From a virus, in IMG/VR virus record IMGVR_UViG_3300034072_000375, positions 1 through 64,000 of that record: a DNA stretch of 64,000 bases. One strand, given 5' to 3'. The translations under genes and the position numbers were made by a program. Below, piece after piece: positions 1 through 64,000 of the stretch. Each line of letters starts with the position of its first letter. Within the stretch, counting starts at the first letter, position 1. The notes under the pieces were generated by a model. The model had not been told where the DNA came from. It worked only from the letters and a program-made list of their open reading frames with translations, and made no database searches.

Positions 1-1
1 A

Positions 2-679
2 AAGAAAATATCAAATGAAGTCTTGCAGCAAGCACAAGAACTACGCACACAAGGAAAGTCCTATGAGGAAATCTCTAAGACTTTGAACGTAAGTATTTCT
101 TGGTGCAAACACAACCTATCTTCTGCTCTTGCACAAAAGAAAGAAGTCATTGATGCGCTTGAGTCCAAGAGTAAGACTAGAAAAGGAGTAAGCAAAGGAG
201 AGATTACTAAGGCTGTAAATGTAAACCAACCTAAGAAAGAACTGATTAAAGAAGTAAAGAACGTGACACAACGAATTCGCACACGATCTAAAGAAAATAT
301 CGTTCGTCCTAATTGGATGCCTCCTGAGTTCAGTATGTTCACAACAGAGCAAGTCATGCTTTATGCAAACGAAATGGAACGTAGGCTACAAGAGTACGCT
401 AGTGAAATTCGTGATATACTTTTGTGGACATGCAAGACAGAAGATCAGAAGGAGAGCGTACCGTCTACTCTTTCCCTGAAGTTTGCTATTGCATCTTTGG
501 TGTGTTCTATGACTAACCCTAGTAGTGCTGCTGGAGCTATGCTCAACAACACGACAAACAGCTTGTATGACACAGCACTAAAGCTAGAAAAGAGGAATGG
601 AAATCCTGATGTAAAGGTAAAGGTGATCAAAACACCGCTGCCAGCAGAATTTGAAGACTTGGATGAAGTTGCTTATTAA
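2..679 (+). CDS. Helix-turn-helix protein, 5' end outside window
   Basis: The reading frame is open from base 2, so the start lies upstream; a TTG at 23 is possible but has no Shine-Dalgarno sequence. The first ~40 residues read as a homeodomain-like helix-turn-helix (SYEEISKTLNVSISWCKHNL). A lysine-rich linker and a largely helical C-terminal half follow. A DNA-binding role, such as a regulator or terminase-small-subunit-like protein, is possible from the HTH alone. I do not recognise the family. It precedes the DNA-modification genes but is separated from them by a promoter. Confidence 0.7.
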   Translation, partial: KKISNEVLQQAQELRTQGKSYEEISKTLNVSISWCKHNLSSALAQKKEVIDALESKSKTRKGVSKGEITKAVNVNQPKKELIKEVKNVTQRIRTRSKENIVRPNWMPPEFSMFTTEQVMLYANEMERRLQEYASEIRDILLWTCKTEDQKESVPSTLSLKFAIASLVCSMTNPSSAAGAMLNNTTNSLYDTALKLEKRNGNPDVKVKVIKTPLPAEFEDLDEVAY

Positions 680-706
680 TTAAGCAGAAATGGTACGTCT
701 TAGGCT

Positions 707-744
707 ATTTGCACTTTTCCGCATAGTATATATAAAGTGCAAAT
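707..744 (+). promoter_or_regulatory. Promoter inside an 11-bp inverted repeat
   Basis: A sigma70-like promoter is visible: TTGCAC (709-714), 16 bp spacer, TATAAA (731-736). It lies within a perfect inverted repeat, ATTTGCACTTT (707-717) and AAAGTGCAAAT (734-744), so each arm covers one promoter element. The sequence AAATGGTAC occurs on both sides (688-696 and 742-750). Such symmetry suggests an operator, or a hairpin in transcripts reading through. It would drive the Mom-like and methyltransferase genes through a leader of about 180 nt. Confidence 0.6.
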
Positions 745-924
745 GGTACAAATAGATTTAATGTATCTTTTATACAACAAGACCTACACCCTACCTTCAG
801 CACCCAATCTTTGTGTTTGAGTAAAGAAATATCCTCTTCCCTCTTGCATGACAGGGTGAAATCGTGTACACTAAGCATCTTTTACAGCCTTCGTTGAACC
901 TTGAAATTAAAGAAAGGAAGCACT

Positions 925-1563
925 TTGTGTACTTACCTAAGCACTAAGAATGAATACTCTATAAAAATAGATTCACTAAAGAACACAAGACACTTGGTAG
1001 AAACTGAGCATTATTCCAAATCTGTAAACGGAATAAAGATTTCATTTGTGTTTTCTTTGTGGTTTAAAGAGGAGCTAATCGGTTGTGTAATGTATGGTCA
1101 AATGGCTACTACTGCATGGAAGAAGTTCGGTAGTAAAGAGAGTGATGTGCTAGAACTTCGTAGACTTGTTGTAAAACGAGGTTACGATAAGAATATTAGC
1201 TCTTGGTTTGTGTCTAAGACAATTAAGTACTTAAAGAAAAATACTGACACAAAAGTAATAGTAAGTTATGCTGACCCTTTTCATAATCACAAAGGATATA
1301 TTTACCAAGCTTTGAATTTTATGTATATAGGTTTATCTGGTAAAGATAAGGCTTATAGAGATAACGAAACAGGTAAGGTCTATCATTCAAGAGCACTTAG
1401 AACTAAGTACAAAGGGAACTTTAAACCTTTTGTTCAAAGACTAAGAGATAAATTAAGTCTAGGATTACTTACAGAAGTAGTGCTTCCTGGGAAACACACT
1501 TATGTGTATGTATTATCTGGAGGTAATTCTTTGGTTAATCTGTCGCTTCCTTATCCTAAGTGA
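925..1563 (+). CDS. Mom-like DNA adenine modification protein
   Basis: Resembles the GNAT-fold Mom family of phage Mu, which modifies adenine in phage DNA to block host restriction. Visible family features are the central ELRRLVVKRG segment and the block YADPFHNHKGYIYQALNFMY, followed by HSRALRTKY. I chose the TTG at 925 because AAAGGA lies 6 nt upstream. A TTG at 901 would add eight residues but has no ribosome site. It is co-oriented with an adenine-type methyltransferase downstream; in Mu, mom expression depends on Dam methylation, so the pairing is suggestive. The exact chemical group added cannot be read from sequence. Confidence 0.75.
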   Translation: MCTYLSTKNEYSIKIDSLKNTRHLVETEHYSKSVNGIKISFVFSLWFKEELIGCVMYGQMATTAWKKFGSKESDVLELRRLVVKRGYDKNISSWFVSKTIKYLKKNTDTKVIVSYADPFHNHKGYIYQALNFMYIGLSGKDKAYRDNETGKVYHSRALRTKYKGNFKPFVQRLRDKLSLGLLTEVVLPGKHTYVYVLSGGNSLVNLSLPYPK

Positions 1564-1630
1564 AATGTCCTCTTAGAAGCAAGGCTTCTGTGTTATACTT
1601 CTATTTATCAACTAAAGAAAGGAAACTTAA

Positions 1631-2398
1631 ATGACTTCTAATATCCAACTATACCAAGGTGATTGTCTTGAAGTAATGAAAAATATCCCTGATAAGAGTG
1701 TTGATCTTGTCTTGACTGATCCACCTTACGGTACGACTGCGTGTAAGTGGGATTCAATTATTCCTCTAGAACCAATGTGGAAGGAGTTAAAGAGGATTAC
1801 TAAACCTAATAGTGCAATTGTGTTGTTTGGTGCAGAACCATTCAGCAGTCAATTAAGACTTTCAAACCTAGACTGGTTTAAGTACGATTGGATATGGGAG
1901 AAGTCTAAATGCGGAAGTGCTTTTACATCAAAGTACAGACCACAAAGTAAGCATGAGATTATTTCTGTATTTGGTAAAGGCAGGGTTAACTATTATCCTC
2001 AAATGGAAGAGGGGGAACCTTATAAGAGAACCCGTAAAGTTAACAACGGAGATAAACCAAATAACCACAAGCTAGGTGTTACATCAGAGTCCGAGACAGT
2101 TAACACAGGTTATAGATATCCAAGTACAGTACAATTCTTTCAGCAAAGATGGAGAAGACAAGACCAAGTACACCCTACACAAAAACCAGTAGCTTTGATG
2201 GAGTACTTAATCAAGACCTATAGTAATGAAGGTGATGTAGTTTTAGACTTTTGTGCAGGTTCGGGCACTACTGGTGTAGCAGCAAAGAACCTTAATCGAG
2301 ACTTCATTGGTATTGAAATGGACGAAGGGTACTTTAAGATCGCAAGCAGCCGCATAGCGGATGCGGAATTAGCTCAAGAGAGGATTGAGAAGGCTTAA
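1631..2398 (+). CDS. DNA N6-adenine/N4-cytosine methyltransferase
   Basis: Class beta amino-methyltransferase. Catalytic motif IV is TDPPYG near residue 30, and the AdoMet-binding motif FCAGSGTTG is near residue 207, after the catalytic motif as in beta-class enzymes. The HPTQKPVALMEYLIKTY segment before it is typical. The start ATG has AAAGAAAGG upstream. No partner restriction gene is adjacent, so it is a solitary methylase, probably protecting phage DNA. The target site cannot be read. It ends just before a strong terminator. Confidence 0.93.
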   Translation: MTSNIQLYQGDCLEVMKNIPDKSVDLVLTDPPYGTTACKWDSIIPLEPMWKELKRITKPNSAIVLFGAEPFSSQLRLSNLDWFKYDWIWEKSKCGSAFTSKYRPQSKHEIISVFGKGRVNYYPQMEEGEPYKRTRKVNNGDKPNNHKLGVTSESETVNTGYRYPSTVQFFQQRWRRQDQVHPTQKPVALMEYLIKTYSNEGDVVLDFCAGSGTTGVAAKNLNRDFIGIEMDEGYFKIASSRIADAELAQERIEKA

Positions 2399-2404
2399 CT
2401 AAGA

Positions 2405-2432
2405 AGGCTACCTTTAGGGTAGCTTTTCTTTT
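2405..2432 (+). terminator. Rho-independent terminator
   Basis: Stem GGCTACC (2406-2412) pairs with GGTAGCT (2418-2424) around a short loop and is followed by a T-rich run. It closes the Mom/methyltransferase unit. Confidence 0.85.
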
Positions 2433-2778
2433 GTGTACTACATCTACACCGTAATTGATTTAGTGCAAAGTACTTAGATTATAAGTATTTTATTAAGACT
2501 ATAACTAAAATTTTAAGAAATCAAGTAATTATAAATGTTTCTTTGAGTTAAGTCTTTGTGAAAGGGTTTTGTTAAGTTCAGTGATTCTTTGTGTTCAGAG
2601 TGAGTGAACGTTTGTGTTTGGTGAACGTAACGACATTCCTGTCGGAACGTCTTGAAAAGAAGAAGTAGCTGTTGTGTTTACACAACAATGGTATTTCTTG
2701 TATAATTTTTATGCTATGATATTCCTTGTGAGGTTCAGTCCTCATATTGGTGTTTGTTTTATTAAAGAAAGGGAGTTT
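2433..2778 (+). promoter_or_regulatory. Gene-free leader with promoter
   Basis: No gene is seen here. A promoter-like pair is TTTACA (2677-2682), 18 bp, TATAAT (2701-2706). The -35 overlaps a palindrome, TTGTGT-TT-ACACAA (2672-2685), a possible operator. Upstream, GTGAACG is repeated in direct orientation around 2606-2630. The promoter would serve the HNH gene at 2779 with a leader of about 65 nt. Confidence 0.5.
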
Positions 2779-3663
2779 ATGGAAAGAGAAGAGATTGATT
2801 ATAGTCAGTATGTGTATTATGATGAGACTAGTCCTACTTGTTTGAGATGGAAGGTTGATAGGAACCAATCTGTCGAAATTGGTTCTAAAGCTGGAGGTTT
2901 TGAAAGAGATAAATCCGGCAAGGTTATCAAAGCAGAGGTACAAATAAAAGGTAAGGGACACTCTATCAACAGGGTTGTGTGGGCACTCTTTAATGGGAAT
3001 ATCCGCAGAGGTGAGTTTGTTCTCTATATTGATGGAGATAGAGGTAATAATAAAATTTCTAACCTTAGATTGAAGGTAAAAGAAGACTACCCTAAGAGGG
3101 GTAGAATGTCAGAAGAGGATGAACGCCTCTTACGATTATATAGAGGCATTAAAGATAGATGTGGTGCTGGCACACGTGAAGTCCCTGTTGCTTATATTGG
3201 TGCAGGGATGTGTAGTGATTGGTTAAGCGATCCTTCAAAGTTTGTTAGTTTCATCAAAAATACACCTAATTGGAACTCTAAAGATCAGAATGGGAGATGG
3301 TTTAATGTAGAAAAAGATTTGTTTTGTTTCAATTCCAATAAGTTTGGCTACTACCCCGATACTGTGTGCTTTCTTCCCCGTGACCTTAATCAAGCTATTC
3401 AACTTGAGCACAACGGGCAAAGAACTGCAAATAGAGGATTACCTGTGGGTGTAACTAAAGACGGCAATAGATATAAGGCTCAGTTGTCTGTAAACGGTAA
3501 GCCTAAATATCTAGGTAGTGGCACTATTGATGAGTGCAAAGAACTATACAAAAGGGCTAAAGTATCTTCTATTGAAGAACTTATCTCTGTGTGGGAACAC
3601 ATGCTACCAGAAAAAGTTATAAAACAACTAAACCTTTTTGTGAGCCATTTAAAGGCGATTTAA
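2779..3663 (+). CDS. HNH/AP2-type homing endonuclease-like protein
   Basis: Protein of 294 residues related to phage HNH endonucleases carrying an AP2-like DNA-binding domain. The middle holds the HNH-3-like stretch SINRVVWALFNG, then YIDGDRGNNKISNLRL. The C-terminus reads LPVGVTKDGNRYKAQLSVNG, an AP2-like fold. I chose ATG 2779 for its AAAGAAAGGGAG site. It stands alone between its own promoter and terminator, as free-standing homing endonucleases often do. It shares a C-terminal layout with the genes at 27625 and 34632. Confidence 0.8.
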   Translation: MEREEIDYSQYVYYDETSPTCLRWKVDRNQSVEIGSKAGGFERDKSGKVIKAEVQIKGKGHSINRVVWALFNGNIRRGEFVLYIDGDRGNNKISNLRLKVKEDYPKRGRMSEEDERLLRLYRGIKDRCGAGTREVPVAYIGAGMCSDWLSDPSKFVSFIKNTPNWNSKDQNGRWFNVEKDLFCFNSNKFGYYPDTVCFLPRDLNQAIQLEHNGQRTANRGLPVGVTKDGNRYKAQLSVNGKPKYLGSGTIDECKELYKRAKVSSIEELISVWEHMLPEKVIKQLNLFVSHLKAI

Positions 3664-3728
3664 GGCCCGCAAATATCTCCAGTAGTGCAGGTATTACCTT
3701 TGGATTAAAATCGCTCTAAAGAGCTTCT

Positions 3729-3755
3729 AGGCCCTCTCTTGAGGGTCTTTTTGTT
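3729..3755 (+). terminator. Rho-independent terminator
   Basis: Stem CCCTC (3732-3736), loop TCTT, stem GAGGG (3741-3745), then TCTTTTTGTTT. It ends the homing-endonuclease transcript. Confidence 0.85.
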
Positions 3756-4220
3756 TGTATTTAAATAATACTACAGGGTGTGTTGCATTGTTTTTGTATT
3801 GTAGTTTTATTTGACTAAATATCAGTGAAAAATACCTTGCTGACAGTCCGACGTGTTTGATGCAAGTAAGGAGGTGGCCGATGGTATTATGTATAAATCG
3901 CAAAATATCTGCATGATAAATAATACCCTCATGATATAACCAACGATACATATAGAGGCTCTTAATGGTGCTATTTCCAGTCGATACGATGCCCCATGAT
4001 GCTGCATTTAACATAATAGGTCTTGTATAAAGTCGCATACAATACGCTGGATCACCCTCGATGGTGTCTCATGTTGCCGTGCTGGGGGATAACCTGGAAT
4101 GTATTATAGGATCGGGTTGGTTGATTATGCAGTGGGAGATAATTGAAGGGTAACAATAGCTAGGCCACTTGTAATTGTCAAACCCAAATTACTGACTGGT
4201 CAGTCATTAAAAGATAAGCA
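3756..4220. other. Gene-free region between convergent genes
   Basis: About 460 bp without a convincing gene; the open frames here lack ribosome sites and read as non-protein. Several dyads are visible: GGTATTAT (3883-3890) with ATAATACC (3920-3927), TTGTAT with ATACAA around 4023-4042, and ACTGAC-TG-GTCAGT (4191-4204). It could hold a structured RNA, a replication or packaging signal, or decayed sequence. Nothing decides between these. Confidence 0.5.
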
Positions 4221-4250
4221 AAAGAAAACCCGGAGGTTAGTCCGGGTTGC
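4221..4250 (-). terminator. Terminator of the leftward block
   Basis: Read leftward, stem AACCCGG (4248-4242) pairs with CCGGGTT (4233-4227) and is followed by TTCTTTTGC. It closes the large minus-strand gene block. Confidence 0.85.
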
Positions 4251-4254
4251 TTCC

Positions 4255-4437
4255 TTACAGTGTCTTTGCTGCTTCTTTTGCTTCTTTGAAGTTAAAGTAA
4301 AATTCACTTACTGTCTGACTACCTGCTTTATATTCTAACTTGTATCCTAGCCCGTCTTTTTCTTTCCTGATCCATGCTACTGTCTTGCCCTCTACCTCTA
4401 CTGTCCAGTCTACTATGCTCTGCTTTGTTACTTTCAT
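4255..4437 (-). CDS. Small hypothetical protein (60 aa)
   Basis: A charged, mixed alpha/beta peptide beginning MKVTKQSIVDWTVEVEGKTV and ending in a helical FKEAKEAAKTL. AAGGAG lies 6 nt before the ATG. No family recognised. It is the last gene of the leftward block and ends at a terminator. A TATAAT-like -10 (4465-4470) upstream may give it its own promoter. Confidence 0.75.
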   Translation of the reverse strand: MKVTKQSIVDWTVEVEGKTVAWIRKEKDGLGYKLEYKAGSQTVSEFYFNFKEAKEAAKTL

Positions 4438-4464
4438 GTTAGCTCCTTAGTGCCTATGCCTTGA

Positions 4465-4493
4465 ATTATACACTCATTCCGAGCTATAGAACA
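4465..4493 (-). promoter_or_regulatory. Possible promoter for the 4437 gene
   Basis: A perfect leftward TATAAT (4470-4465) is preceded by a poor -35 (TGTTCT). The motif AGGCA lies just downstream, as it does at the leftward starts near 6078 and 6335. Weak evidence. Confidence 0.35.
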
Positions 4494-4542
4494 AACTAAA
4501 TTGTAACAGTTGGGTTTGTTTTCTAGGTGCGAACCCTGCAGA

Positions 4543-4599
4543 GAAAAGAAAACCCCGAGGGCTGATCGTATAGTGCTTGTTGTTCATGTTAACCCCTCG
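4543..4599 (-). terminator. Likely leftward terminator
   Basis: Read leftward, CGAGGG (4599-4594) pairs with CCCTCG (4561-4556) across a long loop, followed by GGGTTTTCTTTTCT. It overlaps the end of the preceding gene. Confidence 0.5.
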
Positions 4600-4786
4600 C
4601 CGCCAGTACAACCCCTGCCGTATCCGTCACAGTAACCCTATCTTCATTGCAGGCACATGCTACCCACTCAATAGCATCCTGCCATGTGTTGCACCAGAAG
4701 ACCTTACGCTTACCCGTAGTGCTGCAGATGTGAGAGACTTTGTATCGGCCACTAGTCCCGATGATGCTGCCGCATACAATGGGCAT
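4589..4786 (-). CDS. Small hypothetical protein, possibly frameshifted
   Basis: The frame ending at 4589 reads like a real small domain (GRYKVSHICSTTGKRKVFW, then WQDAIEWVACACNED). Its only local starts are ATG 4786 or a TTG at 4804 that directly follows a stop. The good ribosome site GAGGT lies farther upstream, before ATG 4842 in another frame; that frame becomes low-complexity and ends at 4660. A frameshift near 4790 would join a credible start to the protein-like part. Function unknown. Confidence 0.4.
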   Translation of the reverse strand: MPIVCGSIIGTSGRYKVSHICSTTGKRKVFWCNTWQDAIEWVACACNEDRVTVTDTAGVVLAARG

Positions 4787-4851
4787 GATTGCCCACCATG
4801 CCAATCATACATCATTTTGCGTGCTGTGCGAGATTGAATCATTTGGCTACC

Positions 4852-4974
4852 TCACTTCCTATAAAACAAAAACCATACAATCAAAATCCAAGGGCTGAAC
4901 CCTAACATCAAGGTATACCCCAGGCACCCTAGGGCATACCCTAATGCAATTAATCGTTTTGTGAGCCTGCGCAC
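4852..4974 (-). CDS. Putative 40-aa membrane peptide
   Basis: GTG-started frame with a basic N-terminus (RRLTKR) and a hydrophobic stretch of about 28 residues that could form one or two membrane helices. The next gene's ribosome site (GAGGT) sits at its 3' end, as in other gene pairs of this block. Its own ribosome site is weak. Function unknown. Confidence 0.45.
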   Translation of the reverse strand: MRRLTKRLIALGYALGCLGYTLMLGFSPWILIVWFLFYRK

Positions 4975-4983
4975 AATGGCACT

Positions 4984-5331
4984 TTAAAACACAGCGTAAA
5001 CAAACCCGTCCGCTACTTCACCGCATACGCTGGTACGGTATTCCAAGTATTCCCTGATAGTCTCCTTGATTTCGTCGTCATCCATAGGTTCACCATCAAT
5101 AGTACAATCAATATTGTATTCCCGAATCAGCTCCTCAGTCGAAGACTCGTAGTATTCACAGCACAATGCGATAACATCAAGTTCTACATGTTCCCCAGTC
5201 TCATCGCTGTAATTCTCCAGATAATCAAAAAGAACTTCCAAACCTTCATAACTGAACTGATCCATCCGCCCAGCAAGGCGAAAAGCTTCACGGAATTGGT
5301 AGACATTATTGATGCTTTGAACGATTGCCAT
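4984..5331 (-). CDS. Conserved acidic phage protein (115 aa)
   Basis: Acidic alpha-helical protein containing the stretch ELDVIALCCEYYES, which I recall from small early proteins of unrelated phages. TAGGAG precedes the ATG. No catalytic motif is visible and the function is unknown. It lies in the leftward small-gene block. Confidence 0.85.
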   Translation of the reverse strand: MAIVQSINNVYQFREAFRLAGRMDQFSYEGLEVLFDYLENYSDETGEHVELDVIALCCEYYESSTEELIREYNIDCTIDGEPMDDDEIKETIREYLEYRTSVCGEVADGFVYAVF

Positions 5332-5414
5332 GGTGTGTGCTCCTAAGTTAACACGGTTGAAAATCTATCTTACCATAGAACCCTAGACAATCCAAGGTTC
5401 TACAGGAAAATAAT

Positions 5415-5609
5415 TTATTCTTGATCGTCTAGTTTCCCATCACAAGACAATGCGTGCATTATACAAAACCCCATCGATTTTGCCGCTTGGCTATAGTCCA
5501 AATTTGATTCGACTTCTGCGCCATATTGCACCGTAAAATTATCGGGCTCGGTTTGTGATAAAACAATATCATAACCCGCTATTTCAATTTTAAATACTTC
5601 TTTCATCAT
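5415..5609 (-). CDS. Small hypothetical protein (64 aa)
   Basis: Begins with tandem ATG codons after AAGGTG. Beta-rich N-terminal half (FKIEIAGYDIVLSQTE), helical C-terminal half and an acidic tail. No family recognised. It follows the 5616 gene closely and is probably cotranscribed with it. Confidence 0.65.
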   Translation of the reverse strand: MMKEVFKIEIAGYDIVLSQTEPDNFTVQYGAEVESNLDYSQAAKSMGFCIMHALSCDGKLDDQE

Positions 5610-5615
5610 TTCACC

Positions 5616-5897
5616 TTAATGAAAATACTGCCCTACAATTACTTGGTCACAATCCGAAGTATACCGCACCAGAACCCCAGAAAAATAACTATCTGAAACA
5701 TACCCCTTCCACTTATCGGATATGGCTGTGTGATCAACCCGCATAAATTCCCCCAGATCATACACATGGTTTTTATACCTAAAAAATGAACCTTCGCCCT
5801 CCTCCAAGTAGTCGAATTCCTTTTGTTCCGCTGGTGTCAAATCATACCATGAAAGGATGGTACGGGGGTGATTGTTTGTTACGATCTTCACGATCAT
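5616..5897 (-). CDS. Small hypothetical protein (93 aa)
   Basis: Begins MIVKIVTNNHPRTILSWYDL. Its start overlaps the stop of the upstream gene (ATGA-type coupling), and AAAGG lies immediately upstream. Aromatic-rich and acidic; no motif recognised. Confidence 0.65.
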   Translation of the reverse strand: MIVKIVTNNHPRTILSWYDLTPAEQKEFDYLEEGEGSFFRYKNHVYDLGEFMRVDHTAISDKWKGYVSDSYFSGVLVRYTSDCDQVIVGQYFH

Positions 5898-6049
5898 GCC
5901 TTTGCGTAGAATTTAACGGATTGGTTTGTTTCTTTGGCAATATTAACATGCTCTACTGAAACGCGCAAGTAAGCACAATTGACAATGCAAAACAAAAGAC
6001 CCTTTTCTGCCAGTTCAATTTGTTTGCTATAGGTTTTGATGACTCGCAT
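5894..6049 (-). CDS. Small hypothetical protein (51 aa)
   Basis: I chose ATG 6049 over the TTG at 6076 because a leftward -10 (TATAGT, 6089-6084) would place the transcript start near 6077, leaving a leader of about 28 nt. The protein starts MRVIKTYSKQIELAEKGLLF. It overlaps the next gene by 4 nt. Function unknown. Confidence 0.55.
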   Translation of the reverse strand: MRVIKTYSKQIELAEKGLLFCIVNCAYLRVSVEHVNIAKETNQSVKFYAKA

Positions 6050-6124
6050 GGTTTTGCTTTCGGTTAGCTGAAACAATGCCTAGACTATAACACAAAGTAA
6101 GTGCTACAGTTTAGGGATTTATGC

Positions 6125-6319
6125 TTAGTTTTTTGCAAACAATGCTTTAACATTGCCCAAACATAGCCCTTTTTCGTCGGCATAGGTCGCCCGCGCCTCT
6201 TTACAGGTGCGCGCCCATGTTGTACTAGCAACATAATTCCAAGAACCAGCCGCGCCTACATATATGTGAATTTTAGGGTAATCCCTGTAGGTGCCGTACG
6301 GTGCATTTTTGCGGTTCAT
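6125..6319 (-). CDS. Small hypothetical protein (64 aa)
   Basis: Basic, aromatic-rich protein (YRDYPKIHIYVGAAGSWNYV) with a canonical CAGGAG ribosome site. Its C-terminal half (ARTCKEARATYADEKGL) looks helical. No family recognised. It begins just after the gene-free GATAAT-repeat region. Confidence 0.65.
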   Translation of the reverse strand: MNRKNAPYGTYRDYPKIHIYVGAAGSWNYVASTTWARTCKEARATYADEKGLCLGNVKALFAKN

Positions 6320-6844
6320 GTGCCTAACTCCTGTGAATCAATGCCTACATCTTATCACGAAAAACAAGACACACCGCACTAGTACAAACCCTAGTACGTA
6401 CATCTACTTACCGCAAAGCATAGAACTGCTTTAAAGCCCCTAGAAGCTCCGATCTGGTCTTACCCTATGCTAACCCTCACCCTCGATCTTTTCTCGCCTT
6501 CTAGGCCGTTCTGGCGCGTTCTGATGCTCTGCGGTGCTGGTGATAATCCGATAATCGAAGGGATAATGCAAAGCAGATAATCGAAGCAATAATATTACCT
6601 CGATTATCACGAGATAATGCTATAATATTATCTCCCGGATTAAATCCCGGATTTTCCGGGGTTCCTATGCCATCTCAATTCTATACCTCTGTGGAGGTTT
6701 TTGATTTTCAGAGAGATGTGAGGGTTTTTATTTTGTAGAATATTAATATTTCAAATCTTTAGCCTGCGTAGGAATTTTCGGAGTGTGAGGGTTTCTAGCT
6801 AAATTCTACAACCAAATAAATTTACTCAGGCCGTAAGATTTTTT
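6320..6844. other. Gene-free region, candidate origin or control region
   Basis: About 525 bp without a gene inside the leftward block. It holds the GATAAT cluster (separate entry), an AT-rich stretch (6720-6760) and, at 6429-6455, a CTTTAAAGCCCCTAGAAG motif related to the structured elements at 13990, 20036 and 32580. Repeats beside AT-rich DNA fit a replication origin, but no initiator gene is recognisable, so this is inference. Confidence 0.5.
6542..6661. repeat. GATAAT iteron-like cluster and CCCGGATT repeats
   Basis: GATAAT occurs at 6542, 6550, 6562, 6576 and 6613, with inverted copies at 6603-6608 and 6627-6632. The 11-mer GATAATCGAAG is repeated exactly at 6550 and 6576, and GATAATGC at 6562 and 6613. 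Next come TCCCGGATT twice (6633-6641, 6645-6653) and a hairpin CCCGGA-TTT-TCCGGG (6646-6660). This density is unlike the surrounding DNA and suggests protein-binding sites. Confidence 0.65.
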
Positions 6845-6902
6845 CAAGAAAAAGAAAACCCCTTGAATACTCCCCAAATTAGGAGAAATAAATCAAGGGG
6901 TT
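6845..6902 (-). terminator. Leftward terminator
   Basis: Read leftward, AACCCCTTGA (6902-6893) pairs with TCAAGGGGTT (6866-6857) around a 26-nt loop, followed by TTCTTTTTCTTG. It ends transcription of the genes at 6942 and above. Confidence 0.75.
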
Positions 6903-6941
6903 TATAATATTACAAAAACATAACTTGTTGATTGAAGTTTA

Positions 6942-7247
6942 TTACTCAGGCATATACATTCTTTGAATAGCTTCTTTGATGATCTTATAACCTTTCTTTT
7001 CGTCATAACTTTCAAGGTATCCGTCAATGATTTCACCTTGGATGATTTCATGCATTACAAGAGTATGATAAAGCTCTGATTCCCAATTTGAATTACCAAA
7101 AGGGCGCTTACCACTAAAACCGTCACCTTCTTCCCACAAAGAAGAAAGAAGTTCTTGCAAGTAATCTCCAATTGTGTCTGCACTTGCATCGTTTTCTTGC
7201 ATTGGCAGATTAAGAATATCTTGTACTGTGTATTTAACTTTAGTCAT
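6942..7247 (-). CDS. Hypothetical acidic protein (101 aa)
   Basis: Starts MTKVKYTVQDILNLPMQEND after AAGGATGAAT. Acidic and probably helical at both ends. No recognised family. The upstream gene's stop lies 3 nt away, so the pair is coupled. Confidence 0.8.
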   Translation of the reverse strand: MTKVKYTVQDILNLPMQENDASADTIGDYLQELLSSLWEEGDGFSGKRPFGNSNWESELYHTLVMHEIIQGEIIDGYLESYDEKKGYKIIKEAIQRMYMPE

Positions 7248-7249
7248 AA

Positions 7250-7612
7250 TTATTCATCCTTTGCTTTATATTCTTCATACATGCTTTGCATCCACGCTTT
7301 TCTTGTTATCTGAAGTTTACAACCATCGTTTTGATCTTGCACTTCTGGATGAATATTGTGAACGTGGTGAAGATAAGAATTAAACGTATCATAACTACCT
7401 AGACGGCTTTCAATAACTGAAAGCAGACCCGATGCATCATTGAAACACATAGGATTACCGTTCACCACTTGATTGATGCAATTGCAGATAAATTCGTACT
7501 TATCTGGGGGATGACTATGACTTTTAACATCAAGATACTTCATAGCCTCCTTCAGCACTTCATGCTTCTTGGTGATGCCTTCTTGATAGACTAACTTCTT
7601 ACTCTTTGACAT
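7250..7612 (-). CDS. Hypothetical protein (120 aa)
   Basis: AAGGAG precedes ATG 7612. The sequence has three cysteines and several histidines (YEFICNCINQVVNG; HHVHNIHPEVQ) but no clear metal motif, and is helical overall. It reads like small proteins that occur in many phage early regions, though I cannot name a family. Transcribed with 6942. Confidence 0.8.
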   Translation of the reverse strand: MSKSKKLVYQEGITKKHEVLKEAMKYLDVKSHSHPPDKYEFICNCINQVVNGNPMCFNDASGLLSVIESRLGSYDTFNSYLHHVHNIHPEVQDQNDGCKLQITRKAWMQSMYEEYKAKDE

Positions 7613-7800
7613 AGTTGATACTCCTTGGCTATTCTTTCGGTACGATTTATGAAACCTGAGTTTATACCGAAACTACAATGAAATCAAGATTGTCCCGCAA
7701 TTTTCCAAGAATTTCTACAAAATCCCCAGCAATTCCGTGACAACCTTTTCAAAATCACCCGAAAAATCCGAAATCTGAAAACGATTTTCATTTAAGAGTT
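7613..7800. other. Short gene-free spacer
   Basis: About 190 bp upstream of the 7612 gene, AT-rich, with no open frame or clear hairpin. It may contain the leftward promoter for 7612, but I could not pick out a convincing -35/-10 pair. Confidence 0.4.
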
Positions 7801-7980
7801 TCAGAACCTAAATTCTACCTCAACCTTTACCGTATTATGCAAAGGATTTTTTAGCATCTGCACAGAATCTAGATTCACGTAATGAATATGTGTCTCAGTC
7901 TCCTCTTCAAACTTCTTAATAAGACTCAAGATATCTTCTTGCAGCTTATCACGAAGTTCTTTTGCTTTTTGGATTTCCAT
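7801..7980 (-). CDS. Small coiled-coil-like protein (59 aa)
   Basis: Begins MEIQKAKELRDKLQEDILSL and continues as a helical, charged segment, then a beta-like tail ending VKVEVEFRF. GAAAGGAAACC precedes the ATG. Short proteins of this pattern (helix, then an acidic patch and a strand) are common in phage early regions; function unknown. The frame is complete and uses codons like its neighbours. Confidence 0.75.
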   Translation of the reverse strand: MEIQKAKELRDKLQEDILSLIKKFEEETETHIHYVNLDSVQMLKNPLHNTVKVEVEFRF

Positions 7981-8008
7981 TTTGGTTTCCTTTCAAAATA
8001 ATTACAAT

Positions 8009-8371
8009 TTAAGACTCTACAAACTGTTCCAAGCCTTGAGTATAAGCCAACAACTGCTTATCTGTCAACACATCTTCTGGTTTAACCTCGTTACCTTCAT
8101 GGTCTTCTACAGAGATGACCTCCCATGATTTTAGCTCTACATGCCCATGATAATCCAAATCTGAAGCCCAAGTAGTAGGATCAGGAGGGATAACCTTCCA
8201 GATGCATTCTACCGTTGTAAACAACTCGTACTCAGTGCCCCAAGCATCCTCGTACACGAAGTAAAACTGCTTGAGTTCAGGATCGAGATAGGGCTTCTTG
8301 CTACTTGGTTGGTACAAGATGTAATCAAAATCTTCTTCGGTGTAGTGCTCTAGGGTGTCAAAGTGCTGCAT
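8009..8371 (-). CDS. Hypothetical acidic protein (120 aa)
   Basis: Very acidic, aromatic-rich protein (YTEEDFDYILYQP; FYFVYEDAWGTEYELF). TAGGAG lies before the ATG. Strong negative charge could indicate a DNA mimic or a partner-binding protein, but nothing specific supports either. Middle of the leftward block. Confidence 0.8.
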   Translation of the reverse strand: MQHFDTLEHYTEEDFDYILYQPSSKKPYLDPELKQFYFVYEDAWGTEYELFTTVECIWKVIPPDPTTWASDLDYHGHVELKSWEVISVEDHEGNEVKPEDVLTDKQLLAYTQGLEQFVES

Positions 8372-8412
8372 GTTGTTCTCCTATAAAATCCAAGGTACTT
8401 TTAGCTTTTCGT

Positions 8413-8595
8413 TCAAGATTCTTCAGAATTCAGAAACTCTTTATTCCTCTCATGCCAAGCTACGGACATAGCAAACTTCTCCAGCTTAGAAATCAATCGC
8501 ATATGCGCTGGAGAGTTGTAATCCGAAGAGGACTTAGGTTCTGGGTAGAGAAGTCCTAGAGATTCTGCTAGTTGGATGATTTCTTGTCGATTCAT
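8413..8595 (-). CDS. Small hypothetical protein (60 aa)
   Basis: Starts MNRQEIIQLAESLGLLYPEP, with a helix-loop-helix look. A weak AGAATG site precedes the ATG. The C-terminal part (ISKLEKFAMSVAWHERNKEF) is helical. No family recognised. Confidence 0.7.
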   Translation of the reverse strand: MNRQEIIQLAESLGLLYPEPKSSSDYNSPAHMRLISKLEKFAMSVAWHERNKEFLNSEES

Positions 8596-8617
8596 ATGTA
8601 CATTCTAAATTCTTTAA

Positions 8618-8671
8618 TTAGTTCAGGAGTAATGTCGAAAGTTGAGGCTGAATATCAAACAGGTCTTGCAT
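8618..8671 (-). CDS. Possible 17-residue peptide
   Basis: Starts directly at the stop of the SleB-like gene (TAAATG), whose last codons supply an AAGGAG ribosome site. Encodes MQDLFDIQPQLSTLLLN. It could be a genuine micropeptide or a translation-coupling leader. Confidence 0.35.
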   Translation of the reverse strand: MQDLFDIQPQLSTLLLN

Positions 8672-9193
8672 TTAAATCTCCTTATAAAAAACATGCTGAT
8701 GAATGACTTTAACACGTTCAAACTTCTTAGTCCACTTATTCTTTACTTTCGTGTGAGCATAATGCAACACATCTTCGTCAAGAACAGGCTTAAAAGCCCC
8801 TTGGACAGCTTCCTGTGCAACAGATGATACCTTACGGTACGCTTCTTTGTCAAGCTCTCTAATGGGCTTTAAAGGCTTTGTAGCTAGGTTCTTGTCTGAG
8901 TTAAAAGCACTAAATTGCTTGTCTTGGAGTATAACTCCACAGAAGGTACTAGGATAGCCTTTGGCTTTCTTTCTGTTGTAGATTACAGACATTACTGCAC
9001 GGATACCTTCTTCTGGTTCTGATCTGGCTTCTGCATACAGAGTGTTGACGAGACACCTAAACTCTTTATTATGATACTCAGATACAACAATCCCTCCAGA
9101 CTCTCTACTCTTTGAGGGAATAGAAAGAAGGGAGGGGAATGAAATTCCGAGAATAAAAATGAAAATCAACCAAGAAATTTTTAATTTCTGCAT
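8672..9193 (-). CDS. SleB-like cell wall hydrolase with signal anchor
   Basis: Residues ~45-170 resemble the cell wall hydrolase SleB (Hydrolase_2) family: a catalytic-type glutamate in LVNTLYAEARSEPEEGIRAV, then VIYNRKKAKGYPSTFCGVIL, QFSAFN and HYAHTKV. An N-terminal hydrophobic segment (ISWLIFIFILGISFPSLLSI) suggests export or membrane anchoring. I chose ATG 9193 because it overlaps the upstream stop (TAATG). Its place in the leftward block, away from the lysis cassette at 48 kb, argues for a role other than lysis, perhaps envelope remodelling or superinfection exclusion. Confidence 0.85.
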   Translation of the reverse strand: MQKLKISWLIFIFILGISFPSLLSIPSKSRESGGIVVSEYHNKEFRCLVNTLYAEARSEPEEGIRAVMSVIYNRKKAKGYPSTFCGVILQDKQFSAFNSDKNLATKPLKPIRELDKEAYRKVSSVAQEAVQGAFKPVLDEDVLHYAHTKVKNKWTKKFERVKVIHQHVFYKEI

Positions 9194-9357
9194 TACCAAC
9201 TTGCAGCGCCTTCTTCGTAACCGTCTTTAATAATATTCAACAAATCCTCAAGTTGTTCCCAATCCAACTGAGCCAACAATGCACTGAAACGAATTTCGTT
9301 GTAGTTTACACCTTTATTGTCTAGGTATTCTGTAATGTCTTTAGTTGTTGTAGTCAT
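9193..9357 (-). CDS. Small hypothetical protein (54 aa)
   Basis: Begins MTTTTKDITEYLDNKGVNYN, followed by a helical, acidic segment ending DGYEEGAASW. Its stop overlaps the start of the SleB-like gene, and its own start overlaps the stop of the gene upstream. That double coupling is good evidence it is translated. Function unknown. Confidence 0.7.
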   Translation of the reverse strand: MTTTTKDITEYLDNKGVNYNEIRFSALLAQLDWEQLEDLLNIIKDGYEEGAASW

Positions 9358-9560
9358 TCATAACTCCAATAATCAACGTAAGGTTTACCAGACACTGTTC
9401 CATCTTCATTCAGTGTGACTTTTCCTGTGAACATCATTCGCCTAGCTTGCATTTTACCGAATCCGGCTTTGTACGCAATTGTACGGGTTAGTTCACCATC
9501 GTGGTCTTGCAACCACACAACTTTTCCTCCAGTAAGGAAAGCCCAAATATTCTTTAACAT
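9354..9560 (-). CDS. Small hypothetical protein (68 aa)
   Basis: Coupled at both ends (TGATG with the upstream gene, ATGA with the downstream one). Starts MLKNIWAFLTGGKVVWLQDH; the segment GELTRTIAYKAGFGKMQARR recalls small basic phage proteins. No function assigned. Confidence 0.75.
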   Translation of the reverse strand: MLKNIWAFLTGGKVVWLQDHDGELTRTIAYKAGFGKMQARRMMFTGKVTLNEDGTVSGKPYVDYWSYE

Positions 9561-9769
9561 CAATGAAACCTTTCTTTATCAAATACGTTAATAATCAACT
9601 CATTCAGCGTCAAGTCCTCGTCTAGCACTTCACTAAGATTCTTCAGCAATTGTACTTCATTTCTCCCGATTGCTGCAAGAGCTTCTTTACTGAAATACTG
9701 CGGGTTGATCTTCATGATGGATGTGGTCATTACATAGATGATGAGTTTTGCTGTGTCTAGTTCATTCAT
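9560..9769 (-). CDS. Small hypothetical protein (69 aa)
   Basis: Helical protein beginning MNELDTAKLIIYVMTTSIMK after AAAGGAG. The acidic C-terminal half (LSEVLDEDLTLNELI) resembles a protein-protein interaction surface. First gene of a four-gene coupled string running leftward to the SleB-like gene. Confidence 0.75.
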   Translation of the reverse strand: MNELDTAKLIIYVMTTSIMKINPQYFSKEALAAIGRNEVQLLKNLSEVLDEDLTLNELIINVFDKERFH

Positions 9770-9934
9770 AAAACTCCTTTAGGTTATAGGGTTCGAGAGC
9801 TTCCTTCGTATTCTGCCCGAGTGAATAGGCGAGTCAGAAGGACTCTTTTAACTTAGTTATCTCGATGCGGTAAGCAAGGTGGCTTCTCCTAGAAGTCGTC
9901 GCCTTCCGCTTGCGATTTTAGATTGAGCAAAGGC
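9770..9934. other. Gene-free spacer with small hairpin
   Basis: About 165 bp without a gene. It carries a GAGTC-AGAAG-GACTC hairpin followed by TTTT (9830-9849), which would act as a terminator only on the plus strand, against the direction of the local genes. Confidence 0.4.
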
Positions 9935-10138
9935 TCAGGCAATCTTTTCGTAGAAGTCAAAGTGCTCTGGATTCGCTTGCTTACAAGGAAAAGCACTTTC
10001 ATCATCTATACCTTCATGAAACACAAGTATAAGATCAAGGCTGATGAGACTCATCTTAACTTCAGCGATTTCTCCTGCTGTTACGTAAGGCGCATCTTGA
10101 GTAGCTTTTACAATCTGACCTTCTTTGAATTGCTTCAT
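9935..10138 (-). CDS. Small hypothetical protein (67 aa)
   Basis: ATG 10138 is preferred because AAGGAG lies 7 nt upstream; an upstream extension would lack a site. Starts MKQFKEGQIVKATQDAPYVT, a beta-rich, SH3-like opening (EGQIVKA), with an acidic C-terminal half. Function unknown. Confidence 0.75.
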   Translation of the reverse strand: MKQFKEGQIVKATQDAPYVTAGEIAEVKMSLISLDLILVFHEGIDDESAFPCKQANPEHFDFYEKIA

Positions 10139-10139
10139 G

Positions 10140-10364
10140 TTAAACTCCTTGTTCCTTGAGGTATTCTTCAATCAGCGTAAAAGCTTGCTGGATGTGGATA
10201 GCATTATCTGAATCTTTAGAATCTTTGTACAAAGGAGTCTTTTCAAGACGATATACCATTGCAACAGTTTTGGTGTAGTCTTCTTCAGAAAGTACTTGTG
10301 CTTCATCAAAGTTCTGAAGAGCAAGCAACGCAATCCCTGCATTTAATTCCTTGGTGTCTTTCAT
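10140..10364 (-). CDS. Small hypothetical helical protein (74 aa)
   Basis: Begins MKDTKELNAGIALLALQNFD after a GAGGAAATTGAG site. Mostly helical and acidic. It is tightly linked to the gene at 9935. No family recognised. Confidence 0.75.
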   Translation of the reverse strand: MKDTKELNAGIALLALQNFDEAQVLSEEDYTKTVAMVYRLEKTPLYKDSKDSDNAIHIQQAFTLIEEYLKEQGV

Positions 10365-10376
10365 CTCAATTTCCTC

Positions 10377-10685
10377 TCAAACAAGTTTCGATTCATCAAA
10401 AGCAGGAAATACAATCTCCGCTTTGCACACCTGCATCTTACCATTCTTGAAGTACTTTTGCCAAATGTCTCCAGATTCTTCTCCTTCTCCTTCAAGAAGG
10501 AATATAGTCTCTGGATAAATTTTGCTGAGTTCCTTCATGTCTTGTTCATGAGTATACCATTTGCAAGAATCATTCCAACCAAACTTAACAGAGTAACCAG
10601 AGATTTCTTGTAGTGTTTCTTCAATTTCCTCTTGGTTGTCATAGCCTTGAGTTGTACTCAGTGTATATGTTGTGTAGTAACCCAT
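10377..10685 (-). CDS. Conserved phage protein of MGYYT type (102 aa)
   Basis: The opening MGYYTTYTLSTTQGYDNQEE resembles a small phage/plasmid protein I have seen in several genomes, always without known function. A ferredoxin-like alpha/beta pattern is plausible (SGYSVKFGWNDSCKWYTHEQ). AAGGAG precedes the ATG. Confidence 0.85.
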   Translation of the reverse strand: MGYYTTYTLSTTQGYDNQEEIEETLQEISGYSVKFGWNDSCKWYTHEQDMKELSKIYPETIFLLEGEGEESGDIWQKYFKNGKMQVCKAEIVFPAFDESKLV

Positions 10686-10699
10686 ATTAAACTCCTTTC

Positions 10700-11116
10700 T
10701 TAATTACCATTGAACTTCAGATGATACAACTCTGCTTTCAACAAGTCTATATCTTCTACCAACTTTTTAATCTGCTCATACTGAATCTCTCGCATCTCTT
10801 CGGAGTATACCAGACAACTTCTAGCAATCATCAAGTCATCCTCAAGAGATTGAAGTTCTTCCATGAGTTCACAGACCTTATCATCATAAGCACTCTCAAC
10901 AACCCGCAGGTACTTCCAAGGGATGCACCAATAACGTCCTTGGAAAGTCTCCATAAGTTGTCCATCGGTACTTCGCTTATCCGCAGGGAATTCTACTACA
11001 CAGGACATGAAACTCAAGGACTCCCGGACAATACCTTTAGAGTACACAAGACCAGAGAAGGGGCAACCGGGGAGAACCTCAATAACATCGTTAATTTTCA
11101 CTGGGAGGTTTTTCAT
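10700..11116 (-). CDS. Hypothetical protein with C-terminal coiled coil (138 aa)
   Basis: The N-terminal ~75 residues look beta-rich (VKINDVIEVLPGCPFSGLVY) and end in IPWKYLRVVE, a pattern seen in small barrel domains. The C-terminal ~60 residues form a heptad-like coiled coil. GAAGGAG lies before ATG 11116, inside the end of the preceding gene. Function unknown. Confidence 0.8.
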   Translation of the reverse strand: MKNLPVKINDVIEVLPGCPFSGLVYSKGIVRESLSFMSCVVEFPADKRSTDGQLMETFQGRYWCIPWKYLRVVESAYDDKVCELMEELQSLEDDLMIARSCLVYSEEMREIQYEQIKKLVEDIDLLKAELYHLKFNGN

Positions 11117-11316
11117 GTTTCTCCTTCATAGCGACCAGCACGAAAAATCTCTGTTTTTCCTCTGGGGGTTATTTCTAACTGCACTTTTACATCGCAGGTT
11201 TTCATATTGCAAAGCATTCCATCCACATGCGCGCAACCTACTGTCTTATAGACATTGCAGTGCAGAACAGGGTCATCTTTTGACCAAGGAAATAACATCT
11301 GAATCAAATTATTCAT
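11113..11316 (-). CDS. Small cysteine-rich hypothetical protein (67 aa)
   Basis: Start ATG 11316 follows AGAGGC. Four cysteines lie in the first 50 residues (LHCNVYKTVGC; MLCNMKTCDV), so metal binding is possible. Stop and next start overlap (ATGA). Its 5' end overlaps the 11309 gene by 8 nt. Confidence 0.7.
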   Translation of the reverse strand: MNNLIQMLFPWSKDDPVLHCNVYKTVGCAHVDGMLCNMKTCDVKVQLEITPRGKTEIFRAGRYEGET

Positions 11317-11500
11317 ACCAGCCTCTTTTCTTTTCGCGTTCTTTACTCCAATCCTTTTTTCGTTTCTTATCTTTGCTTTTTTCTTTCCAAGGCTCCTTGT
11401 CTTTACCAGAACCCTTAAGCCCACGGAGATGAATCTCCTTTGTGCTGACCAAAGAACGAGTAGGGACAAAGCCAGAGAGGGTTTCGTTAAGTGTATTCAT
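11309..11500 (-). CDS. Small lysine-rich hypothetical protein (63 aa)
   Basis: The C-terminal half is strongly basic (KEKSKDKKRKKDWSKEREKK), suggesting nucleic-acid binding or disorder. The start overlaps the upstream stop (ATGA), and translation probably depends on coupling because the ribosome site is weak. Confidence 0.65.
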   Translation of the reverse strand: MNTLNETLSGFVPTRSLVSTKEIHLRGLKGSGKDKEPWKEKSKDKKRKKDWSKEREKKRGWYE

Positions 11501-11799
11501 TTCGCAGTAATGTTATAAACCTTAGACTCTCCACCAATTTCTACGAAAGCAACTTCCGTAGGGCTTGGAACTACAGGGAAATACTCCTTGTTCACAGCGT
11601 CTACAAGGGTAGTAGCCTTCTCAAAGTCCAAATCAGAAGCTGCACAGAAAAGAAGTTCGTCCTCTTTATCTACAGCATAGCAGTTAAATTTGAACTTGTC
11701 TGTAGGGCTTCGCTGGATGACGTAACCGGCGATTTGTTCTGGGACTACTTGGATAGTCTCGTTGTTCATGGCGTTAAATTCTCCGAATTTTACTTGCAT
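11497..11799 (-). CDS. Hypothetical protein (100 aa)
   Basis: Starts MQVKFGEFNAMNNETIQVVP after AAAGGAATAAAC. Mixed alpha/beta with two cysteines and a valine-rich C-terminal sheet (EVAFVEIGGESKVYNI). No family recognised. Coupled to 11309 by a 4-nt overlap. Confidence 0.8.
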   Translation of the reverse strand: MQVKFGEFNAMNNETIQVVPEQIAGYVIQRSPTDKFKFNCYAVDKEDELLFCAASDLDFEKATTLVDAVNKEYFPVVPSPTEVAFVEIGGESKVYNITAK

Positions 11800-11801
11800 G
11801 T

Positions 11802-12014
11802 TTATTCCTTTACTTCAGTTACTGTAACAACCCACTTTTGATTCCCACCTTCAATATCAAAAGAACCTCCGTGGTATTCTGCTTTGTCAATCACAGCTTT
11901 CAATACATCGCTAGTTACGTCTTTCTTTTGTCCAACAAAGTGCAAACCTTTACTATCAACCTTACCTTCAAATATACGTCCCGTTAAAGCTGATGTTGCG
12001 ATACGTGTAGCCAT
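11802..12014 (-). CDS. Small hypothetical protein (70 aa)
   Basis: Beta-rich protein starting MATRIATSALTGRIFEGKVD, with AAAGGAG just upstream (within the end of the preceding small frame). Probably a small sandwich fold; function unknown. Confidence 0.75.
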   Translation of the reverse strand: MATRIATSALTGRIFEGKVDSKGLHFVGQKKDVTSDVLKAVIDKAEYHGGSFDIEGGNQKWVVTVTEVKE

Positions 12015-12092
12015 TTATTCTCCTTTAATTTTACCAATATACTTCGCTGCAAGCAGCTCATTACCAAAACTTACTAACTCGTTGCTCTTCAT
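12015..12092 (-). CDS. Possible 25-residue peptide
   Basis: Encodes MKSNELVSFGNELLAAKYIG and five more residues. It ends in TAA directly abutting the next ATG, supplies that gene's AAGGAG, and overlaps the 3' end of the 54-residue gene upstream in another frame. It reads like protein, but its own ribosome site is poor. Confidence 0.4.
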   Translation of the reverse strand: MKSNELVSFGNELLAAKYIGKIKGE

Positions 12093-12225
12093 CTGAGTCT
12101 AGATCATACAGTACTTCACTCAAAACTTCACGGAAATCTTCCTCGTTGTTGTAATAAAACCTATCTTGCTCAAAGTCCTGCTGAGTTGGGGTTGCTGGGT
12201 GGCGATTTTGTTTTTGTTTTGGCAA
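12061..12225 (-). CDS. Small acidic hypothetical protein (54 aa)
   Basis: TTG start with AAGGAG 6 nt upstream, in the same spacing as neighbouring ATG genes. Basic N-terminus (PKQKQNRH), then a strongly acidic stretch (NNEEDFREVLSEVLYDLDSD). No family recognised. Confidence 0.65.
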   Translation of the reverse strand: MPKQKQNRHPATPTQQDFEQDRFYYNNEEDFREVLSEVLYDLDSDEEQRVSKFW

Positions 12226-12235
12226 ATTTTACTCC

Positions 12236-13258
12236 TTATCTTGCATTAGTCCCAATAGTCTTCGTAATGCAACCCAATCCGTTGCAGTGCTGGCATTCTA
12301 CTACAGGTTTGTTAATCTCTAGCATCAAATCCTTCAAATATTGCTGCATGTACTCATAAAGTTCCTTCAGGCTGTTAGCTTCCCAAGGTTCAATGCAAGT
12401 ATAACCTGTGTACCCACCTCCGTGGTGAGCGCCCTTCCAAGTCATCTCAAAGATTTTCTGCTGTTTTGTCGTCTTGGTTGCTGTAGTGAATCGTGGAGGT
12501 TTGTAGCTACGCATACCCGAAGTAAGTTTTTCAGTCTTTACTTCGTAGGGCTTAGTCTCAATGACTTTTTCTACTACAAAGCAAAAATCATAATTACTTG
12601 TTACACGAGCTGCCTTACCATCAATGTTATTCAGGATGTGAGCACGGACAATCTTGTAGACTTGTTCGCTTGTCAAAGAGCAAGGACGAGTGTGCAAGAG
12701 GAAATCGGGAGTCAGCATTCGCTCAATATCAGCAAAGACGGCAACCTTGCTCAAGTCCTGTACTTGAAGTTTACCACCGTAATTACCATCTTGAACCTGA
12801 ATCTTCATTTCTGAAGGAGCTTCGTAGTTTTCGATGTGCAAGTCACGGAGTTTAACAAGTTCTACTTCCACAGGAACAATCTCTGCAGGAAGTTCGGTGC
12901 AATCCGCTTGATAGAGGCTAGCGAGACTTGCATAGGCACCATGATAAGTATATTCATCCTCATCGGAATCCCAGACTTGCTTTAATTGCCCCATGTTGAG
13001 AGCCAAAGGAATCTTATCTGAAGCAAGTTCAGGATTGATCAGCTTCCAGCCAACCTGCTCCTTCTTCGGAGGGTTGCGCTTCTTGAAGTCCTTGAGTTCA
13101 CCTTCAAAATGATACCACCCGTTGTTAGGTACAAGCGGAGTAACGTCCTTACCGTTGATTTCAACAATACCAAAATGTCCTGACAAATCGTAGTGCGAAT
13201 AATATCCGTCAATCTTGAAAAATACTCCAATGTTTGTTGAGTAATATTGGATTTTCAT
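12236..13258 (-). CDS. Large hypothetical protein (340 aa)
   Basis: The largest unrecognised protein of the leftward block. The N-terminal half is beta-rich (YYSTNIGVFFKIDGYYSHYD). A lysine-rich linker lies near residue 265, followed by an aromatic, glycine-rich patch (GAHHGGGYTGYTC). The C-terminus has a CQHCNGLG half-motif like one repeat of a DnaJ-type zinc finger. The ribosome site GGAGG lies inside the end of the upstream gene. No function assigned. Confidence 0.85.
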   Translation of the reverse strand: MKIQYYSTNIGVFFKIDGYYSHYDLSGHFGIVEINGKDVTPLVPNNGWYHFEGELKDFKKRNPPKKEQVGWKLINPELASDKIPLALNMGQLKQVWDSDEDEYTYHGAYASLASLYQADCTELPAEIVPVEVELVKLRDLHIENYEAPSEMKIQVQDGNYGGKLQVQDLSKVAVFADIERMLTPDFLLHTRPCSLTSEQVYKIVRAHILNNIDGKAARVTSNYDFCFVVEKVIETKPYEVKTEKLTSGMRSYKPPRFTTATKTTKQQKIFEMTWKGAHHGGGYTGYTCIEPWEANSLKELYEYMQQYLKDLMLEINKPVVECQHCNGLGCITKTIGTNAR

Positions 13259-13417
13259 TTAACCTCCGTAAGTTTTAAAAGCACTAGGTACAGCCCAAAT
13301 GGTACAGGCCAGTACAGCCACAAAATACCGCCAAGGTTCGATAGGTTCCTTAGTATACATCTGACCTACAGCCAAAGTCAACCAGACAGTATGGGTAAAC
13401 AGAACAATCCAAAACAT
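13259..13417 (-). CDS. Small two-helix membrane protein (52 aa)
   Basis: Two hydrophobic segments (residues ~3-19 and ~31-46) are separated by a short charged loop (MYTKEPIEPWR). AAGGAG precedes ATG 13417. Its stop abuts the next start (TAAATG), and its last codons carry that gene's ribosome site. Could be a small envelope or superinfection-exclusion peptide, but nothing specific shows this. Confidence 0.7.
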   Translation of the reverse strand: MFWIVLFTHTVWLTLAVGQMYTKEPIEPWRYFVAVLACTIWAVPSAFKTYGG

Positions 13418-13430
13418 AATTACTCCTTAT

Positions 13431-13598
13431 TCAAATATTACGATACGAAACACCCCTGATGAAATCAGGACTCTTTTTCATCTGGCTCAAGTGCCATTCC
13501 AGATGCTCCTTTGGTGTATCAAAAGAGCGATCAACAAAGCCTTTAGAGGTCTTCTCTTGGAAGGAGATTTTAATGCTCTTGACTAGGGTTTTCTTCAT
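13431..13598 (-). CDS. Small hypothetical protein (55 aa)
   Basis: Begins MKKTLVKSIKISFQEKTSKG and contains FDTPKEHLEWHLSQMKKSPD. Its start abuts the previous stop (TAAATG), indicating coupling. Basic overall; function unknown. Confidence 0.65.
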   Translation of the reverse strand: MKKTLVKSIKISFQEKTSKGFVDRSFDTPKEHLEWHLSQMKKSPDFIRGVSYRNI

Positions 13599-13784
13599 TT
13601 AAAGGGCTTTCTCAAGTTCGATAACGAGTTTTTCTTGTTCAGTATTCAATTCGCTGTACCGGGTGTACTCATAGGAGTTTTCCCACGAAGTCGTCGTAGG
13701 GCGATTGTACCAGCTACTGTACTCATTGTCACGTAGTTGTTCGTACAAATCTTCAATCTTTGCGATAATTTCTGTTTTAGTCAT
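13599..13784 (-). CDS. Small hypothetical helical protein (61 aa)
   Basis: Helical ends (EIIAKIEDLYEQLRD; TEQEKLVIELEKAL) flank an aromatic, serine/threonine-rich loop. AAGGAG precedes the ATG. Coupled to its neighbours on both sides. Confidence 0.7.
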   Translation of the reverse strand: MTKTEIIAKIEDLYEQLRDNEYSSWYNRPTTTSWENSYEYTRYSELNTEQEKLVIELEKAL

Positions 13785-13978
13785 AGTATCTCCTTCTTGT
13801 TAGTCGAGTCCTTAGCATTATACACACGCATCTTACCGGACTTCGTAATATAAATCTCGATAGAGTCTTTAGGTGTTGTCACGCCAAGATAAATCCAACC
13901 TTTCTTCTCATCAGAAGCTAGGCATTCAATCTTAGCACAGTTCCAGTCAAAGCCGTGAGGCGTTCGTTGTATTTGCAT
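13781..13978 (-). CDS. Small hypothetical protein (65 aa)
   Basis: Beta-rich (GWIYLGVTTPKDSIEIYITK), preceded by AAGGAG. Its leader is the structured element at 13990-14090, which may control expression of this gene and those downstream. No family recognised. Confidence 0.7.
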   Translation of the reverse strand: MQIQRTPHGFDWNCAKIECLASDEKKGWIYLGVTTPKDSIEIYITKSGKMRVYNAKDSTNKKEIL

Positions 13979-13989
13979 AATTTCTCCTT

Positions 13990-14090
13990 AAATCGTTTTA
14001 AACGCTTTTTAAGCCCTTCTAGCACCTTCAGGCTACCTACCCCTTAGTCAATGCTTTAAGGGGCTTCTAGGTGCCTTTAAAGCGATTCTA
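13990..14090 (-). repeat. Structured intergenic element (copy 1)
   Basis: Read leftward, nested stems are visible: CCCCTTA with TAAGGGG, GCACCT with AGGTGC, and an outer CGCTTTAAA / AAAGCG arm pair. It contains TAAGGGGTAGGTAGCCTGA (14046-14028), identical to 20082-20100 in the rightward block and in the same orientation relative to transcription. Possibly an RNA-processing, anti-termination or small-RNA element. Confidence 0.6.
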
Positions 14091-14100
14091 GAGGCATTCT

Positions 14101-14376
14101 CTATTCCTTAACCTCTTTGATTCTATTATGAATCGCTTTAACAGCCTCTGTCAAGTACTTTTCTCGTTCTTCGTCGTTGTCGAACATGCCCTTCCATGCG
14201 TCATCCTCAAAACGATGATAGAACACAAGTTCTCCACCTGTATCGGGATAGTACACTCGGAAGTTCCCTCCACGAAGACGGATATATCCAGATTGCTTTC
14301 CTTCTACATCAAGAACATCGTATTGCTCAGGGCAGCATTGACAGGTGAGGACTAGGTTATAGTCTAGGATTTGCAT
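14101..14376 (-). CDS. Hypothetical protein (91 aa)
   Basis: ATG 14376 overlaps the upstream stop (TGATG). The N-terminal half contains LTCQCCPEQYDVLD, a possible metal site; the C-terminal helix is charged. No family recognised. Confidence 0.75.
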   Translation of the reverse strand: MQILDYNLVLTCQCCPEQYDVLDVEGKQSGYIRLRGGNFRVYYPDTGGELVFYHRFEDDAWKGMFDNDEEREKYLTEAVKAIHNRIKEVKE

Positions 14377-14708
14377 CACAGACTCTCCACCAAAGCCTTC
14401 AGCACCTTGTCATCAGGGTATTGCTGCTGGATGTACAGAAGGAGAAGAGGTTTGTTTGTAGAGGCTTCGTAGGTCTTTGGGGTTTCTACTGGAACAAGGT
14501 GTTCAAGAGGTATTGCAATTCGTTGTTCAGGGCTATAACGAATACTTTCTCCAATCGGCCCAGATACATACCCAAACCAAGGCGCGTCAGATGTGTCATC
14601 TTCTATAAACTCCACAATCATTCCGTTTTTGTAGTAAAAAGAATTCTCGTCGTTGATTACACGATACAGTTTACCAACCTCAAATCCCATGTCAGTTGCG
14701 ATAGTCAT
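14376..14708 (-). CDS. Hypothetical protein (110 aa)
   Basis: Starts MTIATDMGFEVGKLYRVIND after CTGGAGG. A small-barrel pattern is plausible (KNGMIVEFIEDDTSDAPWFG), with a helical tail. Upstream, a 9-residue open frame (MTTFKTGGF, 14738-14709) carries its ribosome site and may be a leader peptide. Confidence 0.8.
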   Translation of the reverse strand: MTIATDMGFEVGKLYRVINDENSFYYKNGMIVEFIEDDTSDAPWFGYVSGPIGESIRYSPEQRIAIPLEHLVPVETPKTYEASTNKPLLLLYIQQQYPDDKVLKALVESL

Positions 14709-14800
14709 TTAAAAGCCTCCAGTTTTAAAAGTTGTCATTTTAGTTTCCTTTCATTATCGTTTGTAGCTTTGCTACTCACTTTCAATTAAATTTAGAAGCC

Positions 14801-14929
14801 TCAAGCATACAACTCTTCAATCATCCTTGCAATCTCTTTCTCAGCCTGTTGCTTATACATCCCTTGAGAGATTTGCTTGTCTCCAAAGAAGATGTAGTAC
14901 ATGCAGCGGTGTTTGCGGAGTTGGTACAT
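14801..14929 (-). CDS. Small hypothetical protein (42 aa)
   Basis: Begins MYQLRKHRCMYYIFFGDKQI after AAAGGACTAACCC; basic and aromatic at the start, helical at the end. It is the first gene after a strong leftward promoter, a favoured position for an early phage gene. Function unknown. Confidence 0.65.
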   Translation of the reverse strand: MYQLRKHRCMYYIFFGDKQISQGMYKQQAEKEIARMIEELYA

Positions 14930-14957
14930 GGGTTAGTCCTTTAGTTAAAGTATTGTG

Positions 14958-14985
14958 ATACTAGCATTAAAATCTACTTTGTCAA
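14958..14985 (-). promoter_or_regulatory. Strong leftward promoter
   Basis: Read leftward: TTGACA (14985-14980), 16 bp, TAGTAT (14963-14958). It probably drives the leftward block from 14929 onward. It lies between the polymerase-like relic and the first small gene. Confidence 0.75.
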
Positions 14986-15042
14986 GCACTTGTTTGAAAT
15001 CTGCACTACTTATCAACTTATGTAGTGAATTTGCAACAATTG

Positions 15043-15216
15043 TTAAAGCACAATCTTCTTCTCAAGTACGCTCTTGTCAGTGTCCTTCCATTTGATTGAC
15101 ATAGGCACAGGACAATCAATCTTGAATCTCTCCCTGAACTTGTCTGCCATTGTCAAGACTAGGAGTTCTAGGTGCTCTTTCGCTACAACGAAGCTATCAT
15201 GCACACAGAGGATAGT
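15043..15216 (-). pseudogene. Polymerase-like C-terminal relic after an amber stop
   Basis: Directly after the TAG of the HNH gene the same frame stays open for 57 codons to TAA at 15043. It reads TILCVHDSFVVAKEHLELLV, then MADKFRERFKIDCPVPMSIK. The VHDSF block resembles the palm motif VHD[ES] near the C-terminus of single-subunit RNA polymerases and family A-like polymerases. With no start of its own, it looks like the tail of a replication enzyme whose middle was deleted, or a readthrough extension of the HNH protein. Confidence 0.5.
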
Positions 15217-16119
15217 CTACCCCCAAGTTGTTAGCACTGTCAACAACTCTTTCATAACGTCTTTTCTGACTTTTAAATTATTCTTAGGGAGGACTTTCTT
15301 TTTAATACTTACTTTTCGTCTAGGTCGGGATGCTACAGCTTTCACCTCGTTTTTGGCTTTCTGCCAGTAGTTCTTTACTTTCAGCATGAAGTTTTCATCA
15401 GAGATAAGGTGCGAATATACACTCTTAAATTCTTCTGTAGGAAGAATCGTACTCGATTGACGAAATTTCTTTTCTTTTGAGCCTTTGCCAATAAAATTAA
15501 TAAGAAGGTCCGCCTCTTCCAGCACATCAATTGCAGCATTAATTCTCAAGACGTTTGTATTTCTTCTGAGGTTTAGATGAGCACCTTTGGCCCGCGAGTA
15601 AGCAATGCACGCATCCTCTGTCAATGAGAACAGTAAGTTAGTAACGATAACACCCAACTCTAGACTATACTTAGGCCCAAATCTTCGCATACTGTTCCTC
15701 ACTTCTTGCGGTATTTTAATGTCATAAGATAGGTATCTCTGTACGCTTGCTATGGGTTTGTGCTCATTACTTGTTTCAGGTTTATTTTTATCTTTACAAT
15801 CGCAAGAGTATTCTATATTAGTTTCAGGTGGCTCAAACTCCCTCCAATCAGTAGTATTCCAGTTTCCTTTCCCATGATTGCACACGTTACACAAGACTTG
15901 TAGATTAGAAAGTTCAAGTGCGAGAGACGTATCAACTTTTCTAGGAATAATATGATCAACATGTATCTTAACATCGTTGCTAGGGAGAGGAACAGCACCA
16001 CAGCACTGACAACGTTTACCATATTTCAAGATAGCTTCCATTCTTACTTTTCTCCATTCAAACGTATCAAGAAAAGCATCTGATTTGATGTACGCATCGG
16101 TATACTTCATTTTAGTCAT
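15217..16119 (-). CDS. HNH endonuclease with extra C-terminal region
   Basis: Residues ~25-95 form a classic HNH nuclease with zinc ligands: CQCCG, then HVDHIIPRK, LQVLCNVCNHGKGN and TTDWREFE. Residues ~120-230 are not nuclease; they have a winged-helix-like pattern (NAAIDVLEEADLLINFIGKG and RQSSTILPTEEF), reminiscent of N-terminal regions of replication proteins. The protein ends at an amber codon followed in frame by a polymerase-like fragment. It may be a homing gene fused to the remains of a replicase. The ribosome site is weak. Confidence 0.8.
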   Translation of the reverse strand: MTKMKYTDAYIKSDAFLDTFEWRKVRMEAILKYGKRCQCCGAVPLPSNDVKIHVDHIIPRKVDTSLALELSNLQVLCNVCNHGKGNWNTTDWREFEPPETNIEYSCDCKDKNKPETSNEHKPIASVQRYLSYDIKIPQEVRNSMRRFGPKYSLELGVIVTNLLFSLTEDACIAYSRAKGAHLNLRRNTNVLRINAAIDVLEEADLLINFIGKGSKEKKFRQSSTILPTEEFKSVYSHLISDENFMLKVKNYWQKAKNEVKAVASRPRRKVSIKKKVLPKNNLKVRKDVMKELLTVLTTWG

Positions 16120-16152
16120 CCTTATTTTAATTATTTTGAAAGACGATTAGAC

Positions 16153-16190
16153 AAAAGAAAACCCCTACAAGCCGTTAAGCTCATAGGGGT
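16153..16190 (-). terminator. Strong leftward terminator
   Basis: Read leftward: ACCCCTA (16190-16184) and TAGGGGT (16167-16161) with an inner GAGC/GGCT stem, then TTTCTTTTG. No protein gene lies upstream of it, so it fits the 3' end of the noncoding transcript starting near 16717. Confidence 0.85.
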
Positions 16191-16220
16191 AGTGCAATGG
16201 TCTAATTGTAGTGTATTCTA

Positions 16221-16241
16221 AGTTATACTCTTAGTTATACT
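16221..16241. repeat. AGTTATACT direct repeats
   Basis: AGTTATACT occurs at 16221-16229 and 16233-16241 (12-bp period), and a related perfect palindrome AGTTATAACT lies near 16408-16417. These may be operator half-sites, or a spacer in the noncoding RNA. Confidence 0.4.
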
Positions 16242-16723
16242 TTAGTATGTTATTAACTTTATGCTCTTTGATTGAAAGCAGGCAAGGTTGAGCAACTTTA
16301 GAGGTGAAAAGAAAGTACACGGTGTACCCTTTCACTTCAGGTTGCTACAGCCCTAACTTGCTTTCATTCTGTCATGCTCCACGACTCGAAGGGCAGGTTA
16401 TCTCGCAGTTATAACTAAAGAATCAGGGAGACAAGTCTCATGCCGTTTCTAAAGCTGTATACTTCCGTCTGCGAAATCTAGAGAGTGCTGTTGATCACTG
16501 CTTCTCTTGGTCTAGATGTATGGTTACGGTCGGGTCATTACGAGTTGCGCAACGCCTGCTAAGTTCGCTAACCTATCAAAGCTGGTTAGCTCCTACCCTG
16601 TGTATCACATTGGGTGTCGTGGGAGAGAAGACTTGGTGAATCTCATGTGTGATAGCAACTCCATGCTACCCTACCCGCAGGTTCCGAATTTGGCTATGTT
16701 GCTATTTCTAGCACATGATTGTA

Positions 16724-16752
16724 ATTTTACCACAGTCTTTCTGGAATTGCAA
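16724..16752 (-). promoter_or_regulatory. Leftward promoter of the noncoding RNA
   Basis: Read leftward: TTGCAA (16752-16747), 17 bp, TAAAAT (16729-16724). The predicted start near 16717 is right at the first hairpin of the structured region. The -35 matches that of the promoter at 62494-62522. Confidence 0.65.
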
Positions 16753-16803
16753 GCGAAATCTTCAGAGATTGAACTGTGCCAAACAAACAACACAAATCCT
16801 TTG

Positions 16804-16833
16804 TTGACTTCTTTCACAAGTTCATGCTACACT
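16804..16833 (+). promoter_or_regulatory. Rightward promoter of the plus-strand block
   Basis: TTGACT (16804-16809), 18 bp, TACACT (16828-16833), with the first gene 29 bp downstream. It opens the long rightward region and diverges from the noncoding-RNA promoter. Confidence 0.7.
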
Positions 16834-16861
16834 AAGTTTTTCAACACACAAGGAGTGAAAC

Positions 16862-17065
16862 ATGACTGACAAAGAATACGTGATCTACGCCTGCAAGACG
16901 TTCAAGTTTACCCTCCTCAAGCCAACCAAAGAATGCAAGGACATTCTCGTTATGCAGGACATTAAAGGTTTCATGAAGTGCATTGCTGAAGGTACAACAT
17001 GGAAGAACATTCGTACTCAACTGAAGGATTGGCAAGAGGCGCGTTTTCCTGAAAGGGCTTTCTGA
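16862..17065 (+). CDS. Small hypothetical protein (67 aa)
   Basis: First gene of the rightward block, ATG after AAGGAG. Starts MTDKEYVIYACKTFKFTLLK, basic with three cysteines, C-terminal helix WKNIRTQLKDWQEARF. Function unknown; its position right after a strong promoter suggests early expression. Confidence 0.75.
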   Translation: MTDKEYVIYACKTFKFTLLKPTKECKDILVMQDIKGFMKCIAEGTTWKNIRTQLKDWQEARFPERAF

Positions 17066-17232
17066 TGAAAAAGTACTTTATGCGTGTTGGCTTAAAGCAA
17101 CAAGACGATTCAAAAACAACTTGGGTTATTTACTCACCGAATAGGCACATCTTTTGCACAGTAGTCGGCAGGCAAAAGGCTACAAAACTCAGGAACTATT
17201 TAAACGAAGAGTTTCTTGACGCTTGCCTGTAG
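17065..17232 (+). CDS. Small basic hypothetical protein (55 aa)
   Basis: Start overlaps the previous stop (TGATG), so translation is coupled. Begins MKKYFMRVGLKQQDDSKTTW; beta-rich, then a basic helix (GRQKATKLRNYLNEEF). No family recognised. Confidence 0.65.
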   Translation: MKKYFMRVGLKQQDDSKTTWVIYSPNRHIFCTVVGRQKATKLRNYLNEEFLDACL

Positions 17233-17252
17233 CGCAGTTTCTGCGAAACCCC

Positions 17253-17281
17253 TTGACGCCCTCCTGAACTTCGTGCATAAT
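17253..17281 (+). promoter_or_regulatory. Rightward promoter
   Basis: TTGACG (17253-17258), 17 bp, CATAAT (17276-17281). Serves the genes from 17318 onward. Confidence 0.7.
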
Positions 17282-17317
17282 TCAACAAATCGCAACAAAC
17301 AACTTAAAGGAATCACT

Positions 17318-17509
17318 ATGAAGCTCTACGCAATCACTCGGATCACTGAAGACCACTACACATGGATGGATGTGTTTGGTGTCACACCTAATAAGAAAGT
17401 AGCAGACAAGAAAGTACAAGAGCTGCGTGAGGCTGGTCGTTACGGTGAATGGGTTGTCCAAGAATTTGAGAGTAGCGATGTGAAAAACATCACAGGGTTG
17501 GAACAATAA
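17318..17509 (+). CDS. Small hypothetical protein (63 aa)
   Basis: ATG 17318 follows AAAGGAATCACT; longer upstream frames lack a site and run into the promoter. Begins MKLYAITRITEDHYTWMDVF, a beta-alpha-beta small domain by pattern. Function unknown. Confidence 0.75.
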   Translation: MKLYAITRITEDHYTWMDVFGVTPNKKVADKKVQELREAGRYGEWVVQEFESSDVKNITGLEQ

Positions 17510-17719
17510 ATGACCCTATCCCAAGCCCTACCTAGTCGCATCACCCTTGCTGATGCTCTCGAATTCTCCCGTACTCTTGCAAAGCACAACCCCTTTGTTA
17601 GAATGCAACCAGAAGAGCAAGAACTAGCCAACCAAGCTGGGCCTTTGCTTAGTCGGATGGCTAACACGGAGGAGTTGGAATTTCTGATGAAGAATGAACG
17701 CTGGAATGCGTTGTTTTGA
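17510..17719 (+). CDS. Small helical hypothetical protein (69 aa)
   Basis: Starts directly after the previous stop (TAAATG). Helical throughout (LADALEFSRTLAKHNPFVRM; TEELEFLMKNERWNALF). No family recognised. Confidence 0.7.
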   Translation: MTLSQALPSRITLADALEFSRTLAKHNPFVRMQPEEQELANQAGPLLSRMANTEELEFLMKNERWNALF

Positions 17720-17728
17720 AAGGTGAAT

Positions 17729-18178
17729 ATGAACAACTTTATTCAAAACGCTAGTAGATTTAATATCATCACTGGTCACCATGCAGACGCTGGTGAAAAC
17801 TCCATGTTAATTCAAATTGTGGATTTCTTTGACACTTTCCCGACACCAAAGTACAAGTTCAAAGAAGTTCTGCAGTTTAAGTTCGATGATGTTCTGGACG
17901 GCCCTACAGCTTGTACGGACTTACAAGCACAAGAGATTGCTAATGCACTGCAACGTGCAAAAGAGCAACACATGAATGTAATTGTGCATTGCTTTGCTGG
18001 TCTTTGTCGTAGTGGTGCTGTGGCAGAAGTAGGAATCATGCTAGGATTCAATCCTCCTGATTGCATTCGTCTTCCTAACTCTACAGTAAAGAATAAGATG
18101 CTGAAGGCTTTGGGTATGAAGATTGATGAAAGTACATCTGTGTTTGCACAGGAGTTTTATAATCGTGAGTTTGATTAA
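17729..18178 (+). CDS. Protein tyrosine/dual-specificity phosphatase-like
   Basis: Contains the cysteine phosphatase P-loop HCFAGLCRSG (residues 87-96), with the nucleophile C88 and arginine R94 in the C-x5-R arrangement. Upstream is an aspartate-bearing loop (FDDVLDGPT) that could provide the general acid, and before the P-loop a helix and strand (HMNVIVHC) as in the family. The ATG at 17729 has GAAAGG upstream. Phage enzymes of this type are rarely characterised; substrates could be phosphoproteins or nucleotides. Confidence 0.8.
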   Translation: MNNFIQNASRFNIITGHHADAGENSMLIQIVDFFDTFPTPKYKFKEVLQFKFDDVLDGPTACTDLQAQEIANALQRAKEQHMNVIVHCFAGLCRSGAVAEVGIMLGFNPPDCIRLPNSTVKNKMLKALGMKIDESTSVFAQEFYNREFD

Positions 18179-18187
18179 GGAAAACAC

Positions 18188-18418
18188 ATGAACTACATTA
18201 TCGTAAAGAACGCCTCACAAGAAGTCTGGTATCTATATTTTGATAGCAACCCACAAGCAGGTGTTCACCAAAGCTACAGTGCGCATGACACCTTCACAGG
18301 TCAGCAATGCAATATTCGTAGCTCTTACGCAACAAAAGCATCTGCTGAGGAAGACCTGAAGAAAATGCTTGAAGCAAATCCTAGTGGGTGTTATGCTGTG
18401 TGTCCTGTGGCGGTTTAA
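18188..18418 (+). CDS. Hypothetical protein (76 aa)
   Basis: Starts MNYIIVKNASQEVWYLYFDS after AAGGAAAACAC. Beta-rich N-terminus, helix KASAEEDLKKMLEANPS, then a cysteine-containing strand. No family recognised. Confidence 0.75.
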   Translation: MNYIIVKNASQEVWYLYFDSNPQAGVHQSYSAHDTFTGQQCNIRSSYATKASAEEDLKKMLEANPSGCYAVCPVAV

Positions 18419-18434
18419 ATCTTAAAGGGGGTAT

Positions 18435-19652
18435 ATGAAGAAACCGATTAGCTTTACTTGGGAAGTACGATCTGCTGTCCCCATTATTACCTTGTGGAAC
18501 TACAGGGGCGAAAAAATTCATTCTTTTGCTGTCAACAACCCTCCGAAAAGTGCAGCTAAGAATCTCCTCGGAAATAACAAACGCTATCTCAAAGAAGAAG
18601 CTAAGAAGTTTAATGAACAACACGGTATCCGTGCTACTAATGTAGTGAGGGTTGCTCGTGGTATTGTTTATAACGAAGTCTACAAGCAGTTTCCCGAGTG
18701 GTACAGACTTTGTCGCACAACGTCATGGACACCTATGGGGCAAAGGTTTGAGTACCTAGAAACTGAAGAGCTTCTACAGCAGTGTAGAAAGGACGGTATT
18801 GCTAATATTATTCCTATTGTTGCTTATTTCAAGAAATCCCCACAGGAACTAAAGAAAACTCTCGGGGAAACTACGTGGAAGAAGTTATGCAAGAACAGTT
18901 ACAGCCGCAACCGATTATTGTTCATGAAGAGTAATGCCCGATTGACGCCTGTAGATTGGAATGTTGTGCCCAGTACAATTCTAAAAAGTAGGACGCATTT
19001 CACGCCTGAAGTCTATTCATGGCTTATTCGTACTCAAGATATTCCTTTGAAGAATTACTCCAAGGACTATAATATTCAAAGAGAAGCTAGTATCTATATT
19101 GATACCCAACGAATGTGCATCGGTGCTGGAGAGACTTTCAACCCTAACTGGAGTAAACGCAGAATGAAGGAAGAGCATGACCGTCTTTCTCGGATGCAAC
19201 AAGAGATTGCTAACCGCCGACAAGCAGAGCGCAATGCTGAATACGCTAAACTCTTGAAGGTTGACTTCAGGGAGTTACACAAAGGTTTAGAGGTTATGGA
19301 GTTCGATTCTGGTGTTGTAGCTGTTCCATTGGTGAACATGCAGCAAGTTCAAGAGGAAGGTTCCAAGATGCATCATTGCGTAGGTAGTTATGCTAGAATG
19401 TGTGCAAAGGGTGAATATCTTGTATGGCACTTGACCAAAGGCAGTGTTGAGACTACACTTGGAATTGCAGTACAGTGCGAGAATTACGTCATTGCAATGA
19501 GTAAAGACAAGTACAACCTTCAACAGCACTATGGATTCTGTAATGCAGCAGTAGAGGATGAAGATTTGAAGGCTGCTGCTAAGAGTGTTGTTGAGATGCT
19601 TAACAAAAAGAACAAAGAAAAAGTTATTGACAGAGAGTTAGAATCTGCTTAA
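18435..19652 (+). CDS. PcfJ-like protein (405 aa)
   Basis: The C-terminal third carries the PcfJ-family signature: EGSKMHHCVGSYARMCAKGE (residues ~308-327), then TTLGIAVQCENY and QHYGFCNAAVEDEDL. PcfJ-like proteins occur on plasmids, phages and other mobile elements; the His-Cys pair hints at a metal or catalytic site, but the activity is unknown. The N-terminal ~250 residues are helical and basic and not recognised. AAAGGGGG precedes the ATG. Confidence 0.8.
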   Translation: MKKPISFTWEVRSAVPIITLWNYRGEKIHSFAVNNPPKSAAKNLLGNNKRYLKEEAKKFNEQHGIRATNVVRVARGIVYNEVYKQFPEWYRLCRTTSWTPMGQRFEYLETEELLQQCRKDGIANIIPIVAYFKKSPQELKKTLGETTWKKLCKNSYSRNRLLFMKSNARLTPVDWNVVPSTILKSRTHFTPEVYSWLIRTQDIPLKNYSKDYNIQREASIYIDTQRMCIGAGETFNPNWSKRRMKEEHDRLSRMQQEIANRRQAERNAEYAKLLKVDFRELHKGLEVMEFDSGVVAVPLVNMQQVQEEGSKMHHCVGSYARMCAKGEYLVWHLTKGSVETTLGIAVQCENYVIAMSKDKYNLQQHYGFCNAAVEDEDLKAAAKSVVEMLNKKNKEKVIDRELESA

Positions 19653-19685
19653 AGTTCAGTTGTTTAAATTTTAAAGGAGTAAATT

Positions 19686-20030
19686 ATGTTCAAATTTATC
19701 AGTGGTCTTTTTGACTCTTCTAGTACAGCTAATCTTCAAGAGGGTTTTTCTTGGAATGTACCCTATGACGGAGAATTTCATAAGTATCATGATGGAGAGT
19801 CACCATACCTATCACAAGCAGAAATCCAAATGCTTCAACACATGATGGCTCAGTACATCCGAACGCATGAACAAGTACGCAAGGAGTTCAAGGAAGAAGC
19901 CTTGAGCTATCCTGTAGGGGATGAAATGCGGAATATGCTTTTCCGAGAGCACCGGGAAATCAAAGCAAAACTCAAAAAGCTCTCTGCTCTGCAATATCGC
20001 TTGAAGCATAAGATTGCTGCTCGGGGTTAA
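19686..20030 (+). CDS. Hypothetical helical protein (114 aa)
   Basis: Starts MFKFISGLFDSSSTANLQEG after AAAGGAG. The C-terminal half is long, charged alpha helix, probably coiled coil (FREHREIKAKLKKLSALQYR). Function unknown. It is followed by a structured intergenic element. Confidence 0.75.
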   Translation: MFKFISGLFDSSSTANLQEGFSWNVPYDGEFHKYHDGESPYLSQAEIQMLQHMMAQYIRTHEQVRKEFKEEALSYPVGDEMRNMLFREHREIKAKLKKLSALQYRLKHKIAARG

Positions 20031-20035
20031 AGGCT

Positions 20036-20128
20036 CGGGAAGGCCCCTAATGGCCCCTAGAAGGTGGTTTAAATGCTGAAGTAAGGGGTAGGTAGCCTGA
20101 GGCATAGATAATTGATTGTAGGCGGTTT
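20036..20128 (+). repeat. Structured intergenic element (copy 2)
   Basis: Shares TAAGGGGTAGGTAGCCTGA (20082-20100) exactly with copy 1, plus GCCCCTA, CTAGAAGG and GGTTTAAA motifs common to the family. Lies between coding genes of the same operon and is likely transcribed. Confidence 0.6.
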
Positions 20129-20130
20129 AA

Positions 20131-20343
20131 ATGGAAATAATCCTAATCATTCAAGGTGTCTTGATTGCCCTTCTGGTTTGGAGGGTGATTCATCTTGGAA
20201 ACCTTGTAGAGAAAATGCTAATTTGGCAAGATGATGTGGTAGCATTTCAGAATGCTCAGGTGTATTTGAATGGAATGCAGCGAGAGATTAATTCCTTGCT
20301 TGCTAAAGAGGTTAGTAGTCTTAATTTGATTGTAAAGGACTAA
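20131..20343 (+). CDS. Small membrane-anchored protein (70 aa)
   Basis: N-terminal membrane helix (residues ~3-22, IILIIQGVLIALLVWRVI), then a soluble helix. The ribosome site is weak (GGCGG). Might be an inner-membrane regulator; function unknown. Confidence 0.65.
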   Translation: MEIILIIQGVLIALLVWRVIHLGNLVEKMLIWQDDVVAFQNAQVYLNGMQREINSLLAKEVSSLNLIVKD

Positions 20344-20345
20344 CC

Positions 20346-20498
20346 ATGTGGGTTGTTTATCTAATAGACGCAAGTGGATTCGACTGGGGTCATAAGTACT
20401 TTAATCACGAAGAGAACGCACGAAAGCATTTTGAAATGCTGGAGAAGGTGAAGATGTATTCTTTGCCTTGCATAAATAGAATTCTGACAGAGGACTAG
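20346..20498 (+). CDS. Small hypothetical protein (50 aa)
   Basis: ATG two bases after the previous stop. Begins MWVVYLIDASGFDWGHKYFN; the segment HEENARKHFEMLEKVKMY is a helix typical of small phage proteins giving an alpha/beta fold. The following gene starts at its stop codon (TAGATG). Confidence 0.65.
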   Translation: MWVVYLIDASGFDWGHKYFNHEENARKHFEMLEKVKMYSLPCINRILTED

Positions 20499-20882
20499 AT
20501 GAGTCGTAAACGCTATACAATTTTCAGCACGACCTTTGATAAAAGAGGGAGGGCTATTGCTACAGGGATGAATGATTACTTCCGAAGTCATCCTTTGATG
20601 AAGTTTCATGCAGAACTCGTAGGAGAGTCCTCGGAGAAGATTTGGAAGCATAGTGAACTTGAAGCCTTGTTGCAGAGTAAGTCGAAAGAAGTGCACAGTA
20701 TTCTTGTACAGCGTTTTGATAGCGAAGGTAGACCGAAGCTTGCAAAGCCTTGTAGGACTTGTCAGAGTATTATCAAGAGCTATGGAGTGAAGATTGTAAG
20801 ATATACGACTGAAGAAGGGATCGAAGAGTATGAAGAACAAGCACATCAAAGCCTACATGAAGTGCGCTCAAGCATTTGCTGA
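20499..20882 (+). CDS. Cytidine deaminase-like protein
   Basis: Zinc-dependent deaminase fold: H51-S-E53 in KHSELEALLQS, and C85/C88 in KPCRTCQSI form the zinc site and proton-shuttle glutamate. The usual HAE is HSE here. It lacks the extra region of dCMP deaminases, so it may act on nucleosides, a base in nucleic acid or tRNA. Its end overlaps the next gene, a second deaminase, by 53 nt in another frame. Confidence 0.75.
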   Translation: MSRKRYTIFSTTFDKRGRAIATGMNDYFRSHPLMKFHAELVGESSEKIWKHSELEALLQSKSKEVHSILVQRFDSEGRPKLAKPCRTCQSIIKSYGVKIVRYTTEEGIEEYEEQAHQSLHEVRSSIC

Positions 20883-21246
20883 ATGCAGCCCTGCTACTCG
20901 TGCTAAGGTTGGTGCAGTGATTGTCAAGGATAACCGGATCATTTCTTGTGGTTATAATGCCTTTCCTGCACACATCGATGGCCCTTGTGAGTTACCAGAT
21001 GGAACCACCGATCCACGACTTCGCCACGCAGAAAAGAATGCGCTGATGGGTCTTGTACGAAACTCTGGAAGTGCTGTTGGTGCTACAATGTTCTGTACAT
21101 TGAGTTGCTGCGCGTTGTGCGCAAACGACATTATTGATGCAGGGATTGTCGAATTCCTGTTTCTTGAAACATACCGTGACACCTCTGGGCTTGACTTACT
21201 GAAACAAGCAGGTATAATCACAAGACAGGTTCAATTTAAGGAGTGA
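20830..21246 (+). CDS. dCMP deaminase-like protein
   Basis: Zinc-deaminase signature HAEKNAL (H66, E68), then CTLSCCALCANDI, where C94 and C97 would be zinc ligands. The usual proline before the first cysteine is cysteine here. The insertion HIDGPCELPDGTTDPRLR before the HAE motif is typical of dCMP deaminases. It would make dUMP for the ThyX enzyme at 41070. The start lies within the previous deaminase gene. Confidence 0.85.
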   Translation: MKNKHIKAYMKCAQAFAECSPATRAKVGAVIVKDNRIISCGYNAFPAHIDGPCELPDGTTDPRLRHAEKNALMGLVRNSGSAVGATMFCTLSCCALCANDIIDAGIVEFLFLETYRDTSGLDLLKQAGIITRQVQFKE

Positions 21247-21250
21247 AATT

Positions 21251-21646
21251 ATGCCTACACTGTATTTGATTCGAGGTATTCCAGGTTCCGGTAAGAGCAG
21301 CCTTGCCCGGATTCTTTTCGCTAATCAGGTTGTTGACGACTGCATTGAAGCTGACGAATATTTTGTGAATGACGGGGTTTATATTTTCAACCCTTACAAA
21401 CTGAAGGATGCACATGCTTGGTGTCAAGACCGTACCAGGGTTCTCCTCGGTCGTGGATATAATCTTGCTGTATCCAACACCAGCACCACAGAACAAGAAG
21501 TTGAGACGTACCGTAAGATTGCAGAAGAATGCAAGGCTAAGTTTATTAGTTTGATTGTCGAGAACCGTCATGGTGGGGAGAACATTCATAATGTTCCAGA
21601 AGAAAAGATTCAACAAATGAAGAAACGCTTTAGTTTCAAGCTGTAA
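21251..21646 (+). CDS. P-loop polynucleotide kinase-like protein
   Basis: Walker A GIPGSGKSS (residues 9-17), then IEADEYFVNDGVYIFNPYKL and AHAWCQDRTRVLLGRGYNLA, a pattern of the T4 Pnkp kinase/N4BP2-like group; SNTSTTEQEVETYR supplies the lid. No phosphatase domain is fused (131 residues). Directly followed by an RNA ligase and a phosphoesterase, so a 5'-OH RNA kinase role in RNA repair is likely. AAGGAG precedes the ATG. Confidence 0.8.
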   Translation: MPTLYLIRGIPGSGKSSLARILFANQVVDDCIEADEYFVNDGVYIFNPYKLKDAHAWCQDRTRVLLGRGYNLAVSNTSTTEQEVETYRKIAEECKAKFISLIVENRHGGENIHNVPEEKIQQMKKRFSFKL

Positions 21647-21654
21647 AGGAAGAT

Positions 21655-22512
21655 ATGCTGAATACCTATGAACAAATGCTTGATCTTGTAAATCAGAAAC
21701 TTGCGACTGTTTCTGTCAATGGGAACTTGTCTACTTTTAAGTACGCCAAACGTGTAATGTTTGATTATCTTTGGGACACCAATCCGTTGCTATCGGAGTG
21801 CAGAGGTCACACATATGACAACACCACAGGAGAGATTGTAGTTGCTGCTCCGACTAAGAGTTTCAACTATCTAGAGAACAATTGGGGTCGAGAACTACAA
21901 CCTGATACGAAAGTTCAGATTGCTAAGAAGTACAACGGCTTCCTTGCTTGTGTATCTAAACATGAAGGTGAAATCGTAGTCAGCACAACTGGAAGCACTA
22001 AGTCTGAATTCGTAGTAATGGCTAAGAGTTTGATGCCTTGTTCTGATCCAGATGTTTATGATTCTTCTGTTACAGATTTCTATGAAATTATCCACGAAGA
22101 TGATCCTCACATTGTAGACGAGGGTAAGTTCCGTGCTGAGTGGTTAGGTTGCCGGGATAAGTCAAGCGGAGAAATTCTTGCTTGGGCAGGTCTTTCTGAT
22201 TTTATGACGCGAGATGAGGCACTTCAAGTTGCAGCGAACGACAAGGGAGAAGGTTTCATGATGTATGCCGAAGGTGATTATAGTAAAGCGTTCAAATTGA
22301 AGACTCCTTATTACTTAGGCAAGAAAAAACTAATGCGAATGTCCAAAAACAACGTAGATACAATGTACAAGTTACCTAAGACCGTGATAGAATCACTTCC
22401 TGAAATGTGGAAACACCTTCCTGAAATTATTACTGTTATGTTTAGCAAGGAAGAATGGATTGAAATGAACGACCAAGAACGACGAAAGTTTCTTGAGGCT
22501 ATTGTTAATTAA
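21655..22512 (+). CDS. RNA ligase (nucleotidyltransferase superfamily)
   Basis: All superfamily motifs can be read: I KKYNGF (the lysine is AMP-ligated), IIIa/III FYEIIHEDDPHIV, IV EGFMMYA and V FKLKTPYY. An N-terminal CRGHTYD and NYLENNWG segment precedes motif I as in T4 Rnl1-like ligases. Joins 5'-phosphate and 3'-OH RNA ends. It sits in a kinase-ligase-phosphoesterase row. At 285 residues it is shorter than T4 RNA ligase 1, with a reduced C-terminal domain. Confidence 0.85.
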   Translation: MLNTYEQMLDLVNQKLATVSVNGNLSTFKYAKRVMFDYLWDTNPLLSECRGHTYDNTTGEIVVAAPTKSFNYLENNWGRELQPDTKVQIAKKYNGFLACVSKHEGEIVVSTTGSTKSEFVVMAKSLMPCSDPDVYDSSVTDFYEIIHEDDPHIVDEGKFRAEWLGCRDKSSGEILAWAGLSDFMTRDEALQVAANDKGEGFMMYAEGDYSKAFKLKTPYYLGKKKLMRMSKNNVDTMYKLPKTVIESLPEMWKHLPEIITVMFSKEEWIEMNDQERRKFLEAIVN

Positions 22513-22522
22513 GGAGTACAAT

Positions 22523-23101
22523 GTGACAACCTATATGACCTCGGATTTGCACTTTTACCATAAGAACATTTGCAAGTTCACAGATCGACACAAGGTAGTC
22601 CAGCAAGAGCAACACGAAGAGTGGTTGATTGACATTTGGAATAATACTTGCACGAAATCTGATAAGGTATGGCATTTAGGTGATTTTACTTTTCTGTCCA
22701 GGTACGAAGAAATTGCTGCACTTGTAAAGAAACTACCGGGTCAGAAGTTCTTCATCAAGGGTAATCATGATCGTACAAAGGTTTTGGATGCTTTGAAGAA
22801 AGACGGATTGATTCAAAATTGGTATCATTACGAAGAAATCAAGATTGGTGAAACACCTGCGTGTTTGTTTCACTTTCCTATTGCGTCATGGCACAAAGTA
22901 GGTTATGGTGCTTGGCACCTCCACGGCCATTCTCACGGGTCATATAAAGTCGAGCAAGGGAAAATCCTTGACGTAGGAATTGATAGCGCGTATAATTTAT
23001 ACGGTGAACACAAGTTCTTCTCGGAAGAAGATATCATAGAGTACATGAGCAACCGACAGATTAAAACTGTAGATCATCACCGAATTGTTGAAAAGGACTA
23101 A
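22523..23101 (+). CDS. Calcineurin-like metallophosphoesterase
   Basis: The metal-binding motifs appear in order: SDLHFYH, HLGDFTF, KGNHDR, HFPIASWH, HGHSHG. GTG 22523 is the start with AAGGAG 6 nt upstream; the longer frame has no site. Placed after the RNA kinase and ligase, it may remove 2',3'-cyclic or 3' phosphates during RNA repair. Similar phage enzymes are otherwise uncharacterised. Confidence 0.85.
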   Translation: MTTYMTSDLHFYHKNICKFTDRHKVVQQEQHEEWLIDIWNNTCTKSDKVWHLGDFTFLSRYEEIAALVKKLPGQKFFIKGNHDRTKVLDALKKDGLIQNWYHYEEIKIGETPACLFHFPIASWHKVGYGAWHLHGHSHGSYKVEQGKILDVGIDSAYNLYGEHKFFSEEDIIEYMSNRQIKTVDHHRIVEKD

Positions 23102-23102
23102 C

Positions 23103-23351
23103 ATGCTAACAAACATCCTAGAATTCTTCCGAGGGAAGAAAGATACTTTTGTAAAAACAAACGTATCTAGAGAGCATTACATGCCAGCTTACGTTGATAG
23201 CGACTTAGGAACCTACTGGCCTTCACAGTGGGATGAAGTACAAGTTGAAGAAATCGACTGGGAAGCCTTTGAGCAAGCCATGAAGGAACTTGAGGAGTCT
23301 TTTCAAGAAGGTGGAAGTAATTCGCACCGTAATCCATTGGTGAAATCATGA
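23103..23351 (+). CDS. Small acidic hypothetical protein (82 aa)
   Basis: ATG 23103 after AAAAGGAC. Basic start (LEFFRGKKDTF), then a strongly acidic helix with WEAFEQAMKELEESFQEG. Function unknown. Its end overlaps the next start (ATGA). Confidence 0.7.
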   Translation: MLTNILEFFRGKKDTFVKTNVSREHYMPAYVDSDLGTYWPSQWDEVQVEEIDWEAFEQAMKELEESFQEGGSNSHRNPLVKS

Positions 23352-23689
23352 GCGAATACATACCTGATTCATGGGTTATCGTTAAGATTCAATCCGAGAA
23401 ATATGGAACAATCTATAAAGTTCTAGCAGGCTGGTCTGGAAGTTATCTCTATGGTGCTTCTTGGAAGCTCTCTTCGGGGATTGTTACCTTTGAAGACAAG
23501 GGGGAGCATTACGAATCCTTGCAAGATTCTGGAAGCACTTACACTCTGTATAAGAGTTCAGAGAGAATGAGTGCTATTATGGCTAGTACTTTTGCAAGTT
23601 TTGAAGAGCAACTTAAAGGGAATGATGGTGCAATTGAAGTGATTGATTCAGGAGATTACGTGAATAATAGCAAAGGAGTGACTGAGTGA
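23348..23689 (+). CDS. Conserved hypothetical protein (113 aa)
   Basis: Beta-rich, beginning MSEYIPDSWVIVKIQSEKYG, with a repeated Trp-Ser-Gly strand (LAGWSGSYLYGASWKLSSGI). This style of small protein is seen in several large phages without known function. Coupled to both neighbours by 4-nt overlaps. Confidence 0.8.
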   Translation: MSEYIPDSWVIVKIQSEKYGTIYKVLAGWSGSYLYGASWKLSSGIVTFEDKGEHYESLQDSGSTYTLYKSSERMSAIMASTFASFEEQLKGNDGAIEVIDSGDYVNNSKGVTE

Positions 23690-24006
23690 CCAACAAAATC
23701 TACGCTAAAGACCTTGCACGAGCAATGTCTGAGACTTCTGATAAGATGTACACCATTTACGAGTGCCAAGATTTCTTGGATATCTTCCAAAGGACTATCG
23801 AAGGGTTGATGCTTGAAGGCACTCAAGTAACCCTTACAGGCTTTGGTTCATTCGCCCCTAAGTACAGCAAGCCAAGGGTTATGACTTCTGGGCTTACAGG
23901 AAAGGATTATGAAGTCCCTGCTGGGATGACTATGAAGTTCGTGGTTAGTCCTGCGTTTCAAGAAAATCTAAAGGCTAAATTCAGTGAAAGGAAGAGTCAT
24001 GAGTGA
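23686..24006 (+). CDS. HU/IHF-family DNA-binding protein
   Basis: Matches the HU/IHF pattern: helical dimerisation part (CQDFLDIFQRTIEGLMLEGT), the signature VTLTGFGSFAPKY, then the DNA-binding arm and return strand FVVSPAFQENLK. The arm is PRVMTSGLTGKDYEVPAGMT, with proline in place. A GTG start overlaps the previous stop. Likely bends phage DNA for replication, packaging or regulation. Confidence 0.9.
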   Translation: MTNKIYAKDLARAMSETSDKMYTIYECQDFLDIFQRTIEGLMLEGTQVTLTGFGSFAPKYSKPRVMTSGLTGKDYEVPAGMTMKFVVSPAFQENLKAKFSERKSHE

Positions 24007-24148
24007 CAATAAATCAGACGTTGAACGTTTTTACGATGCAGTTGCGGCTAAGTTTGGGGTACAAAAGAAGTTCAGTGAATTGACGCCTATGGAAGTCAAT
24101 ATTCTCTGTCAAGGTGTGTCAATGATTTTGCAGGTTGTGAGAGACTGA
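23999..24148 (+). CDS. Small hypothetical protein (49 aa)
   Basis: Starts MSDNKSDVERFYDAVAAKFG, overlapping the previous gene by 8 nt, and ends one base before the next ATG. Helical and regular (LTPMEVNILCQGVSMILQVV). Function unknown. Confidence 0.65.
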   Translation: MSDNKSDVERFYDAVAAKFGVQKKFSELTPMEVNILCQGVSMILQVVRD

Positions 24149-24149
24149 T

Positions 24150-24371
24150 ATGAAAGCACCTTGTACAAGCTTTGGTCAAACTAAAATGGTTGACGTAAAT
24201 GTTTACCTGAACGGTAAGAAACTTCAAGAAGTTTTTGAATGGGACGAGGACTATTGGATTTGTCGTCCTGAAGAGTGGTATGGTCTTATGTCAGAATCTT
24301 TGAAGTACAAGCGAGTAAGAGTTATTACCGAGGAAGATTGGAAGAAAGGTACACTATGCAACGACAATTAA
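24150..24371 (+). CDS. Small hypothetical protein (73 aa)
   Basis: Beta-rich acidic protein (VDVNVYLNGKKLQEVFEWDE), then a tryptophan-containing segment and a basic strand. Its 3' end overlaps the start of the next gene by 16 nt. Function unknown. Confidence 0.7.
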   Translation: MKAPCTSFGQTKMVDVNVYLNGKKLQEVFEWDEDYWICRPEEWYGLMSESLKYKRVRVITEEDWKKGTLCNDN

Positions 24372-24751
24372 TCTACTCAGCATGGAAGACACCAGACGGT
24401 ACGCTTCTACATAGCCGACACAGGCATGACTATTGCGAACACTTTGATGCCGTATCTAAGGAATGGTATATTCTTGATGGAGGCGCGGATTACCAAAGAT
24501 GTTCTATCAATACAGTACCTCCAGAAGACTTGACGCTTTATGCTGATGCCCCTCACGAGAAGATCAGAGAAGTCTTTATCTGGAAGTCCTACGGAAAGAA
24601 CTTCTCGCAGCCTGAAGGGGTTTATACACTGCTGAAGGATTTGACGGATGATCATTTAGAGGCTATACTTGATACACAGACGCATCTTCCTGAGTATATC
24701 TTGGAGATGTTTAGGAATGAGCAATTGTTTAGGAAGGAAAACCAATGCTAA
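24356..24751 (+). CDS. Conserved phage hypothetical protein (131 aa)
   Basis: ATG 24356 after AAAGG. The opening YSAWKTPDGTLLHSRHRHDY, followed by FDAVSKEWYILDGGADYQRC, is a pattern I recognise from many unrelated tailed phages, always of unknown function. The histidine-rich HSRHRHDYCEH could bind metal. Confidence 0.85.
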   Translation: MQRQLIYSAWKTPDGTLLHSRHRHDYCEHFDAVSKEWYILDGGADYQRCSINTVPPEDLTLYADAPHEKIREVFIWKSYGKNFSQPEGVYTLLKDLTDDHLEAILDTQTHLPEYILEMFRNEQLFRKENQC

Positions 24752-25092
24752 CAATCCAAGACTGGCTTGACGCTGGCTACAAACGCTACGACAATCATGC
24801 ATACAATAACGCGGACTTCCTCCTGCAGAAACGCTTCGATGATTCAGAGGGTAAGAAGTACTTCATTGACATTTGGGTGTACGAGCACTCAAAGCATGAG
24901 TACTACAGTCGCAACCCTGCCTTGCCGCCTGTGGGTTTTCAACCTGAAGTACAATTTCAGCGAGGAGATAAGATGACGTTGGACATGACGTTTATCATGA
25001 ATCAAGACAGCACTATTGCTGAGATTGAACAAGAGGTTGAGTGCTTTTGGTTGTTTCTGGAGAAGCCTTATTACCGCAAGTGGGAGGAATAA
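24745..25092 (+). CDS. Hypothetical protein (115 aa)
   Basis: Overlaps the previous gene by 7 nt. Beta-rich protein (YFIDIWVYEHSKHEYYSRN; VGFQPEVQFQRGDKMTLDMT) with acidic loop and an aromatic C-terminus. It looks like a strand-loop-helix domain found in phage early proteins. No function assigned. Confidence 0.8.
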   Translation: MLTIQDWLDAGYKRYDNHAYNNADFLLQKRFDDSEGKKYFIDIWVYEHSKHEYYSRNPALPPVGFQPEVQFQRGDKMTLDMTFIMNQDSTIAEIEQEVECFWLFLEKPYYRKWEE

Positions 25093-25095
25093 ACT

Positions 25096-25335
25096 ATGAC
25101 AGTAAAAGTTAAATTCAAAGGCGATAAGATCAAGGTTCAAGCTGGTGAGGGTTATTGCTCGAATGTCAAGGACTTGTTGATTCTTACGGATAACGGGAAC
25201 GGGTACTTCGTGAAACGCAAGAGTTATGTTTCAACGGAAGCAGATCAGGTGTTTAACCTAGATTATGCTGCGTTGGAGTACTTGTACTTTGCTTATAAGG
25301 CTATTTTGGAGAAGGATGGACATTGTGAAGATTAA
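25096..25335 (+). CDS. Small hypothetical protein (79 aa)
   Basis: Basic, beta-rich start (MTVKVKFKGDKIKVQAGEGY), helical end with AALEYLYFAYKAILEKDG. Its end overlaps the next gene's start. Function unknown. Confidence 0.7.
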   Translation: MTVKVKFKGDKIKVQAGEGYCSNVKDLLILTDNGNGYFVKRKSYVSTEADQVFNLDYAALEYLYFAYKAILEKDGHCED

Positions 25336-25867
25336 CCAAGCAGACACTTATAAATATGAGATATCTCATTTTGGTAAACTTGTTGAGCACGCAGAAGGTA
25401 AGGCGGGAGCTTGTTTTGACAACGTGATTGATTACTGCGAGAAGTACAAAGAATTAGGTCAAAACACAGGTGTTTCACTGGTGCTTGGTTTGCGTACATT
25501 TGATGACGACAAGTGCACAATGTGTTATCATTACTTAGTAAAGAACAATGACACCGGAGAATTCAGTGATCCTCAGTATTGGCGTTACACTTTTGTAGAA
25601 CTTCATAATTGGTCGTTAGATGAATACAAACGAGAGATTGAGGAATTTGAAAATGAAAAAGGTTTCCGACAATCATCAGAATTCTTTCAGTGGTATTGTG
25701 AAAATAACAATAAAGCATTGAAGTCCGTGATTGAACTTATTAAGGATTTAGCTGATTGCAAGGTGAAGCTGACTTCACAAGCAATTCGTGATTATTTTGA
25801 ATTAGGTTATATCAGCTTCAAACCCACTTACGGTAAGAAAATGTTTTCTCTTTTGAATGTTGGTTAA
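25325..25867 (+). CDS. Hypothetical protein (180 aa)
   Basis: I chose GTG 25325, which has AAGGA 8 nt upstream; an ATG at 25316 would add three residues. Begins with KINQADTYKYEISHFGKLVE, has a glutamate-rich central helix (DEYKREIEEFENEKGFR) and ends in a helical bundle. No family recognised. It precedes the primase-helicase and its last codons carry that gene's ribosome site. Confidence 0.8.
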   Translation: MKINQADTYKYEISHFGKLVEHAEGKAGACFDNVIDYCEKYKELGQNTGVSLVLGLRTFDDDKCTMCYHYLVKNNDTGEFSDPQYWRYTFVELHNWSLDEYKREIEEFENEKGFRQSSEFFQWYCENNNKALKSVIELIKDLADCKVKLTSQAIRDYFELGYISFKPTYGKKMFSLLNVG

Positions 25868-25873
25868 GGAGGA

Positions 25874-27598
25874 TTGAAAATAGCAAATTTTGTTAAACAC
25901 ACATCCTGTCCAGACTGCGGCAGTAGTGACGGTTTGGCTGTGTATGACGATTCATCATCGCATTGCTTCGTATGTACAAAAACCATTCCTAGCGAAGAAT
26001 ATAAACAGGAACGAAAAAGTTATTCTAAGAATAAAAAAGTCAAAGTAAAAGGAAAGGATGAAATGACAGAAAAAGTAAAGGCTTCAGTTACACCAGAAGA
26101 AACAGAATCCCTCAAAGGGAAAACAGGTCTAACTGCTGGTGGATATCGAGGTATTCGTGATGATGTACTGAAAGTGTTCGGAGTACGCACTGAACTAGAT
26201 GCGTCAGACGAGGTACTCGCACGTTACTATCCCTGTACAACCGAAGGAGAACTCACAGGATGGAAGCGCAGGGGTCATCCTAAGAACTTTGGAGGAAGCA
26301 TCGGTAACACAGGAAACTCTTGCGATCTGTTCGGTCAATTCCGTTTCAAGAACGGTGGTAAAGTATGTCTGATTGTCGGCGGGGAAGAAGACCAACTCGC
26401 TGCTTATCAGATGTTGAAGGATTATTACGTTTCTAAAGGTTGGGACTTTGAACCCGTGGTGGTATCACCAACAGTAGGAGAAACGGGCTGTGCAAAGCAG
26501 ATTGCCAATCAGTACTCTTGGTTCGATGGTTACTCCAAGATCGTGATTGGTATGGATACGGATGATGCTGGTAAGGCCGCAATTGAAAAGATTATTGCCG
26601 TTCTTCCAAAGGGGAAGACTTTCATTGCTAACTGGTCGTTGAAAGACCCTAATGAAATGCTTTTGAAAGGTAAAGAAAAGCAGTTTATCAGTGATTTCTA
26701 TAATGCTAAAGCGTATGTTCCGGTTGGAATAATGGCTTCTTCTGATCTTTATGATAAAATCCTGCAACAGGCATCTGTAGAAAAGACACCGTTTCCACCT
26801 TGGATGGGTAAACTCAATGAGATGTTTGTGGGTGGTATGCCCGGCAATGCTATCATTAACATAGCAGCAGATACAGGTCTAGGAAAAACAACCCTTGTGA
26901 ACTCTATGGTTGAGTATTGGATTTTTAACTCTCCGCATACGGTAGGTGTAGTATCGATGGAACTTGATTCTTCTCAGTACGGAGAAGCCCTTCTGGGTCA
27001 ATATATTCATCGCAAGATTTCTTTGATTGCTGACATGGACGAGCGTTTGCGCTTTTTGAAATCAGATGAGATTAAAGGTAAAGCGAATCAGTTATTTCTG
27101 AAAGAAGATGGTTCACCGCGCTTTTATCTTCTTGATAACAGAGATGGTTCTGTAGAAGACATTCAAGCTGCGATTGAAGAACTTGTAGTTGGTTGTGGAG
27201 TAAAGATTATCATTCTTGATCCGTTGCAAGATGTACTCGATGGTCTATCAAACGAAGAACAGGCTCTTTTCATGAAATGGGCAAAGGGGCTTATTAAATC
27301 TCACGGAACAACACTGTGCCTGATTAATCATATGAGGAAGACCCCTGCCGGTCAGTCTGGGGGTGATCATGAAAGCAACATTATGGGGTCAAGCACTATT
27401 ATTAAATCAGCTAGTGCTAATATCTTATTGAAAAGGGATAAAATGTCAGACGACCCGATTTTACGCAACACCACAGAGATTTCGGTCACAAAGAATAGAC
27501 TATACGGTATTACTGGCCCAGCAGGTGCTGTTTACTACGACAACCAAACAGCGAGACTGCATAATTTAGATGATTGGTTAAACGAAAACGCAGGATAA
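25874..27598 (+). CDS. T7 gp4-like DNA primase-helicase
   Basis: 574 residues, close to T7 gp4 (566). N-terminal zinc finger with CPDCGSSDG and HCFVC; TOPRIM region CLIVGGEEDQLAAY and IGMDTDDAGKAA; a RecA-like helicase with Walker A GLGKTT near residue 334, then VGVVSMELD, IIILDPLQDV and LINHMRK. Makes primers and unwinds DNA at the fork. TTG 25874 is only 1 nt from the AAGGAGG site, while ATA 25880 is at ideal distance, so the true start is unusual. An internal ATG at codon 64 with its own site could give a form lacking the zinc finger, like T7 gp4B. Confidence 0.93.
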   Translation: MKIANFVKHTSCPDCGSSDGLAVYDDSSSHCFVCTKTIPSEEYKQERKSYSKNKKVKVKGKDEMTEKVKASVTPEETESLKGKTGLTAGGYRGIRDDVLKVFGVRTELDASDEVLARYYPCTTEGELTGWKRRGHPKNFGGSIGNTGNSCDLFGQFRFKNGGKVCLIVGGEEDQLAAYQMLKDYYVSKGWDFEPVVVSPTVGETGCAKQIANQYSWFDGYSKIVIGMDTDDAGKAAIEKIIAVLPKGKTFIANWSLKDPNEMLLKGKEKQFISDFYNAKAYVPVGIMASSDLYDKILQQASVEKTPFPPWMGKLNEMFVGGMPGNAIINIAADTGLGKTTLVNSMVEYWIFNSPHTVGVVSMELDSSQYGEALLGQYIHRKISLIADMDERLRFLKSDEIKGKANQLFLKEDGSPRFYLLDNRDGSVEDIQAAIEELVVGCGVKIIILDPLQDVLDGLSNEEQALFMKWAKGLIKSHGTTLCLINHMRKTPAGQSGGDHESNIMGSSTIIKSASANILLKRDKMSDDPILRNTTEISVTKNRLYGITGPAGAVYYDNQTARLHNLDDWLNENAG

Positions 27599-27624
27599 AT
27601 TGAAACAAGAAAGGATTTGTAAAT

Positions 27625-28566
27625 ATGAAACTTATAGACTTAACAGGTAAGAGATTTGAAAGACTTACAGCGGTAAGGGTGTCGGGTCATAAACCCGTTA
27701 AGTGGGAATGTGTCTGCGATTGTGGCAATGTAGTAAATGTTTCCGCAGGTAATCTCACAAAGAAAACAAATTCAACACGTTCGTGCGGTTGCTTGTGGGC
27801 TTCTGATATTAAAATTGAAGTGGGACAAGTCAGAGATTCAAACTCGGGTAAGTTCGAGGTTGTTGAATTACTTGGAGGAGAAAAAGTCCTTTGTAGATTC
27901 GAAGACGGAAATACTGTTGTTGCACAAAAAGGAAACATCCGAATTGGCAACGTATGGAATCCGTATTATCCGGCCATTCATGGGATGGGATTTGTTGGAG
28001 TAGGAGATTACTCAACGAAAATTAAGGCTCATCATTATTGGTCTAAAATGATGCAGCGTGCGTATTGTCCTATTTATAAAAAAGAACATCCAACGTATGA
28101 AGATGTTACCGTGAGTCCTGATTGGTTAAATTATCAAATATTTGCTGAGTGGTGTACCAAAAGAAAGCAGTACGGAAACATGGGGTACAATCTTGATAAA
28201 GATATCATCGTCAGAGGAAACAAAATTTACTCAGAAGATCACTGTACACTTGTACCTCAAAGAATTAATAAGTTACTGATAACTAAAACAAACGTGCATT
28301 CAGATACGCCTCTTGGTGTAAAAAGAATTAAGGATAAATTTAACAGGGTGATAGGCTACACTGCGACTTGTCATGATAATGGAAAAGAACTATACTTCGG
28401 CTACTATTCTAATCCAGCAGATGCTTTCTTTGCTTACAAAGCAGGAAAAGAAGCCTTGATTAAGAGGGTTGCAGATGAATACAAGCACATGTTAGATGAC
28501 AAAGTTTACGATGCTTTGTTAAAGTATGTAGTCTTTGACACAAATGGAATTGTTCAAATAGATTAA
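27625..28566 (+). CDS. Homing-endonuclease-like protein with zinc motif and AP2 domain
   Basis: N-terminal cysteine cluster WECVCDCGN and SCGCLW, typical of a group of phage endonuclease-like proteins, then WSKMMQRAYC, LDKDIIVRGNKIYSEDHC, TLVPQRINKLLI and a C-terminal AP2-like DNA-binding part (TPLGVKRIKDKFNRVIGYTA). It sits between the primase-helicase and the DNA polymerase, a favoured site for free-standing homing genes. AAGGATTTGTAAAT precedes the start. Confidence 0.75.
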   Translation: MKLIDLTGKRFERLTAVRVSGHKPVKWECVCDCGNVVNVSAGNLTKKTNSTRSCGCLWASDIKIEVGQVRDSNSGKFEVVELLGGEKVLCRFEDGNTVVAQKGNIRIGNVWNPYYPAIHGMGFVGVGDYSTKIKAHHYWSKMMQRAYCPIYKKEHPTYEDVTVSPDWLNYQIFAEWCTKRKQYGNMGYNLDKDIIVRGNKIYSEDHCTLVPQRINKLLITKTNVHSDTPLGVKRIKDKFNRVIGYTATCHDNGKELYFGYYSNPADAFFAYKAGKEALIKRVADEYKHMLDDKVYDALLKYVVFDTNGIVQID

Positions 28567-28584
28567 GCAAGATTAAGGAGTAAA

Positions 28585-30783
28585 ATGAAATTAGAAAGTC
28601 TTTTTGTTTTTGACATCGAAACATACAAAGAAGTATTCACCTTCAGCGTTGTTCGCGCAGACGGAAAGTTCAAGAAGACTTTCTCTTGTTCTAAGTTTAA
28701 GAATGAAATTGAAGGAATCTTCAAGTGCTTGGACTATCTGCACGACAACGACTATTATCTAGTTGGGTTCAACTCCAATCAATTTGACTGGCCTATTATT
28801 CAACAACTCATAGACAAGCGATCAAAGTTACCAAAATCAGGTAGAGCAATTGCTTCTTATGTTTTTGAACTTGCACAAAAACAGATTGATTCTTTTCGCG
28901 GAGAGGGGTTTGGTAATACGGTAAAGTACGAAGATCAGTACGTAAAGCAAATTGACTTGTTCAAAGTTCATCACTTTGACAACCGCAATCGCATGACAAG
29001 CCTGAAGTTGATTGAATTCAATCTGCGCATGGACAACCTAGAAGACTTACCGTATGACATTCATTCGGAACTTACGGAAGAAATGATTGCAGATATCATC
29101 TTCTACAACGAGCATGATGTTGAGGCAACTCGATTGTTTCTGCATCAGTCGATCCCTCAGATTGAATTTCGTTTTCAGCTTACTGAAAAGTACGGAAAGA
29201 GTTTTCTAAATCACAATGACGGTAAGATTGGTAAAGATTACTTTCAGATGGAACTTGAAAACAGAGGTGTAAAACTTCATACGTTCAAGAACGGTAAAAA
29301 AGTACTCAAACAAACACCACGATCAAAGATTAACATTGGTGAGTGCTTGTTTAGTTATTATGACTTCAAGCGACCAGAGTGCATTGCAGTGAAGGAATGG
29401 TTTAGTGAACAAACTATTTCAGAAACCAAAGGTGTATTCTCTGACATTGAAGAACATCGTCTAGGTGAAGTTGCTCAGTACGCAGAGATGACAGTAAAGC
29501 GAAAGAAGTTCAAGGGAGTTCCTTCTGAAAAAGATCGTGAAGTCTTTCTAAAGGAACATCCTTGTGGATGGATTGAAGAAGAAGAACTGAAAGCTACAGA
29601 GTACTTGTTTGACAGTGAAGGTAATCACGTAACGGAGTACCCTTTGGATTCTGAAGGCTCACCTGATTTCACAAAGAAACCGAAAAAGGTTCGTGTACCG
29701 AAGAAATCCTACTGGGGTTGCTATCGAGTAGCTGAGACATTGAACATTCTTTTGGATGGTCTTCGCGTTGACTTTGGTGTAGGAGGTATTCATGCTAGCT
29801 TGTCTGAAAAGCTTGTAAGGGAAACTAGCAAATACAAGATTCTCGACGCCGATGTAAGTTCAATGTACCCTAACATCGCAATCAGCAATCGTGTGTACCC
29901 TGAACATCTAGGAGAGGAGTTTTGTGACATTTACTTGGATGTGTACGAACAACGTAAGTCCTATGCGAAAGGTACACCTGAAAATGCAATGCTAAAGCTT
30001 GCATTGAACTCTGTTTACGGGGACTCAAATAACCAATACAGCGTGTTCTATGATCCGATGTACACAATGAAGATTACTGTCAATGGTCAATTGTCGTTGT
30101 TGATGCTTGCGGAAAGACTTCTGGAAATTGAAGGACTGAAACTTGTTCAGTTGAACACAGATGGTCTAACTGTCGCCCTACCAAGAGACAAGGAAGATGA
30201 GTACTCTGCTGTGTGCAAGAAATGGGAATCAGATGTTGGTTTGGAACTTGAGTTTGTAGAATACGAAAGAATGATGATTCGTGATGTAAACTCTTACTTA
30301 GCAATCTACAAGAAAGGTGGTGTAAAGCGCAAGGGGGCTTATCAGTACGAAGGTCTTGGCTGGCACCAGAATCAGTCTTCGTTGGTCATCCCGATGGCTG
30401 CTGAAGCTGCAATGGTGAAAGGTGAAGAAATTGAGTCATTTGTCCGAGAGCACTTTGCTAAAGGTAATAAGTTCGATTTCATGCTTCGCACCAAAGTTGA
30501 CAAGAGTTCCAAACTCGTGTTAGTATCCGATGAAGGTGTTGATGTTGAGCAACAGAGAATCTGCCGATACTATCCGTCTAAGAACGGTGGTAAGCTAGTG
30601 AAATTGATGAAAGCACTTCCTGATTCAGAAGATAAGTCAGATCGTAGGTTGTCAATTGACTCGCAATGGAAAGTCAAAACATGCAACAATATGAAAGATT
30701 TCGACGGTGATGTTGACTTTGATTACTATGTGCAGGAAGCCGAAAAGCTTGTAATTCGTAAAGTGACGGAAAAACCACAATGA
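28585..30783 (+). CDS. Family B DNA polymerase with 3'-5' exonuclease
   Basis: Exonuclease motifs FDIET (residues 9-13), FNSNQFDWP and YNEHDVEAT; polymerase motif A DADVSSMYPNI, motif B KLALNSVYG, and motif C LNTDGLTV. Motif C has Asn where DTDS-type enzymes have the first Asp; other phage polymerases share this, but it is worth noting. At 732 residues it is compact. It replicates the genome with the T7-like helicase and gp2.5-like protein, a mixed replisome, since T7 itself uses family A. Confidence 0.93.
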   Translation: MKLESLFVFDIETYKEVFTFSVVRADGKFKKTFSCSKFKNEIEGIFKCLDYLHDNDYYLVGFNSNQFDWPIIQQLIDKRSKLPKSGRAIASYVFELAQKQIDSFRGEGFGNTVKYEDQYVKQIDLFKVHHFDNRNRMTSLKLIEFNLRMDNLEDLPYDIHSELTEEMIADIIFYNEHDVEATRLFLHQSIPQIEFRFQLTEKYGKSFLNHNDGKIGKDYFQMELENRGVKLHTFKNGKKVLKQTPRSKINIGECLFSYYDFKRPECIAVKEWFSEQTISETKGVFSDIEEHRLGEVAQYAEMTVKRKKFKGVPSEKDREVFLKEHPCGWIEEEELKATEYLFDSEGNHVTEYPLDSEGSPDFTKKPKKVRVPKKSYWGCYRVAETLNILLDGLRVDFGVGGIHASLSEKLVRETSKYKILDADVSSMYPNIAISNRVYPEHLGEEFCDIYLDVYEQRKSYAKGTPENAMLKLALNSVYGDSNNQYSVFYDPMYTMKITVNGQLSLLMLAERLLEIEGLKLVQLNTDGLTVALPRDKEDEYSAVCKKWESDVGLELEFVEYERMMIRDVNSYLAIYKKGGVKRKGAYQYEGLGWHQNQSSLVIPMAAEAAMVKGEEIESFVREHFAKGNKFDFMLRTKVDKSSKLVLVSDEGVDVEQQRICRYYPSKNGGKLVKLMKALPDSEDKSDRRLSIDSQWKVKTCNNMKDFDGDVDFDYYVQEAEKLVIRKVTEKPQ

Positions 30784-30948
30784 CACACTTCCACTACTTC
30801 TATTGCAGTGAATTCTCCTGTATAATCAAGTTATCCTCCTCAGGAACAGAACTCCAGCGAATCAGCATCCCTCGTTCCGACCTGATGAAACTTGCCCTCG
30901 TTTGCTGGGAGAATTCGATTGATAAACTTGCTACGGAAAGGGAATGAG
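30784..30948 (+). promoter_or_regulatory. Leader with possible promoter
   Basis: 165 bp without a gene after the polymerase. TATAAT (30821-30826) follows a weak -35. Downstream, TCAGG and CCTGA, and GGAAC with GTTCC, form a possible leader hairpin (30840-30885). It would serve the genes from 30949. Confidence 0.45.
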
Positions 30949-31155
30949 ATGAACAGACAAGAACTTAAAGAAGCACTCCGTGATCTTGCACAGCAAGACC
31001 CTGAATTCATGAAGGAACTGATCGGAGAGGTTGTCAAGAGTAATCTGTCCATTTGTACTGCATCAGACGGAGACTACTACAATCCGGGAATTACCTATGT
31101 TTTGGAGTGGAAGACTGACGACTACAGTTATGAAGAATTTTCCAAGGCATACTAA
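30949..31155 (+). CDS. Small hypothetical protein (68 aa)
   Basis: ATG 30949 after GGAAAGGGAATGAG. Helical N-terminus (NRQELKEALRDLAQQDPEFM), acidic C-terminus with aromatic pairs. Function unknown. The next gene's start overlaps its stop. Confidence 0.75.
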   Translation: MNRQELKEALRDLAQQDPEFMKELIGEVVKSNLSICTASDGDYYNPGITYVLEWKTDDYSYEEFSKAY

Positions 31156-31403
31156 TGCACAAGTATCAACAAAAGATTTGGACAAAACAGAGTCCTCGTG
31201 ATAAGATGATCAGGAACCGTACTTTCGGTGTAACCCCAGGTTGCATCCCTGACCCAAAGAAAGGTTACAAGCGCTTTGAACGTTGGCTTAAACGTCCTCG
31301 GAAAGCTATTGAGTTGTATTGGCGAGTACGATGGGTTAAGACTTGGCAGGATATGCAAGGACGCAACGTGGTTGCGGCTGCTCTGCGTAAGGGTTTACAT
31401 TGA
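31155..31403 (+). CDS. Small basic hypothetical protein (82 aa)
   Basis: Strongly basic throughout (KYQQKIWTKQSPRDKMIRNR; YKRFERWLKRPRKAIELYWR), suggesting nucleic-acid binding. Coupled to the previous gene. No family recognised. Confidence 0.7.
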   Translation: MHKYQQKIWTKQSPRDKMIRNRTFGVTPGCIPDPKKGYKRFERWLKRPRKAIELYWRVRWVKTWQDMQGRNVVAAALRKGLH

Positions 31404-31435
31404 AGTAGCAAAAATACAACACAGCAAGAAAAAGA

Positions 31436-31465
31436 TTGCACAGAGTAAAGAAGCTGTGCTATAAT
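31436..31465 (+). promoter_or_regulatory. Promoter before the tRNA-like element
   Basis: TTGCAC (31436-31441), 18 bp, TATAAT (31460-31465). The predicted start is just before a hairpin (GACGACTA with TAGCCGTC, 31473-31492) and 30 nt before the tRNA-like sequence. Confidence 0.7.
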
Positions 31466-31503
31466 TCAAGGCGACGACTAAGTCTAGCCGTCTTTCAGGT
31501 TAT

Positions 31504-31577
31504 GCAACAGTAGCTCAGTTGGTAGAGCAAATTACAGGGATGTGACGTAAGACGGTGCTTCGAGAACACCCCGTTGC
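31504..31577 (+). tRNA. tRNA-like element with abnormal anticodon arm
   Basis: Acceptor arms GCAACAG and CCGTTGC pair at 6 of 7 positions; the D arm (GCTC-AGTTGGTA-GAGC) and T arm (GGTGC-TTCGAGA-ACACC) are normal. The 24-nt segment between (31530-31553) does not form a standard 5-bp/7-nt anticodon arm; at best TTAC pairs with GTAA around an 11-nt loop. It may be a decayed tRNA, a tRNA needing unusual folding, or a tRNA mimic. No anticodon can be assigned. Confidence 0.6.
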
Positions 31578-31605
31578 TTTTAGATTTTAAATGAAAGGAG
31601 AAGAT

Positions 31606-31854
31606 ATGAAAGCAGAAATTGTAGGAAACACAAAAGGTTTTAAGCCTGTGTCAATTCAACTTACGTTTCAAACTAAGTCTGAACTTGCAGCTTGGCTTTT
31701 GATGACAAATGATTGGACTGTTACTGAAGTTACTGTCGGGGATCAGCTTGCGCATAATCCAGAGTTTGAAGAGTACGATCCGATGAGTGTTGATTTTCAG
31801 GCTCTGACTGCTGGAGATATTTGGCAAGAATTGCGCACGCATTTGAATAAGTAA
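31606..31854 (+). CDS. Small hypothetical protein (82 aa)
   Basis: ATG 31606 with AAAGGAG upstream. Starts MKAEIVGNTKGFKPVSIQLT, beta-rich, then an acidic helix. Resembles small proteins of the type found beside phage tRNA genes, without known function. Confidence 0.75.
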   Translation: MKAEIVGNTKGFKPVSIQLTFQTKSELAAWLLMTNDWTVTEVTVGDQLAHNPEFEEYDPMSVDFQALTAGDIWQELRTHLNK

Positions 31855-31944
31855 GATTTCTTAATCGGAAAAGAAGTTCGTGATCTTCCATAAAATCACA
31901 TTTTCGTTAACACATTTCCAATACATAAGAAAGGGAAAATACAC

Positions 31945-32571
31945 ATGGCTATTTCTAAACTCACCGGCACTCTAGTATACGTGCAGCTTGACACCCCAAA
32001 GCCTTGCTTTGATGCAGAGAAGGGCACTGAATGGAAGGCAAGCATTGTTGTCTCGGAAGATGACGCAGATGAATGGAACGATGCTTATCCAAAGCAAAAA
32101 GCCAAGGAGGTAAAGACTTCTGAGTTTGAGGAAATCTACAAGATTCCTGCACCATTCGCAGATCAACGCAAGCAGTACATTATTACTCTTCGCAAGAACA
32201 CCAAGCTGGCTAACGGTAATCCTGTTCCTCCGCAGTACACACCGAAGGTATTCCAGCAGAAGGGTAAGACTTTGGTTGAAATCACAAGTTCTGTTCTGGT
32301 GGCTAATGGCTCTGAAGGACAAATCTCTGTTGATCACTATGATGCCAAGATGGGGCCAGTTGCACGACTCAAGAACGTCAAGGTTGATACTTTGATTGAG
32401 TACGTGAAGCCAGAGGGTTCGGGTTACGAAAGTGGCTCCGAGTTTGATTCAGCAGATGATGGTAATGGGGGCACGGTCAAGGTTCCTGCTAAGGCTAAGA
32501 CTGTAGCAGCACCGAAGGGTAAGAAGCCTCCGGTTGATTCAGATGGTGACAGCGACAGCGATCCATTCTGA
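31945..32571 (+). CDS. T7 gp2.5-like single-stranded DNA-binding protein
   Basis: 208 residues. An OB-fold-like core begins TGTLVYVQLDTPKPCFDAEK, with EWKASIVVSEDDADEW, VFQQKGKTLVEITSSVLVAN and GPVARLKNVKVDTLIEY. A disordered linker leads to an acidic tail ending SDSDPF; a C-terminal Phe after acids is the gp2.5/SSB interaction feature that contacts replisome partners. Coats ssDNA at the fork with the gp4-like helicase. AAGAAAGGG precedes the ATG. Confidence 0.9.
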   Translation: MAISKLTGTLVYVQLDTPKPCFDAEKGTEWKASIVVSEDDADEWNDAYPKQKAKEVKTSEFEEIYKIPAPFADQRKQYIITLRKNTKLANGNPVPPQYTPKVFQQKGKTLVEITSSVLVANGSEGQISVDHYDAKMGPVARLKNVKVDTLIEYVKPEGSGYESGSEFDSADDGNGGTVKVPAKAKTVAAPKGKKPPVDSDGDSDSDPF

Positions 32572-32579
32572 TGCAATCT

Positions 32580-32650
32580 AAAGCCCCTTAAAGGTACTTT
32601 CTAGGTCAGGTAATACCCTTGCCTACCTAGATTACTTAAAGGGCTTATAG
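32580..32650 (+). repeat. Structured intergenic element (copy 3)
   Basis: A long stem: AAAGCCCCTTAAAGGTA (32581-32597) pairs with the reverse-complementary TTACTTAAAGGGCTT arm (32634-32648), with an inner CTAGGT/ACCTAG stem. Shares CTTTAAAG, CTAGG and GGTTTAAA motifs with copies 1 and 2. It lies between the ssDNA-binding gene and the tRNA, and could be a processing site. Confidence 0.6.
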
Positions 32651-32680
32651 AGCGGTTTAAAGCGTTCTAGGGCCTTCTAT

Positions 32681-32754
32681 CCTCGGTTATCATAACTGGA
32701 CAATGAACGAATCTTCTAAATTCGACTATACTCGTTCAAATCGAGTACCGAGGG
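32681..32754 (+). tRNA. tRNA-Arg (anticodon UCU)
   Basis: Full cloverleaf: acceptor CCTCGGT/ACCGAGG (7 bp), D arm TCAT-AACTGGACA-ATGA, anticodon stem CGAAT/ATTCG with loop CTTCTAA giving anticodon UCU, variable ACTAT, T arm ACTCG-TTCAAAT-CGAGT, discriminator G. No CCA is encoded. It reads AGA (and AGG), codons common in this AT-rich genome but rare in many hosts. Confidence 0.9.
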
Positions 32755-32794
32755 CAGAGGGTCTTAGGACTAGAAATATTTGAAAGGAGAAAAC

Positions 32795-32923
32795 ATGAGC
32801 AAAATCTGGGTAGTAACCCAACAAGGTATCCCAATCATGGCGTATAATCAATCTGAAGTAACTCCACTTGAACTGTGGGAGAAGCACTTGGGTTGTTCTG
32901 TGTTTGATGTTGAAGTTCAATAA
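32795..32923 (+). CDS. Small hypothetical protein (42 aa)
   Basis: Begins MSKIWVVTQQGIPIMAYNQS after AAAGGAG. Compact and ends in VFDVEVQ. Its stop region carries the next gene's AAGGAGG. Confidence 0.65.
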   Translation: MSKIWVVTQQGIPIMAYNQSEVTPLELWEKHLGCSVFDVEVQ

Positions 32924-32933
32924 GGAGGTTTAG

Positions 32934-33077
32934 ATGAAGTATGTAGCTAAGTTTGTAAATGGAGCGTGGGTTTCTTTCAACACAGAAACCTATGAGAACA
33001 CACAAGTCTTTTATCTTCGCAAGGATGCGGAAGAAGCGGTGAAGAAGATGAACAACAATCAACGAGGAGGTAAGTAA
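32934..33077 (+). CDS. Small hypothetical protein (47 aa)
   Basis: Starts MKYVAKFVNGAWVSFNTETY, with a basic helical end. Perfect AAGGAGG site. Function unknown. Confidence 0.65.
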   Translation: MKYVAKFVNGAWVSFNTETYENTQVFYLRKDAEEAVKKMNNNQRGGK

Positions 33078-33078
33078 T

Positions 33079-33267
33079 ATGCAAAAGACCACCCAACAAA
33101 AGCCCATTACTGCATGGGCAGTAGAAATCGAAGGTAAGATTGATCCAGACTTTGTATTCAATAGTCGTGCTACAGCGCGGCATGTTCGGAATACTGAAGC
33201 CTCTGTTGGTTTGTATAAGAAGATTTCAGTGCGTAAGTTGCAACTGATTCCAGTGAAGGGGCGATAA
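33079..33267 (+). CDS. Small hypothetical protein (62 aa)
   Basis: Starts MQKTTQQKPITAWAVEIEGK. Basic C-terminal half (ATARHVRNTEAS; KKISVRKLQLIPVKGR), possibly nucleic-acid binding. The site CGAGGAGG lies 10 nt before the ATG. Confidence 0.65.
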   Translation: MQKTTQQKPITAWAVEIEGKIDPDFVFNSRATARHVRNTEASVGLYKKISVRKLQLIPVKGR

Positions 33268-33269
33268 AC

Positions 33270-33572
33270 ATGAGTGAGATTCTTAAGACCATTCTACTGA
33301 AAGACGAAGAAGAAGCTAAGTACTTCGCATGGGGTGATCATCAGGATTTTGACATTGTAGAAACTGTCAAGGACTATGATGCTCTCTACAAGGATTATTG
33401 TCCCGCCACTACGATTGCAAAGCATATTGAAACTGGTAAGTTCTATGCTCTTGATTGGGATTCTTATGAAAGTCACTACGGTTGTGGAGAGGACATGTTC
33501 AATGAACTTTCTGTCTATGAAGTAGAGCAACAAGAAGAAGTCCGAGTAACTAAAACATGGGTAGCAGTTTGA
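33270..33572 (+). CDS. Hypothetical acidic protein (100 aa)
   Basis: Acidic, aromatic-rich (EEEAKYFAWGDHQDFDIVET; LDWDSYESHYGCGEDMFNEL). Overlaps the next gene by 16 nt. Function unknown. Confidence 0.75.
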   Translation: MSEILKTILLKDEEEAKYFAWGDHQDFDIVETVKDYDALYKDYCPATTIAKHIETGKFYALDWDSYESHYGCGEDMFNELSVYEVEQQEEVRVTKTWVAV

Positions 33573-33766
33573 CTAACTACGAAACATTTGTACTGACAAT
33601 CGGGTATATCGCTTTCATCTTGTCTATCCTAGCTGTGATTGGTATCGGTGGTGTACTGACGGTTATCTCTGCGGCAGTTTGCTTGGTGGTGCATTATCCG
33701 ATTAAGTTAAGTGATTGGGTGCTGAGTAAAGTACGAAGCATCTCAGCGAAGCGGGTTTTGAAGTAA
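33557..33766 (+). CDS. Small membrane protein (69 aa)
   Basis: Two adjacent hydrophobic segments (residues ~12-28 and ~30-47) form one long or two membrane helices, followed by a basic tail (SKVRSISAKRVLK). Starts within the previous gene; a TTG at 33569 is an alternative. First of three consecutive membrane genes. Confidence 0.65.
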   Translation: MGSSLTNYETFVLTIGYIAFILSILAVIGIGGVLTVISAAVCLVVHYPIKLSDWVLSKVRSISAKRVLK

Positions 33767-33787
33767 GGTTTTTAAGAAAGGAAATAA

Positions 33788-33988
33788 ATGAAATATGTAG
33801 CTATTATTGGTGCTTTGGTTGTGCTGCTTGGGGTTATTATTGCAGGCCCGTTGCTTACTATAAGTGCTCTGAATACGTTGTTCGGTTTGAATATCGCTTA
33901 TACAGTGTGGACATATCTGAGCGTTATGTGGTTGAACATCACAACTTTCGGTGGTTTGGGTTTGTCGATTCGTAGTTTGAAGAAATAA
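33788..33988 (+). CDS. Small membrane protein, paralogue 1 (66 aa)
   Basis: Two hydrophobic segments flank ALNTLFGLNIAYTVWTYL. That motif is matched by the next gene (NALFGTNIVFAVWMHW), so the two look like a tandem duplication. AAGAAAGGAAAT precedes the ATG. Function unknown; similar short proteins occur in many phages. Confidence 0.75.
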   Translation: MKYVAIIGALVVLLGVIIAGPLLTISALNTLFGLNIAYTVWTYLSVMWLNITTFGGLGLSIRSLKK

Positions 33989-34004
33989 TTTAAAGGAGGT
34001 GAAT

Positions 34005-34220
34005 ATGGTGGCCGCGCCCCAACTAATAGTAGCTGTTATAGCACTCCCGTTGTTCTTCATGCTTACAATGATGGTGGGGTTTTCAGTACCTTACTTTGGT
34101 GTTATCATTATTAACGCTTTGTTCGGTACTAATATTGTGTTTGCAGTATGGATGCATTGGGTATGCGTGGTAAGTTTTGTGATTGCAGTATTTTATGCTG
34201 CATTTAAAATGAAAGGATAA
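34005..34220 (+). CDS. Small membrane protein, paralogue 2 (71 aa)
   Basis: Starts at ATG 34005 after AAAGGAGG. Two membrane helices bracket NALFGTNIVFAVWMHW, the motif shared with paralogue 1, and a short basic tail follows. Confidence 0.75.
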   Translation: MVAAPQLIVAVIALPLFFMLTMMVGFSVPYFGVIIINALFGTNIVFAVWMHWVCVVSFVIAVFYAAFKMKG

Positions 34221-34222
34221 CT

Positions 34223-34393
34223 GTGTTTACATTGCAAGACTTTGTAATTGCTTTTGAGAAGTGGGAGAATGATTACCGAGTTAATCCCACTAATTACTAC
34301 ACACCAGATGAAACAGCAGGATTGGAAGTCAGTGCTGTGTCTGTTGGTCGTGCGGAATATTTTATGGATTTGTTGACTGAAAATAAGGAGTGA
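34223..34393 (+). CDS. Small acidic hypothetical protein (56 aa)
   Basis: GTG start with AAAGGA 7 nt upstream. Begins with FTLQDFVIAFEKWENDYRVN; the segment NPTNYYTPDETAGLEVSAVS resembles short proteins in other phages. Function unknown. Confidence 0.65.
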   Translation: MFTLQDFVIAFEKWENDYRVNPTNYYTPDETAGLEVSAVSVGRAEYFMDLLTENKE

Positions 34394-34395
34394 AT

Positions 34396-34635
34396 ATGAC
34401 CGAAGAAGTAAAGAAGACTAAGGCTGAGTTGGTTGAAGCAATGAAACGTGAATTCTGCGAGGTAGAAAGCATCATGGAAAACGTAGCTGAATTGAAGGCT
34501 CAAGCTAAGGAAGCTGGTTATGATGCTACATTGCTGGCAAAGATTGCTAAGAGTATGGCTGAGAATCGAGTTGATGAAGTCTTGGAGAAAAACGAGATTT
34601 TTGCTAGTCTAGTAGATGAAGTAAGAAACGGATGA
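34396..34635 (+). CDS. Small helical protein (79 aa)
   Basis: ATG 34396 after AAGGAGTGAAT. Entirely helical and acidic, probably a coiled coil (AELVEAMKREFCEVESIMEN). Its stop overlaps the start of the following endonuclease-like gene. Confidence 0.7.
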   Translation: MTEEVKKTKAELVEAMKREFCEVESIMENVAELKAQAKEAGYDATLLAKIAKSMAENRVDEVLEKNEIFASLVDEVRNG

Positions 34636-35381
34636 AAAAGTTGTATCACGAGGGTATGATCTTCTTATCCTCATATGGGACTAAGGCTATACTGGTAAAA
34701 CGTTTAGACTACAAAAGGTGCATTCTGAGGGTAGAAAATACAGACGTGGAATTTATGTCATATCTTACTCTTCTGCCATCAGGAAAATTTAAAACCCCTT
34801 ATTGTAAAACAACCTATGGGGTCGGGTATATAGGAAGTGAGAGTGCTGAAAGCCTTATACACTCACCTGTACATAGAGTTTGGAGCAATATGATTAAAAG
34901 GTGCTATACGGACTATAAAGGAAATAGGTCGCCAGATGTTTATTCAGATACATTCGTAGAAGAATCGTGGCATAATTTTAGTATCTTCAGTGCATGGTAT
35001 CTTGAAAGAGAGAAATTGTTTCTAGGTACAAACATAAAACCTAAGCTGGATAAAGATTTGCTCAGTGGGAGCGATCAGGTTTATTCTGAAAAGACTTGTT
35101 GCCTAATACCTCATGCTATTAATTGTGCTTTAATTGAAAGAAAAAAGAGAGGAAACTTACCCTTAGGAGTTGTTAAACACAAGAAAGAATATTATGCAAA
35201 AATAATGGTAGAATCTTGTGAAAAAGTAATAGGCAATTACACCACTCCAGAAGAAGCTTCGAGAGCATATATTTCCGCTAAGAAAGAGGTGATAAAACAA
35301 CTTGCATGTAAATACAGAGATGTTCTTGAAGAGCACGTGTATGGTAAGTTAATTAACTGGGAACCGAAAAGAATTTTTTGA
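34632..35381 (+). CDS. Homing-endonuclease-like protein with AP2 domain
   Basis: Shares order and motifs with the gene at 27625: WSNMIKRCYTDYKGN, WHNFSIFSAWYLE, KLDKDLLSGSDQ, VYSEKTCCLIPHAINCALIE and the AP2-like LPLGVVKHKKEYYAKIMVES followed by YTTPEEASRAYISAKKEV. It lacks the cysteine cluster at its N-terminus. Inserted between a small gene and the exonuclease gene, as mobile homing genes often are. Confidence 0.75.
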   Translation: MKKLYHEGMIFLSSYGTKAILVKRLDYKRCILRVENTDVEFMSYLTLLPSGKFKTPYCKTTYGVGYIGSESAESLIHSPVHRVWSNMIKRCYTDYKGNRSPDVYSDTFVEESWHNFSIFSAWYLEREKLFLGTNIKPKLDKDLLSGSDQVYSEKTCCLIPHAINCALIERKKRGNLPLGVVKHKKEYYAKIMVESCEKVIGNYTTPEEASRAYISAKKEVIKQLACKYRDVLEEHVYGKLINWEPKRIF

Positions 35382-35394
35382 AAAGGAGAGACTA

Positions 35395-36369
35395 TTGAGT
35401 AAAGTAATTGCACTTATTGACCTCGATACCCCTGTGTACAAAGCTGCTGCTGCGGTTGAAGAGAGAGGAATTATTGTTACTCACTCTCCTACAGGAATTC
35501 AGAAATCCTTTAGTACACGGACAGAGTTCAAGGACTTGCTGAAAAGCAAAGATAAGATTGACAAATTAAGTGAGTACGAGATTGAAGATACACAAGAAGC
35601 TGAACCAGCAGAACATGCTTTTCATGTCTTGAATAATCACATTAAGTTTATCCTTGATTCATTTTGGTGTGATGAGGTCATTTATATGATTTCAGGAAAG
35701 ACTAACTTTCGCTCTGATCTTCCTCTACCAACAAAGTACAAGTCCAATCGGGTTGGTTTGAAACCATTGCTTTTGAAACAAGTCCAGACTTACGCATGGA
35801 AGAAGTACAAAGCAATTGTCACTCAAAACGAAGAGCCTGATGACATGCAGGTGTGGATGGGTTACGAAATTTTGAAACGAGGAGATATTCCAATTCTTTG
35901 TACCGGAGACAAGGATTCCAAGGCGTACTCTGGTTTGTCTTTGTTTAACCCCGATAAACCAGAAGAAGGAGTTCAAGTGATTCCTGATCTTGGTAGTATC
36001 TGGGAAGATGATAAGGGCAAAGTCAGAGCACTAGGAATGAAGCAGTACGGACTCCAGCAACTGATAGGTGACGGAACAGACGGTTTCAAACCCACAGACT
36101 TGTGCGGGGTTAAGTTCGGGGAGAAGTCCGCATTGAAGTTGCTTGAACCTTGCAAGACCGAGAAAGAAGTTCTAGAAGTGGTTGTACAGCAATATCAGAA
36201 GTGGTATCCTACTCCATTTGAATACACAGCTTGGAATGGTGCTAAGATTGAAAGTGACTGGAAGCATATGCTGAACCTCTATCACGCTTGCTGCCGAATG
36301 AAAGAGACTAAGGACGATCCATTGATTGCGTATGATTTCTATAAACGTTATGGAGTGACACTGGAATGA
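35395..36369 (+). CDS. 5'-3' exonuclease, FEN/PIN-type
   Basis: Acidic metal-binding motifs of the T5/T4 RNase H flap-endonuclease superfamily: ALIDLDTPVYKAA at the start, NEEPDDMQVWMGYE, CTGDKDSKAYSG and GDGTDGFKP. TTG start with AAAAGGAGAG upstream. It probably removes RNA primers and resects ends in replication and recombination. Followed by small genes and endonuclease VII. Confidence 0.85.
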   Translation: MSKVIALIDLDTPVYKAAAAVEERGIIVTHSPTGIQKSFSTRTEFKDLLKSKDKIDKLSEYEIEDTQEAEPAEHAFHVLNNHIKFILDSFWCDEVIYMISGKTNFRSDLPLPTKYKSNRVGLKPLLLKQVQTYAWKKYKAIVTQNEEPDDMQVWMGYEILKRGDIPILCTGDKDSKAYSGLSLFNPDKPEEGVQVIPDLGSIWEDDKGKVRALGMKQYGLQQLIGDGTDGFKPTDLCGVKFGEKSALKLLEPCKTEKEVLEVVVQQYQKWYPTPFEYTAWNGAKIESDWKHMLNLYHACCRMKETKDDPLIAYDFYKRYGVTLE

Positions 36370-36566
36370 TTCAAATCAAAACACAAGAACTTCGTGATGC
36401 TGTGCAAGCTACTTATGAGTTCGACAAGGAACATGGTAAATGCACTGACGAAAGTACAGGACAATTTACGGGAAACTTTTATCACGAGACTTATGAGTTT
36501 GACGGTAAGAGTAAAACGTATTACTTTGACTCAGGGAAGTTGTTTGGTTATGAGGACGTAGCATGA
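36366..36566 (+). CDS. Small acidic hypothetical protein (66 aa)
   Basis: Starts with IQIKTQELRDAVQATYEFDK, with a C-terminal beta part (YEFDGKSKTYYFDSGKLFGY). Overlaps the exonuclease stop by 4 nt and the next start likewise. Function unknown. Confidence 0.7.
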   Translation: MIQIKTQELRDAVQATYEFDKEHGKCTDESTGQFTGNFYHETYEFDGKSKTYYFDSGKLFGYEDVA

Positions 36567-36787
36567 GCAGCAGAATTACTTTCATTGACAACAACATTGA
36601 CTCAGGGGATTGGTGCGTGGTCATCTTAAATGGTGAAGTGATTCACGAAGGACATGAATACCCGAGAGGAACTTGGTTTGTGGAATTTTTTGAGTTGTAC
36701 CAAGGGATCGCAGAAACTGTTGAACACATTGGAATGACAGACGAAGAGATTCTGAATTGGAGGGAAGTACTTTATGGTGAAGAATGA
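36563..36787 (+). CDS. Small acidic hypothetical protein (74 aa)
   Basis: Starts MSSRITFIDNNIDSGDWCVV; beta then a helical acidic C-terminus. Coupled on both sides by 4-nt overlaps. Function unknown. Confidence 0.7.
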   Translation: MSSRITFIDNNIDSGDWCVVILNGEVIHEGHEYPRGTWFVEFFELYQGIAETVEHIGMTDEEILNWREVLYGEE

Positions 36788-37413
36788 CATTTAAATGCAT
36801 CAGATGCAACTGCGAAAGCTACTCCGTCAGAAACCTAATGGATGACCTTCAGGGATACTGCACTTGTAATGAGTGCGGGGCGCATCAGAGGCTTCACAGA
36901 GAGGTTAAGGAGGAACCTAAGCATCTTTATTCACCAACTGACGTAGCAAAGGTTCGTAAGATTCTTTATGAAGAACAAGGAGGTAAGGATGCTCTCACAG
37001 GTCTAGAGCTACCAACAGACAAGTTGTGTCTAGATCATTGCCATCAAAGTCAATTTGTTCGTGGAGTTCTTCACCGTCAAGTCAATGCAGCTTTGGGGAA
37101 ACTGGAGGGGGTTCATACAAGATACTTGAGCTACTGGTACTCTGATACACTTCCTGACTTCCTACGACAAGCTGCAGATTACCTTGAAAAAGAACAAGAT
37201 ACTCGGTACGTTCACCCCGGCTGGTTGAAGAAAGCTCAGACGATGTTCAACAGCCTTCCAGAAGGCGATAAGAAGGCTGTTTTAGAGGCTCTAGGGCAGA
37301 GGCAAGGGGGTAACAGCACCGAACGTAAAAAGCTCTTTAAAAAGGCTTTGCTGACCCGGAAGTTTAGTTATGAGCAGGTGAAAACAATGATTGAAGAAAG
37401 GAAGAAGCAATGA
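36784..37413 (+). CDS. Recombination endonuclease VII-like protein
   Basis: Core LCLDHCHQSQFVRGVLHRQV followed by NAALGKLEG is the endonuclease VII His-Cys/HNH-like active-site region. The N-terminus has a zinc pair (CIRCNC and CTCNECG). The C-terminal part is basic and helical, probably for DNA binding. Resolves branched DNA during recombination and packaging. Coupled to 36563 and 37410. Confidence 0.9.
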   Translation: MTFKCIRCNCESYSVRNLMDDLQGYCTCNECGAHQRLHREVKEEPKHLYSPTDVAKVRKILYEEQGGKDALTGLELPTDKLCLDHCHQSQFVRGVLHRQVNAALGKLEGVHTRYLSYWYSDTLPDFLRQAADYLEKEQDTRYVHPGWLKKAQTMFNSLPEGDKKAVLEALGQRQGGNSTERKKLFKKALLTRKFSYEQVKTMIEERKKQ

Positions 37414-37637
37414 AATTTAAACTACAAGCAACTCACGATGACGGTACAGTTGTTACTCATGAATTTGAAGAGAATTCGTGGTATGCTGCGTTAGATAACT
37501 TCGTGAAGTTTCTACGAGGTAACGGTTATTTTGTTAGCGACAAAAGTGTAGGTATCAATCTGAAAGCAGGGCATTACTGCTATAGTGAAGATGAGCCTTA
37601 CTACAACATTACATTCTTTGAACAAGAAAAGGAGTAA
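37410..37637 (+). CDS. Small hypothetical protein (75 aa)
   Basis: Starts MKFKLQATHDDGTVVTHEFE; a strand-rich protein with the helix SWYAALDNFVKFLRGNGYFV. Coupled to endonuclease VII. Function unknown. Confidence 0.75.
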   Translation: MKFKLQATHDDGTVVTHEFEENSWYAALDNFVKFLRGNGYFVSDKSVGINLKAGHYCYSEDEPYYNITFFEQEKE

Positions 37638-37639
37638 AT

Positions 37640-38503
37640 TTGACGCAGCATTCACAAAGCACAAAAGATAAGATGAAAGCTCTGAGTGAATTGGGGTTTT
37701 CTTCGAGGGAGATTGCTAAACTTGTTCTTGGGTCAGAGACTAAGAAGAGTAGTGTAAATCGGGTGTTGGCTTCTGAGGGAACTACTTCTAAACCAAAGAA
37801 GGATACAGAAGATAACTCTAGAATTTTGTTTATCTCTGATTTGCATATTCCATTCCACCATGAAGACAGCTTTGATTTTCTTCGGCACCTAAAACAGAAG
37901 TACAATCCTACACGAGTAATCTGTTTGGGTGACGAGCTTGATAAACACAGTCTGAGCTACCACGAGCATGATCCTAATGGTTACTCTGCTGGGCATGAAC
38001 TTGAGGTTAGTATTCCTTACATCAAAGAACTTGAAGAAATCTTTCCTAAGATGGATATCATTGAGTCAAATCATGGTAGCCTAGTGTGGCGTAAAGCTAA
38101 GACAAACGGCATTCCGAAGCACTACATTAAGAGCTATAATGATGTACTTGGAGTAGGTGAAGGGTGGAATTGGAGTTTTGATCTTACTTTGACGCTGCCA
38201 AATGGACAGCAGTGTTACGTGCATCACGGAAAGAGTTCAGATGTATTGAAGCTAAGTCAACAAAGCGGTATGAATGCTGTTCAAGGTCATTTCCACGAAA
38301 GATTTAAGATTGATTATTGGGCTAACAGTAACGATCTTTATTGGGGAATGCAGTGCGGTTGCCTGATTGATGATGATCAGTATGCGTTCAATTACAACAA
38401 CGTTAACATCAAACGGCCTATTGTCGGCACTGGATTGATTATTGATTCTATTCCTGTGCTTGAACCGATGGTACTTGATTCAAAAGGAGATTGGGTAAGA
38501 TGA
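37640..38503 (+). CDS. HTH-metallophosphoesterase fusion
   Basis: N-terminal helix-turn-helix (residues ~13-40, ALSELGFSSREIAKLVLG), then a calcineurin-like phosphoesterase: FISDLHIPFHHEDS, LGDELDKHSL, ESNHGS, VHHGKS, QGHFHE. TTG start with AAAAGGAG. The combination suggests a DNA-targeted phosphatase or nuclease, such as a DNA repair enzyme or Mre11-like factor. It differs from the RNA-repair phosphoesterase at 22523. Confidence 0.8.
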   Translation: MTQHSQSTKDKMKALSELGFSSREIAKLVLGSETKKSSVNRVLASEGTTSKPKKDTEDNSRILFISDLHIPFHHEDSFDFLRHLKQKYNPTRVICLGDELDKHSLSYHEHDPNGYSAGHELEVSIPYIKELEEIFPKMDIIESNHGSLVWRKAKTNGIPKHYIKSYNDVLGVGEGWNWSFDLTLTLPNGQQCYVHHGKSSDVLKLSQQSGMNAVQGHFHERFKIDYWANSNDLYWGMQCGCLIDDDQYAFNYNNVNIKRPIVGTGLIIDSIPVLEPMVLDSKGDWVR

Positions 38504-38859
38504 AACCCTACCTGCACGGAAGAATTCACGCCAAGAAGTACGGAGGGGTGCCAGAAGACTACATGGATATTGATGATTTCATTGACTCATCTAAATCTTC
38601 CGTCCCTGATATTCGCCATCGTGCAATCTTGCATAGTAGCTTTGGTTGTTTTATTGTAGAGAAAGTCTTCGGTGCAACTCGCGTTAATTCTGAAGGTAAA
38701 ACTTACTCTCCCAGAGATGTAGCTGAAGACCATATTACGCAAGACCTTGGATTCATTCCAACAATGGAGCAGTACCTGAACAACATGCAAATCCAGCCTT
38801 GGATGAACGGCACAGAGAAACGTAATACTGCTAAAGTCAAGCAGATTTTAATTGACTGA
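38500..38859 (+). CDS. Conserved phage protein (119 aa)
   Basis: ATG 38500 overlaps the previous stop. The strongly conserved-looking HGRIHAKKYGGVPEDYMDID, FIDSSKS and DIRHRAILHSSFGCFIVEKV match a domain of unknown function seen in many phages and bacteria (I believe DUF6915). The H and C pattern could bind metal. Function unknown. Confidence 0.8.
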   Translation: MKPYLHGRIHAKKYGGVPEDYMDIDDFIDSSKSSVPDIRHRAILHSSFGCFIVEKVFGATRVNSEGKTYSPRDVAEDHITQDLGFIPTMEQYLNNMQIQPWMNGTEKRNTAKVKQILID

Positions 38860-38882
38860 TTTACCTCTTGAAAGGAGATAAT

Positions 38883-39392
38883 GTGAAGGAAATTTATAAG
38901 ATTGAAAAAGAGATTCAAGCCTTGAACAAAGAACGTCAGGACTTGCAAACGAAATACCAAACAAAGATGCAAGAACATCTGAAGGGTTTGACTAAGGCAT
39001 TCTTCAAGGACAACCCTCAAGTAACAGCATTCGTATGGACGCAATATACTCCATACTTCAATGATGGCGATGAATGTACTTTTAGGCGTAATGAAATCTC
39101 TGTGACGAACTGCCCGCTAGATGAGATTGATGACGTTCGCTATGATGAATATGAAGGTGAAACTGAAAATGTCTTCGTAAGTGACTTCTCTGATTTGTTC
39201 ATGAAGAGCGATTACTACAAAAATGAACGTCAAAAGATTATTGATTCGGGGGTAGATATCAAAGCTGTGCAGCAGTTCGTGAAGATTCTTGATAGTATTG
39301 ACGAAGATGTTTACTTGGAGACTTTTGGTAATCATGTACGAGTAGTTGCTACTGCACAAGGTTTTGATATTGAAGAATACGGTCACGATTAA
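38883..39392 (+). CDS. Hypothetical acidic protein (169 aa)
   Basis: GTG 38883 preferred because AAAGGAG lies 5 nt upstream. Coiled-coil start (IYKIEKEIQALNKERQDLQT), then beta-rich acidic region. No family recognised. Confidence 0.75.
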   Translation: MKEIYKIEKEIQALNKERQDLQTKYQTKMQEHLKGLTKAFFKDNPQVTAFVWTQYTPYFNDGDECTFRRNEISVTNCPLDEIDDVRYDEYEGETENVFVSDFSDLFMKSDYYKNERQKIIDSGVDIKAVQQFVKILDSIDEDVYLETFGNHVRVVATAQGFDIEEYGHD

Positions 39393-39396
39393 TACT

Positions 39397-39582
39397 ATGA
39401 AAATCAAAATCACCAAGTCAAGTAATAACCGTTCATGGTATGATAACCGCATAGGGGAGACTTTTCACGTCAGACGTATCGACAGTGATTGCTATTGGGT
39501 TAAACCCAATCCCGATGACCCCTACTCTGGTTGGAACTTTGTTCCGTTTGAGCACTGTGAAATTTATAAGGAGAAAGATTGA
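39397..39582 (+). CDS. Small hypothetical protein (61 aa)
   Basis: ATG 39397, just after the previous stop. Starts MKIKITKSSNNRSWYDNRIG and reads YWVKPNPDDPYSGWNFVPFE, an SH3-like small barrel pattern seen in other phage proteins. Overlaps the MazG-like gene. Confidence 0.7.
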   Translation: MKIKITKSSNNRSWYDNRIGETFHVRRIDSDCYWVKPNPDDPYSGWNFVPFEHCEIYKEKD

Positions 39583-40049
39583 AAGAACTAACTTACCTAT
39601 ATGAGAACTCCCTGAAGGCTTGCGAGATTGCAGGGCAGAACCTAGAGATTGAACCAAAAGCACGAAAACAACAACTCTCGTACATCCAAAGTGAAGTACA
39701 AGAACTAGCCGAGGCTTTGGAAGAAACTGATCTAGTAGAAGAGCTGGACGCTTGCATGGACGCGCTCGTTACGATCTTTGGATACATCCAGAAACTAGAG
39801 GCACTGGGAGCACGAGTAGATGTAGCAATGGTAAAGACTGCTGACAATAATCTTTCTAAGTTTCCGACTACACTAGAGGAAGTTCAACAGACGCAAGAGT
39901 TCTACAAGACTGTTAAGAACAAGGAGACTGTTTTCGGTTATAATTCTGATTACAAACGCTACGTTGTTCGGGATATGAACGGGAAGTACTTGAAGTGTAA
40001 AAGTTTTGTAGAGAATGATTTGAGTGGTTGTTTTGGTAAAGGAGAATGA
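39579..40049 (+). CDS. MazG-like nucleotide pyrophosphohydrolase
   Basis: All-alpha NTP-PPase pattern with metal-binding acids: EVQELAEALEE (residues ~39-49) and EELDACMDALVTIFGYIQ (~54-71). TTG start with AAGGAG. Hydrolyses (d)NTPs to NMPs; in phages such enzymes may prune unwanted nucleotides or lower host alarmones. It lies directly before a dATP/dGTP diphosphohydrolase-type gene. Confidence 0.8.
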   Translation: MKELTYLYENSLKACEIAGQNLEIEPKARKQQLSYIQSEVQELAEALEETDLVEELDACMDALVTIFGYIQKLEALGARVDVAMVKTADNNLSKFPTTLEEVQQTQEFYKTVKNKETVFGYNSDYKRYVVRDMNGKYLKCKSFVENDLSGCFGKGE

Positions 40050-40522
40050 TGTTTAAACCAACGCATATGGCAGTAGCAAACCTGAAGGGGTTTATTAGTA
40101 TTGGTCAAGACTGGCAACACGTCTACGATGACTGGTACATTAATGAAGATGGGGTCATGCTTTGTATTGCAAAACATAATCTTTGCAAGATTGAAGATGT
40201 TGAAAAGGCAGACATGCTCCTCCCAACAGACGCTCAAGAACGAAAGCAAATTCCGATTGTCTCTGGGGTACTTGATTACTTTCCACTGGCTATTGCTGAA
40301 GTTGCTAAGTGCTCTTGGGCTGGTAATCAACAGCATCATCCTGACAAAGAACTTCATTGGGATAAGACAAAGAGCACTGACCACGCAGATTGTATTGGAC
40401 GGCATTTGATTGATCGAGGTAAGTTCGATACGGATGGTCAACGGCACAGTGCAAAGCTTGCTTGGCGTGCTCTTGCACTGCTTCAGTTAGAGTTGGAAGA
40501 AGAAACTAAGAAAGGAAATTAA
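40046..40522 (+). CDS. dATP/dGTP diphosphohydrolase N-terminal-like protein
   Basis: Carries FPLAIAEVAKCSWAGNQQH, HWDKTKSTDHADCIGRHL and RGKFDTDGQRHSAKLAWRAL, a pattern I associate with the phage dATP/dGTP diphosphohydrolase N-terminal family (DUF5664 type). Its N-terminal extension is unassigned. Together with the MazG-like and ThyX genes it points to adjustment of purine deoxynucleotide pools, possibly linked to modified bases. Confidence 0.75.
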   Translation: MMFKPTHMAVANLKGFISIGQDWQHVYDDWYINEDGVMLCIAKHNLCKIEDVEKADMLLPTDAQERKQIPIVSGVLDYFPLAIAEVAKCSWAGNQQHHPDKELHWDKTKSTDHADCIGRHLIDRGKFDTDGQRHSAKLAWRALALLQLELEEETKKGN

Positions 40523-40524
40523 AA

Positions 40525-40749
40525 ATGGAAAATCAACATCGACAAATTAAAGGCTATCGAGAACTGTCTCAAGTTGAGATTGATCTTATGAACGAAATTA
40601 AAACCAAAGGAGCAGAGTTGGGAGAATTGGTCAATAAACTACGCACTACAGAAGGTCTTGATCAGCGATGGGTAAGCATTGGTGCTACGGATTTTCAAAC
40701 TGGTCTAATGGCGCTTACACGTAGTGTAGCTCAACCAACATTCTTTTGA
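40525..40749 (+). CDS. acb2: Acb2-like anti-CBASS cyclic-oligonucleotide sponge
   Basis: 74 residues with NQHRQIKGYRELSQVEIDLM, then LVNKLRTTEGLDQRWVSIGA and TDFQTGLMALTRSVAQP. This matches my memory of the Acb2 family (including T4 Vs.4), which forms hexamers that bind cyclic di-/tri-nucleotides and so block CBASS defence. The positions that bind ligand cannot be confirmed here. AAAGGAAATTAAAA precedes the ATG. It sits among nucleotide-metabolism genes. Confidence 0.85.
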   Translation: MENQHRQIKGYRELSQVEIDLMNEIKTKGAELGELVNKLRTTEGLDQRWVSIGATDFQTGLMALTRSVAQPTFF

Positions 40750-40760
40750 AAGGAAACACT

Positions 40761-41060
40761 ATGAAAGAGAACAACGAAGTTGTGAGCGCTAAAACTAAAG
40801 AAAACAAAATCCAAGAAGTAAAGCAAGCTATTGAAAAGGTTGCTGAGAATCGGACTTATAAGCTAGGCGATGAAGTGAAAGCTTATGGGAAGAATTGCAA
40901 GATTGTGGAGGTGCTTGAACCTAACCGTTTTCATGTGAAGAACCTTGACAGTCCTTTTGATTCATTCGTTGTTCTTGAAAATGAAATCGGAGTGGAAGTT
41001 CAGAAGAGCGAACACGATCCAGATTTGCTGTATCGTAAGGATGATCGTTTTAGTCTTTGA
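40761..41060 (+). CDS. Hypothetical protein (99 aa)
   Basis: ATG 40761 after GAAAGGAAAC. Helical N-terminus (KTKENKIQEVKQAIEKVAEN), then a small beta barrel-like part (GDEVKAYGKNCKIVEVLEPN). Function unknown. Transcribed with Acb2 and ThyX. Confidence 0.75.
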   Translation: MKENNEVVSAKTKENKIQEVKQAIEKVAENRTYKLGDEVKAYGKNCKIVEVLEPNRFHVKNLDSPFDSFVVLENEIGVEVQKSEHDPDLLYRKDDRFSL

Positions 41061-41069
41061 AAGGGAAGA

Positions 41070-41987
41070 ATGAGTTTTAATTCAGTACAAGTAATTCAAG
41101 ACAGTATCAATCTCAGCGGTAATCGCATCACTACATACGAGATTGAAACCTACCGTTATATTTGGGCAGAAGTGCTTACGCACAAAATGCTCAATAAGAA
41201 TGCTCAATCTTCCCGCGCTGTTCCGGTTAAGTCCGTTCTGTCTATTAATGAATCTGATCCAGTAACACCTATTGTATGGGGTAAGAATCAGGGAGGGATG
41301 TCAGCTTCAGAAGTACTAGAGGGTGTTGAGTTGGAATCCGCTAAGGCTTTGTGGGCAGAAGCTGCTAAGAATGCTTTTATCTTCTCTAAGCGATTGTCTG
41401 ATATTGGCCTTCACAAGATGTGGAGTAACAGGCTCACGGAACCGTTTAGTCGAATCAAAGTAGTGATGACAGGTACTGAGTGGGGCAACTTTGAATGGCT
41501 TCGTGATGATCCAGATGCTGCACAACCAGAGATTGTTGACCTTGCACGAAAGATTAAAGAAGCGAAGGCTGGTAGTATTCCTTTTGAACTTCGTGCCGGT
41601 GAGGCTCATGTTCCATATGTAGGTAGGCTACGTAATGATCCACGAGAGGGTGTAATCTATCTAGATAGTAACGACGATATCCTTTCTCTTGAAGATGCTT
41701 TGAAGATTAGTGCCAGTTGCTGCGGACAGGTTTCTTACAGAAAACTAGATGACAGTTTTGAGAAGGCGATGGAGATTTATAATCGCTTGTTTGATGGACC
41801 TAAACCGCATTACAGCCCATGCGAACATCAAGGTATTGCTATGAAAGTTACGAAGTTGCAGCATCTTTCAGTATTCAACCCTAACGTATGGGAAGAAGGT
41901 GTTAGCCACGTAGACCGTGAAGGTAACTTGTGGAGTGCAAATCTGAAGGGGTTTATTCAGCATCGTAAGCTGTTGGAAAATAATTAA
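41070..41987 (+). CDS. thyX: FAD-dependent thymidylate synthase ThyX
   Basis: 305 residues with ThyX features: THKMLNKNAQSSRAVPV takes the place of the usual RH-x-n-E-S-x-R-Y signature (divergent), followed by SNRLTEPFSRIKVVMTGTEW, NFEWLRDDPDAAQPEI and HVPYVGRL. Converts dUMP to dTMP with FAD and methylenetetrahydrofolate. It would use dUMP from the deaminase at 20830. GAAAGGGAAGA is the ribosome site. A promoter follows directly. Confidence 0.88.
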   Translation: MSFNSVQVIQDSINLSGNRITTYEIETYRYIWAEVLTHKMLNKNAQSSRAVPVKSVLSINESDPVTPIVWGKNQGGMSASEVLEGVELESAKALWAEAAKNAFIFSKRLSDIGLHKMWSNRLTEPFSRIKVVMTGTEWGNFEWLRDDPDAAQPEIVDLARKIKEAKAGSIPFELRAGEAHVPYVGRLRNDPREGVIYLDSNDDILSLEDALKISASCCGQVSYRKLDDSFEKAMEIYNRLFDGPKPHYSPCEHQGIAMKVTKLQHLSVFNPNVWEEGVSHVDREGNLWSANLKGFIQHRKLLENN

Positions 41988-41988
41988 C

Positions 41989-42017
41989 TAGACATTTTAA
42001 GAAGTAAGGGGTATAAT
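41989..42017 (+). promoter_or_regulatory. Promoter inside a dyad
   Basis: TAGACA (41989-41994), 17 bp, TATAAT (42012-42017). The -10 lies in the loop of a dyad: AAGAAG/AGGGG on the left, CCCCT/CTTCTT on the right (41999-42034). A new transcript starts in the 3' arm and cannot form the hairpin. Drives 42050 and the ribonucleotide reductase genes. Confidence 0.7.
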
Positions 42018-42049
42018 CGTTATTCCCCTCTTCTTGCGAAAGGAGAAAT

Positions 42050-42394
42050 ATGGCGCTAAACATTGCAGCTTTTGAAGCTATCAGCTTGTCGGAACTAGAA
42101 ACAGTGATGCCCTGGATCAATAAAGAATGGATTGATGATAATCCTGATACTTTCAAGCAAATGCTATATGACTGCGGATTGGATGCATTTAATTTTCCAA
42201 TTGATGAGCAGATGAATACGCATCGTAATCGTTTCAATAATATCATTACAACGTGGCGTTGGGTTTGTATGTCTAGAACGGACAAGGCTTGGGTAGAGTC
42301 TGGGTACGCATCGCAAGCATCTAAGGATCGGGCAACGGGAAATCGCCTGTTAGTAGACTGCTACCGGTTGCGTGGGGAAGTTGAAAGTGAATAA
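42050..42394 (+). CDS. Hypothetical protein (114 aa)
   Basis: Starts MALNIAAFEAISLSELETVM after AAAGGAG. Helical; the segment NTHRNRFNNIITTWRWVCMS is notable. Precedes nrdB, in the same transcript. Function unknown. Confidence 0.75.
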   Translation: MALNIAAFEAISLSELETVMPWINKEWIDDNPDTFKQMLYDCGLDAFNFPIDEQMNTHRNRFNNIITTWRWVCMSRTDKAWVESGYASQASKDRATGNRLLVDCYRLRGEVESE

Positions 42395-42418
42395 GATTTA
42401 ATAACAACAAAGGAAATT

Positions 42419-43384
42419 ATGGAAAAATATCTACTTCCGATTAATGAAAGACAGGAGCCAATAGATTTTGCAGAACAACAACTTAAAGTATTTTGGACAG
42501 CAGATGAAGTAAAGGTAGAGAAAGATATTCAGGACGTTTTGGTTAATTTCACAGAGGCTGAAAAGCACGCTGTAATCACCACGCTTAAACTCTTCAGCAT
42601 TTATGAAACTCACGCAGGGGACGAATACTGGGGAGAACGGTTTAAAAAGATTTTTGATGGTGCAGAATTTCATCGTATGGCTTCAGTTTTTGCCATGTTT
42701 GAACTTGCAGTTCATGCACCGTTCTATAACAAAATCAATCAGCTTCTGCATATCGACACCCCAGAGTTTTACCTAAGTTATCTTGATGACTCTGTTCTGA
42801 AAGCAAGAGTAGAACATATTGGTGCCTTGATTGGTGACCCTGATGACCTTGTATCATTGGCATCTTTTAGTCTTGTTGAGGGTGGTATCCTATACAGCAA
42901 TTTTGCCTTCTTGAAGCACTACCAATCTCAGGGTAAGAATAAACTGATGAACGTAGTGCGAGGAATTAATTTTTCTGTTCGGGACGAAAATATTCACTCA
43001 GTAGCTGGAGCATGGTCATTTAAGTACCTGAAGGGGTTGCGTAATCTATCAATAGAGCAAGAGGTAGAACTTGAACAGAAGCTTAGATGCGTTGTTCGAT
43101 TGATCTATGAGCACGAATGTCAAATTATTGCAAAACTATTTGAGAAGGGAGACATTCGTGGTATCACTGCTCACCAACTTGAATGCTTCGTTCAGTCTAG
43201 ATTGAATGAGTGTCTGAAGGAACTTGGTTATAAAAAGGAATACGAGGTTAAATACAACCCAATCTCAGAATGGTTCTACGATGGAATCAATAAGTTTCAA
43301 TTTAATGATTTCTTCTCGGGTCAAGGCAGAGAATATAACCGCAACTGGGATCAATCTGGTTTTGTGTGGAAAGGAAGTGAATGA
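42419..43384 (+). CDS. nrdB: Ribonucleotide reductase small subunit
   Basis: Class I small-subunit fold: metal ligands and radical region appear in FSIYETHAGDEYWGERF, MASVFAMFELAVHAPFY, SLASFSLVEGGILYSNFAFL, RGINFSVRDENIHSVAGAW and LIYEHECQIIAKLFEKG. Generates the radical for NrdA in the next gene, overlapping it by 4 nt. AAGGAAATT lies before the ATG. Confidence 0.93.
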   Translation: MEKYLLPINERQEPIDFAEQQLKVFWTADEVKVEKDIQDVLVNFTEAEKHAVITTLKLFSIYETHAGDEYWGERFKKIFDGAEFHRMASVFAMFELAVHAPFYNKINQLLHIDTPEFYLSYLDDSVLKARVEHIGALIGDPDDLVSLASFSLVEGGILYSNFAFLKHYQSQGKNKLMNVVRGINFSVRDENIHSVAGAWSFKYLKGLRNLSIEQEVELEQKLRCVVRLIYEHECQIIAKLFEKGDIRGITAHQLECFVQSRLNECLKELGYKKEYEVKYNPISEWFYDGINKFQFNDFFSGQGREYNRNWDQSGFVWKGSE

Positions 43385-45084
43385 GTAATATCTATAAAGA
43401 ACTTAGTGAAGAACGAAAGCGTCTACAAGTAGAGGGGTTTGTACCTGAGTGGTACAGTACTGGTGGGTATCAGATGTTCAAAGAGAAGTACGAGTACCAG
43501 ACGGAAGGACGTAGTGTTCGTGGGCAATTTGAACGAATTGCTAAGACTGCTGCTAAACACCTAATTGGAACAAGATACGAGAAAGAGGCTGAAAGTAACT
43601 TCTTCAATCTTTTGTGGAATGGCTGGCTATCTCCGAGTACTCCAGTTCTTGCAAACATGGGGACTAATCGTGGTATGCCCGTATCTTGCTCTGGTACAGT
43701 AGTAGAAGACTCCGTAGATGGTTTCTACAGTAATCTCCGTGAAGTAGCTCTGCTGACTAAATACGGATTCGGTACAGCAAGTGATCTGAGCCATATTCGC
43801 CCAAGAGGCAGCAAGATTAGTGTAGGTGGTAAAGCTTCAGGCGTTATGCCTGTGATTAAAGAGCATGTTCAAGCCATGCGTAGTATTGCACAAGGTACTG
43901 CACGTAGAGGAGCATGGGCTTGCTATTTGGATATTGAGCATGGAGATTTCCATGAAGTAGTTGAGCATATTCTTGCAGAACCTGATGACCTGAACGTAGG
44001 TTGGACCATTAAACAATCTTTCATTGATAGTCTAAACTCCGGTGAAAAAGAAGCTATTGAGCGCTATCAGAAGGCTCTCAAAGTCAAGATGGTTACAGGT
44101 AAGGGATATTTCTTCTTTGTGGATAAGGCTAACGTCAAGCGTCCTGCTATGTATGTAGACAAGGGATTGTTTATTAACAACTCCCAACTTTGTTCAGAGA
44201 TTATGCTTTTCAACGACAATGAGCATACTTACACTTGTGTTCTAAGTTCAATGAATGTAGCTAAATACGATGATTGGAAAAACACTGCTGCTGTTTATTG
44301 GGCAACTATCTTTCTTGATTGCGTAGCTTCTGAGTTTATTGAAAAAGCTAAGACTGTTCCCGGACTAGAAAAAGCTGTACGATTCACCGAGAAATCCAGA
44401 GCGCTTGGTCTTGGTCAAGCCGGTATCTGTACTTTGTTTCAACAAAAGATGCTGCCATTCGAAAGCTTTGAAGCACACATGCTAAGTCAAGAAGTGGCTG
44501 CAACTATTTGGAAAGAAGCCACTCTTGCAACTAAAGACATGGCCAGCGAACTTGGAGAACCTGAATGGTGCAAAGGATATGATGTACGTAATACCCACCT
44601 GATTGCAATCGCACCGACCAAAAGTACGGCACTCTTAATCGGGGGTATTTCTGAAGGTATTAATCCTGATCCTGCAATGAGTTATACTCAAATGACTTCT
44701 GCTGGTGAAGTAGATCGTACTAACCCTGTCTTGCTTGATTTGATGAAGAAGAAAGGTGTCTATACTAAGAAGCACATCCAAGAGATTACGGATGCTCAAG
44801 GTTCTGTTCAAGGCGTGAGTTGGTTGACTCCTGAAGAAAAGGAAGTCTTTAAAACTGCGTTTGAAATTAATCAGAAAGCTGTTCTTCGTCTAGCTTCTGC
44901 TCGTAGTAGATACATCGACCAGTGGCAATCTCTGAACTTGTTCTTCTCTGCTGATGAAGACCCGGCTTGGATTGCTGAAGTTCATCAAGAGGCTTTTGTT
45001 GATCCTAATATTCTTGCTTTGTATTACGTCTATACACAAGCTGGGGTACAGGCGTCAAAAGGCGAGTGCGAAGCCTGCATGTAG
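43381..45084 (+). CDS. nrdA: Ribonucleotide reductase large subunit
   Basis: 567 residues, shorter than typical NrdA (~750) because the N-terminal ATP cone is missing, so allosteric control by ATP/dATP at that site is probably lost. Active-site blocks are SPSTPVLANMGTNRGMPVSC (C225-type cysteine), LCSEIML (C439-type) with TCVLSSMNVA (C462-type), and a C-terminal CEACM for reduction by thioredoxin. The residue two before the thiyl cysteine is Gln where Asn is usual. Thioredoxin-like gene follows. Confidence 0.92.
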   Translation: MSNIYKELSEERKRLQVEGFVPEWYSTGGYQMFKEKYEYQTEGRSVRGQFERIAKTAAKHLIGTRYEKEAESNFFNLLWNGWLSPSTPVLANMGTNRGMPVSCSGTVVEDSVDGFYSNLREVALLTKYGFGTASDLSHIRPRGSKISVGGKASGVMPVIKEHVQAMRSIAQGTARRGAWACYLDIEHGDFHEVVEHILAEPDDLNVGWTIKQSFIDSLNSGEKEAIERYQKALKVKMVTGKGYFFFVDKANVKRPAMYVDKGLFINNSQLCSEIMLFNDNEHTYTCVLSSMNVAKYDDWKNTAAVYWATIFLDCVASEFIEKAKTVPGLEKAVRFTEKSRALGLGQAGICTLFQQKMLPFESFEAHMLSQEVAATIWKEATLATKDMASELGEPEWCKGYDVRNTHLIAIAPTKSTALLIGGISEGINPDPAMSYTQMTSAGEVDRTNPVLLDLMKKKGVYTKKHIQEITDAQGSVQGVSWLTPEEKEVFKTAFEINQKAVLRLASARSRYIDQWQSLNLFFSADEDPAWIAEVHQEAFVDPNILALYYVYTQAGVQASKGECEACM

Positions 45085-45093
45085 GAGGAGATT

Positions 45094-45351
45094 ATGAAGT
45101 TATTAAAATTTGGAAGTGCATGGTGCCAATCGTGCAAGACACAAACTGCTCTGTTAAGTTCTATTGATCTTTCTGAGTACATCGTAGAATACATTGACAT
45201 TGACATTGACAACCTAGACAGACAAGCTTTGTCTAAGATGAAAGTTTCTGGTATTCCTACACTGATCATTCAGGATGACCAAGGCAACGAACTGAAGCGC
45301 AAGTCCGGGTCTTTGACTAAAAAGCAACTTCAGGACTTCTTGGGAATCTAA
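45094..45351 (+). CDS. Thioredoxin-like protein
   Basis: 85 residues with the redox motif WCQSC (near residue 10), cis-proline in SGIPTLII and the usual strand-helix order. Probably reduces the NrdA disulphide (its gene lies just upstream). AGGAGGAG precedes the ATG. Confidence 0.88.
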   Translation: MKLLKFGSAWCQSCKTQTALLSSIDLSEYIVEYIDIDIDNLDRQALSKMKVSGIPTLIIQDDQGNELKRKSGSLTKKQLQDFLGI

Positions 45352-45355
45352 CCCC

Positions 45356-45424
45356 TTGACAACTAAAATCTAATGCTATAAGATACCCCTCATTGGCTCC
45401 TTGTCGGTGAGGGGTTTTATTTTA
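45356..45424 (+). promoter_or_regulatory. Fused promoter and terminator
   Basis: TTGACA (45356-45361), 17 bp, TAAGAT (45379-45384) is followed at once by ACCCCTCA (45385-45392), loop, TGAGGGGT (45408-45415) and TTTTATTTT. Transcripts from upstream can form the hairpin and stop; transcripts starting here (near 45391) lack the 5' arm and read on into the RNA ligase gene. Confidence 0.75.
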
Positions 45425-45441
45425 ACTACTGAAAGGAAGTT

Positions 45442-46569
45442 ATGCTTAACGTACAAAAGTTCTTAACTGAACAGAAAGAACAAGGCAAGTTCACAACGGA
45501 ATGCTTCAATGCACTGACAGAACAATTTGGAATCAAAGTGAAATTTTATGACGAAGAAGGTATCGTTCTATTGGACTATCATCAAATTGATAGTCCAAAG
45601 ATGCACCCTGTTGTAATTGAATGCCGGAGCCTTATCTTGGACACTTTCACTTTTGAAGTAGTCTCCCGTAAGTTTGATCGCTTCTTCAACTACGGCGAAG
45701 CTCTGGAGTACTACCACGACTTTGACCTGTCCCGTTCTGTGATTATGGAAAAGGCGGACGGTTCATTGATTGGTGTCTACAATCACAACGGTAAGTGGCA
45801 TATCTCTACCCGTGGCATGGCTTTTGCAGAAGGTGAACACATTATGGGTGGGACTTTCCGAGACAAGGTACTAGATGCTTTTGAAGTCAATGAAGATGAA
45901 TTTCAATTAATCTTTAATAGTTATCCCAAGAACACTACTTTTGTATTTGAATATACTTCTCCAGAAAATAGAATTGTTACCAAGTATGAAGAGCCTATGA
46001 TGGTTATTCTGTCAGCAAATGATGGAGAAAAGGATTGGGATTATAAAACACTTGTAAAAGACTTGTGGCTACACCCTTTGAACATCCGTCAAGCGCGAGT
46101 ATATTCCGCAGACGACATGGAAGAAGTAGTAAAGCTGGCTAATTCTCTCCCTGACCTGCAAGAAGGCTTTGTAATTTATGACCCTATCGGTAACAAGCGA
46201 ATGAAGGTCAAAAGTTCTCTATATGTGGTAGCTCATTCTATTCGTGGCAATGATCCTCTTCCTACAAAGAAGAATCTACTACGTCTATTGTTTACAGGTG
46301 AACTTGATGAGTTTATTGCTTACTTCCCAGAGTGGAAAGAAAAAGCAATTAATATTGAAAAGGAAGTAGAACAGTCTCTTGAAAAGTTAGCTAATGCTTG
46401 GGGCTTATTTAAAAATCTAGAATCTCAGAAGGACTTTGCCATTGCAATCAAGGATGTGAAGTACAATGGTCTTTTGTTTCAAGCTAGAAAAACTAATACT
46501 ACCTTGCAAGATGTTTGGGATCATTATTTGAGCGTTGACAAAAAGATTTCTATGTTTGAGAAGGAGTAA
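45442..46569 (+). CDS. rnlA: T4 RNA ligase 1-like (Rnl1) protein
   Basis: 375 residues, the size of T4 RnlA (374). Motif I EKADGSLIG (the lysine takes AMP), III FVFEYTSPENRIV, IV QEGFVIY, V RMKVKSSLY, and an extended C-terminal domain as in T4 Rnl1, which in T4 seals host-cleaved tRNA anticodon loops. Its own promoter separates it from the reductase genes. It is the second RNA ligase of the phage (the first is at 21655). Confidence 0.9.
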   Translation: MLNVQKFLTEQKEQGKFTTECFNALTEQFGIKVKFYDEEGIVLLDYHQIDSPKMHPVVIECRSLILDTFTFEVVSRKFDRFFNYGEALEYYHDFDLSRSVIMEKADGSLIGVYNHNGKWHISTRGMAFAEGEHIMGGTFRDKVLDAFEVNEDEFQLIFNSYPKNTTFVFEYTSPENRIVTKYEEPMMVILSANDGEKDWDYKTLVKDLWLHPLNIRQARVYSADDMEEVVKLANSLPDLQEGFVIYDPIGNKRMKVKSSLYVVAHSIRGNDPLPTKKNLLRLLFTGELDEFIAYFPEWKEKAINIEKEVEQSLEKLANAWGLFKNLESQKDFAIAIKDVKYNGLLFQARKTNTTLQDVWDHYLSVDKKISMFEKE

Positions 46570-46571
46570 AC

Positions 46572-46832
46572 GTGCTAACTACTAAACCAAAAGTTCAAAT
46601 TAAACTCAAGAAACATGAGTACATCATTGCTGTTGTTCCCGAATACTGCTCTGGGCCGGGATGGTCTAACTCTGTTCTATGGGTGCATATTGCAGATGGA
46701 AACACTCGCACCTATAGAACCGAAGCTATTCAACCTGATGAACGCAACAGGGATCAATGGGTGCTGTTCAAGGCTGGAGAAGCAATGCATCGAGCCTTGG
46801 TTGACTCTGTTATTGTAAAGAAGGAGAAGTGA
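46572..46832 (+). CDS. Hypothetical protein (86 aa)
   Basis: GTG start after AAGGAGTAAAC. Beta-rich (KVQIKLKKHEYIIAVVPEYC; GWSNSVLWVHIADGNTRTYR), helical C-terminus. I recall similar small proteins near phage genes of this type but no function. Confidence 0.75.
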   Translation: MLTTKPKVQIKLKKHEYIIAVVPEYCSGPGWSNSVLWVHIADGNTRTYRTEAIQPDERNRDQWVLFKAGEAMHRALVDSVIVKKEK

Positions 46833-46833
46833 C

Positions 46834-47163
46834 TTGCAAATCCCTAAAGAAAAAGGCTGGGTTATCCGAGGAACTTGTGATAGAGTTTGGTTCCTACCTT
46901 ATTCTAAAGTTGTTCAAGACTACAAGAACTTCATTATGGAATACGATGGTCTGACTGAAGAACAAGCAGATGAGCGGATTGGAGATGAGGATATCTCCTT
47001 TTGGTTCTATGAGCAATACATCTGGTCAGAAGTTGAAAGAGATGCTATACTTCTGACTAAACCTGTTCCCAAGAAGTACAAGAAGTTCTTGGATTTCTAC
47101 AGGGACTATGACAGTTCTGAACCTTGGCAAGATGCTAGTAGAGTAAATTTTAAGGAGGAATAA
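46834..47163 (+). CDS. Hypothetical acidic protein (109 aa)
   Basis: TTG start with AAGGAG upstream. Acidic and aromatic (LPYSKVVQDYKNFIMEYDGL; DISFWFYEQYIWSEVERDAI). No family recognised. Confidence 0.7.
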   Translation: MQIPKEKGWVIRGTCDRVWFLPYSKVVQDYKNFIMEYDGLTEEQADERIGDEDISFWFYEQYIWSEVERDAILLTKPVPKKYKKFLDFYRDYDSSEPWQDASRVNFKEE

Positions 47164-47164
47164 C

Positions 47165-47419
47165 TTGCAATCTAAAATTGATAGTCTTATAGAGTCCATA
47201 CTGAATGTTGGGATTGGCTTTGGAGTCTCTGTAGTAGCTAACTTCGTAATCTTCCCTTGGGTTGGTATTACAGCTTCTACAACCCAAGTTATTGCAGTCG
47301 GAATTTTTATGACGTTTGTAAGCGTAGCTAGATCATACTTCGTTCGCAGATGGGCTAATAAGTACCTTACTCAATTCCGAGAGAAGGTTGTGAACTTTTT
47401 AAAGAAGGAGGTTGCATGA
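47165..47419 (+). CDS. Conserved phage membrane protein (84 aa)
   Basis: TTG start after AAGGAGG. N-terminal IDSLIESILNVGIGFGVSVV, then IFPWVGITAS, IFMTFVSVARSYFVRRWANK, a two-helix membrane protein widespread in phages (I recall it as a DUF7220-type family). Function unknown. Confidence 0.8.
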   Translation: MQSKIDSLIESILNVGIGFGVSVVANFVIFPWVGITASTTQVIAVGIFMTFVSVARSYFVRRWANKYLTQFREKVVNFLKKEVA

Positions 47420-47760
47420 AAGAAGATTTAATTCGAATTGAAGATTACAAGCGGTATCTCACGGAATACTCAATTCCACGATGGAAGAGAAGGTCTGAGG
47501 ATGTTAAGGCCAAATACAACGCAGCCAAACAAGAGTACGAATCTGGGTGGTTCGCTAAGCTTTTTGGATGTAAATTTGAACACTCGGAAGCTGTTCGTTG
47601 GGGTTGGTGGGAGTTCCATGAAGATGAGATTGAAGATCGTGAAGCAGAGCTTAACCGTTGCAATTATTTCGAGAAGTTGTTTAATACTCATATTCAACCA
47701 TCCTTGAATATCCATAAATCTTTCTATGAATGGTGCGAAGAAAATAAAGTACCTTATTGA
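47416..47760 (+). CDS. Hypothetical protein (114 aa)
   Basis: Basic helical N-terminus (RIEDYKRYLTEYSIPRWKRR), tryptophan-rich centre (EAVRWGWWEFHEDEIEDREA), helical C-terminus. Last gene of the rightward block; ends at the paired terminators. Function unknown. Confidence 0.75.
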   Translation: MKEDLIRIEDYKRYLTEYSIPRWKRRSEDVKAKYNAAKQEYESGWFAKLFGCKFEHSEAVRWGWWEFHEDEIEDREAELNRCNYFEKLFNTHIQPSLNIHKSFYEWCEENKVPY

Positions 47761-47766
47761 TTAGAC

Positions 47767-47810
47767 AAAAGAAAAGCCCCTGGAACCTTTTTATAGGCTC
47801 TCAGGGGCTT
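47767..47810 (-). terminator. Terminator of the late leftward genes
   Basis: Read leftward: AAGCCCCTG (47810-47802) pairs with CAGGGGCTT (47782-47774), then TTCTTTTGT. It ends the lysis/tail transcript. Confidence 0.85.
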
Positions 47811-47820
47811 AGTTATATCC

Positions 47821-47872
47821 GGGGTATACACACCCCTTAGTTTTTATTTTCAGGCTCTTCTTGGCCTGTTTT
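47821..47872 (+). terminator. Two tandem terminators of the rightward block
   Basis: First GGGGT (47821-47825)/ACCCC (47832-47836) followed by TTTTTATTTT; second CAGGC (47851-47855)/GCCTG (47864-47868) followed by TTTT. They stop rightward transcription before it enters the lysis genes. Confidence 0.8.
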
Positions 47873-48395
47873 AATCGGTTTTAGAGCTATTCTGCAATCT
47901 GAGCTTGTCTAGCTTTTCCTTTACAGTATCGTATTGCCTATAACAACTCAGCAAACCTTGTCTCAGGGTTTCGGTGGTAAGACCATATTGCGCAAGATTT
48001 TCTCCATCTGCTCTTGAGAGTTTTCCAACAATATCTTTTGGTCTACTTTCTGCATCTCCGGGATTTCCGGGATTGTCGCTGGCACTGTGATGCTTGGGCA
48101 AGTTTGACAACCAGCGATGAAGAGACTCGTAACGAGCATTAGCACTAGCGAGATTTTTCTTGTATTCAGCATCGGCTTTTTCCTTCTCTTTTTTGAGTTT
48201 AATACTTTCATCTTTAGCAATTTCGATTTGTCTAAAGACTTCTTTAGAGTATTCTAGCTTCAGTTCATTTGTGGCTTGTGTTACTGCTTTATTGACTTCA
48301 ACTCTGTGCCAAACAAAAAGAGAGATAAGAACAATAACCAGAATAGTAAGTTTAACTTGCCAGCCGCCTAGTAGATTAGTTATAATCCCAAGCAT
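47871..48395 (-). CDS. Rz: i-spanin (Rz-like)
   Basis: 174 residues: N-terminal membrane anchor (LTILVIVLISLFVWHRVEVN), then a long periplasmic coiled coil (YSKEVFRQIEIAKDESIKLK) and a polar C-terminus. Typical of Rz proteins that bridge the membranes in the last step of lysis. The Rz1 gene is nested inside in another frame. Located downstream of endolysin, whose end it overlaps by 16 nt. Confidence 0.88.
   Translation of the reverse strand: MLGIITNLLGGWQVKLTILVIVLISLFVWHRVEVNKAVTQATNELKLEYSKEVFRQIEIAKDESIKLKKEKEKADAEYKKNLASANARYESLHRWLSNLPKHHSASDNPGNPGDAESRPKDIVGKLSRADGENLAQYGLTTETLRQGLLSCYRQYDTVKEKLDKLRLQNSSKTD
47963..48172 (-). CDS. Rz1: o-spanin lipoprotein (Rz1-like), nested in Rz
   Basis: 69 residues wholly inside Rz. 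Starts MLNTRKISLVLMLVTSLFIA followed by GC: a lipobox with lipidation cysteine near residue 22, then a proline-rich periplasmic part (PSITVPATIPEIPEM). ATG 48172 chosen with GAAGGA upstream; longer reading frames lack a site. Works with Rz as an outer-membrane partner. Confidence 0.88.
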   Translation of the reverse strand: MLNTRKISLVLMLVTSLFIAGCQTCPSITVPATIPEIPEMQKVDQKILLENSQEQMEKILRNMVLPPKP

Positions 48396-48865
48396 TGTTT
48401 ATTCTCCTGCTGTCTACGTTTAGTCAACCCCGGAAGTGGTTTACCTTTGAACTTATCCCACTTTAGGATTTCATTACAGGCACCTTCGTAGTCATAAGTG
48501 TTTAACTTCTTAACAAGAGTGCTCGAACAAAATGCCTTAGCGCCGATATTGTAGCTGAGAGAAACAAAGCTATCGTACTCATTCTGAGCAAGAGGCACTT
48601 TGATACAAACCTTTATTTGCTTCTCAAATATGCTTACAGTATTACCAAGAAGTTCTGTTGCTTCTTTTCTGGTAATCTTGTCTCCTAGTTGAACTTTAGA
48701 GCCATCTGCGTAAGTTGTATTGCCAAATCCGATAGTTGGCACATCTCCCGGCACTGGAATGTAAGCTTTATCTCTATAGCCTTCATGAACAGCTATACCA
48801 CCAAGACCTGCAGCGGATATTACTAAAGCTATAATTGGTTTTCTAATCTTATCTGGTATAGCCAT
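48380..48865 (-). CDS. Endolysin, GH24 lysozyme with SAR-like N-terminus
   Basis: 161 residues. The block HEGYRDKAYIPVPGDVPTIG is the T4/P1-type GH24 active-site region, with catalytic E28 and likely D41 and T44. Next come NEYDSFVSLSYNIGAKAFC and the C-terminal PGLTKRRQQENK. Residues ~11-26 form a weakly hydrophobic, Gly/Ala-rich segment just before E28, as in SAR endolysins that are exported by the Sec system and released from the membrane. Cuts peptidoglycan. Confidence 0.9.
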   Translation of the reverse strand: MAIPDKIRKPIIALVISAAGLGGIAVHEGYRDKAYIPVPGDVPTIGFGNTTYADGSKVQLGDKITRKEATELLGNTVSIFEKQIKVCIKVPLAQNEYDSFVSLSYNIGAKAFCSSTLVKKLNTYDYEGACNEILKWDKFKGKPLPGLTKRRQQENKQCLGL

Positions 48866-48874
48866 ATCATCTCC

Positions 48875-49213
48875 TCAAATCAACCCTACAGCTTTAGCAA
48901 TGAAACTAATAGCAGCCACAGCAGCCATCCACATAGCTTTGTAAGCTAACCCTACGATTCTCTTAGTTTCTGGCTGTTCTTTCTCAAGAGCATCTAGACG
49001 TTTTTCTTGAAGGGTCTGTTCTTTCTTAATTTCTTCATAATGACTATAAAGATTCATTTGTTTTTCTTCAAGCCTGATTAAGCTTTTGATTGCTTCGGAC
49101 ATTTCTTTGTAACTCTCCCGCATATCGTTGCGCAAGTCAGTTACATCCCCGTGCAATGAACTGATACGCTCGGCAATTACTTGAACGGTGGCTTCTTCTT
49201 TATTCTCCTGCAT
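48875..49213 (-). CDS. Holin-like protein with coiled coil (112 aa)
   Basis: ATG 49213 after AGAGGA. Long charged coiled coil, then a single C-terminal membrane helix (MWMAAVAAISFIAKAVGLI). This resembles XhlA-type holin accessory proteins. Its location directly upstream of endolysin supports a lysis function; a second, separate holin was not found. Confidence 0.65.
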   Translation of the reverse strand: MQENKEEATVQVIAERISSLHGDVTDLRNDMRESYKEMSEAIKSLIRLEEKQMNLYSHYEEIKKEQTLQEKRLDALEKEQPETKRIVGLAYKAMWMAAVAAISFIAKAVGLI

Positions 49214-49293
49214 AAATCCTCTATTTCTTCTTCCTTTTGTATGAAAAACCAATTAGGAGTGAACACCTGCGGCTTGTAGGTACTTCTCGTAGT

Positions 49294-49755
49294 TCACAGT
49301 GCGATCCCCCCCGCTTGAATGAACAAGGCGTCAAGCTGCTCGTCTGTCATGCCCAGCCCAGCGGCGGTAGCATTGAGAAACGGGCTGGAGCGCTCCCATG
49401 TCAGGGTGTCGTTGAGCGCCACGTCGGCAAGTGCGCGCTGTGTTGGGTCTTGGATAGATGCCGCGTAATCGAGCACTGCGCCCCACAAGCCCTGCATGAT
49501 TAGGGCCGCTTTACCTTGGGCGCGGGTGATCTGTTGCGGAACGGGGATTGGCTGAGGCTCAGGCGGCACATAGGTGGCCTCTACTTCTGCAATTAGCGCC
49601 TCGTACTGAGCAGCGTCTGCGCCAAGATCAGCGCGGAGCATATCCATCTGTGCATTGCTGTACGCTTGGCACTTGATGACCACATCGTTTTCATCAACCC
49701 ATGTGGCTTCAAGTGCCGGTGCATTTTCGTAGCGGATCAGTTGTTTGAGGGTCAC
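49294..49755 (-). CDS. Tail fibre assembly chaperone-like protein (153 aa)
   Basis: Beginning MTLKQLIRYENAPALEATWV, with a proline-rich hinge PPEPQPIPVPQQITRAQGKA and a helical C-terminus (LAVRT-free; GMTDEQLDALFIQAGG). This layout is common in betaproteobacterial and pseudomonad prophage tail modules downstream of the fibre gene. The gene is GC-rich compared with the rest of the window and overlaps the fibre gene by 4 nt, indicating the pair moved together. Confidence 0.7.
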   Translation of the reverse strand: MTLKQLIRYENAPALEATWVDENDVVIKCQAYSNAQMDMLRADLGADAAQYEALIAEVEATYVPPEPQPIPVPQQITRAQGKAALIMQGLWGAVLDYAASIQDPTQRALADVALNDTLTWERSSPFLNATAAGLGMTDEQLDALFIQAGGIAL

Positions 49756-51203
49756 GATGTGGCTCCTTTGATGATGGTGAAATTAATGCGCAGCGCCTCG
49801 GACAAAGACCCCGCAGAAATATTTTTTACGGTTATGTGTGCCCCTGAGGCTAAGACAGAACACGACACTGAGTACTTTTCAGTTGGGTAGCCAATAATTG
49901 AAAAGGCGTCGGTTGTTAAAATTAATGCATCTACTGGTGTGATTAGATTGTTATTCAATTGAAAAGTCGCCAAAGCACCAGCAGCCAACGCCGCGTTGTG
50001 CATCGTGATCTGACCAGTCGGCTTATTCAGCGCCACCGGTGTGGTCTTGCTCGTATCTTGCACCACAGTCCCGCCAGCGCCTGCCCCGTAGCCAAGTGCG
50101 CCGCTTGTGGCTAGGACATTGCCGGTGGTGGGGTCGATGCGCATGCGGTCTGCATTGCCTACGAAGAAGGTGAGCGGGAGATATGCGCCTGAGCCGGTCT
50201 TATATGACGCAAGCGTAACGGCAGCCACATCAACGACGAGTGCAGCGACAGACGCATTTTCTGAGTAACTTGACCTCGCTGAAACAGCAGCATAAGTGGC
50301 TGTGCCGTTTGGAACAATGGTTAGGTCTGTTGCATCGTTCGCCACCCCGGTCTGAAACAGCGTCCGGTTAGCAACCGTGCCGTTGCTGAAATCGCCAGTG
50401 ATGCGCCGACCGGTGCCAGTGAAGTTGATGTTCCCGTCAACATCTCCACCCGTCTTGTCGAACTTGGCACTCACCTGAGATTGTAGTTTTCCGATGGCAG
50501 CAAGCACAGTGTCTGCTGCTACTACCACAGCGTTTGTCGCAGTGCTAAGTCCGGTAAGGGTTGCTGCACGAACATCGGTGAAGAAGTCGCGCCAGGTCTT
50601 GTCGCCTCGCCAGTATTTCTCTGTAGGTGCGGATACAGGTGCTGCGATTACTGGCTCTTTTCCATTTAGGGCTGTTTGGGTGGCGCTTGAGATGGGTTTG
50701 TTGGCATCGCTTGTGTTGTCCACATTGCCCAGGCCCACATCGTCCTTGGTAAGAACTACCTCACCCACCCGACCGGCAACAGAAGTAACCGCATCCGTAG
50801 AGTCGATCTTATCCCAGTCGGTGCCGTTATAAATGAGGCTATCGCCTACACTGTATTCTACTCCGCCCAACGTCCCGGCGACACTGATCTTGTAGTAGTC
50901 ACCAAGCGACGGGGTGGCGGGGTATGCCCCCGAAGCAGCCGAGTGCGATCCGCGATAGATAAGACCTCCGGTTACGGTGGTCTGAGCCCTATCTGCCCAA
51001 TGTTTAGCAGAATACTTGCCAGTCTCAACCTCTACTCCGGGTGCAGCATCAGCCCACTGCTGTGCCTTTACACTAGCAGAAGTAGCAGCCGTAGAGGCGG
51101 CTTGTGCTGCTGCAACAGTTCCATCTAATATAGCCTCGAAGTTATTAAGTTCTCTCCGAATATCCGGGCCGGGTTGCCCGTCATAAAATCTCTGTGTTGC
51201 CAT
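49752..51203 (-). CDS. Tail fibre / receptor-binding protein
   Basis: 483 residues. Collagen-like/trimer-forming N-terminal region rich in Ala/Ser (AAAQAASTAATSASVKAQQW), a repetitive mid-part with GLGNVDNTSDANKPISSATQ, typical of fibre shafts, and a beta-rich C-terminal knob region. Probably sets host range. Clearly GC-richer than the rest of the window, consistent with recombination. Confidence 0.8.
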   Translation of the reverse strand: MATQRFYDGQPGPDIRRELNNFEAILDGTVAAAQAASTAATSASVKAQQWADAAPGVEVETGKYSAKHWADRAQTTVTGGLIYRGSHSAASGAYPATPSLGDYYKISVAGTLGGVEYSVGDSLIYNGTDWDKIDSTDAVTSVAGRVGEVVLTKDDVGLGNVDNTSDANKPISSATQTALNGKEPVIAAPVSAPTEKYWRGDKTWRDFFTDVRAATLTGLSTATNAVVVAADTVLAAIGKLQSQVSAKFDKTGGDVDGNINFTGTGRRITGDFSNGTVANRTLFQTGVANDATDLTIVPNGTATYAAVSARSSYSENASVAALVVDVAAVTLASYKTGSGAYLPLTFFVGNADRMRIDPTTGNVLATSGALGYGAGAGGTVVQDTSKTTPVALNKPTGQITMHNAALAAGALATFQLNNNLITPVDALILTTDAFSIIGYPTEKYSVSCSVLASGAHITVKNISAGSLSEALRINFTIIKGATS

Positions 51204-51205
51204 AT

Positions 51206-52027
51206 TTAGAATCCTTCAATCTGAAATGTTGTATTGTGTAGGTTAAAAGCCGAGAAGGATATAGACCCTGCTTGAGAGGGTTTACCATAAATACTATAGT
51301 CCCTTTCTAATACAGGATCATCATGCTCGGCTAGTAAAGAGATAAATAAAAACTTACCTACACCTCTTGATATTAACTGTCTAACCCGCTCTCTATCTAT
51401 GTTATCAATCCAACCTAGATCAAATTGCAGTGTACTATTACGTGGCCCCCAGTCTGATTTAATATCACCACTGGCTGTGCGGGTGTTTTGTGTGAGGTCA
51501 TTAACCCCAATAGAAGCACCATAACTCGCCCCGTACTTAGGGGCATGATAACCTCCTGTGATAATCCTAGACATATCAATAAAAGTATTATCAGGGTTCG
51601 TAATATCAATAACGACACGACGACACGCTACTTGTTCAGAGAGGTAGCAAGCTGTAATAGGGGCTACACCGTCTGTAAAGGCGTTTACATTCAATGCCTG
51701 AGAGAAATCCCAGTTCTCTAATATCGTCCCAGGTGCTGCCCATTTCACCCCGGAATCAGCTAGAATCTGAGTTCCTGCTTCATCTAGGTACGCCCTTACT
51801 CGGATGGTACTGGATGGGCCAAGATTACTTGCAGGTATTACCGCAGCACCAACTGTTTCCAGCTTAAGCCATATTAGTGTAATAGTAGCAGACGAGGCAA
51901 GCACCCTGCAGACTTCACCCTTGATGTCTGTTTTGAGTTTGTCGCTACCCATACCAGCAGCAGTATTGGCTACAGTAATAGTAGCACGATCTGCTGCGTT
52001 GTCGGTGATTATTCTAATTTGAGGCAT
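51206..52027 (-). CDS. Tail tip protein (273 aa)
   Basis: Begins MPQIRIITDNAADRATITVA, beta-rich with FTDGVAPITACYLSEQVACR and a C-terminal beta domain. Lies between the fibre and tip proteins in the tail module, so a structural tip function is inferred from place. No family named. Confidence 0.7.
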   Translation of the reverse strand: MPQIRIITDNAADRATITVANTAAGMGSDKLKTDIKGEVCRVLASSATITLIWLKLETVGAAVIPASNLGPSSTIRVRAYLDEAGTQILADSGVKWAAPGTILENWDFSQALNVNAFTDGVAPITACYLSEQVACRRVVIDITNPDNTFIDMSRIITGGYHAPKYGASYGASIGVNDLTQNTRTASGDIKSDWGPRNSTLQFDLGWIDNIDRERVRQLISRGVGKFLFISLLAEHDDPVLERDYSIYGKPSQAGSISFSAFNLHNTTFQIEGF

Positions 52028-52036
52028 TTTGGTTTA

Positions 52037-52699
52037 TTAGTAACCGGTTACGTCAACGAGTATAAGACTGCCACCGGCGGGTTGAACCACGATAGGCATA
52101 CCATCAGTCGGGAGAAGTCCTACTGTCGTATCCTGTACTACTGCGTAATTGGCCCCGGTAAGTACTCCATCTACGTGAATCTTGGCTACTCCCGATCCGC
52201 CACCACTGTCAACTCCAACCCTGACAGACGTAACACAAGCTGCCCACTGTCCCGCATAGGGGGCATTAACTTGTAAGGGCGGGAACCCTGCATCTGCATC
52301 ACTAAAGTCAGGAACCTTACCTACTGCACCAATTCTCATAACACTCCAGTCACTACTGAAAGTAACACCACCTCCTGCATCATATACATTTAGACCATAT
52401 CCAGTTGATGCCGGTACTGTCTTATCAAAAATAAACCATTTTATGACTGCAGAAGATTCATAATTTGTGAATCTGTAAGTTACATTGGGCAAACTGTTGT
52501 TGCTAGAAACCACCACTGCACCTCCAGATATTGTCTGAATACACATCATTGGTGTATTCAGGCCGTATGCTGTAATTTCAACCCCAAATTCAGAAGCCGG
52601 TACATTTATGGTTCCACTCTGCGCTAGGGCAAGGTTGACATAATTTTCATCTACTTGCACTGAACCTGAATTACCAACTACTCTAAAGCCGTAAGGCAT
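52037..52699 (-). CDS. Tail tip protein with repeated YG module (220 aa)
   Basis: ATG 52699 preferred, with TAGGAGTG upstream; the longer frame overlaps another gene. The N-terminus MPYGFRVVGNSGSVQVDENY and the internal TGYGLNVYDAGGGVTFSSDW are related to each other and to the N-terminus of the 52782 gene, a repeated beta module. Probably a minor tail-tip or receptor-contact protein. Confidence 0.7.
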   Translation of the reverse strand: MPYGFRVVGNSGSVQVDENYVNLALAQSGTINVPASEFGVEITAYGLNTPMMCIQTISGGAVVVSSNNSLPNVTYRFTNYESSAVIKWFIFDKTVPASTGYGLNVYDAGGGVTFSSDWSVMRIGAVGKVPDFSDADAGFPPLQVNAPYAGQWAACVTSVRVGVDSGGGSGVAKIHVDGVLTGANYAVVQDTTVGLLPTDGMPIVVQPAGGSLILVDVTGY

Positions 52700-52781
52700 A
52701 TTTTCACTCCTAAATTCTGATAATATATCAATAGACTGAGGGGTGTTGTCTAAACCACCCACACCACCCCCACCACACGCA

Positions 52782-53054
52782 CTAATAACTACCAAAGATG
52801 ACAACAGAATCTTGTGGCGCAAAGAACGTATTGGAGAAAGTCCACGTAATTGTATTACCCGATGTAGAAAGGCTGGGAGAACCCGTTGTTGCCCCCATAA
52901 GGTCAGCAAAGAACGTGCCATCGACTGTACCATTGTATGTATAACTTCCATTTGTTGTTCCTGTATTTATTCTACCTATAACTCTACCAAGACTGTGCGT
53001 TGAATCAAACACGGTTCCTCCCGACGAGTTAAATACCTTTATACCGTAACTCAT
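52782..53054 (-). CDS. Small tail tip protein with YG module (90 aa)
   Basis: Begins MSYGIKVFNSSGGTVFDSTH, paralogous in motif to 52699. Beta-rich (GSYTYNGTVDGTFFADLMGA). Its start overlaps the stop of the gene upstream. The 82 bp between it and the next start hold no gene. Confidence 0.7.
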   Translation of the reverse strand: MSYGIKVFNSSGGTVFDSTHSLGRVIGRINTGTTNGSYTYNGTVDGTFFADLMGATTGSPSLSTSGNTITWTFSNTFFAPQDSVVIFGSY

Positions 53055-54106
53055 GCTAGTAAGTCCCCAATCCTTACACGCAGCACACCACTGGCATCAA
53101 ACACCTTGATTACATTGTTCGTAATTTCAAGTCTTGCACCAGATGCTGCGCTTTTTACATTTAATGAACCACTAAAAGTAGCATTCCCTCCAACAACACT
53201 AAACCCCGGAGCATAGACATTGCCATCTGATGTAACCTGAAAATATTTCCCGTCATTTGCATTACCCAATAGCAAGCCATAAGGGCCTAAGTGAAACCCA
53301 TTCTGTCCCGATGCGGGCCATGCGTAGCCGCTGAATCCGCCAGTATTTAGGCCGTTAGTGTTAATTCTAACTCCACCGATAGTACCGGTATTAGTCTGAA
53401 TGTCACTGCCGCTAAAAGTACCTCCTGTAAAAGTCTCACCGGCAAAACTTCCACTCTTAATCTGTGTGGCTATGATCTGACCAGCATAGACAACCCCAGC
53501 AGCTAGTTGGCCTGCTCCAATCTGGTTAGCAGCAAGGCCATTGACGTAGGCAAGTGCGCCAAGGTTATTGACCTGAGTTTTGGCGTCCAAAGCACCCGTA
53601 ACCTGTGTATTCAGGTTTACAGTATTCAATAGGGCTAATGCACCCAAACCCGTTATATTACCCGAATTGAGTTGCCCCGCTACTTGTGTCTGCAAGTTCA
53701 CATAATCCTGTGCCGCTAGTGACCCCAGTTTAGTGAGAGTGTATTTACCGTCGTAATTAATACCACCTACAGTAACTCTTGCACGGATAACGGCACTTGC
53801 TGTAGTCATACTGGTGTTGTTGATAACGCAGGTATTACCATTTGGAGATAAGGTTAGCGCACCTGTGACAACAGACCAAACAACCTCACCAGTCAGCCCG
53901 CCCTTTAACTCTGCGGTTAGCGTAATAGAGGTAGGGTTGTTTACTCCAGCAAAAGTACTAGACGTAGCTGTAATATCTACTCTACGCCCCGCATTAGCCA
54001 GCGCAGCATCTAACCCTTCAATATTACTGATAGGGATAGGAATAGGTGCAAGTCGAGGAGATGTAGCTTGAAGCAGTAAATCCCTCGTATTAACAATTGC
54101 ACTCAT
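53051..54106 (-). CDS. Tail tip / central fibre protein (351 aa)
   Basis: N-terminal beta domains (GGLTGEVVWSVVTGALTLSP), then a helical repeat region and a C-terminus of glycine-rich strands (GGTFSGSDIQTNTGTIGGVR; ISVVGG-type repeats) like the end part of lambda J-type central fibres. It ends in a motif KVFDASGVLRVRIGDLL that matches the YG-module of the next genes. Receptor contact or tip assembly is likely. Confidence 0.75.
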   Translation of the reverse strand: MSAIVNTRDLLLQATSPRLAPIPIPISNIEGLDAALANAGRRVDITATSSTFAGVNNPTSITLTAELKGGLTGEVVWSVVTGALTLSPNGNTCVINNTSMTTASAVIRARVTVGGINYDGKYTLTKLGSLAAQDYVNLQTQVAGQLNSGNITGLGALALLNTVNLNTQVTGALDAKTQVNNLGALAYVNGLAANQIGAGQLAAGVVYAGQIIATQIKSGSFAGETFTGGTFSGSDIQTNTGTIGGVRINTNGLNTGGFSGYAWPASGQNGFHLGPYGLLLGNANDGKYFQVTSDGNVYAPGFSVVGGNATFSGSLNVKSAASGARLEITNNVIKVFDASGVLRVRIGDLLA

Positions 54107-55554
54107 ATAAGAACCTCTATGGTAACTCGTCTAGAAACCCAATCAGACTGAATACCTACAACAATACCCGTCTTACCTTCGGATAAACCAAATCTAGGAG
54201 ATACTAGCGTCAATGCCTGACCAAGTGGTACAGTGAGTAAGTGCGAGTAACCTACAAACTTATACACCGTTCTCGGTTGTTGCCATAAGGTCAGCAAGCG
54301 ATTCGCCTCTGCTGTAGCATCTGATTCCGTAAGTAGTAACGTATCAGTCTGAACAGGCTCAGTATTAAGCTTATAAGTATCTGCTACACTTTGGTTCTTC
54401 GCTGTTACACTAAGGTATTCTTGCATGAATAAGTCTTTGTGTGAAGCAGGTAATCCTGTATTAAGACCAGTCTGCGTAGTATAGTTTTTACAGTAGCCAA
54501 CCTTAATCGCAGCCTTCACGTCAACCCTTTCCTTAATCTCCAGAGACTTAGCGACATAATCCGAAGGTGTAACCACCAATGGTGTTCCTGTAGCCGGTAG
54601 GGTAATCTTCAACAAGCGAAGCAAGCCCTCTCTAGACATGGAAATCTGCGCACCAACAGAACTAGCTAACTGTTGACACACTTCAATAACATTTGATCTG
54701 TCATTCAAGTACACCCCCACCGGCTGAGGGTGTTCGGTATTGAATGCTGCAAATTGAGCAGTATCAATATCAGCAGTAGTCAACCTGTCAGATACTTTAC
54801 CGTATCCCGTTACGAGTCTAGTGATCGTATCAGCAATACGGTTAGAGTAAGTAGTAGGCTTATCTCCTTGTACACTACAAGTAATTGTTCCGGCTTGTTG
54901 AGCAACAAGTGTAAAAGTGCCATCAATCAGCGATTCGTTTATACTGACGGGTACTCCGTTATCTCGGACTTCAATCAGGCGTTCAATTGCTGATCCGTGT
55001 ACTTTGTATTTCAAAGTAGCAGGGTCTACCAGAAGAGGCTCTACATTGTGTACTTCACCAAAACACAAAGGAATTAATCTATCCTTGTTGGACGTAGTAC
55101 CACCAAGCAAGGTTTCGCTTACAGGGGTATTAAGTCTTTGCAATTTATCACGCAAGGATATGTTTAGACGATTAGCTGCTCTACTGTTAATGTTGGCCAC
55201 AATTCCTGTGAAGATTAATCTAAAGTCTGCACGAACCCAAGACACATCCCCAATATAGATTCTGATAGGCTTATTGACCCATATATCGTCTAGCCATGAA
55301 TCTAGTAAACCATCATCATTATTAAGTTCAATATCCCCTACACTAAGTGTAGCACTACCGTCCAGAGGCAAGGTTTCCGTAAAGGCAACCCCACCAGATA
55401 CTACGGGCGAATATACCCGGTTCGCTGGTGAATCTGTTGGTAGAGTAGTATACGCAACTGTACTAAGATAACGAGGAACAGTAGTATCTACTTCTACGAG
55501 TAGCGTGTACCGTCCTCCTTTCTTTAGCCAATCTGTAAATTCAATCTCTGTCAA
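54103..55554 (-). CDS. Tail hub-like protein (483 aa)
   Basis: Follows the tape measure, the usual position of the hub/baseplate. Regions TGIVANINSRAANRLNISLR, CFGEVHNVEPLL, SVGAQISMSREGLLRLLKIT and LTLVSPRFGLSEGKTGIVVG resemble hub-type tail proteins. Overlaps the tape-measure stop by 4 nt. The exact family is not certain. Confidence 0.75.
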   Translation of the reverse strand: MTEIEFTDWLKKGGRYTLLVEVDTTVPRYLSTVAYTTLPTDSPANRVYSPVVSGGVAFTETLPLDGSATLSVGDIELNNDDGLLDSWLDDIWVNKPIRIYIGDVSWVRADFRLIFTGIVANINSRAANRLNISLRDKLQRLNTPVSETLLGGTTSNKDRLIPLCFGEVHNVEPLLVDPATLKYKVHGSAIERLIEVRDNGVPVSINESLIDGTFTLVAQQAGTITCSVQGDKPTTYSNRIADTITRLVTGYGKVSDRLTTADIDTAQFAAFNTEHPQPVGVYLNDRSNVIEVCQQLASSVGAQISMSREGLLRLLKITLPATGTPLVVTPSDYVAKSLEIKERVDVKAAIKVGYCKNYTTQTGLNTGLPASHKDLFMQEYLSVTAKNQSVADTYKLNTEPVQTDTLLLTESDATAEANRLLTLWQQPRTVYKFVGYSHLLTVPLGQALTLVSPRFGLSEGKTGIVVGIQSDWVSRRVTIEVLI

Positions 55555-58500
55555 TTTAGTTTAGCTCCTGAAATAACTTGTTGTGTATAATTACTCTTGT
55601 TAATTGCTTCTGTTACCGCAGTACCAGCTTCGGTTGTTGCTGTTGCAAGGATTTGAGTTTGACTTCTAGTATCTTGCTGTCGCTCTGACCTGAGTAGGAT
55701 AACTTGAGCAGTAAGATTACGAACCTCTTCTACTAGCTGAGAGTTAAGTGAAACCAAACCTTGTGAATCAGATTGCATTGCACTTGCTTGGTTTACAGGG
55801 ATAATCGCAATAGGTTGGTTACTTTGACTTTTAGTAGTATGTAACGAGCTATAGTAGCTTGACTGTCCACCACCAAGGCCGTTATTAACTGCATCTAGTA
55901 CACCTTGATTTGGAGTAATACCTAAAGACAACCCCGTAAGGATTGCATTTGATAGCTCAATAAAACCTGAAGATATAAGTTCGCCCACTGCGGTTACACT
56001 CTCATCAATACTACCAAGAAGTTCTAATTGAGATACAGCAGCATCTCTTAGAATTTGTTCATTGTTAGCTTGATCTTGTGTTATGCTTGCAATGAAATCC
56101 AACCCTGCTTGAGCAGTATTGAAATCAGAGGTGTACTGACTACTGCTTGCGTTGTAGGTTCTGGATGCCTGTAGGAAGGCCGTAATGCTACCTTGCAGGG
56201 CATTTTGAGCACCTACATCCCCTACCATAGCCAAGGCTAGATTACTCTCGTATTGACGCTTTGCTTCTGCGTACTGTTCGCTTGGGGTCAACGGAGAGAG
56301 TTCACCTAGAGTTAACGAATCCTTGAATTTCTTTAAGGAGTCGGAGTACGTGCGAAGCCTGTTAATACTACTATCAAGAGCAGTTACCTGACCCTTATAA
56401 GCGGAAACTAACTTATCTTGCGCAGTCCTCGTGTCTTCAATAGCCCATAGTTGACGTTGTAGAACCCTCTCTTGTTCAGTCAAGCCCTGTAGTATATTAT
56501 TTCTAAGAACTTCAATATTACCTGAATTCTGAGATTCAAAAACTGCTTGCTCAAGACTGAGAATGTTCCGGGCAATATCCTCTACTGATCGGGTTTCATT
56601 ACGTAACGCATTAAGAGCATCCGCAACAGTTGTAATAGAGCCAGTTACTTCCGTTGTTACACTAGCGAAAGTCCCAGCAATGGCAAGCAATGCAGCGTAG
56701 ACTTCTCTACCAGACTCTGTAGTCAAGTCCTGTGCCTCTACTAAATCTCTAAACTGTTGACGAGCATCAGTGGCATCAATATCAATCATACTAAGACCAA
56801 GTTCCTTGAAGGATTTGGCTAGTTGTTTTTGAACATTTGCTCTTTGTTCTTCAGCAGAGTAGAAGTTCTGATAGTAAGTTGTTGCATTAGCACGTAGAGC
56901 CTCAATGCCTCCAGAAAGAGTCATCAGTGCAGCAAGTGTTTCATCGCTTGCTCCAGATAACTCCACCAAGGTGGTTGTCAGCGTGTTGAAGACGCCTTTA
57001 ATAACACCAATCTGTTGAATAGCTGTAGACAAGGATTCTATAGAGGCTGATTCACCGAGGTCTGTTAGAATCTGATCTGCCCAGCTTGGTAAATCCATGT
57101 TGAGGAGCACTTGACGAGTATCTTTAGCAATTGCAGCTAGGTACTGTTTGTAACCTTCTTCACCATCACCGAATTCTTTAGGTGCCCATTTACTTTGACG
57201 GAAGTCATCCCAATTCAGAATCTCTACGCCTTGTAGTCGAACCCCAAAGGCACCCCATGCACCATCTTTTGACGTATCGTCGGCAAACGCTACAGCTACT
57301 TCATAACCTGCAGTCTTACCGAAGGTTTTAGCGATACCATCAAAGATTTCAACCAAAGACTTAGACAAGGTTTCCATCGCAGAGATGGTTTCCTTGCCTG
57401 TCTCTACTTGACCAAAACCAATATCAAACGCAGCGCCTGAATTACCCGAAGTTAGACCGCCACTTCTGCTGTAACGAGAAGCACCGCCAGTGTGTAAAGT
57501 GCCGGAGTCATCTAACATTGTAGCAATAGCGCCCAATCCAGCGGCAATCCATCCCCACACTGGAACAGCAGCAATAGCATTTCCGATTCCTGATAGTAAA
57601 CCTGCTGAGGTGGTTGCACCTCCTGCAGCAGCAGCAGCACTTGCCGCCGCCGTAGAAGAACCTAAGCCTAAGCCAAGGGATACCCCCGTTCCAATGTTGC
57701 CTAATCCGGTAGTAAATGCCGTCATACCAAGTAAAGAACTTCCTGCACTTGTCAGTACCGAACCTCCAAGACTACCTAGAAGACTACCTCCTGCACTTCC
57801 TGCTGCACTAGCTGTTGCACCTCCTAAAAGATTTCCTACTAAGCTTCCTAGTACAGTATTAACAACAGCGTTAACCACCATCGTTACAGGCTTGCGTAGC
57901 TCAGCCATGACTAAATCTCTGAACTTCTTAGAACCAGCCTTACCACCTTCAAACAAAGCTGTGACAATAGAATCAGAGATACCGTTCTTGATTGCATCAA
58001 ACTCTTTTTGGAGGTCTTCTGCGTATTGAACAGCTACTTCACGGTTGATTGCTTTTTCTTGTTCTGCTGCATCCTTACGGGCTTGAACTTGAGCATCAAT
58101 CAAAGACTGATAGTCGCTCTCTGGTAAACCATCTTTTTTAGCTTTTGCAATCTTCTCTTCAATTTCACGCAATTGCTTCGCAAGTTTAATATCAACTTCA
58201 CGAAGTTTGTTAGCACGGTTATACTCAATCGAAAGAGCCCTCTGTTCTTCAGCAGTCTTGCCCAACAGAGAGAGTCTATAATCCAAGGATTCGTTCTCTT
58301 TGAGCGTGGCCGCTTGCGAAGCTAGGCTGTCCTCGTTGAACTTACGTGCAGCGGAATTAACATCCTCAAGAGCCTTCTCGTAATCTTTCCAAGCTGGAGT
58401 AGCCATGAAGATAGCACGAGTTAGTTCTTCGATTTCCTCTCTAGACTTACCTAGCAAGGCTGCGTCTTTCTCCATGTTAGCCATGTCAGTGTAATACTGC

Positions 58501-61151
58501 CGACCAATACCGGAGGATTTACCTAGTAGTCTAAGCAGGCGCTCTTCAGCATCAGCAAGTTTTTCTGTGAGGGCTGTTTGCTTTTCAGCAGCAATGGCCG
58601 CTTCATATTTAGAGATTACGTCTTGTTTTTGAGTAGCCGTCAGTTTTTCAAATCTAGGGTCAGAACGAACTTCCAGAAGTTTTTGTTCAGACTTTGTAAG
58701 CTCTTGAGCAGCGGTATTAGCAGCGATTGTATTATTCGTTGCTTCACGCATTAAGGTTGCAAAGTAGTTAGCTTCTTTACTACCAAGCTTCTCTTGCGCC
58801 TTATCCCACTCTTCCCCATAGACTTTGAAGAATTGCTTAATTCTATCCGTATTCAGGGTTGTAGACTCATATTTACCGGCATTCTCCAGAACACCAAGCT
58901 CTTGTATCTTGGCGTTGATGAAGTCTTGACGCCTCATCTTACTAGCGTCAGCTTTATTCAACTGCTTGTCAAACTCAGACAATGCACCTGAGAACTGCTG
59001 GTAGGCTGCTGCTTCATCTTTCACAGCCTGTCTATTAGCAGCCGACTGCGCTTGCGTTAAAGTCTTTGCTTCCAACAGTGCAATTTCTTGCTTCAGTGCT
59101 ACGTTTTCTGGGACATTCTCACTAACACCTGCAGCCAGAGACTTTGCTAGTCTTTCTTTCTTATTGATTAGTTCTAGAGCATCCGAAGTTCCTGGGGCGA
59201 TGTTAGTAACATCCCACATCCAACGACCGAGTATTTTCCAACCAGCAACCAGCTTTTCCAGTGGATGAAGTTGATCCCTCAAAGACTGAGACTGCTTGTC
59301 CATGACACCAGCACTAATCTTCATTGCAAGATTAACAGCGTCTTGTGACCTGCCCTGCTTTTGCAGTTGCTCTACGGACTTGATTTGTTCAACAGTGAGT
59401 TCACCTGTCTTTTTAGACAGTTCAAGCAAAGCCTTAACGGGGTCTTTACCTAACTCTGAAAACTGCTTTACGGTGTCCTTGATAGCAACACCAGCATAGT
59501 CCTGCATGGCGATGGCTGCTCTAGAAACTAGTCCGATTTGATCAGCGGTAAAGCCCCCAACCTTGGACATTTCTGTCATGACTTCAATGATACCGAGCGT
59601 AGATACATTGGCACTGCTCAGTGTATCCGCATAGGCCAAAGCTTGTGCTCCGGTCATATTGAACGCATTGCCGCCGAGAACCATAGCTTTATTTAAGTCC
59701 GACACAGCAATCATGCTATCGTAGGCACCCTTTGCCATCATGGCTAGACCAGCTATAACTACGCCTACGCCTACAGCAAAGACACCCGTCATGATGCTGC
59801 TGATAGTTTGAATCATTCCTCCGAACTTGGAAGGACCATTTTCGGACAGTTTCATGTACAACTTGTCCATAGCACCAGTCATTCCGAAGATACCTGCAAT
59901 GAAGCCCTGAGTGGCATTACCTGCGGCTATCAGCCCATCCACAATCAGTCCGCCAACACCCTTTACAACAGTACGGATGGAAGGGAGCATACTAGAAAAA
60001 GCTTCTTTAACGGTTTTACCAAAATCAGCGGCTGCTACACCTGATAATTGGAACATATCGTTGACCTGGGCACCTTGTTGTAACAGAACTGTAAGAGGGG
60101 ACTGTCCAGACCAAAGAGATACAGCCACGTCACTGATCTGAGGAGTTAAAGCTCGGGTTAGATGCTGTGCCCTACGCTTCTCTTCAACAGCCGCAACCTG
60201 TGCAAGCTGTGCCTTGTAAGTAGCAAGTTTTTGAGTGGCTACATCCTGTGATACGCCTGACTTACGCAACGCGGATTCATACTTTACAAGCGAATCCGTA
60301 CCTGCTTTATCCAGGGCAGCGTTGGAAGTGTTCAATGCAGCAGCCATCTTTTGATCTGCTTGTGTCAGATAGTTTGTGGCGTTTACAGCTTCTTTACGAC
60401 TCTTAATCACCGCATCTTCTGCGGAAGTCATCTTGTTGTAAGAAGTAGCAAGATTTACATATTCAGCATTGTGAGCACGAACAGCCTGGCGAATTTCAGA
60501 GAAAGACGCCCCCTCCACTTTCATCTTTTCAATTAGGCGCTCTTTGTCACGAGCCAGTTCACGAGTCTGCTTTGCCGTAAGATTGGAGTCCGTAGCATAC
60601 TGACGGACAGATTCTTTCAGTTCAGTGTATTGGTTTTGCAGAGACTTCAGACCAGACAAGGATTTGTCAAATGGATCGCCTCCCATCAACTTGCGTTGAG
60701 TCTCAAGTACTTTACCGAGTTCGCCAATATCCTCGGCAGCAAGCCCAGCAGCCTTAGCGTAAGCTAAGATACTTGATTGACCTTTTGAAAACCCCTGAGT
60801 CTGGAACTCAAGAATGTCTTTCTGTCGTTGGAGTACACCAACATTCTTGTTAACTACTTCGTTTACTTTTTCGGTAGCTTTGGTTTTCTTTTCAATTGCC
60901 GCAGTAGCTTGCTGATCTGCCTTGTCTGCCGTGATAGTACTCTTCAGGCGAACGTCTTGAGCTTTAGCATTGTCGAGATTGGCCTTGGCGTTATCCTTTG
61001 CTGCACGAGCAAGGGTAGCTTCAGTCTGAGCAGCATCTCTTGCTGCTTTATCAAGTTTACCTACGTTGGTTACTAGTTCACCGATAGCCTTACCTGCGCG
61101 GTCAAGTTCAGAGGTATCGACTTTGAAGGAAATGGTCGAGAGGTCGAGCAT
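55551..61151 (-). CDS. Tail tape-measure protein
   Basis: 1,866 residues, setting tail length. ATG 61151 with AAAGAAAG upstream; the longer frame starts without a site. N-terminal ~350 residues are coiled coil; LWSGQSPLTVLLQQGAQVND is the prophage tape-measure family signature (residues ~350-370). Next come two membrane-like helices (SIMTGVFAVGVGVVIAGLAM), a long coiled coil, a Gly/Ala-rich hydrophobic region near residue 1190 and a C-terminal coiled coil. Largest gene in the window, so the tail should be long. Confidence 0.93.
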   Translation of the reverse strand: MLDLSTISFKVDTSELDRAGKAIGELVTNVGKLDKAARDAAQTEATLARAAKDNAKANLDNAKAQDVRLKSTITADKADQQATAAIEKKTKATEKVNEVVNKNVGVLQRQKDILEFQTQGFSKGQSSILAYAKAAGLAAEDIGELGKVLETQRKLMGGDPFDKSLSGLKSLQNQYTELKESVRQYATDSNLTAKQTRELARDKERLIEKMKVEGASFSEIRQAVRAHNAEYVNLATSYNKMTSAEDAVIKSRKEAVNATNYLTQADQKMAAALNTSNAALDKAGTDSLVKYESALRKSGVSQDVATQKLATYKAQLAQVAAVEEKRRAQHLTRALTPQISDVAVSLWSGQSPLTVLLQQGAQVNDMFQLSGVAAADFGKTVKEAFSSMLPSIRTVVKGVGGLIVDGLIAAGNATQGFIAGIFGMTGAMDKLYMKLSENGPSKFGGMIQTISSIMTGVFAVGVGVVIAGLAMMAKGAYDSMIAVSDLNKAMVLGGNAFNMTGAQALAYADTLSSANVSTLGIIEVMTEMSKVGGFTADQIGLVSRAAIAMQDYAGVAIKDTVKQFSELGKDPVKALLELSKKTGELTVEQIKSVEQLQKQGRSQDAVNLAMKISAGVMDKQSQSLRDQLHPLEKLVAGWKILGRWMWDVTNIAPGTSDALELINKKERLAKSLAAGVSENVPENVALKQEIALLEAKTLTQAQSAANRQAVKDEAAAYQQFSGALSEFDKQLNKADASKMRRQDFINAKIQELGVLENAGKYESTTLNTDRIKQFFKVYGEEWDKAQEKLGSKEANYFATLMREATNNTIAANTAAQELTKSEQKLLEVRSDPRFEKLTATQKQDVISKYEAAIAAEKQTALTEKLADAEERLLRLLGKSSGIGRQYYTDMANMEKDAALLGKSREEIEELTRAIFMATPAWKDYEKALEDVNSAARKFNEDSLASQAATLKENESLDYRLSLLGKTAEEQRALSIEYNRANKLREVDIKLAKQLREIEEKIAKAKKDGLPESDYQSLIDAQVQARKDAAEQEKAINREVAVQYAEDLQKEFDAIKNGISDSIVTALFEGGKAGSKKFRDLVMAELRKPVTMVVNAVVNTVLGSLVGNLLGGATASAAGSAGGSLLGSLGGSVLTSAGSSLLGMTAFTTGLGNIGTGVSLGLGLGSSTAAASAAAAAGGATTSAGLLSGIGNAIAAVPVWGWIAAGLGAIATMLDDSGTLHTGGASRYSRSGGLTSGNSGAAFDIGFGQVETGKETISAMETLSKSLVEIFDGIAKTFGKTAGYEVAVAFADDTSKDGAWGAFGVRLQGVEILNWDDFRQSKWAPKEFGDGEEGYKQYLAAIAKDTRQVLLNMDLPSWADQILTDLGESASIESLSTAIQQIGVIKGVFNTLTTTLVELSGASDETLAALMTLSGGIEALRANATTYYQNFYSAEEQRANVQKQLAKSFKELGLSMIDIDATDARQQFRDLVEAQDLTTESGREVYAALLAIAGTFASVTTEVTGSITTVADALNALRNETRSVEDIARNILSLEQAVFESQNSGNIEVLRNNILQGLTEQERVLQRQLWAIEDTRTAQDKLVSAYKGQVTALDSSINRLRTYSDSLKKFKDSLTLGELSPLTPSEQYAEAKRQYESNLALAMVGDVGAQNALQGSITAFLQASRTYNASSSQYTSDFNTAQAGLDFIASITQDQANNEQILRDAAVSQLELLGSIDESVTAVGELISSGFIELSNAILTGLSLGITPNQGVLDAVNNGLGGGQSSYYSSLHTTKSQSNQPIAIIPVNQASAMQSDSQGLVSLNSQLVEEVRNLTAQVILLRSERQQDTRSQTQILATATTEAGTAVTEAINKSNYTQQVISGAKLN

Positions 61152-61180
61152 AAGTTTCTTTCTTTTTGTTGTTTTTGTTA

Positions 61181-61209
61181 TTGACAACACAAAAGTTGTC
61201 TGCTACAGT
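61181..61209 (+). promoter_or_regulatory. Promoter of an inserted plus-strand gene
   Basis: TTGACA (61181-61186), 17 bp, TACAGT (61204-61209), near consensus and pointing against the tail genes. It drives the small secreted gene at 61242. Confidence 0.8.
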
Positions 61210-61241
61210 CAAGTCTTCTTTACTTAACCAAGGAGTTCAAA

Positions 61242-61542
61242 ATGAAATTTATTAAGGCTGCTGTTCTGATTGTATTTCTCTGTCCCTGTAATCAGTGCAG
61301 CTATTGGAACAGAAGAACTTTGCAATCTGTCTGCAGAACGCTCTGTAGAACTAAAGCATTTTTTCAATAGTCATCCAGAGGCATTTTCTAGATTCCTTGA
61401 AAAGAACCAACAATCTAAGTATGATGCAAAGTTCAAAGCTCGTCTTCGTGAACGTGCTTATTGGGTGTATAATCGTCGCACTCTGTCTGACGAAGATATT
61501 CAACGCCTTTCATTTATTCAATGCTTAATTGAAATGAAGTAA
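61242..61542 (+). pseudogene. Small secreted protein (moron), frameshifted
   Basis: AAGGAG and ATG 61242 give MKFIKAAVLIVF, a signal-peptide start, but the frame then stops at a TAG. The +1 frame (from about 61272) gives the rest of a signal peptide and mature protein: SVPVISAAIGTEELC, then HFFNSHPEAFSRFLEKNQQS and a helical C-terminus to 61542. A single shift at the TTTCTC region joins them into a ~100-residue secreted protein. Either a mutation, a sequence error or a programmed +1 shift. Flanked by its own promoter and terminator, so it is a typical moron gene. Confidence 0.65.
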
Positions 61543-61582
61543 TTCTTCATTTAGAGTCTCTTGGAAACTTTAGATGAAGAAC

Positions 61583-61608
61583 GCCCCTTGCGGGGCTATT
61601 CTATTTCT
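61583..61608. terminator. Terminator, likely bidirectional
   Basis: GCCCC-TTGC-GGGGC (61583-61596), followed on the plus strand by TATTCTATTTCTT; on the minus strand by GTTCTTC. It ends the inserted gene. It may also weaken leftward transcription into the tape measure. Confidence 0.75.
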
Positions 61609-61951
61609 TACCTGTACTTTTCTGCTTAGCTTTGGCTTGTTCCTTTGCCTGCTGTTTTTGGTAATGCTGCATGGCTATCTTATCGAATGCCTCGATTACT
61701 TCTATTTCTACAGGGTCTGGTACAATACCCATGAGTTCAAAAAACGCAAGCATCTCAGAGTAAGGTATAGCAGAAATACCCATTCCAGAAGGTCTGCGAT
61801 TGGACAGGCGGATAAACCATATCCAGTACTCTCTCATGCAATCTGGTAACTCAACCAAGTCTTCTAATTCTTTAGGGACTCTTTTAAGTTGCCTTTGAGC
61901 ACTCAGGAGGTTGTCTCGCTTGGTATTTCCATGAGCATCAACCTCTGACAT
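61601..61951 (-). CDS. Tail assembly chaperone, T part of the G/GT pair
   Basis: Frame opens upstream of its first ATG (61951) without a stop back to the G gene's 3' end, as expected for the T extension read only after a frameshift. Contains LPDCMREYWIWFIRLSNRRP, like lambda T/DUF1799-type, and a lysine-rich tail. It is probably made as a G-T fusion (62402 down to 61601). Confidence 0.8.
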   Translation of the reverse strand: MSEVDAHGNTKRDNLLSAQRQLKRVPKELEDLVELPDCMREYWIWFIRLSNRRPSGMGISAIPYSEMLAFFELMGIVPDPVEIEVIEAFDKIAMQHYQKQQAKEQAKAKQKSTGKK

Positions 61952-61994
61952 TTCAAACTCTTGCTCAGCGTAAAGTAAAGCTTGTTCTAGGTCT

Positions 61995-62402
61995 TCATCG
62001 AAAAAACCCAGTCAGGTCGTCGGAGTTTTCGAGGACTTGTTCTCGAATCCAAGGGTTATCCTTCAAGACGCGAGTGGCGTTTTCAACTGTGAATGGGACA
62101 GGCTGACCATCTTCTTCGATACCACGCCATGAGATAATACGTACCACTGCACGTTCAACTGCAAGCATTTCCAACTCTTCGATGCTCATGTCAGCGTCCT
62201 TATTCTTGCCCCTTGCAATCTTCTCTCGCTTTTGCATGTCGTTCACGACCTTACGGGCGTGATTTTGAACAGTACGGGAATCCTTACCGCGTACACGAAC
62301 CCATGCATCAAGACCTTCACCAGTGGCCGGGTGGACAAGTTCAATATCAATGCCGGATTCGCTAACTTCGCTCACATTCAAAACAGACAAATTCAATGCC
62401 AT
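61995..62402 (-). CDS. Tail assembly chaperone, lambda G-like
   Basis: 135 residues (MALNLSVLNVSEVSESGIDI; VERAVVRIISWRGIEEDGQP) with the normal stop TGA right after the slippery GGG TTT TTT C. Lies between the major-tail-like gene and the tape measure, the standard place of G/GT chaperones. Binds the tape measure and tail tube subunits during assembly. AAAGGAAAT precedes the ATG. Confidence 0.88.
   Translation of the reverse strand: MALNLSVLNVSEVSESGIDIELVHPATGEGLDAWVRVRGKDSRTVQNHARKVVNDMQKREKIARGKNKDADMSIEELEMLAVERAVVRIISWRGIEEDGQPVPFTVENATRVLKDNPWIREQVLENSDDLTGFFR
62000..62009 (-). other. Programmed frameshift site
   Basis: At the end of G: GGG TTT TTT CGA TGA. The -1 frame ends quickly (TAG); the +1/-2 frame opens directly into the T part (FDEDLEQALLYAEQ..., then MSEVDAHGN). 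Six consecutive T allow slippage. The shift here must be +1 or -2 rather than lambda's -1. Confidence 0.7.
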
Positions 62403-62423
62403 AGTAATTTCCTTTCTGTTGGT

Positions 62424-62462
62424 TAAAATAAAAAGCCCTCTCTCTTTATGTCATAGGGCTTT
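62424..62462 (-). terminator. Terminator just after a promoter
   Basis: Read leftward: AAAGCCCT (62462-62455), loop, AGGGCTTT (62439-62432), then TTATTTT. It ends the GIY-YIG transcript. It also lies 25 nt past the start predicted from the promoter at 62494-62522, so that promoter could make a ~63-nt RNA unless read through. Confidence 0.8.
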
Positions 62463-62493
62463 GTGATGAGGTTTATTACCACATCATTTGTCT

Positions 62494-62522
62494 ATTATAC
62501 CACACAGAAAGGAATATTGCAA
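62494..62522 (-). promoter_or_regulatory. Leftward promoter before the G/GT genes
   Basis: Read leftward: TTGCAA (62522-62517), 17 bp, TATAAT (62499-62494). Placed at the end of the GIY-YIG gene and pointing toward G/GT, with a terminator hairpin in between. Confidence 0.75.
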
Positions 62523-62523
62523 G

Positions 62524-63600
62524 CTAATTAACCAACCTCCAGCCTTTACAACTCTTGTTTGGATTCTTTGGTTGAACTAGCGTATCAAAGGTGTGCCCGA
62601 ACTTTTCTTTAAACTCCATACGAGTACCTTTGAAAACTTCCCCGCTTTTGTGCTGGAGACTGTAAACGTTTCTATCCCTATTAGATGTTCGCGTAGCCTC
62701 CGCCTCTTTTTCTGCCAAGCACCAATCTTTAACCGAAAAAGCGGTTTTACAATTAACAAAAAGAGTCCAAACATCTATATTATAAACCTGTTTAAATTCT
62801 GATCTTGTTCCTTCAAATATCTCTCCGGTTTTAAGGTTTTTGAACTCATAAGTATTTTTATCCGCACGAGCACACCTCTCCCCTTTTAATGGATTTAGTA
62901 AATGCTCTATGGAAAACTTATCTAATGTCTCTGACATAGCCCAACCCTTGAGGGTTCTTCTATTGCCACTAATTAAATCTGAAATATTAACTCCTACGAG
63001 ATTCTTGTCAAATTCTACCAACTCGTGGCGAGTAAAATTGAAAGTCTTGCCGGTTAAAAGCTGTACAAAAGTATACACTTTATTGTCAACCCTTTTTCCA
63101 TACTTTCCAGCATATCCGAAGGTAGATGCTAAGACTTCATCTTTTGTGAGAAAACCCTCTACCGCCCAATTTTTGCTTGTTTTCGAAAATCCAGCCATTA
63201 TTCCGTTCAACTGTACTTCAGGGAATTTCTTATTAAATTGTGCCCTGGTTCCTATAAATTGTTCTCCGGTTTTTAAGTTGTGAAATGTATAAATTTCTCG
63301 GTCTAGTCTAGGGCTTGCCTCCCCAGAAACACCATCACCACCGGCTTTTAGGTTTACTAAAGGACCGTCACCTGTGTTGCGCCTTCCGTAATAGTCAATT
63401 AGAAGTGTTTCAAGTTCAAGTGCGTACCATTCTTGCAAATTGTCTGCAACTATCTCTACGGTACATCCGTGTTTTTCATAAACAGCTTCCCAGAATGGGT
63501 TTCGGTTATTGAACACCCACGCACGATCACGACAACCCTTACCGACATAGAAAACTTCTCCAGTTGTCTTCTTCTTGTGCAAATATACATAAAAATCCAC
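62524..63600 (-). CDS. GIY-YIG homing endonuclease with four repeats
   Basis: Residues 1-85 form a GIY-YIG nuclease: YVYLHKKKTTGEVFYVGKGC, then the catalytic-type ELETLLIDYYGRRN. The rest consists of four copies of a ~60-residue module: YTFHNLKTGEQFIGTRAQFN, VYTFVQLLTGKTFNFTRHEL, YEFKNLKTGEIFEGTRSEFK and VYSLQHKSGEVFKGTRMEFK, each followed by a W-containing helix; likely DNA-binding. It lies between two promoter/terminator units inside the tail operon, which limits its effect on the flanking late genes. Confidence 0.88.
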   Translation of the reverse strand: MDFYVYLHKKKTTGEVFYVGKGCRDRAWVFNNRNPFWEAVYEKHGCTVEIVADNLQEWYALELETLLIDYYGRRNTGDGPLVNLKAGGDGVSGEASPRLDREIYTFHNLKTGEQFIGTRAQFNKKFPEVQLNGIMAGFSKTSKNWAVEGFLTKDEVLASTFGYAGKYGKRVDNKVYTFVQLLTGKTFNFTRHELVEFDKNLVGVNISDLISGNRRTLKGWAMSETLDKFSIEHLLNPLKGERCARADKNTYEFKNLKTGEIFEGTRSEFKQVYNIDVWTLFVNCKTAFSVKDWCLAEKEAEATRTSNRDRNVYSLQHKSGEVFKGTRMEFKEKFGHTFDTLVQPKNPNKSCKGWRLVN

Positions 63601-63625
63601 ACCAAAACTCCTTTCAGAAATGAAA

Positions 63626-63685
63626 AATCCTCCTAAAGCCCGAAAGCAATAGGAGGATTATAGCACACTAAATTTTAGGTGTCAA
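63626..63685 (-). promoter_or_regulatory. Fused terminator and consensus promoter
   Basis: Read leftward: TTGACA (63685-63680), exactly 17 bp, TATAAT (63662-63657), the full sigma70 consensus. It overlaps a hairpin AATCCTCCTA (63659-63650)/TAGGAGGATT (63635-63626) followed by TTTCATTT. Transcripts from the tail gene upstream stop; new transcripts start near 63650, at the end of the 5' arm, and pass. Same layout as 45356-45424. Confidence 0.8.
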
Positions 63686-63686
63686 C

Positions 63687-64000
63687 TTACAGGGAGGTAT
63701 CTTGAATCAATAGAGTAGACTCAACAAGTCCCGTGGTGGTATTGCTATTCAATAGAGCAGTAAAGGAGTGGTCGCGGGTGATGCCCATTTCGCCATCGGA
63801 CGGATTATTAGACGACAGTTTCACGACTGGCATAGAGAAAGAAACAACTTCTGCATCTTTTTCTTCTCCTGTTGCAAGAGCAACAACAACACTGATTCGT
63901 GCTTCATCGTCAAAGTAATCTCGGAAAGTTCCATCTTGAAAATAAGTGCTCATATTTCCAGACACCCGAATTCTTCCGGTGAATATATCAGCATTGAAAT
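63687..64000 (-). CDS. Tail tube-like protein, 5' end outside window
   Basis: Open to the window edge; reads FNADIFTGRIRVSGNMSTYF near the edge, then DGTFRDYFDDEARISVVVAL and MGITRDHSFTALLNSNTTTG. This looks like the C-terminal part of a major tail (tube) protein, which fits its place before G/GT and the tape measure. Identity is inferred mostly from position. Confidence 0.6.
   Translation of the reverse strand, partial: FNADIFTGRIRVSGNMSTYFQDGTFRDYFDDEARISVVVALATGEEKDAEVVSFSMPVVKLSSNNPSDGEMGITRDHSFTALLNSNTTTGLVESTLLIQDTSL

What the first reader, a model, noticed from the sequence alone, without database searches (positions are those of the whole stretch)
63626..63685. Consensus sigma70 promoter built into a terminator hairpin next to a homing endonuclease
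A perfect TTGACA-17-TATAAT sits so that transcription starts at the base of a terminator's 3' half. This is the same logic as at 45356, and a looser version is at 41989-42034. The repeat of this arrangement suggests a general design of this phage for independent units in dense operons.
Basis: partly seen in the sequence, partly recalled or inferred. Interest (0 to 1): 0.6.

Follow-up and report, generated by a model that had tools for sequence, protein, structure and literature searches.

The report
Promoter built into a terminator hairpin
A freshwater phage starts transcription of a homing-endonuclease gene inside the hairpin that would otherwise stop, or silence, transcripts arriving from the tail genes upstream, and its relatives keep the same trick at this gene and at their DNA polymerase gene.

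Summary
Confirmed. On the minus strand, TTGACA-17-TATAAT (extended -10 TGC) starts one base after the tail-tube stop codon and runs into a terminator-type hairpin (63659-63626, -18.4 kcal/mol, T tail), followed by the RBS and GTG start of a GIY-YIG-like endonuclease gene. Predicted +1 (A63650) is the last base of the hairpin's 5' arm, so transcripts from this promoter cannot form the terminator (-3.8 versus -18.9 kcal/mol), while readthrough transcripts can.

Relatives show it is not chance. Four relatives with a homologous endonuclease at the same junction carry promoter-hairpin-gene, with the -35 overlapping the tail stop codon. Relatives without it have an ordinary terminator followed by a separate promoter. 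One filled/empty pair shows promoter, hairpin and gene inserted together. At a second junction (primase-polB), 32 relative loci keep a promoter whose -10 lies in a terminator's loop or 3' arm, with compensatory stem changes. A general design is not supported: genome-wide enrichment is weak, and the units concentrate at a few junctions.

It works like the T4 I-TevI/mobE promoter-in-hairpin, but uses a sigma70 promoter fused to an intrinsic terminator. It is a new variant of a known kind. A second unit at 62522-62402 hides the tail-chaperone RBS from readthrough transcripts. No transcript data exist.

The parts
63680..63685 (-). -35 hexamer TTGACA, one base after the tail-tube stop codon
63657..63662 (-). 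-10 TATAAT with extended TGC; its AAT is also the foot of the hairpin
63650..63650 (-). predicted transcription start (A, 7 nt after the -10), last base of the hairpin 5' arm
   Evidence: inference from promoter geometry; not mapped
63626..63659 (-). terminator-type hairpin AATCCTCCTA / TAGGAGGATT, dG -18.4
63618..63627 (-). T-rich tail TTTTTCATTT after the stem
63608..63614 (-). Shine-Dalgarno AAAGGAG of the endonuclease gene, outside the hairpin
   Evidence: sequence
62524..63600 (-). GIY-YIG-like homing endonuclease gene, 358 aa, GTG start
63687..63998 (-). 3' end of the tail-tube gene just upstream
   Evidence: Phage_tube_2 3e-5 (below the Pfam cut-off), phrog_290 3e-9
62494..62522 (-). 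second promoter TTGCAA-17-TATAAT right after the endonuclease stop codon
62504..62514 (-). TTCCTTTCTGT in the spacer of the second promoter: 11-nt perfect complement of the tail-chaperone RBS
62409..62419 (-). ACAGAAAGGAA, RBS of the tail assembly chaperone gene, hidden in readthrough RNA
   Evidence: unpaired 0.0 in readthrough versus 0.48 in own-promoter RNA
62425..62462 (-). weak terminator-like hairpin AAAGCCC..GGGCTTT with TTATTTT tail inside the second unit
45356..45423 (+). promoter abutting a terminator: TTGACA-17-TAAGAT and hairpin 45385-45415 (dG -21.9), between thioredoxin and RNA ligase genes
41989..42034 (+). TAGACA-17-TATAAT with the -10 in a hairpin loop, after a thyX-like gene; no U tract

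Best explanation
This is a self-contained expression unit carried by a free-standing GIY-YIG homing endonuclease gene inserted between the tail-tube and tail-chaperone genes. RNA polymerase coming from the tail-tube gene transcribes the whole hairpin and U tract and is mostly released, which insulates the endonuclease gene from the strong structural-gene transcription. RNA polymerase that binds the nested consensus sigma70 promoter starts at the end of the hairpin's 5' arm, so its RNA cannot form the terminator and it goes on into the endonuclease gene. In the closest relatives the hairpin's 3' arm also supplies the gene's putative Shine-Dalgarno, so leak-through RNA would be poorly translated as well; in the window phage the Shine-Dalgarno lies just downstream and termination is the main effect. 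Shown: the sequence anatomy, the loss of folding in the shorter RNA, the conserved arrangement in relatives, and promoter, hairpin and gene inserted together in one filled/empty pair. Inferred: termination, promoter activity, the start site, and homing.
For: (1) Anatomy and folding. (2) Relatives with a homologous GIY-YIG gene at the same junction (L098, L110, L117, L153) all have TTGA(C/T)(A/T)-17-TA(T/C)AAT-hairpin-T tract-ATG; the -35 overlaps the tail stop codon and the stems differ in sequence; the scan finds them independently. (3) Empty-site comparison L146 versus L153: the same from AGCTTAGATAATTGACG onward; promoter, hairpin and gene are all absent from the empty site. (4) HEG-less relatives have a separate terminator and promoter there (DC31). 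(5) Same architecture upstream of polB in 32 relative loci; in 12 distinct sequences 100% of cells pair, 4 of 9 pairs change on both sides, covariation 0.460 versus 0.218+-0.035 in shuffles. (6) Rare by chance in shuffled genomes. (7) In L098, L110, L117 and the P26059A HNH gene the putative SD is 0.00-0.01 unpaired in readthrough RNA and 0.28-0.73 in own-promoter RNA.
Against: There are no transcript data for any of these phages; start site, promoter use and termination are predictions. Enrichment against an intergenic placement null is weak. The window sequence is known only from one genotype (L002, L011, L084 and L164 are identical to it), so conservation rests on relatives whose protein is 38-43% identical. 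No GIY-YIG Pfam model reaches threshold. The SD switch is not predicted for the window instance (0.51 unpaired in readthrough, 0.28 in own RNA) nor for L153 (0.05 in own RNA).
Confidence: 0.72

Rival explanations
1. T4-type translational switch is the main function: the hairpin exists to hide the gene's RBS in readthrough RNA, and the U tract is incidental.
For: Putative SD inside the 3' arm in L098, L110, L117 and L153; P26059A HNH hairpin has no U tract yet has the -10 in its loop and the SD in its 3' arm; the window's second unit has an 11-nt anti-RBS arm; outer pairing over the window start codon is better than in 989 of 1000 flank shuffles.
Against: At 63626 the SD lies outside the hairpin and is not freed in the own-promoter RNA; polB units have the SD downstream of the hairpin and unchanged (0.33 versus 0.32 in DC31), yet keep stem and U tract.
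Confidence: 0.2
2. Plain proximity: a terminator of the upstream gene and a promoter of the downstream gene are squeezed into the same short intergenic space with no functional coupling.
For: Weak enrichment against intergenic placement; most relatives use separate terminator and promoter at this junction.
Against: Precise, repeated geometry (the -10 overlaps the foot of the stem in all five HEG units); polB stems covary while the -10 stays in loop or 3' arm across 32 loci; the unit came in with the HEG in the L146/L153 comparison.
Confidence: 0.12
3. The inverted repeat is a DNA operator for a repressor, perhaps the endonuclease itself (as I-TevI autorepresses), not an RNA structure.
For: Palindrome overlaps the promoter; I-TevI binds an operator overlapping its own promoter (PMC2988022).
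Against: Arms differ between phages; departures from Watson-Crick pairing in the polB set are G-U pairs of the sense-strand RNA (for example GCCTCAAGT/ACTTGGGGC in L016); a T tract lies on the same side each time.
Confidence: 0.08

Closest known systems
T4 I-TevI / I-TevII / I-TevIII, segB and Aeh1 mobE promoter-in-hairpin control (PMC2988022)
   Same: Phage homing-endonuclease gene; a hairpin forms only in readthrough RNA; the gene's own promoter is placed so that its RNA lacks the 5' arm.
   Different: T4-type units use phage middle/late promoters and act on the RBS; here the promoter is a host-type sigma70 consensus, the hairpin has a terminator's U tract, and in the window the SD is outside the stem.
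seg43(25) hairpin of Aeromonas phage 25 (PMC2988022)
   Same: Stable hairpin immediately upstream of a HEG RBS that does not hide the RBS.
   Different: No nested consensus promoter or terminator role is described in the text read here.
T4 mobE internal terminator (about 30% termination, PMC2988022)
   Same: A terminator limiting readthrough at a HEG between two essential genes, with a fresh promoter for the downstream gene.
   Different: Terminator and promoter are separate and the terminator lies inside the coding region.
Terminator-proximal RNA polymerase reinitiation (PMC6978380, PMC11347151)
   Same: A terminator with a promoter within a few bases might favour re-use of the released polymerase.
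   Different: An in vitro phenomenon for separate sites; not tested here.

Membership tests
T4-type promoter-in-hairpin HEG control | Hairpin forms in readthrough RNA but not in RNA from the nested promoter | tested here: met
   -18.9 versus -3.8 kcal/mol; start site predicted, not mapped
T4-type promoter-in-hairpin HEG control | Hairpin hides the HEG RBS, which is freed in own-promoter RNA | tested here: not met
   Window SD 0.51 unpaired in readthrough and 0.28 in own RNA; met in L098, L110, L117 and P26059A HNH, not in L153
T4-type promoter-in-hairpin HEG control | Nested promoter is a phage middle/late promoter | tested here: not met
   Consensus sigma70 with extended -10
Intrinsic terminator | Stable G+C-containing stem followed at once by a U tract | tested here: met
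   10-bp stem, TTTTT then CATTT; the tail is moderate, and the simple consensus scan (loop limit 8) did not list it
Intrinsic terminator | RNA release in vitro or in vivo | not testable with these tools
   Needs an assay
sigma70 promoter | TTGACA-17-TATAAT with TGn | tested here: met
   12 of 12 with TG
GIY-YIG homing endonuclease | GIY-YIG core motifs (Y-x-Y, YVG, R, E, N) | tested here: met
   YVY, FYVG, R26, E62/E64, N83 invariant in five homologues; similarity to annotated GIY-YIG or homing endonucleases; weak PDB profile hit to a GIY-YIG protein, E 0.006; no Pfam GIY-YIG hit
GIY-YIG homing endonuclease | Occupied and empty sites in related phages | tested here: met
   L153 versus L146, and the many HEG-less relatives
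GIY-YIG homing endonuclease | Cleavage of the empty site | not testable with these tools
   Needs protein

The most novel reading that the evidence does not exclude
Free-standing homing endonucleases carry a portable 60-bp terminator-promoter switch that lets them invade strongly transcribed operons without disturbing or being expressed from them, and such switches have been taken over at junctions of essential genes (polB, and in this phage the tail chaperone), where they set independent expression and survive later HEG insertions on either side.
Probability: 0.25. Interest if true: 0.7.

Novelty: new variant of a known kind. Interest (0 to 1): 0.5.

Why it matters
It shows how a mobile gene can enter a dense phage operon with little disturbance: one short element stops incoming transcription and starts its own. 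It extends the promoter-in-hairpin logic of T4 homing endonucleases to sigma70 promoters, to transcription termination, and to a replication gene (polB) in freshwater siphoviruses. It gives a comparative data set in which the stem covaries while the promoter stays fixed. It also gives a simple compact part to test: terminator for incoming traffic, promoter for the next unit.

Tried and rejected
General genome design: rejected as stated, because only 3 of 39 strong intergenic terminators in three genomes carry a nested promoter, and the scan of relatives' loci (which were fetched around chosen genes, so this is not a whole-genome survey) finds units almost only at polB and HEG junctions.
41989 as a terminator: rejected on its own sequence (z -0.15, no U tract), though L245 has the same layout with other arms.
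RBS switch at the window HEG: folding does not free the SD.
Conservation in near-identical contigs: L002, L011, L084 and L164 have no mismatch to the window, so they are not independent.
DNA similarity in isolated phages: megablast found nothing, blastn one 86-bp piece in DC31.
9-nt anti-RBS match at 7247: no promoter or clear hairpin seen between the arms on inspection, dropped.
Five-sequence MAFFT of the HEG hairpins misaligned the window, so no covariation count is claimed for them.
Two papers on the isolated relatives (PMC5964084, PMC12195039) do not contain the words promoter or terminator.

Full report
WHAT IS THERE. The window is part of a 74,818-base virus record. By its tail and DNA polymerase genes it is related to Limnohabitans phage DC31 and Curvibacter phage P26059A (polB 64-65% identical), both with long tails in the papers describing them (PMC5964084, PMC12195039). 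On the minus strand the tail-tube gene ends at 63687. One base later begins TTGACA (63685-63680), then 17 bases ending in TGC, then TATAAT (63662-63657). The -10 runs straight into AATCCTCCTA-N14-TAGGAGGATT (63659-63626), followed by TTTCATTT, AAAGGAG and the GTG start of a 358-aa gene (63600-62524). The hairpin folds at -18.9 kcal/mol, z -5.6. With +1 seven bases after the -10 (A63650) the RNA loses the whole 5' arm except its last base and folds at only -3.8 kcal/mol, no better than shuffles.

THE GENE. The 358-aa protein has YVY...FYVGKG, R26, E62/E64 and N83, invariant in five homologues, and resembles annotated phage GIY-YIG or homing endonucleases. A profile of the five finds a GIY-YIG protein in the PDB weakly (E 0.006); no Pfam GIY-YIG model is matched. 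It is probably, not certainly, a GIY-YIG homing endonuclease.

RELATIVES AT THE SAME JUNCTION. A search with the tail-chaperone alignment gave 80 loci. Most have no gene between tail tube and chaperone; there, as in DC31, a terminator is followed by a separate promoter, typically TTGATT-17-TATAAT. Four relatives (L098, L110, L117, L153) carry a 222-224-aa homologue at this place (38-43% identical). In all four the sequence is TTGACA, TTGACT or TTGATT overlapping the tail stop codon TGA, 17 bases, TATAAT or TACAAT, a hairpin beginning at the AAT of the -10, a T tract and the ATG. Stem sequences differ but pairing is kept. Comparing filled L153 with empty L146, the two match from AGCTTAGATAATTGACG onward (61 identical bases, then two more blocks with a few changes), and both have TCTGCAGCTT before the insertion. 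The promoter, the hairpin and the gene are therefore one inserted block. In these four the putative SD (GTGGGG, GATGGG, GTGAGG) lies in the hairpin's 3' arm. It is fully paired in readthrough RNA (0.00 unpaired) and freed in own-promoter RNA in three (0.57, 0.28, 0.73) but not in L153 (0.05). In the window the SD is outside the hairpin and the calculation does not show release (0.51 in readthrough, 0.28 in own RNA).

A SECOND, BETTER SAMPLED JUNCTION. Upstream of polB, DC31 has TTGACG-17-TAGACT in which 5' arm, loop and 3' arm of a terminator hairpin overlay spacer and -10. P26059A has TATACT in the loop of AGTCCAGAA..TTCTGGACT-TTTACTTTT. A search with the polB alignment gave 73 loci, and an automated scan finds such a unit directly upstream of polB in 32 of them. 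In 12 distinct sequences every one of 108 cells pairs, 4 of 9 pairs change on both sides, and the covariation score is 0.460 against 0.218+-0.035 in 500 shuffles (0/500 reach it) and at most 0.152 when slid. The unit stays when another gene has entered upstream (L020, L025, L065) and is present in front of an HNH-like gene inserted before polB in L037. The window phage has an extra ORF (27625-28566) and no unit there. At the thyX junction L245 has a -10 in the loop of GGAAGGA..TCCTTCC, the same layout as window 41989 with different arms.

CHANCE. Scanning with promoter score >=11 and an overlapping hairpin of <= -10 kcal/mol with a T tail, the window phage has 2 units and DC31 has 1, against 0.07 each in block-shuffled genomes. 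P26059A has none at this cut-off because its polB -35 is poor. A stricter null, which puts terminators at random non-coding places, gives 3 of 39 against 0.59 expected (P 0.02) at score >=12 and no significance at lower cut-offs. So the count alone would not carry the claim; the comparative evidence does.

MECHANISM. Shown: geometry, folding difference, conservation, covariation at polB, joint insertion in the one empty-site comparison. Inferred: incoming polymerase is stopped at the U tract; the nested promoter starts RNA that cannot form the stem and so passes. This insulates the endonuclease gene from tail-gene transcription and gives it its own, host-polymerase start. Released polymerase might also be re-used at so close a promoter, as seen in vitro for separate sites (PMC6978380, PMC11347151); not tested.

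COMPARISON. T4 I-TevI, II, III, segB and Aeh1 mobE use the same logic with a hidden RBS and their own middle/late promoters; seg43(25) has a hairpin that does not hide the RBS; T4 mobE has an internal terminator and a fresh promoter downstream (PMC2988022). The P26059A HNH gene at 49735 fits the classical T4 form: -10 in the loop, SD GGAG in the 3' arm, no U tract. The window unit works like these but fails two defining features (hidden RBS, phage-type promoter), so it is filed as a variant and not as a member.

NEXT DOOR. Directly after the endonuclease stop codon lies TTGCAA-17-TATAAT (62522-62494). Its spacer holds TTCCTTTCTGT, an 11-nt perfect complement of the chaperone RBS ACAGAAAGGAA; the fold is -37.4 kcal/mol, z -4.7. 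It is the longest such match among 169 candidate gene starts in the genome, where 5 is typical. Readthrough RNA hides the RBS (0.0 unpaired); RNA from this promoter frees part of it (0.48) but still carries a weak terminator-like hairpin.

VERDICT. The claim of a general phage design is only partly supported.

Noticed in passing
window 62522-62402 (-): Promoter right after the HEG stop codon whose spacer is an 11-nt perfect complement of the tail-chaperone RBS; readthrough RNA hides the RBS, own RNA does so less. A weak terminator-like hairpin lies between promoter and gene.
   Followed up: partly
P26059A (L010; record about 49790-49735, - strand): HNH endonuclease gene with TAAAAT in the loop of a hairpin whose 3' arm holds the SD GGAG: classical T4-type control without a U tract.
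   Followed up: partly
L192 about 1400-1495, L185 about 1400-1498: Two further GIY-YIG genes with a -10 in or against an upstream hairpin (L192: TATAAT in the loop, SD in the outer stem, then a T tract).
   Followed up: partly
L037 1820-2500; L020, L025, L065 about 1830-2440: The primase-polB junction is hit repeatedly by HNH-like or other extra genes, on either side of the conserved promoter-terminator unit.
   Followed up: partly
window 27625-28566 (+): Extra 313-aa ORF between primase and polB (its start, MKLIDLTGKRFE, resembles HNH endonucleases from memory); the promoter-terminator unit kept by relatives is absent here.
   Followed up: no
L154 2793-3000: Another relative with a long AT-rich tail tube-chaperone spacer and a chaperone start the match did not resolve; not examined.
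   Followed up: no
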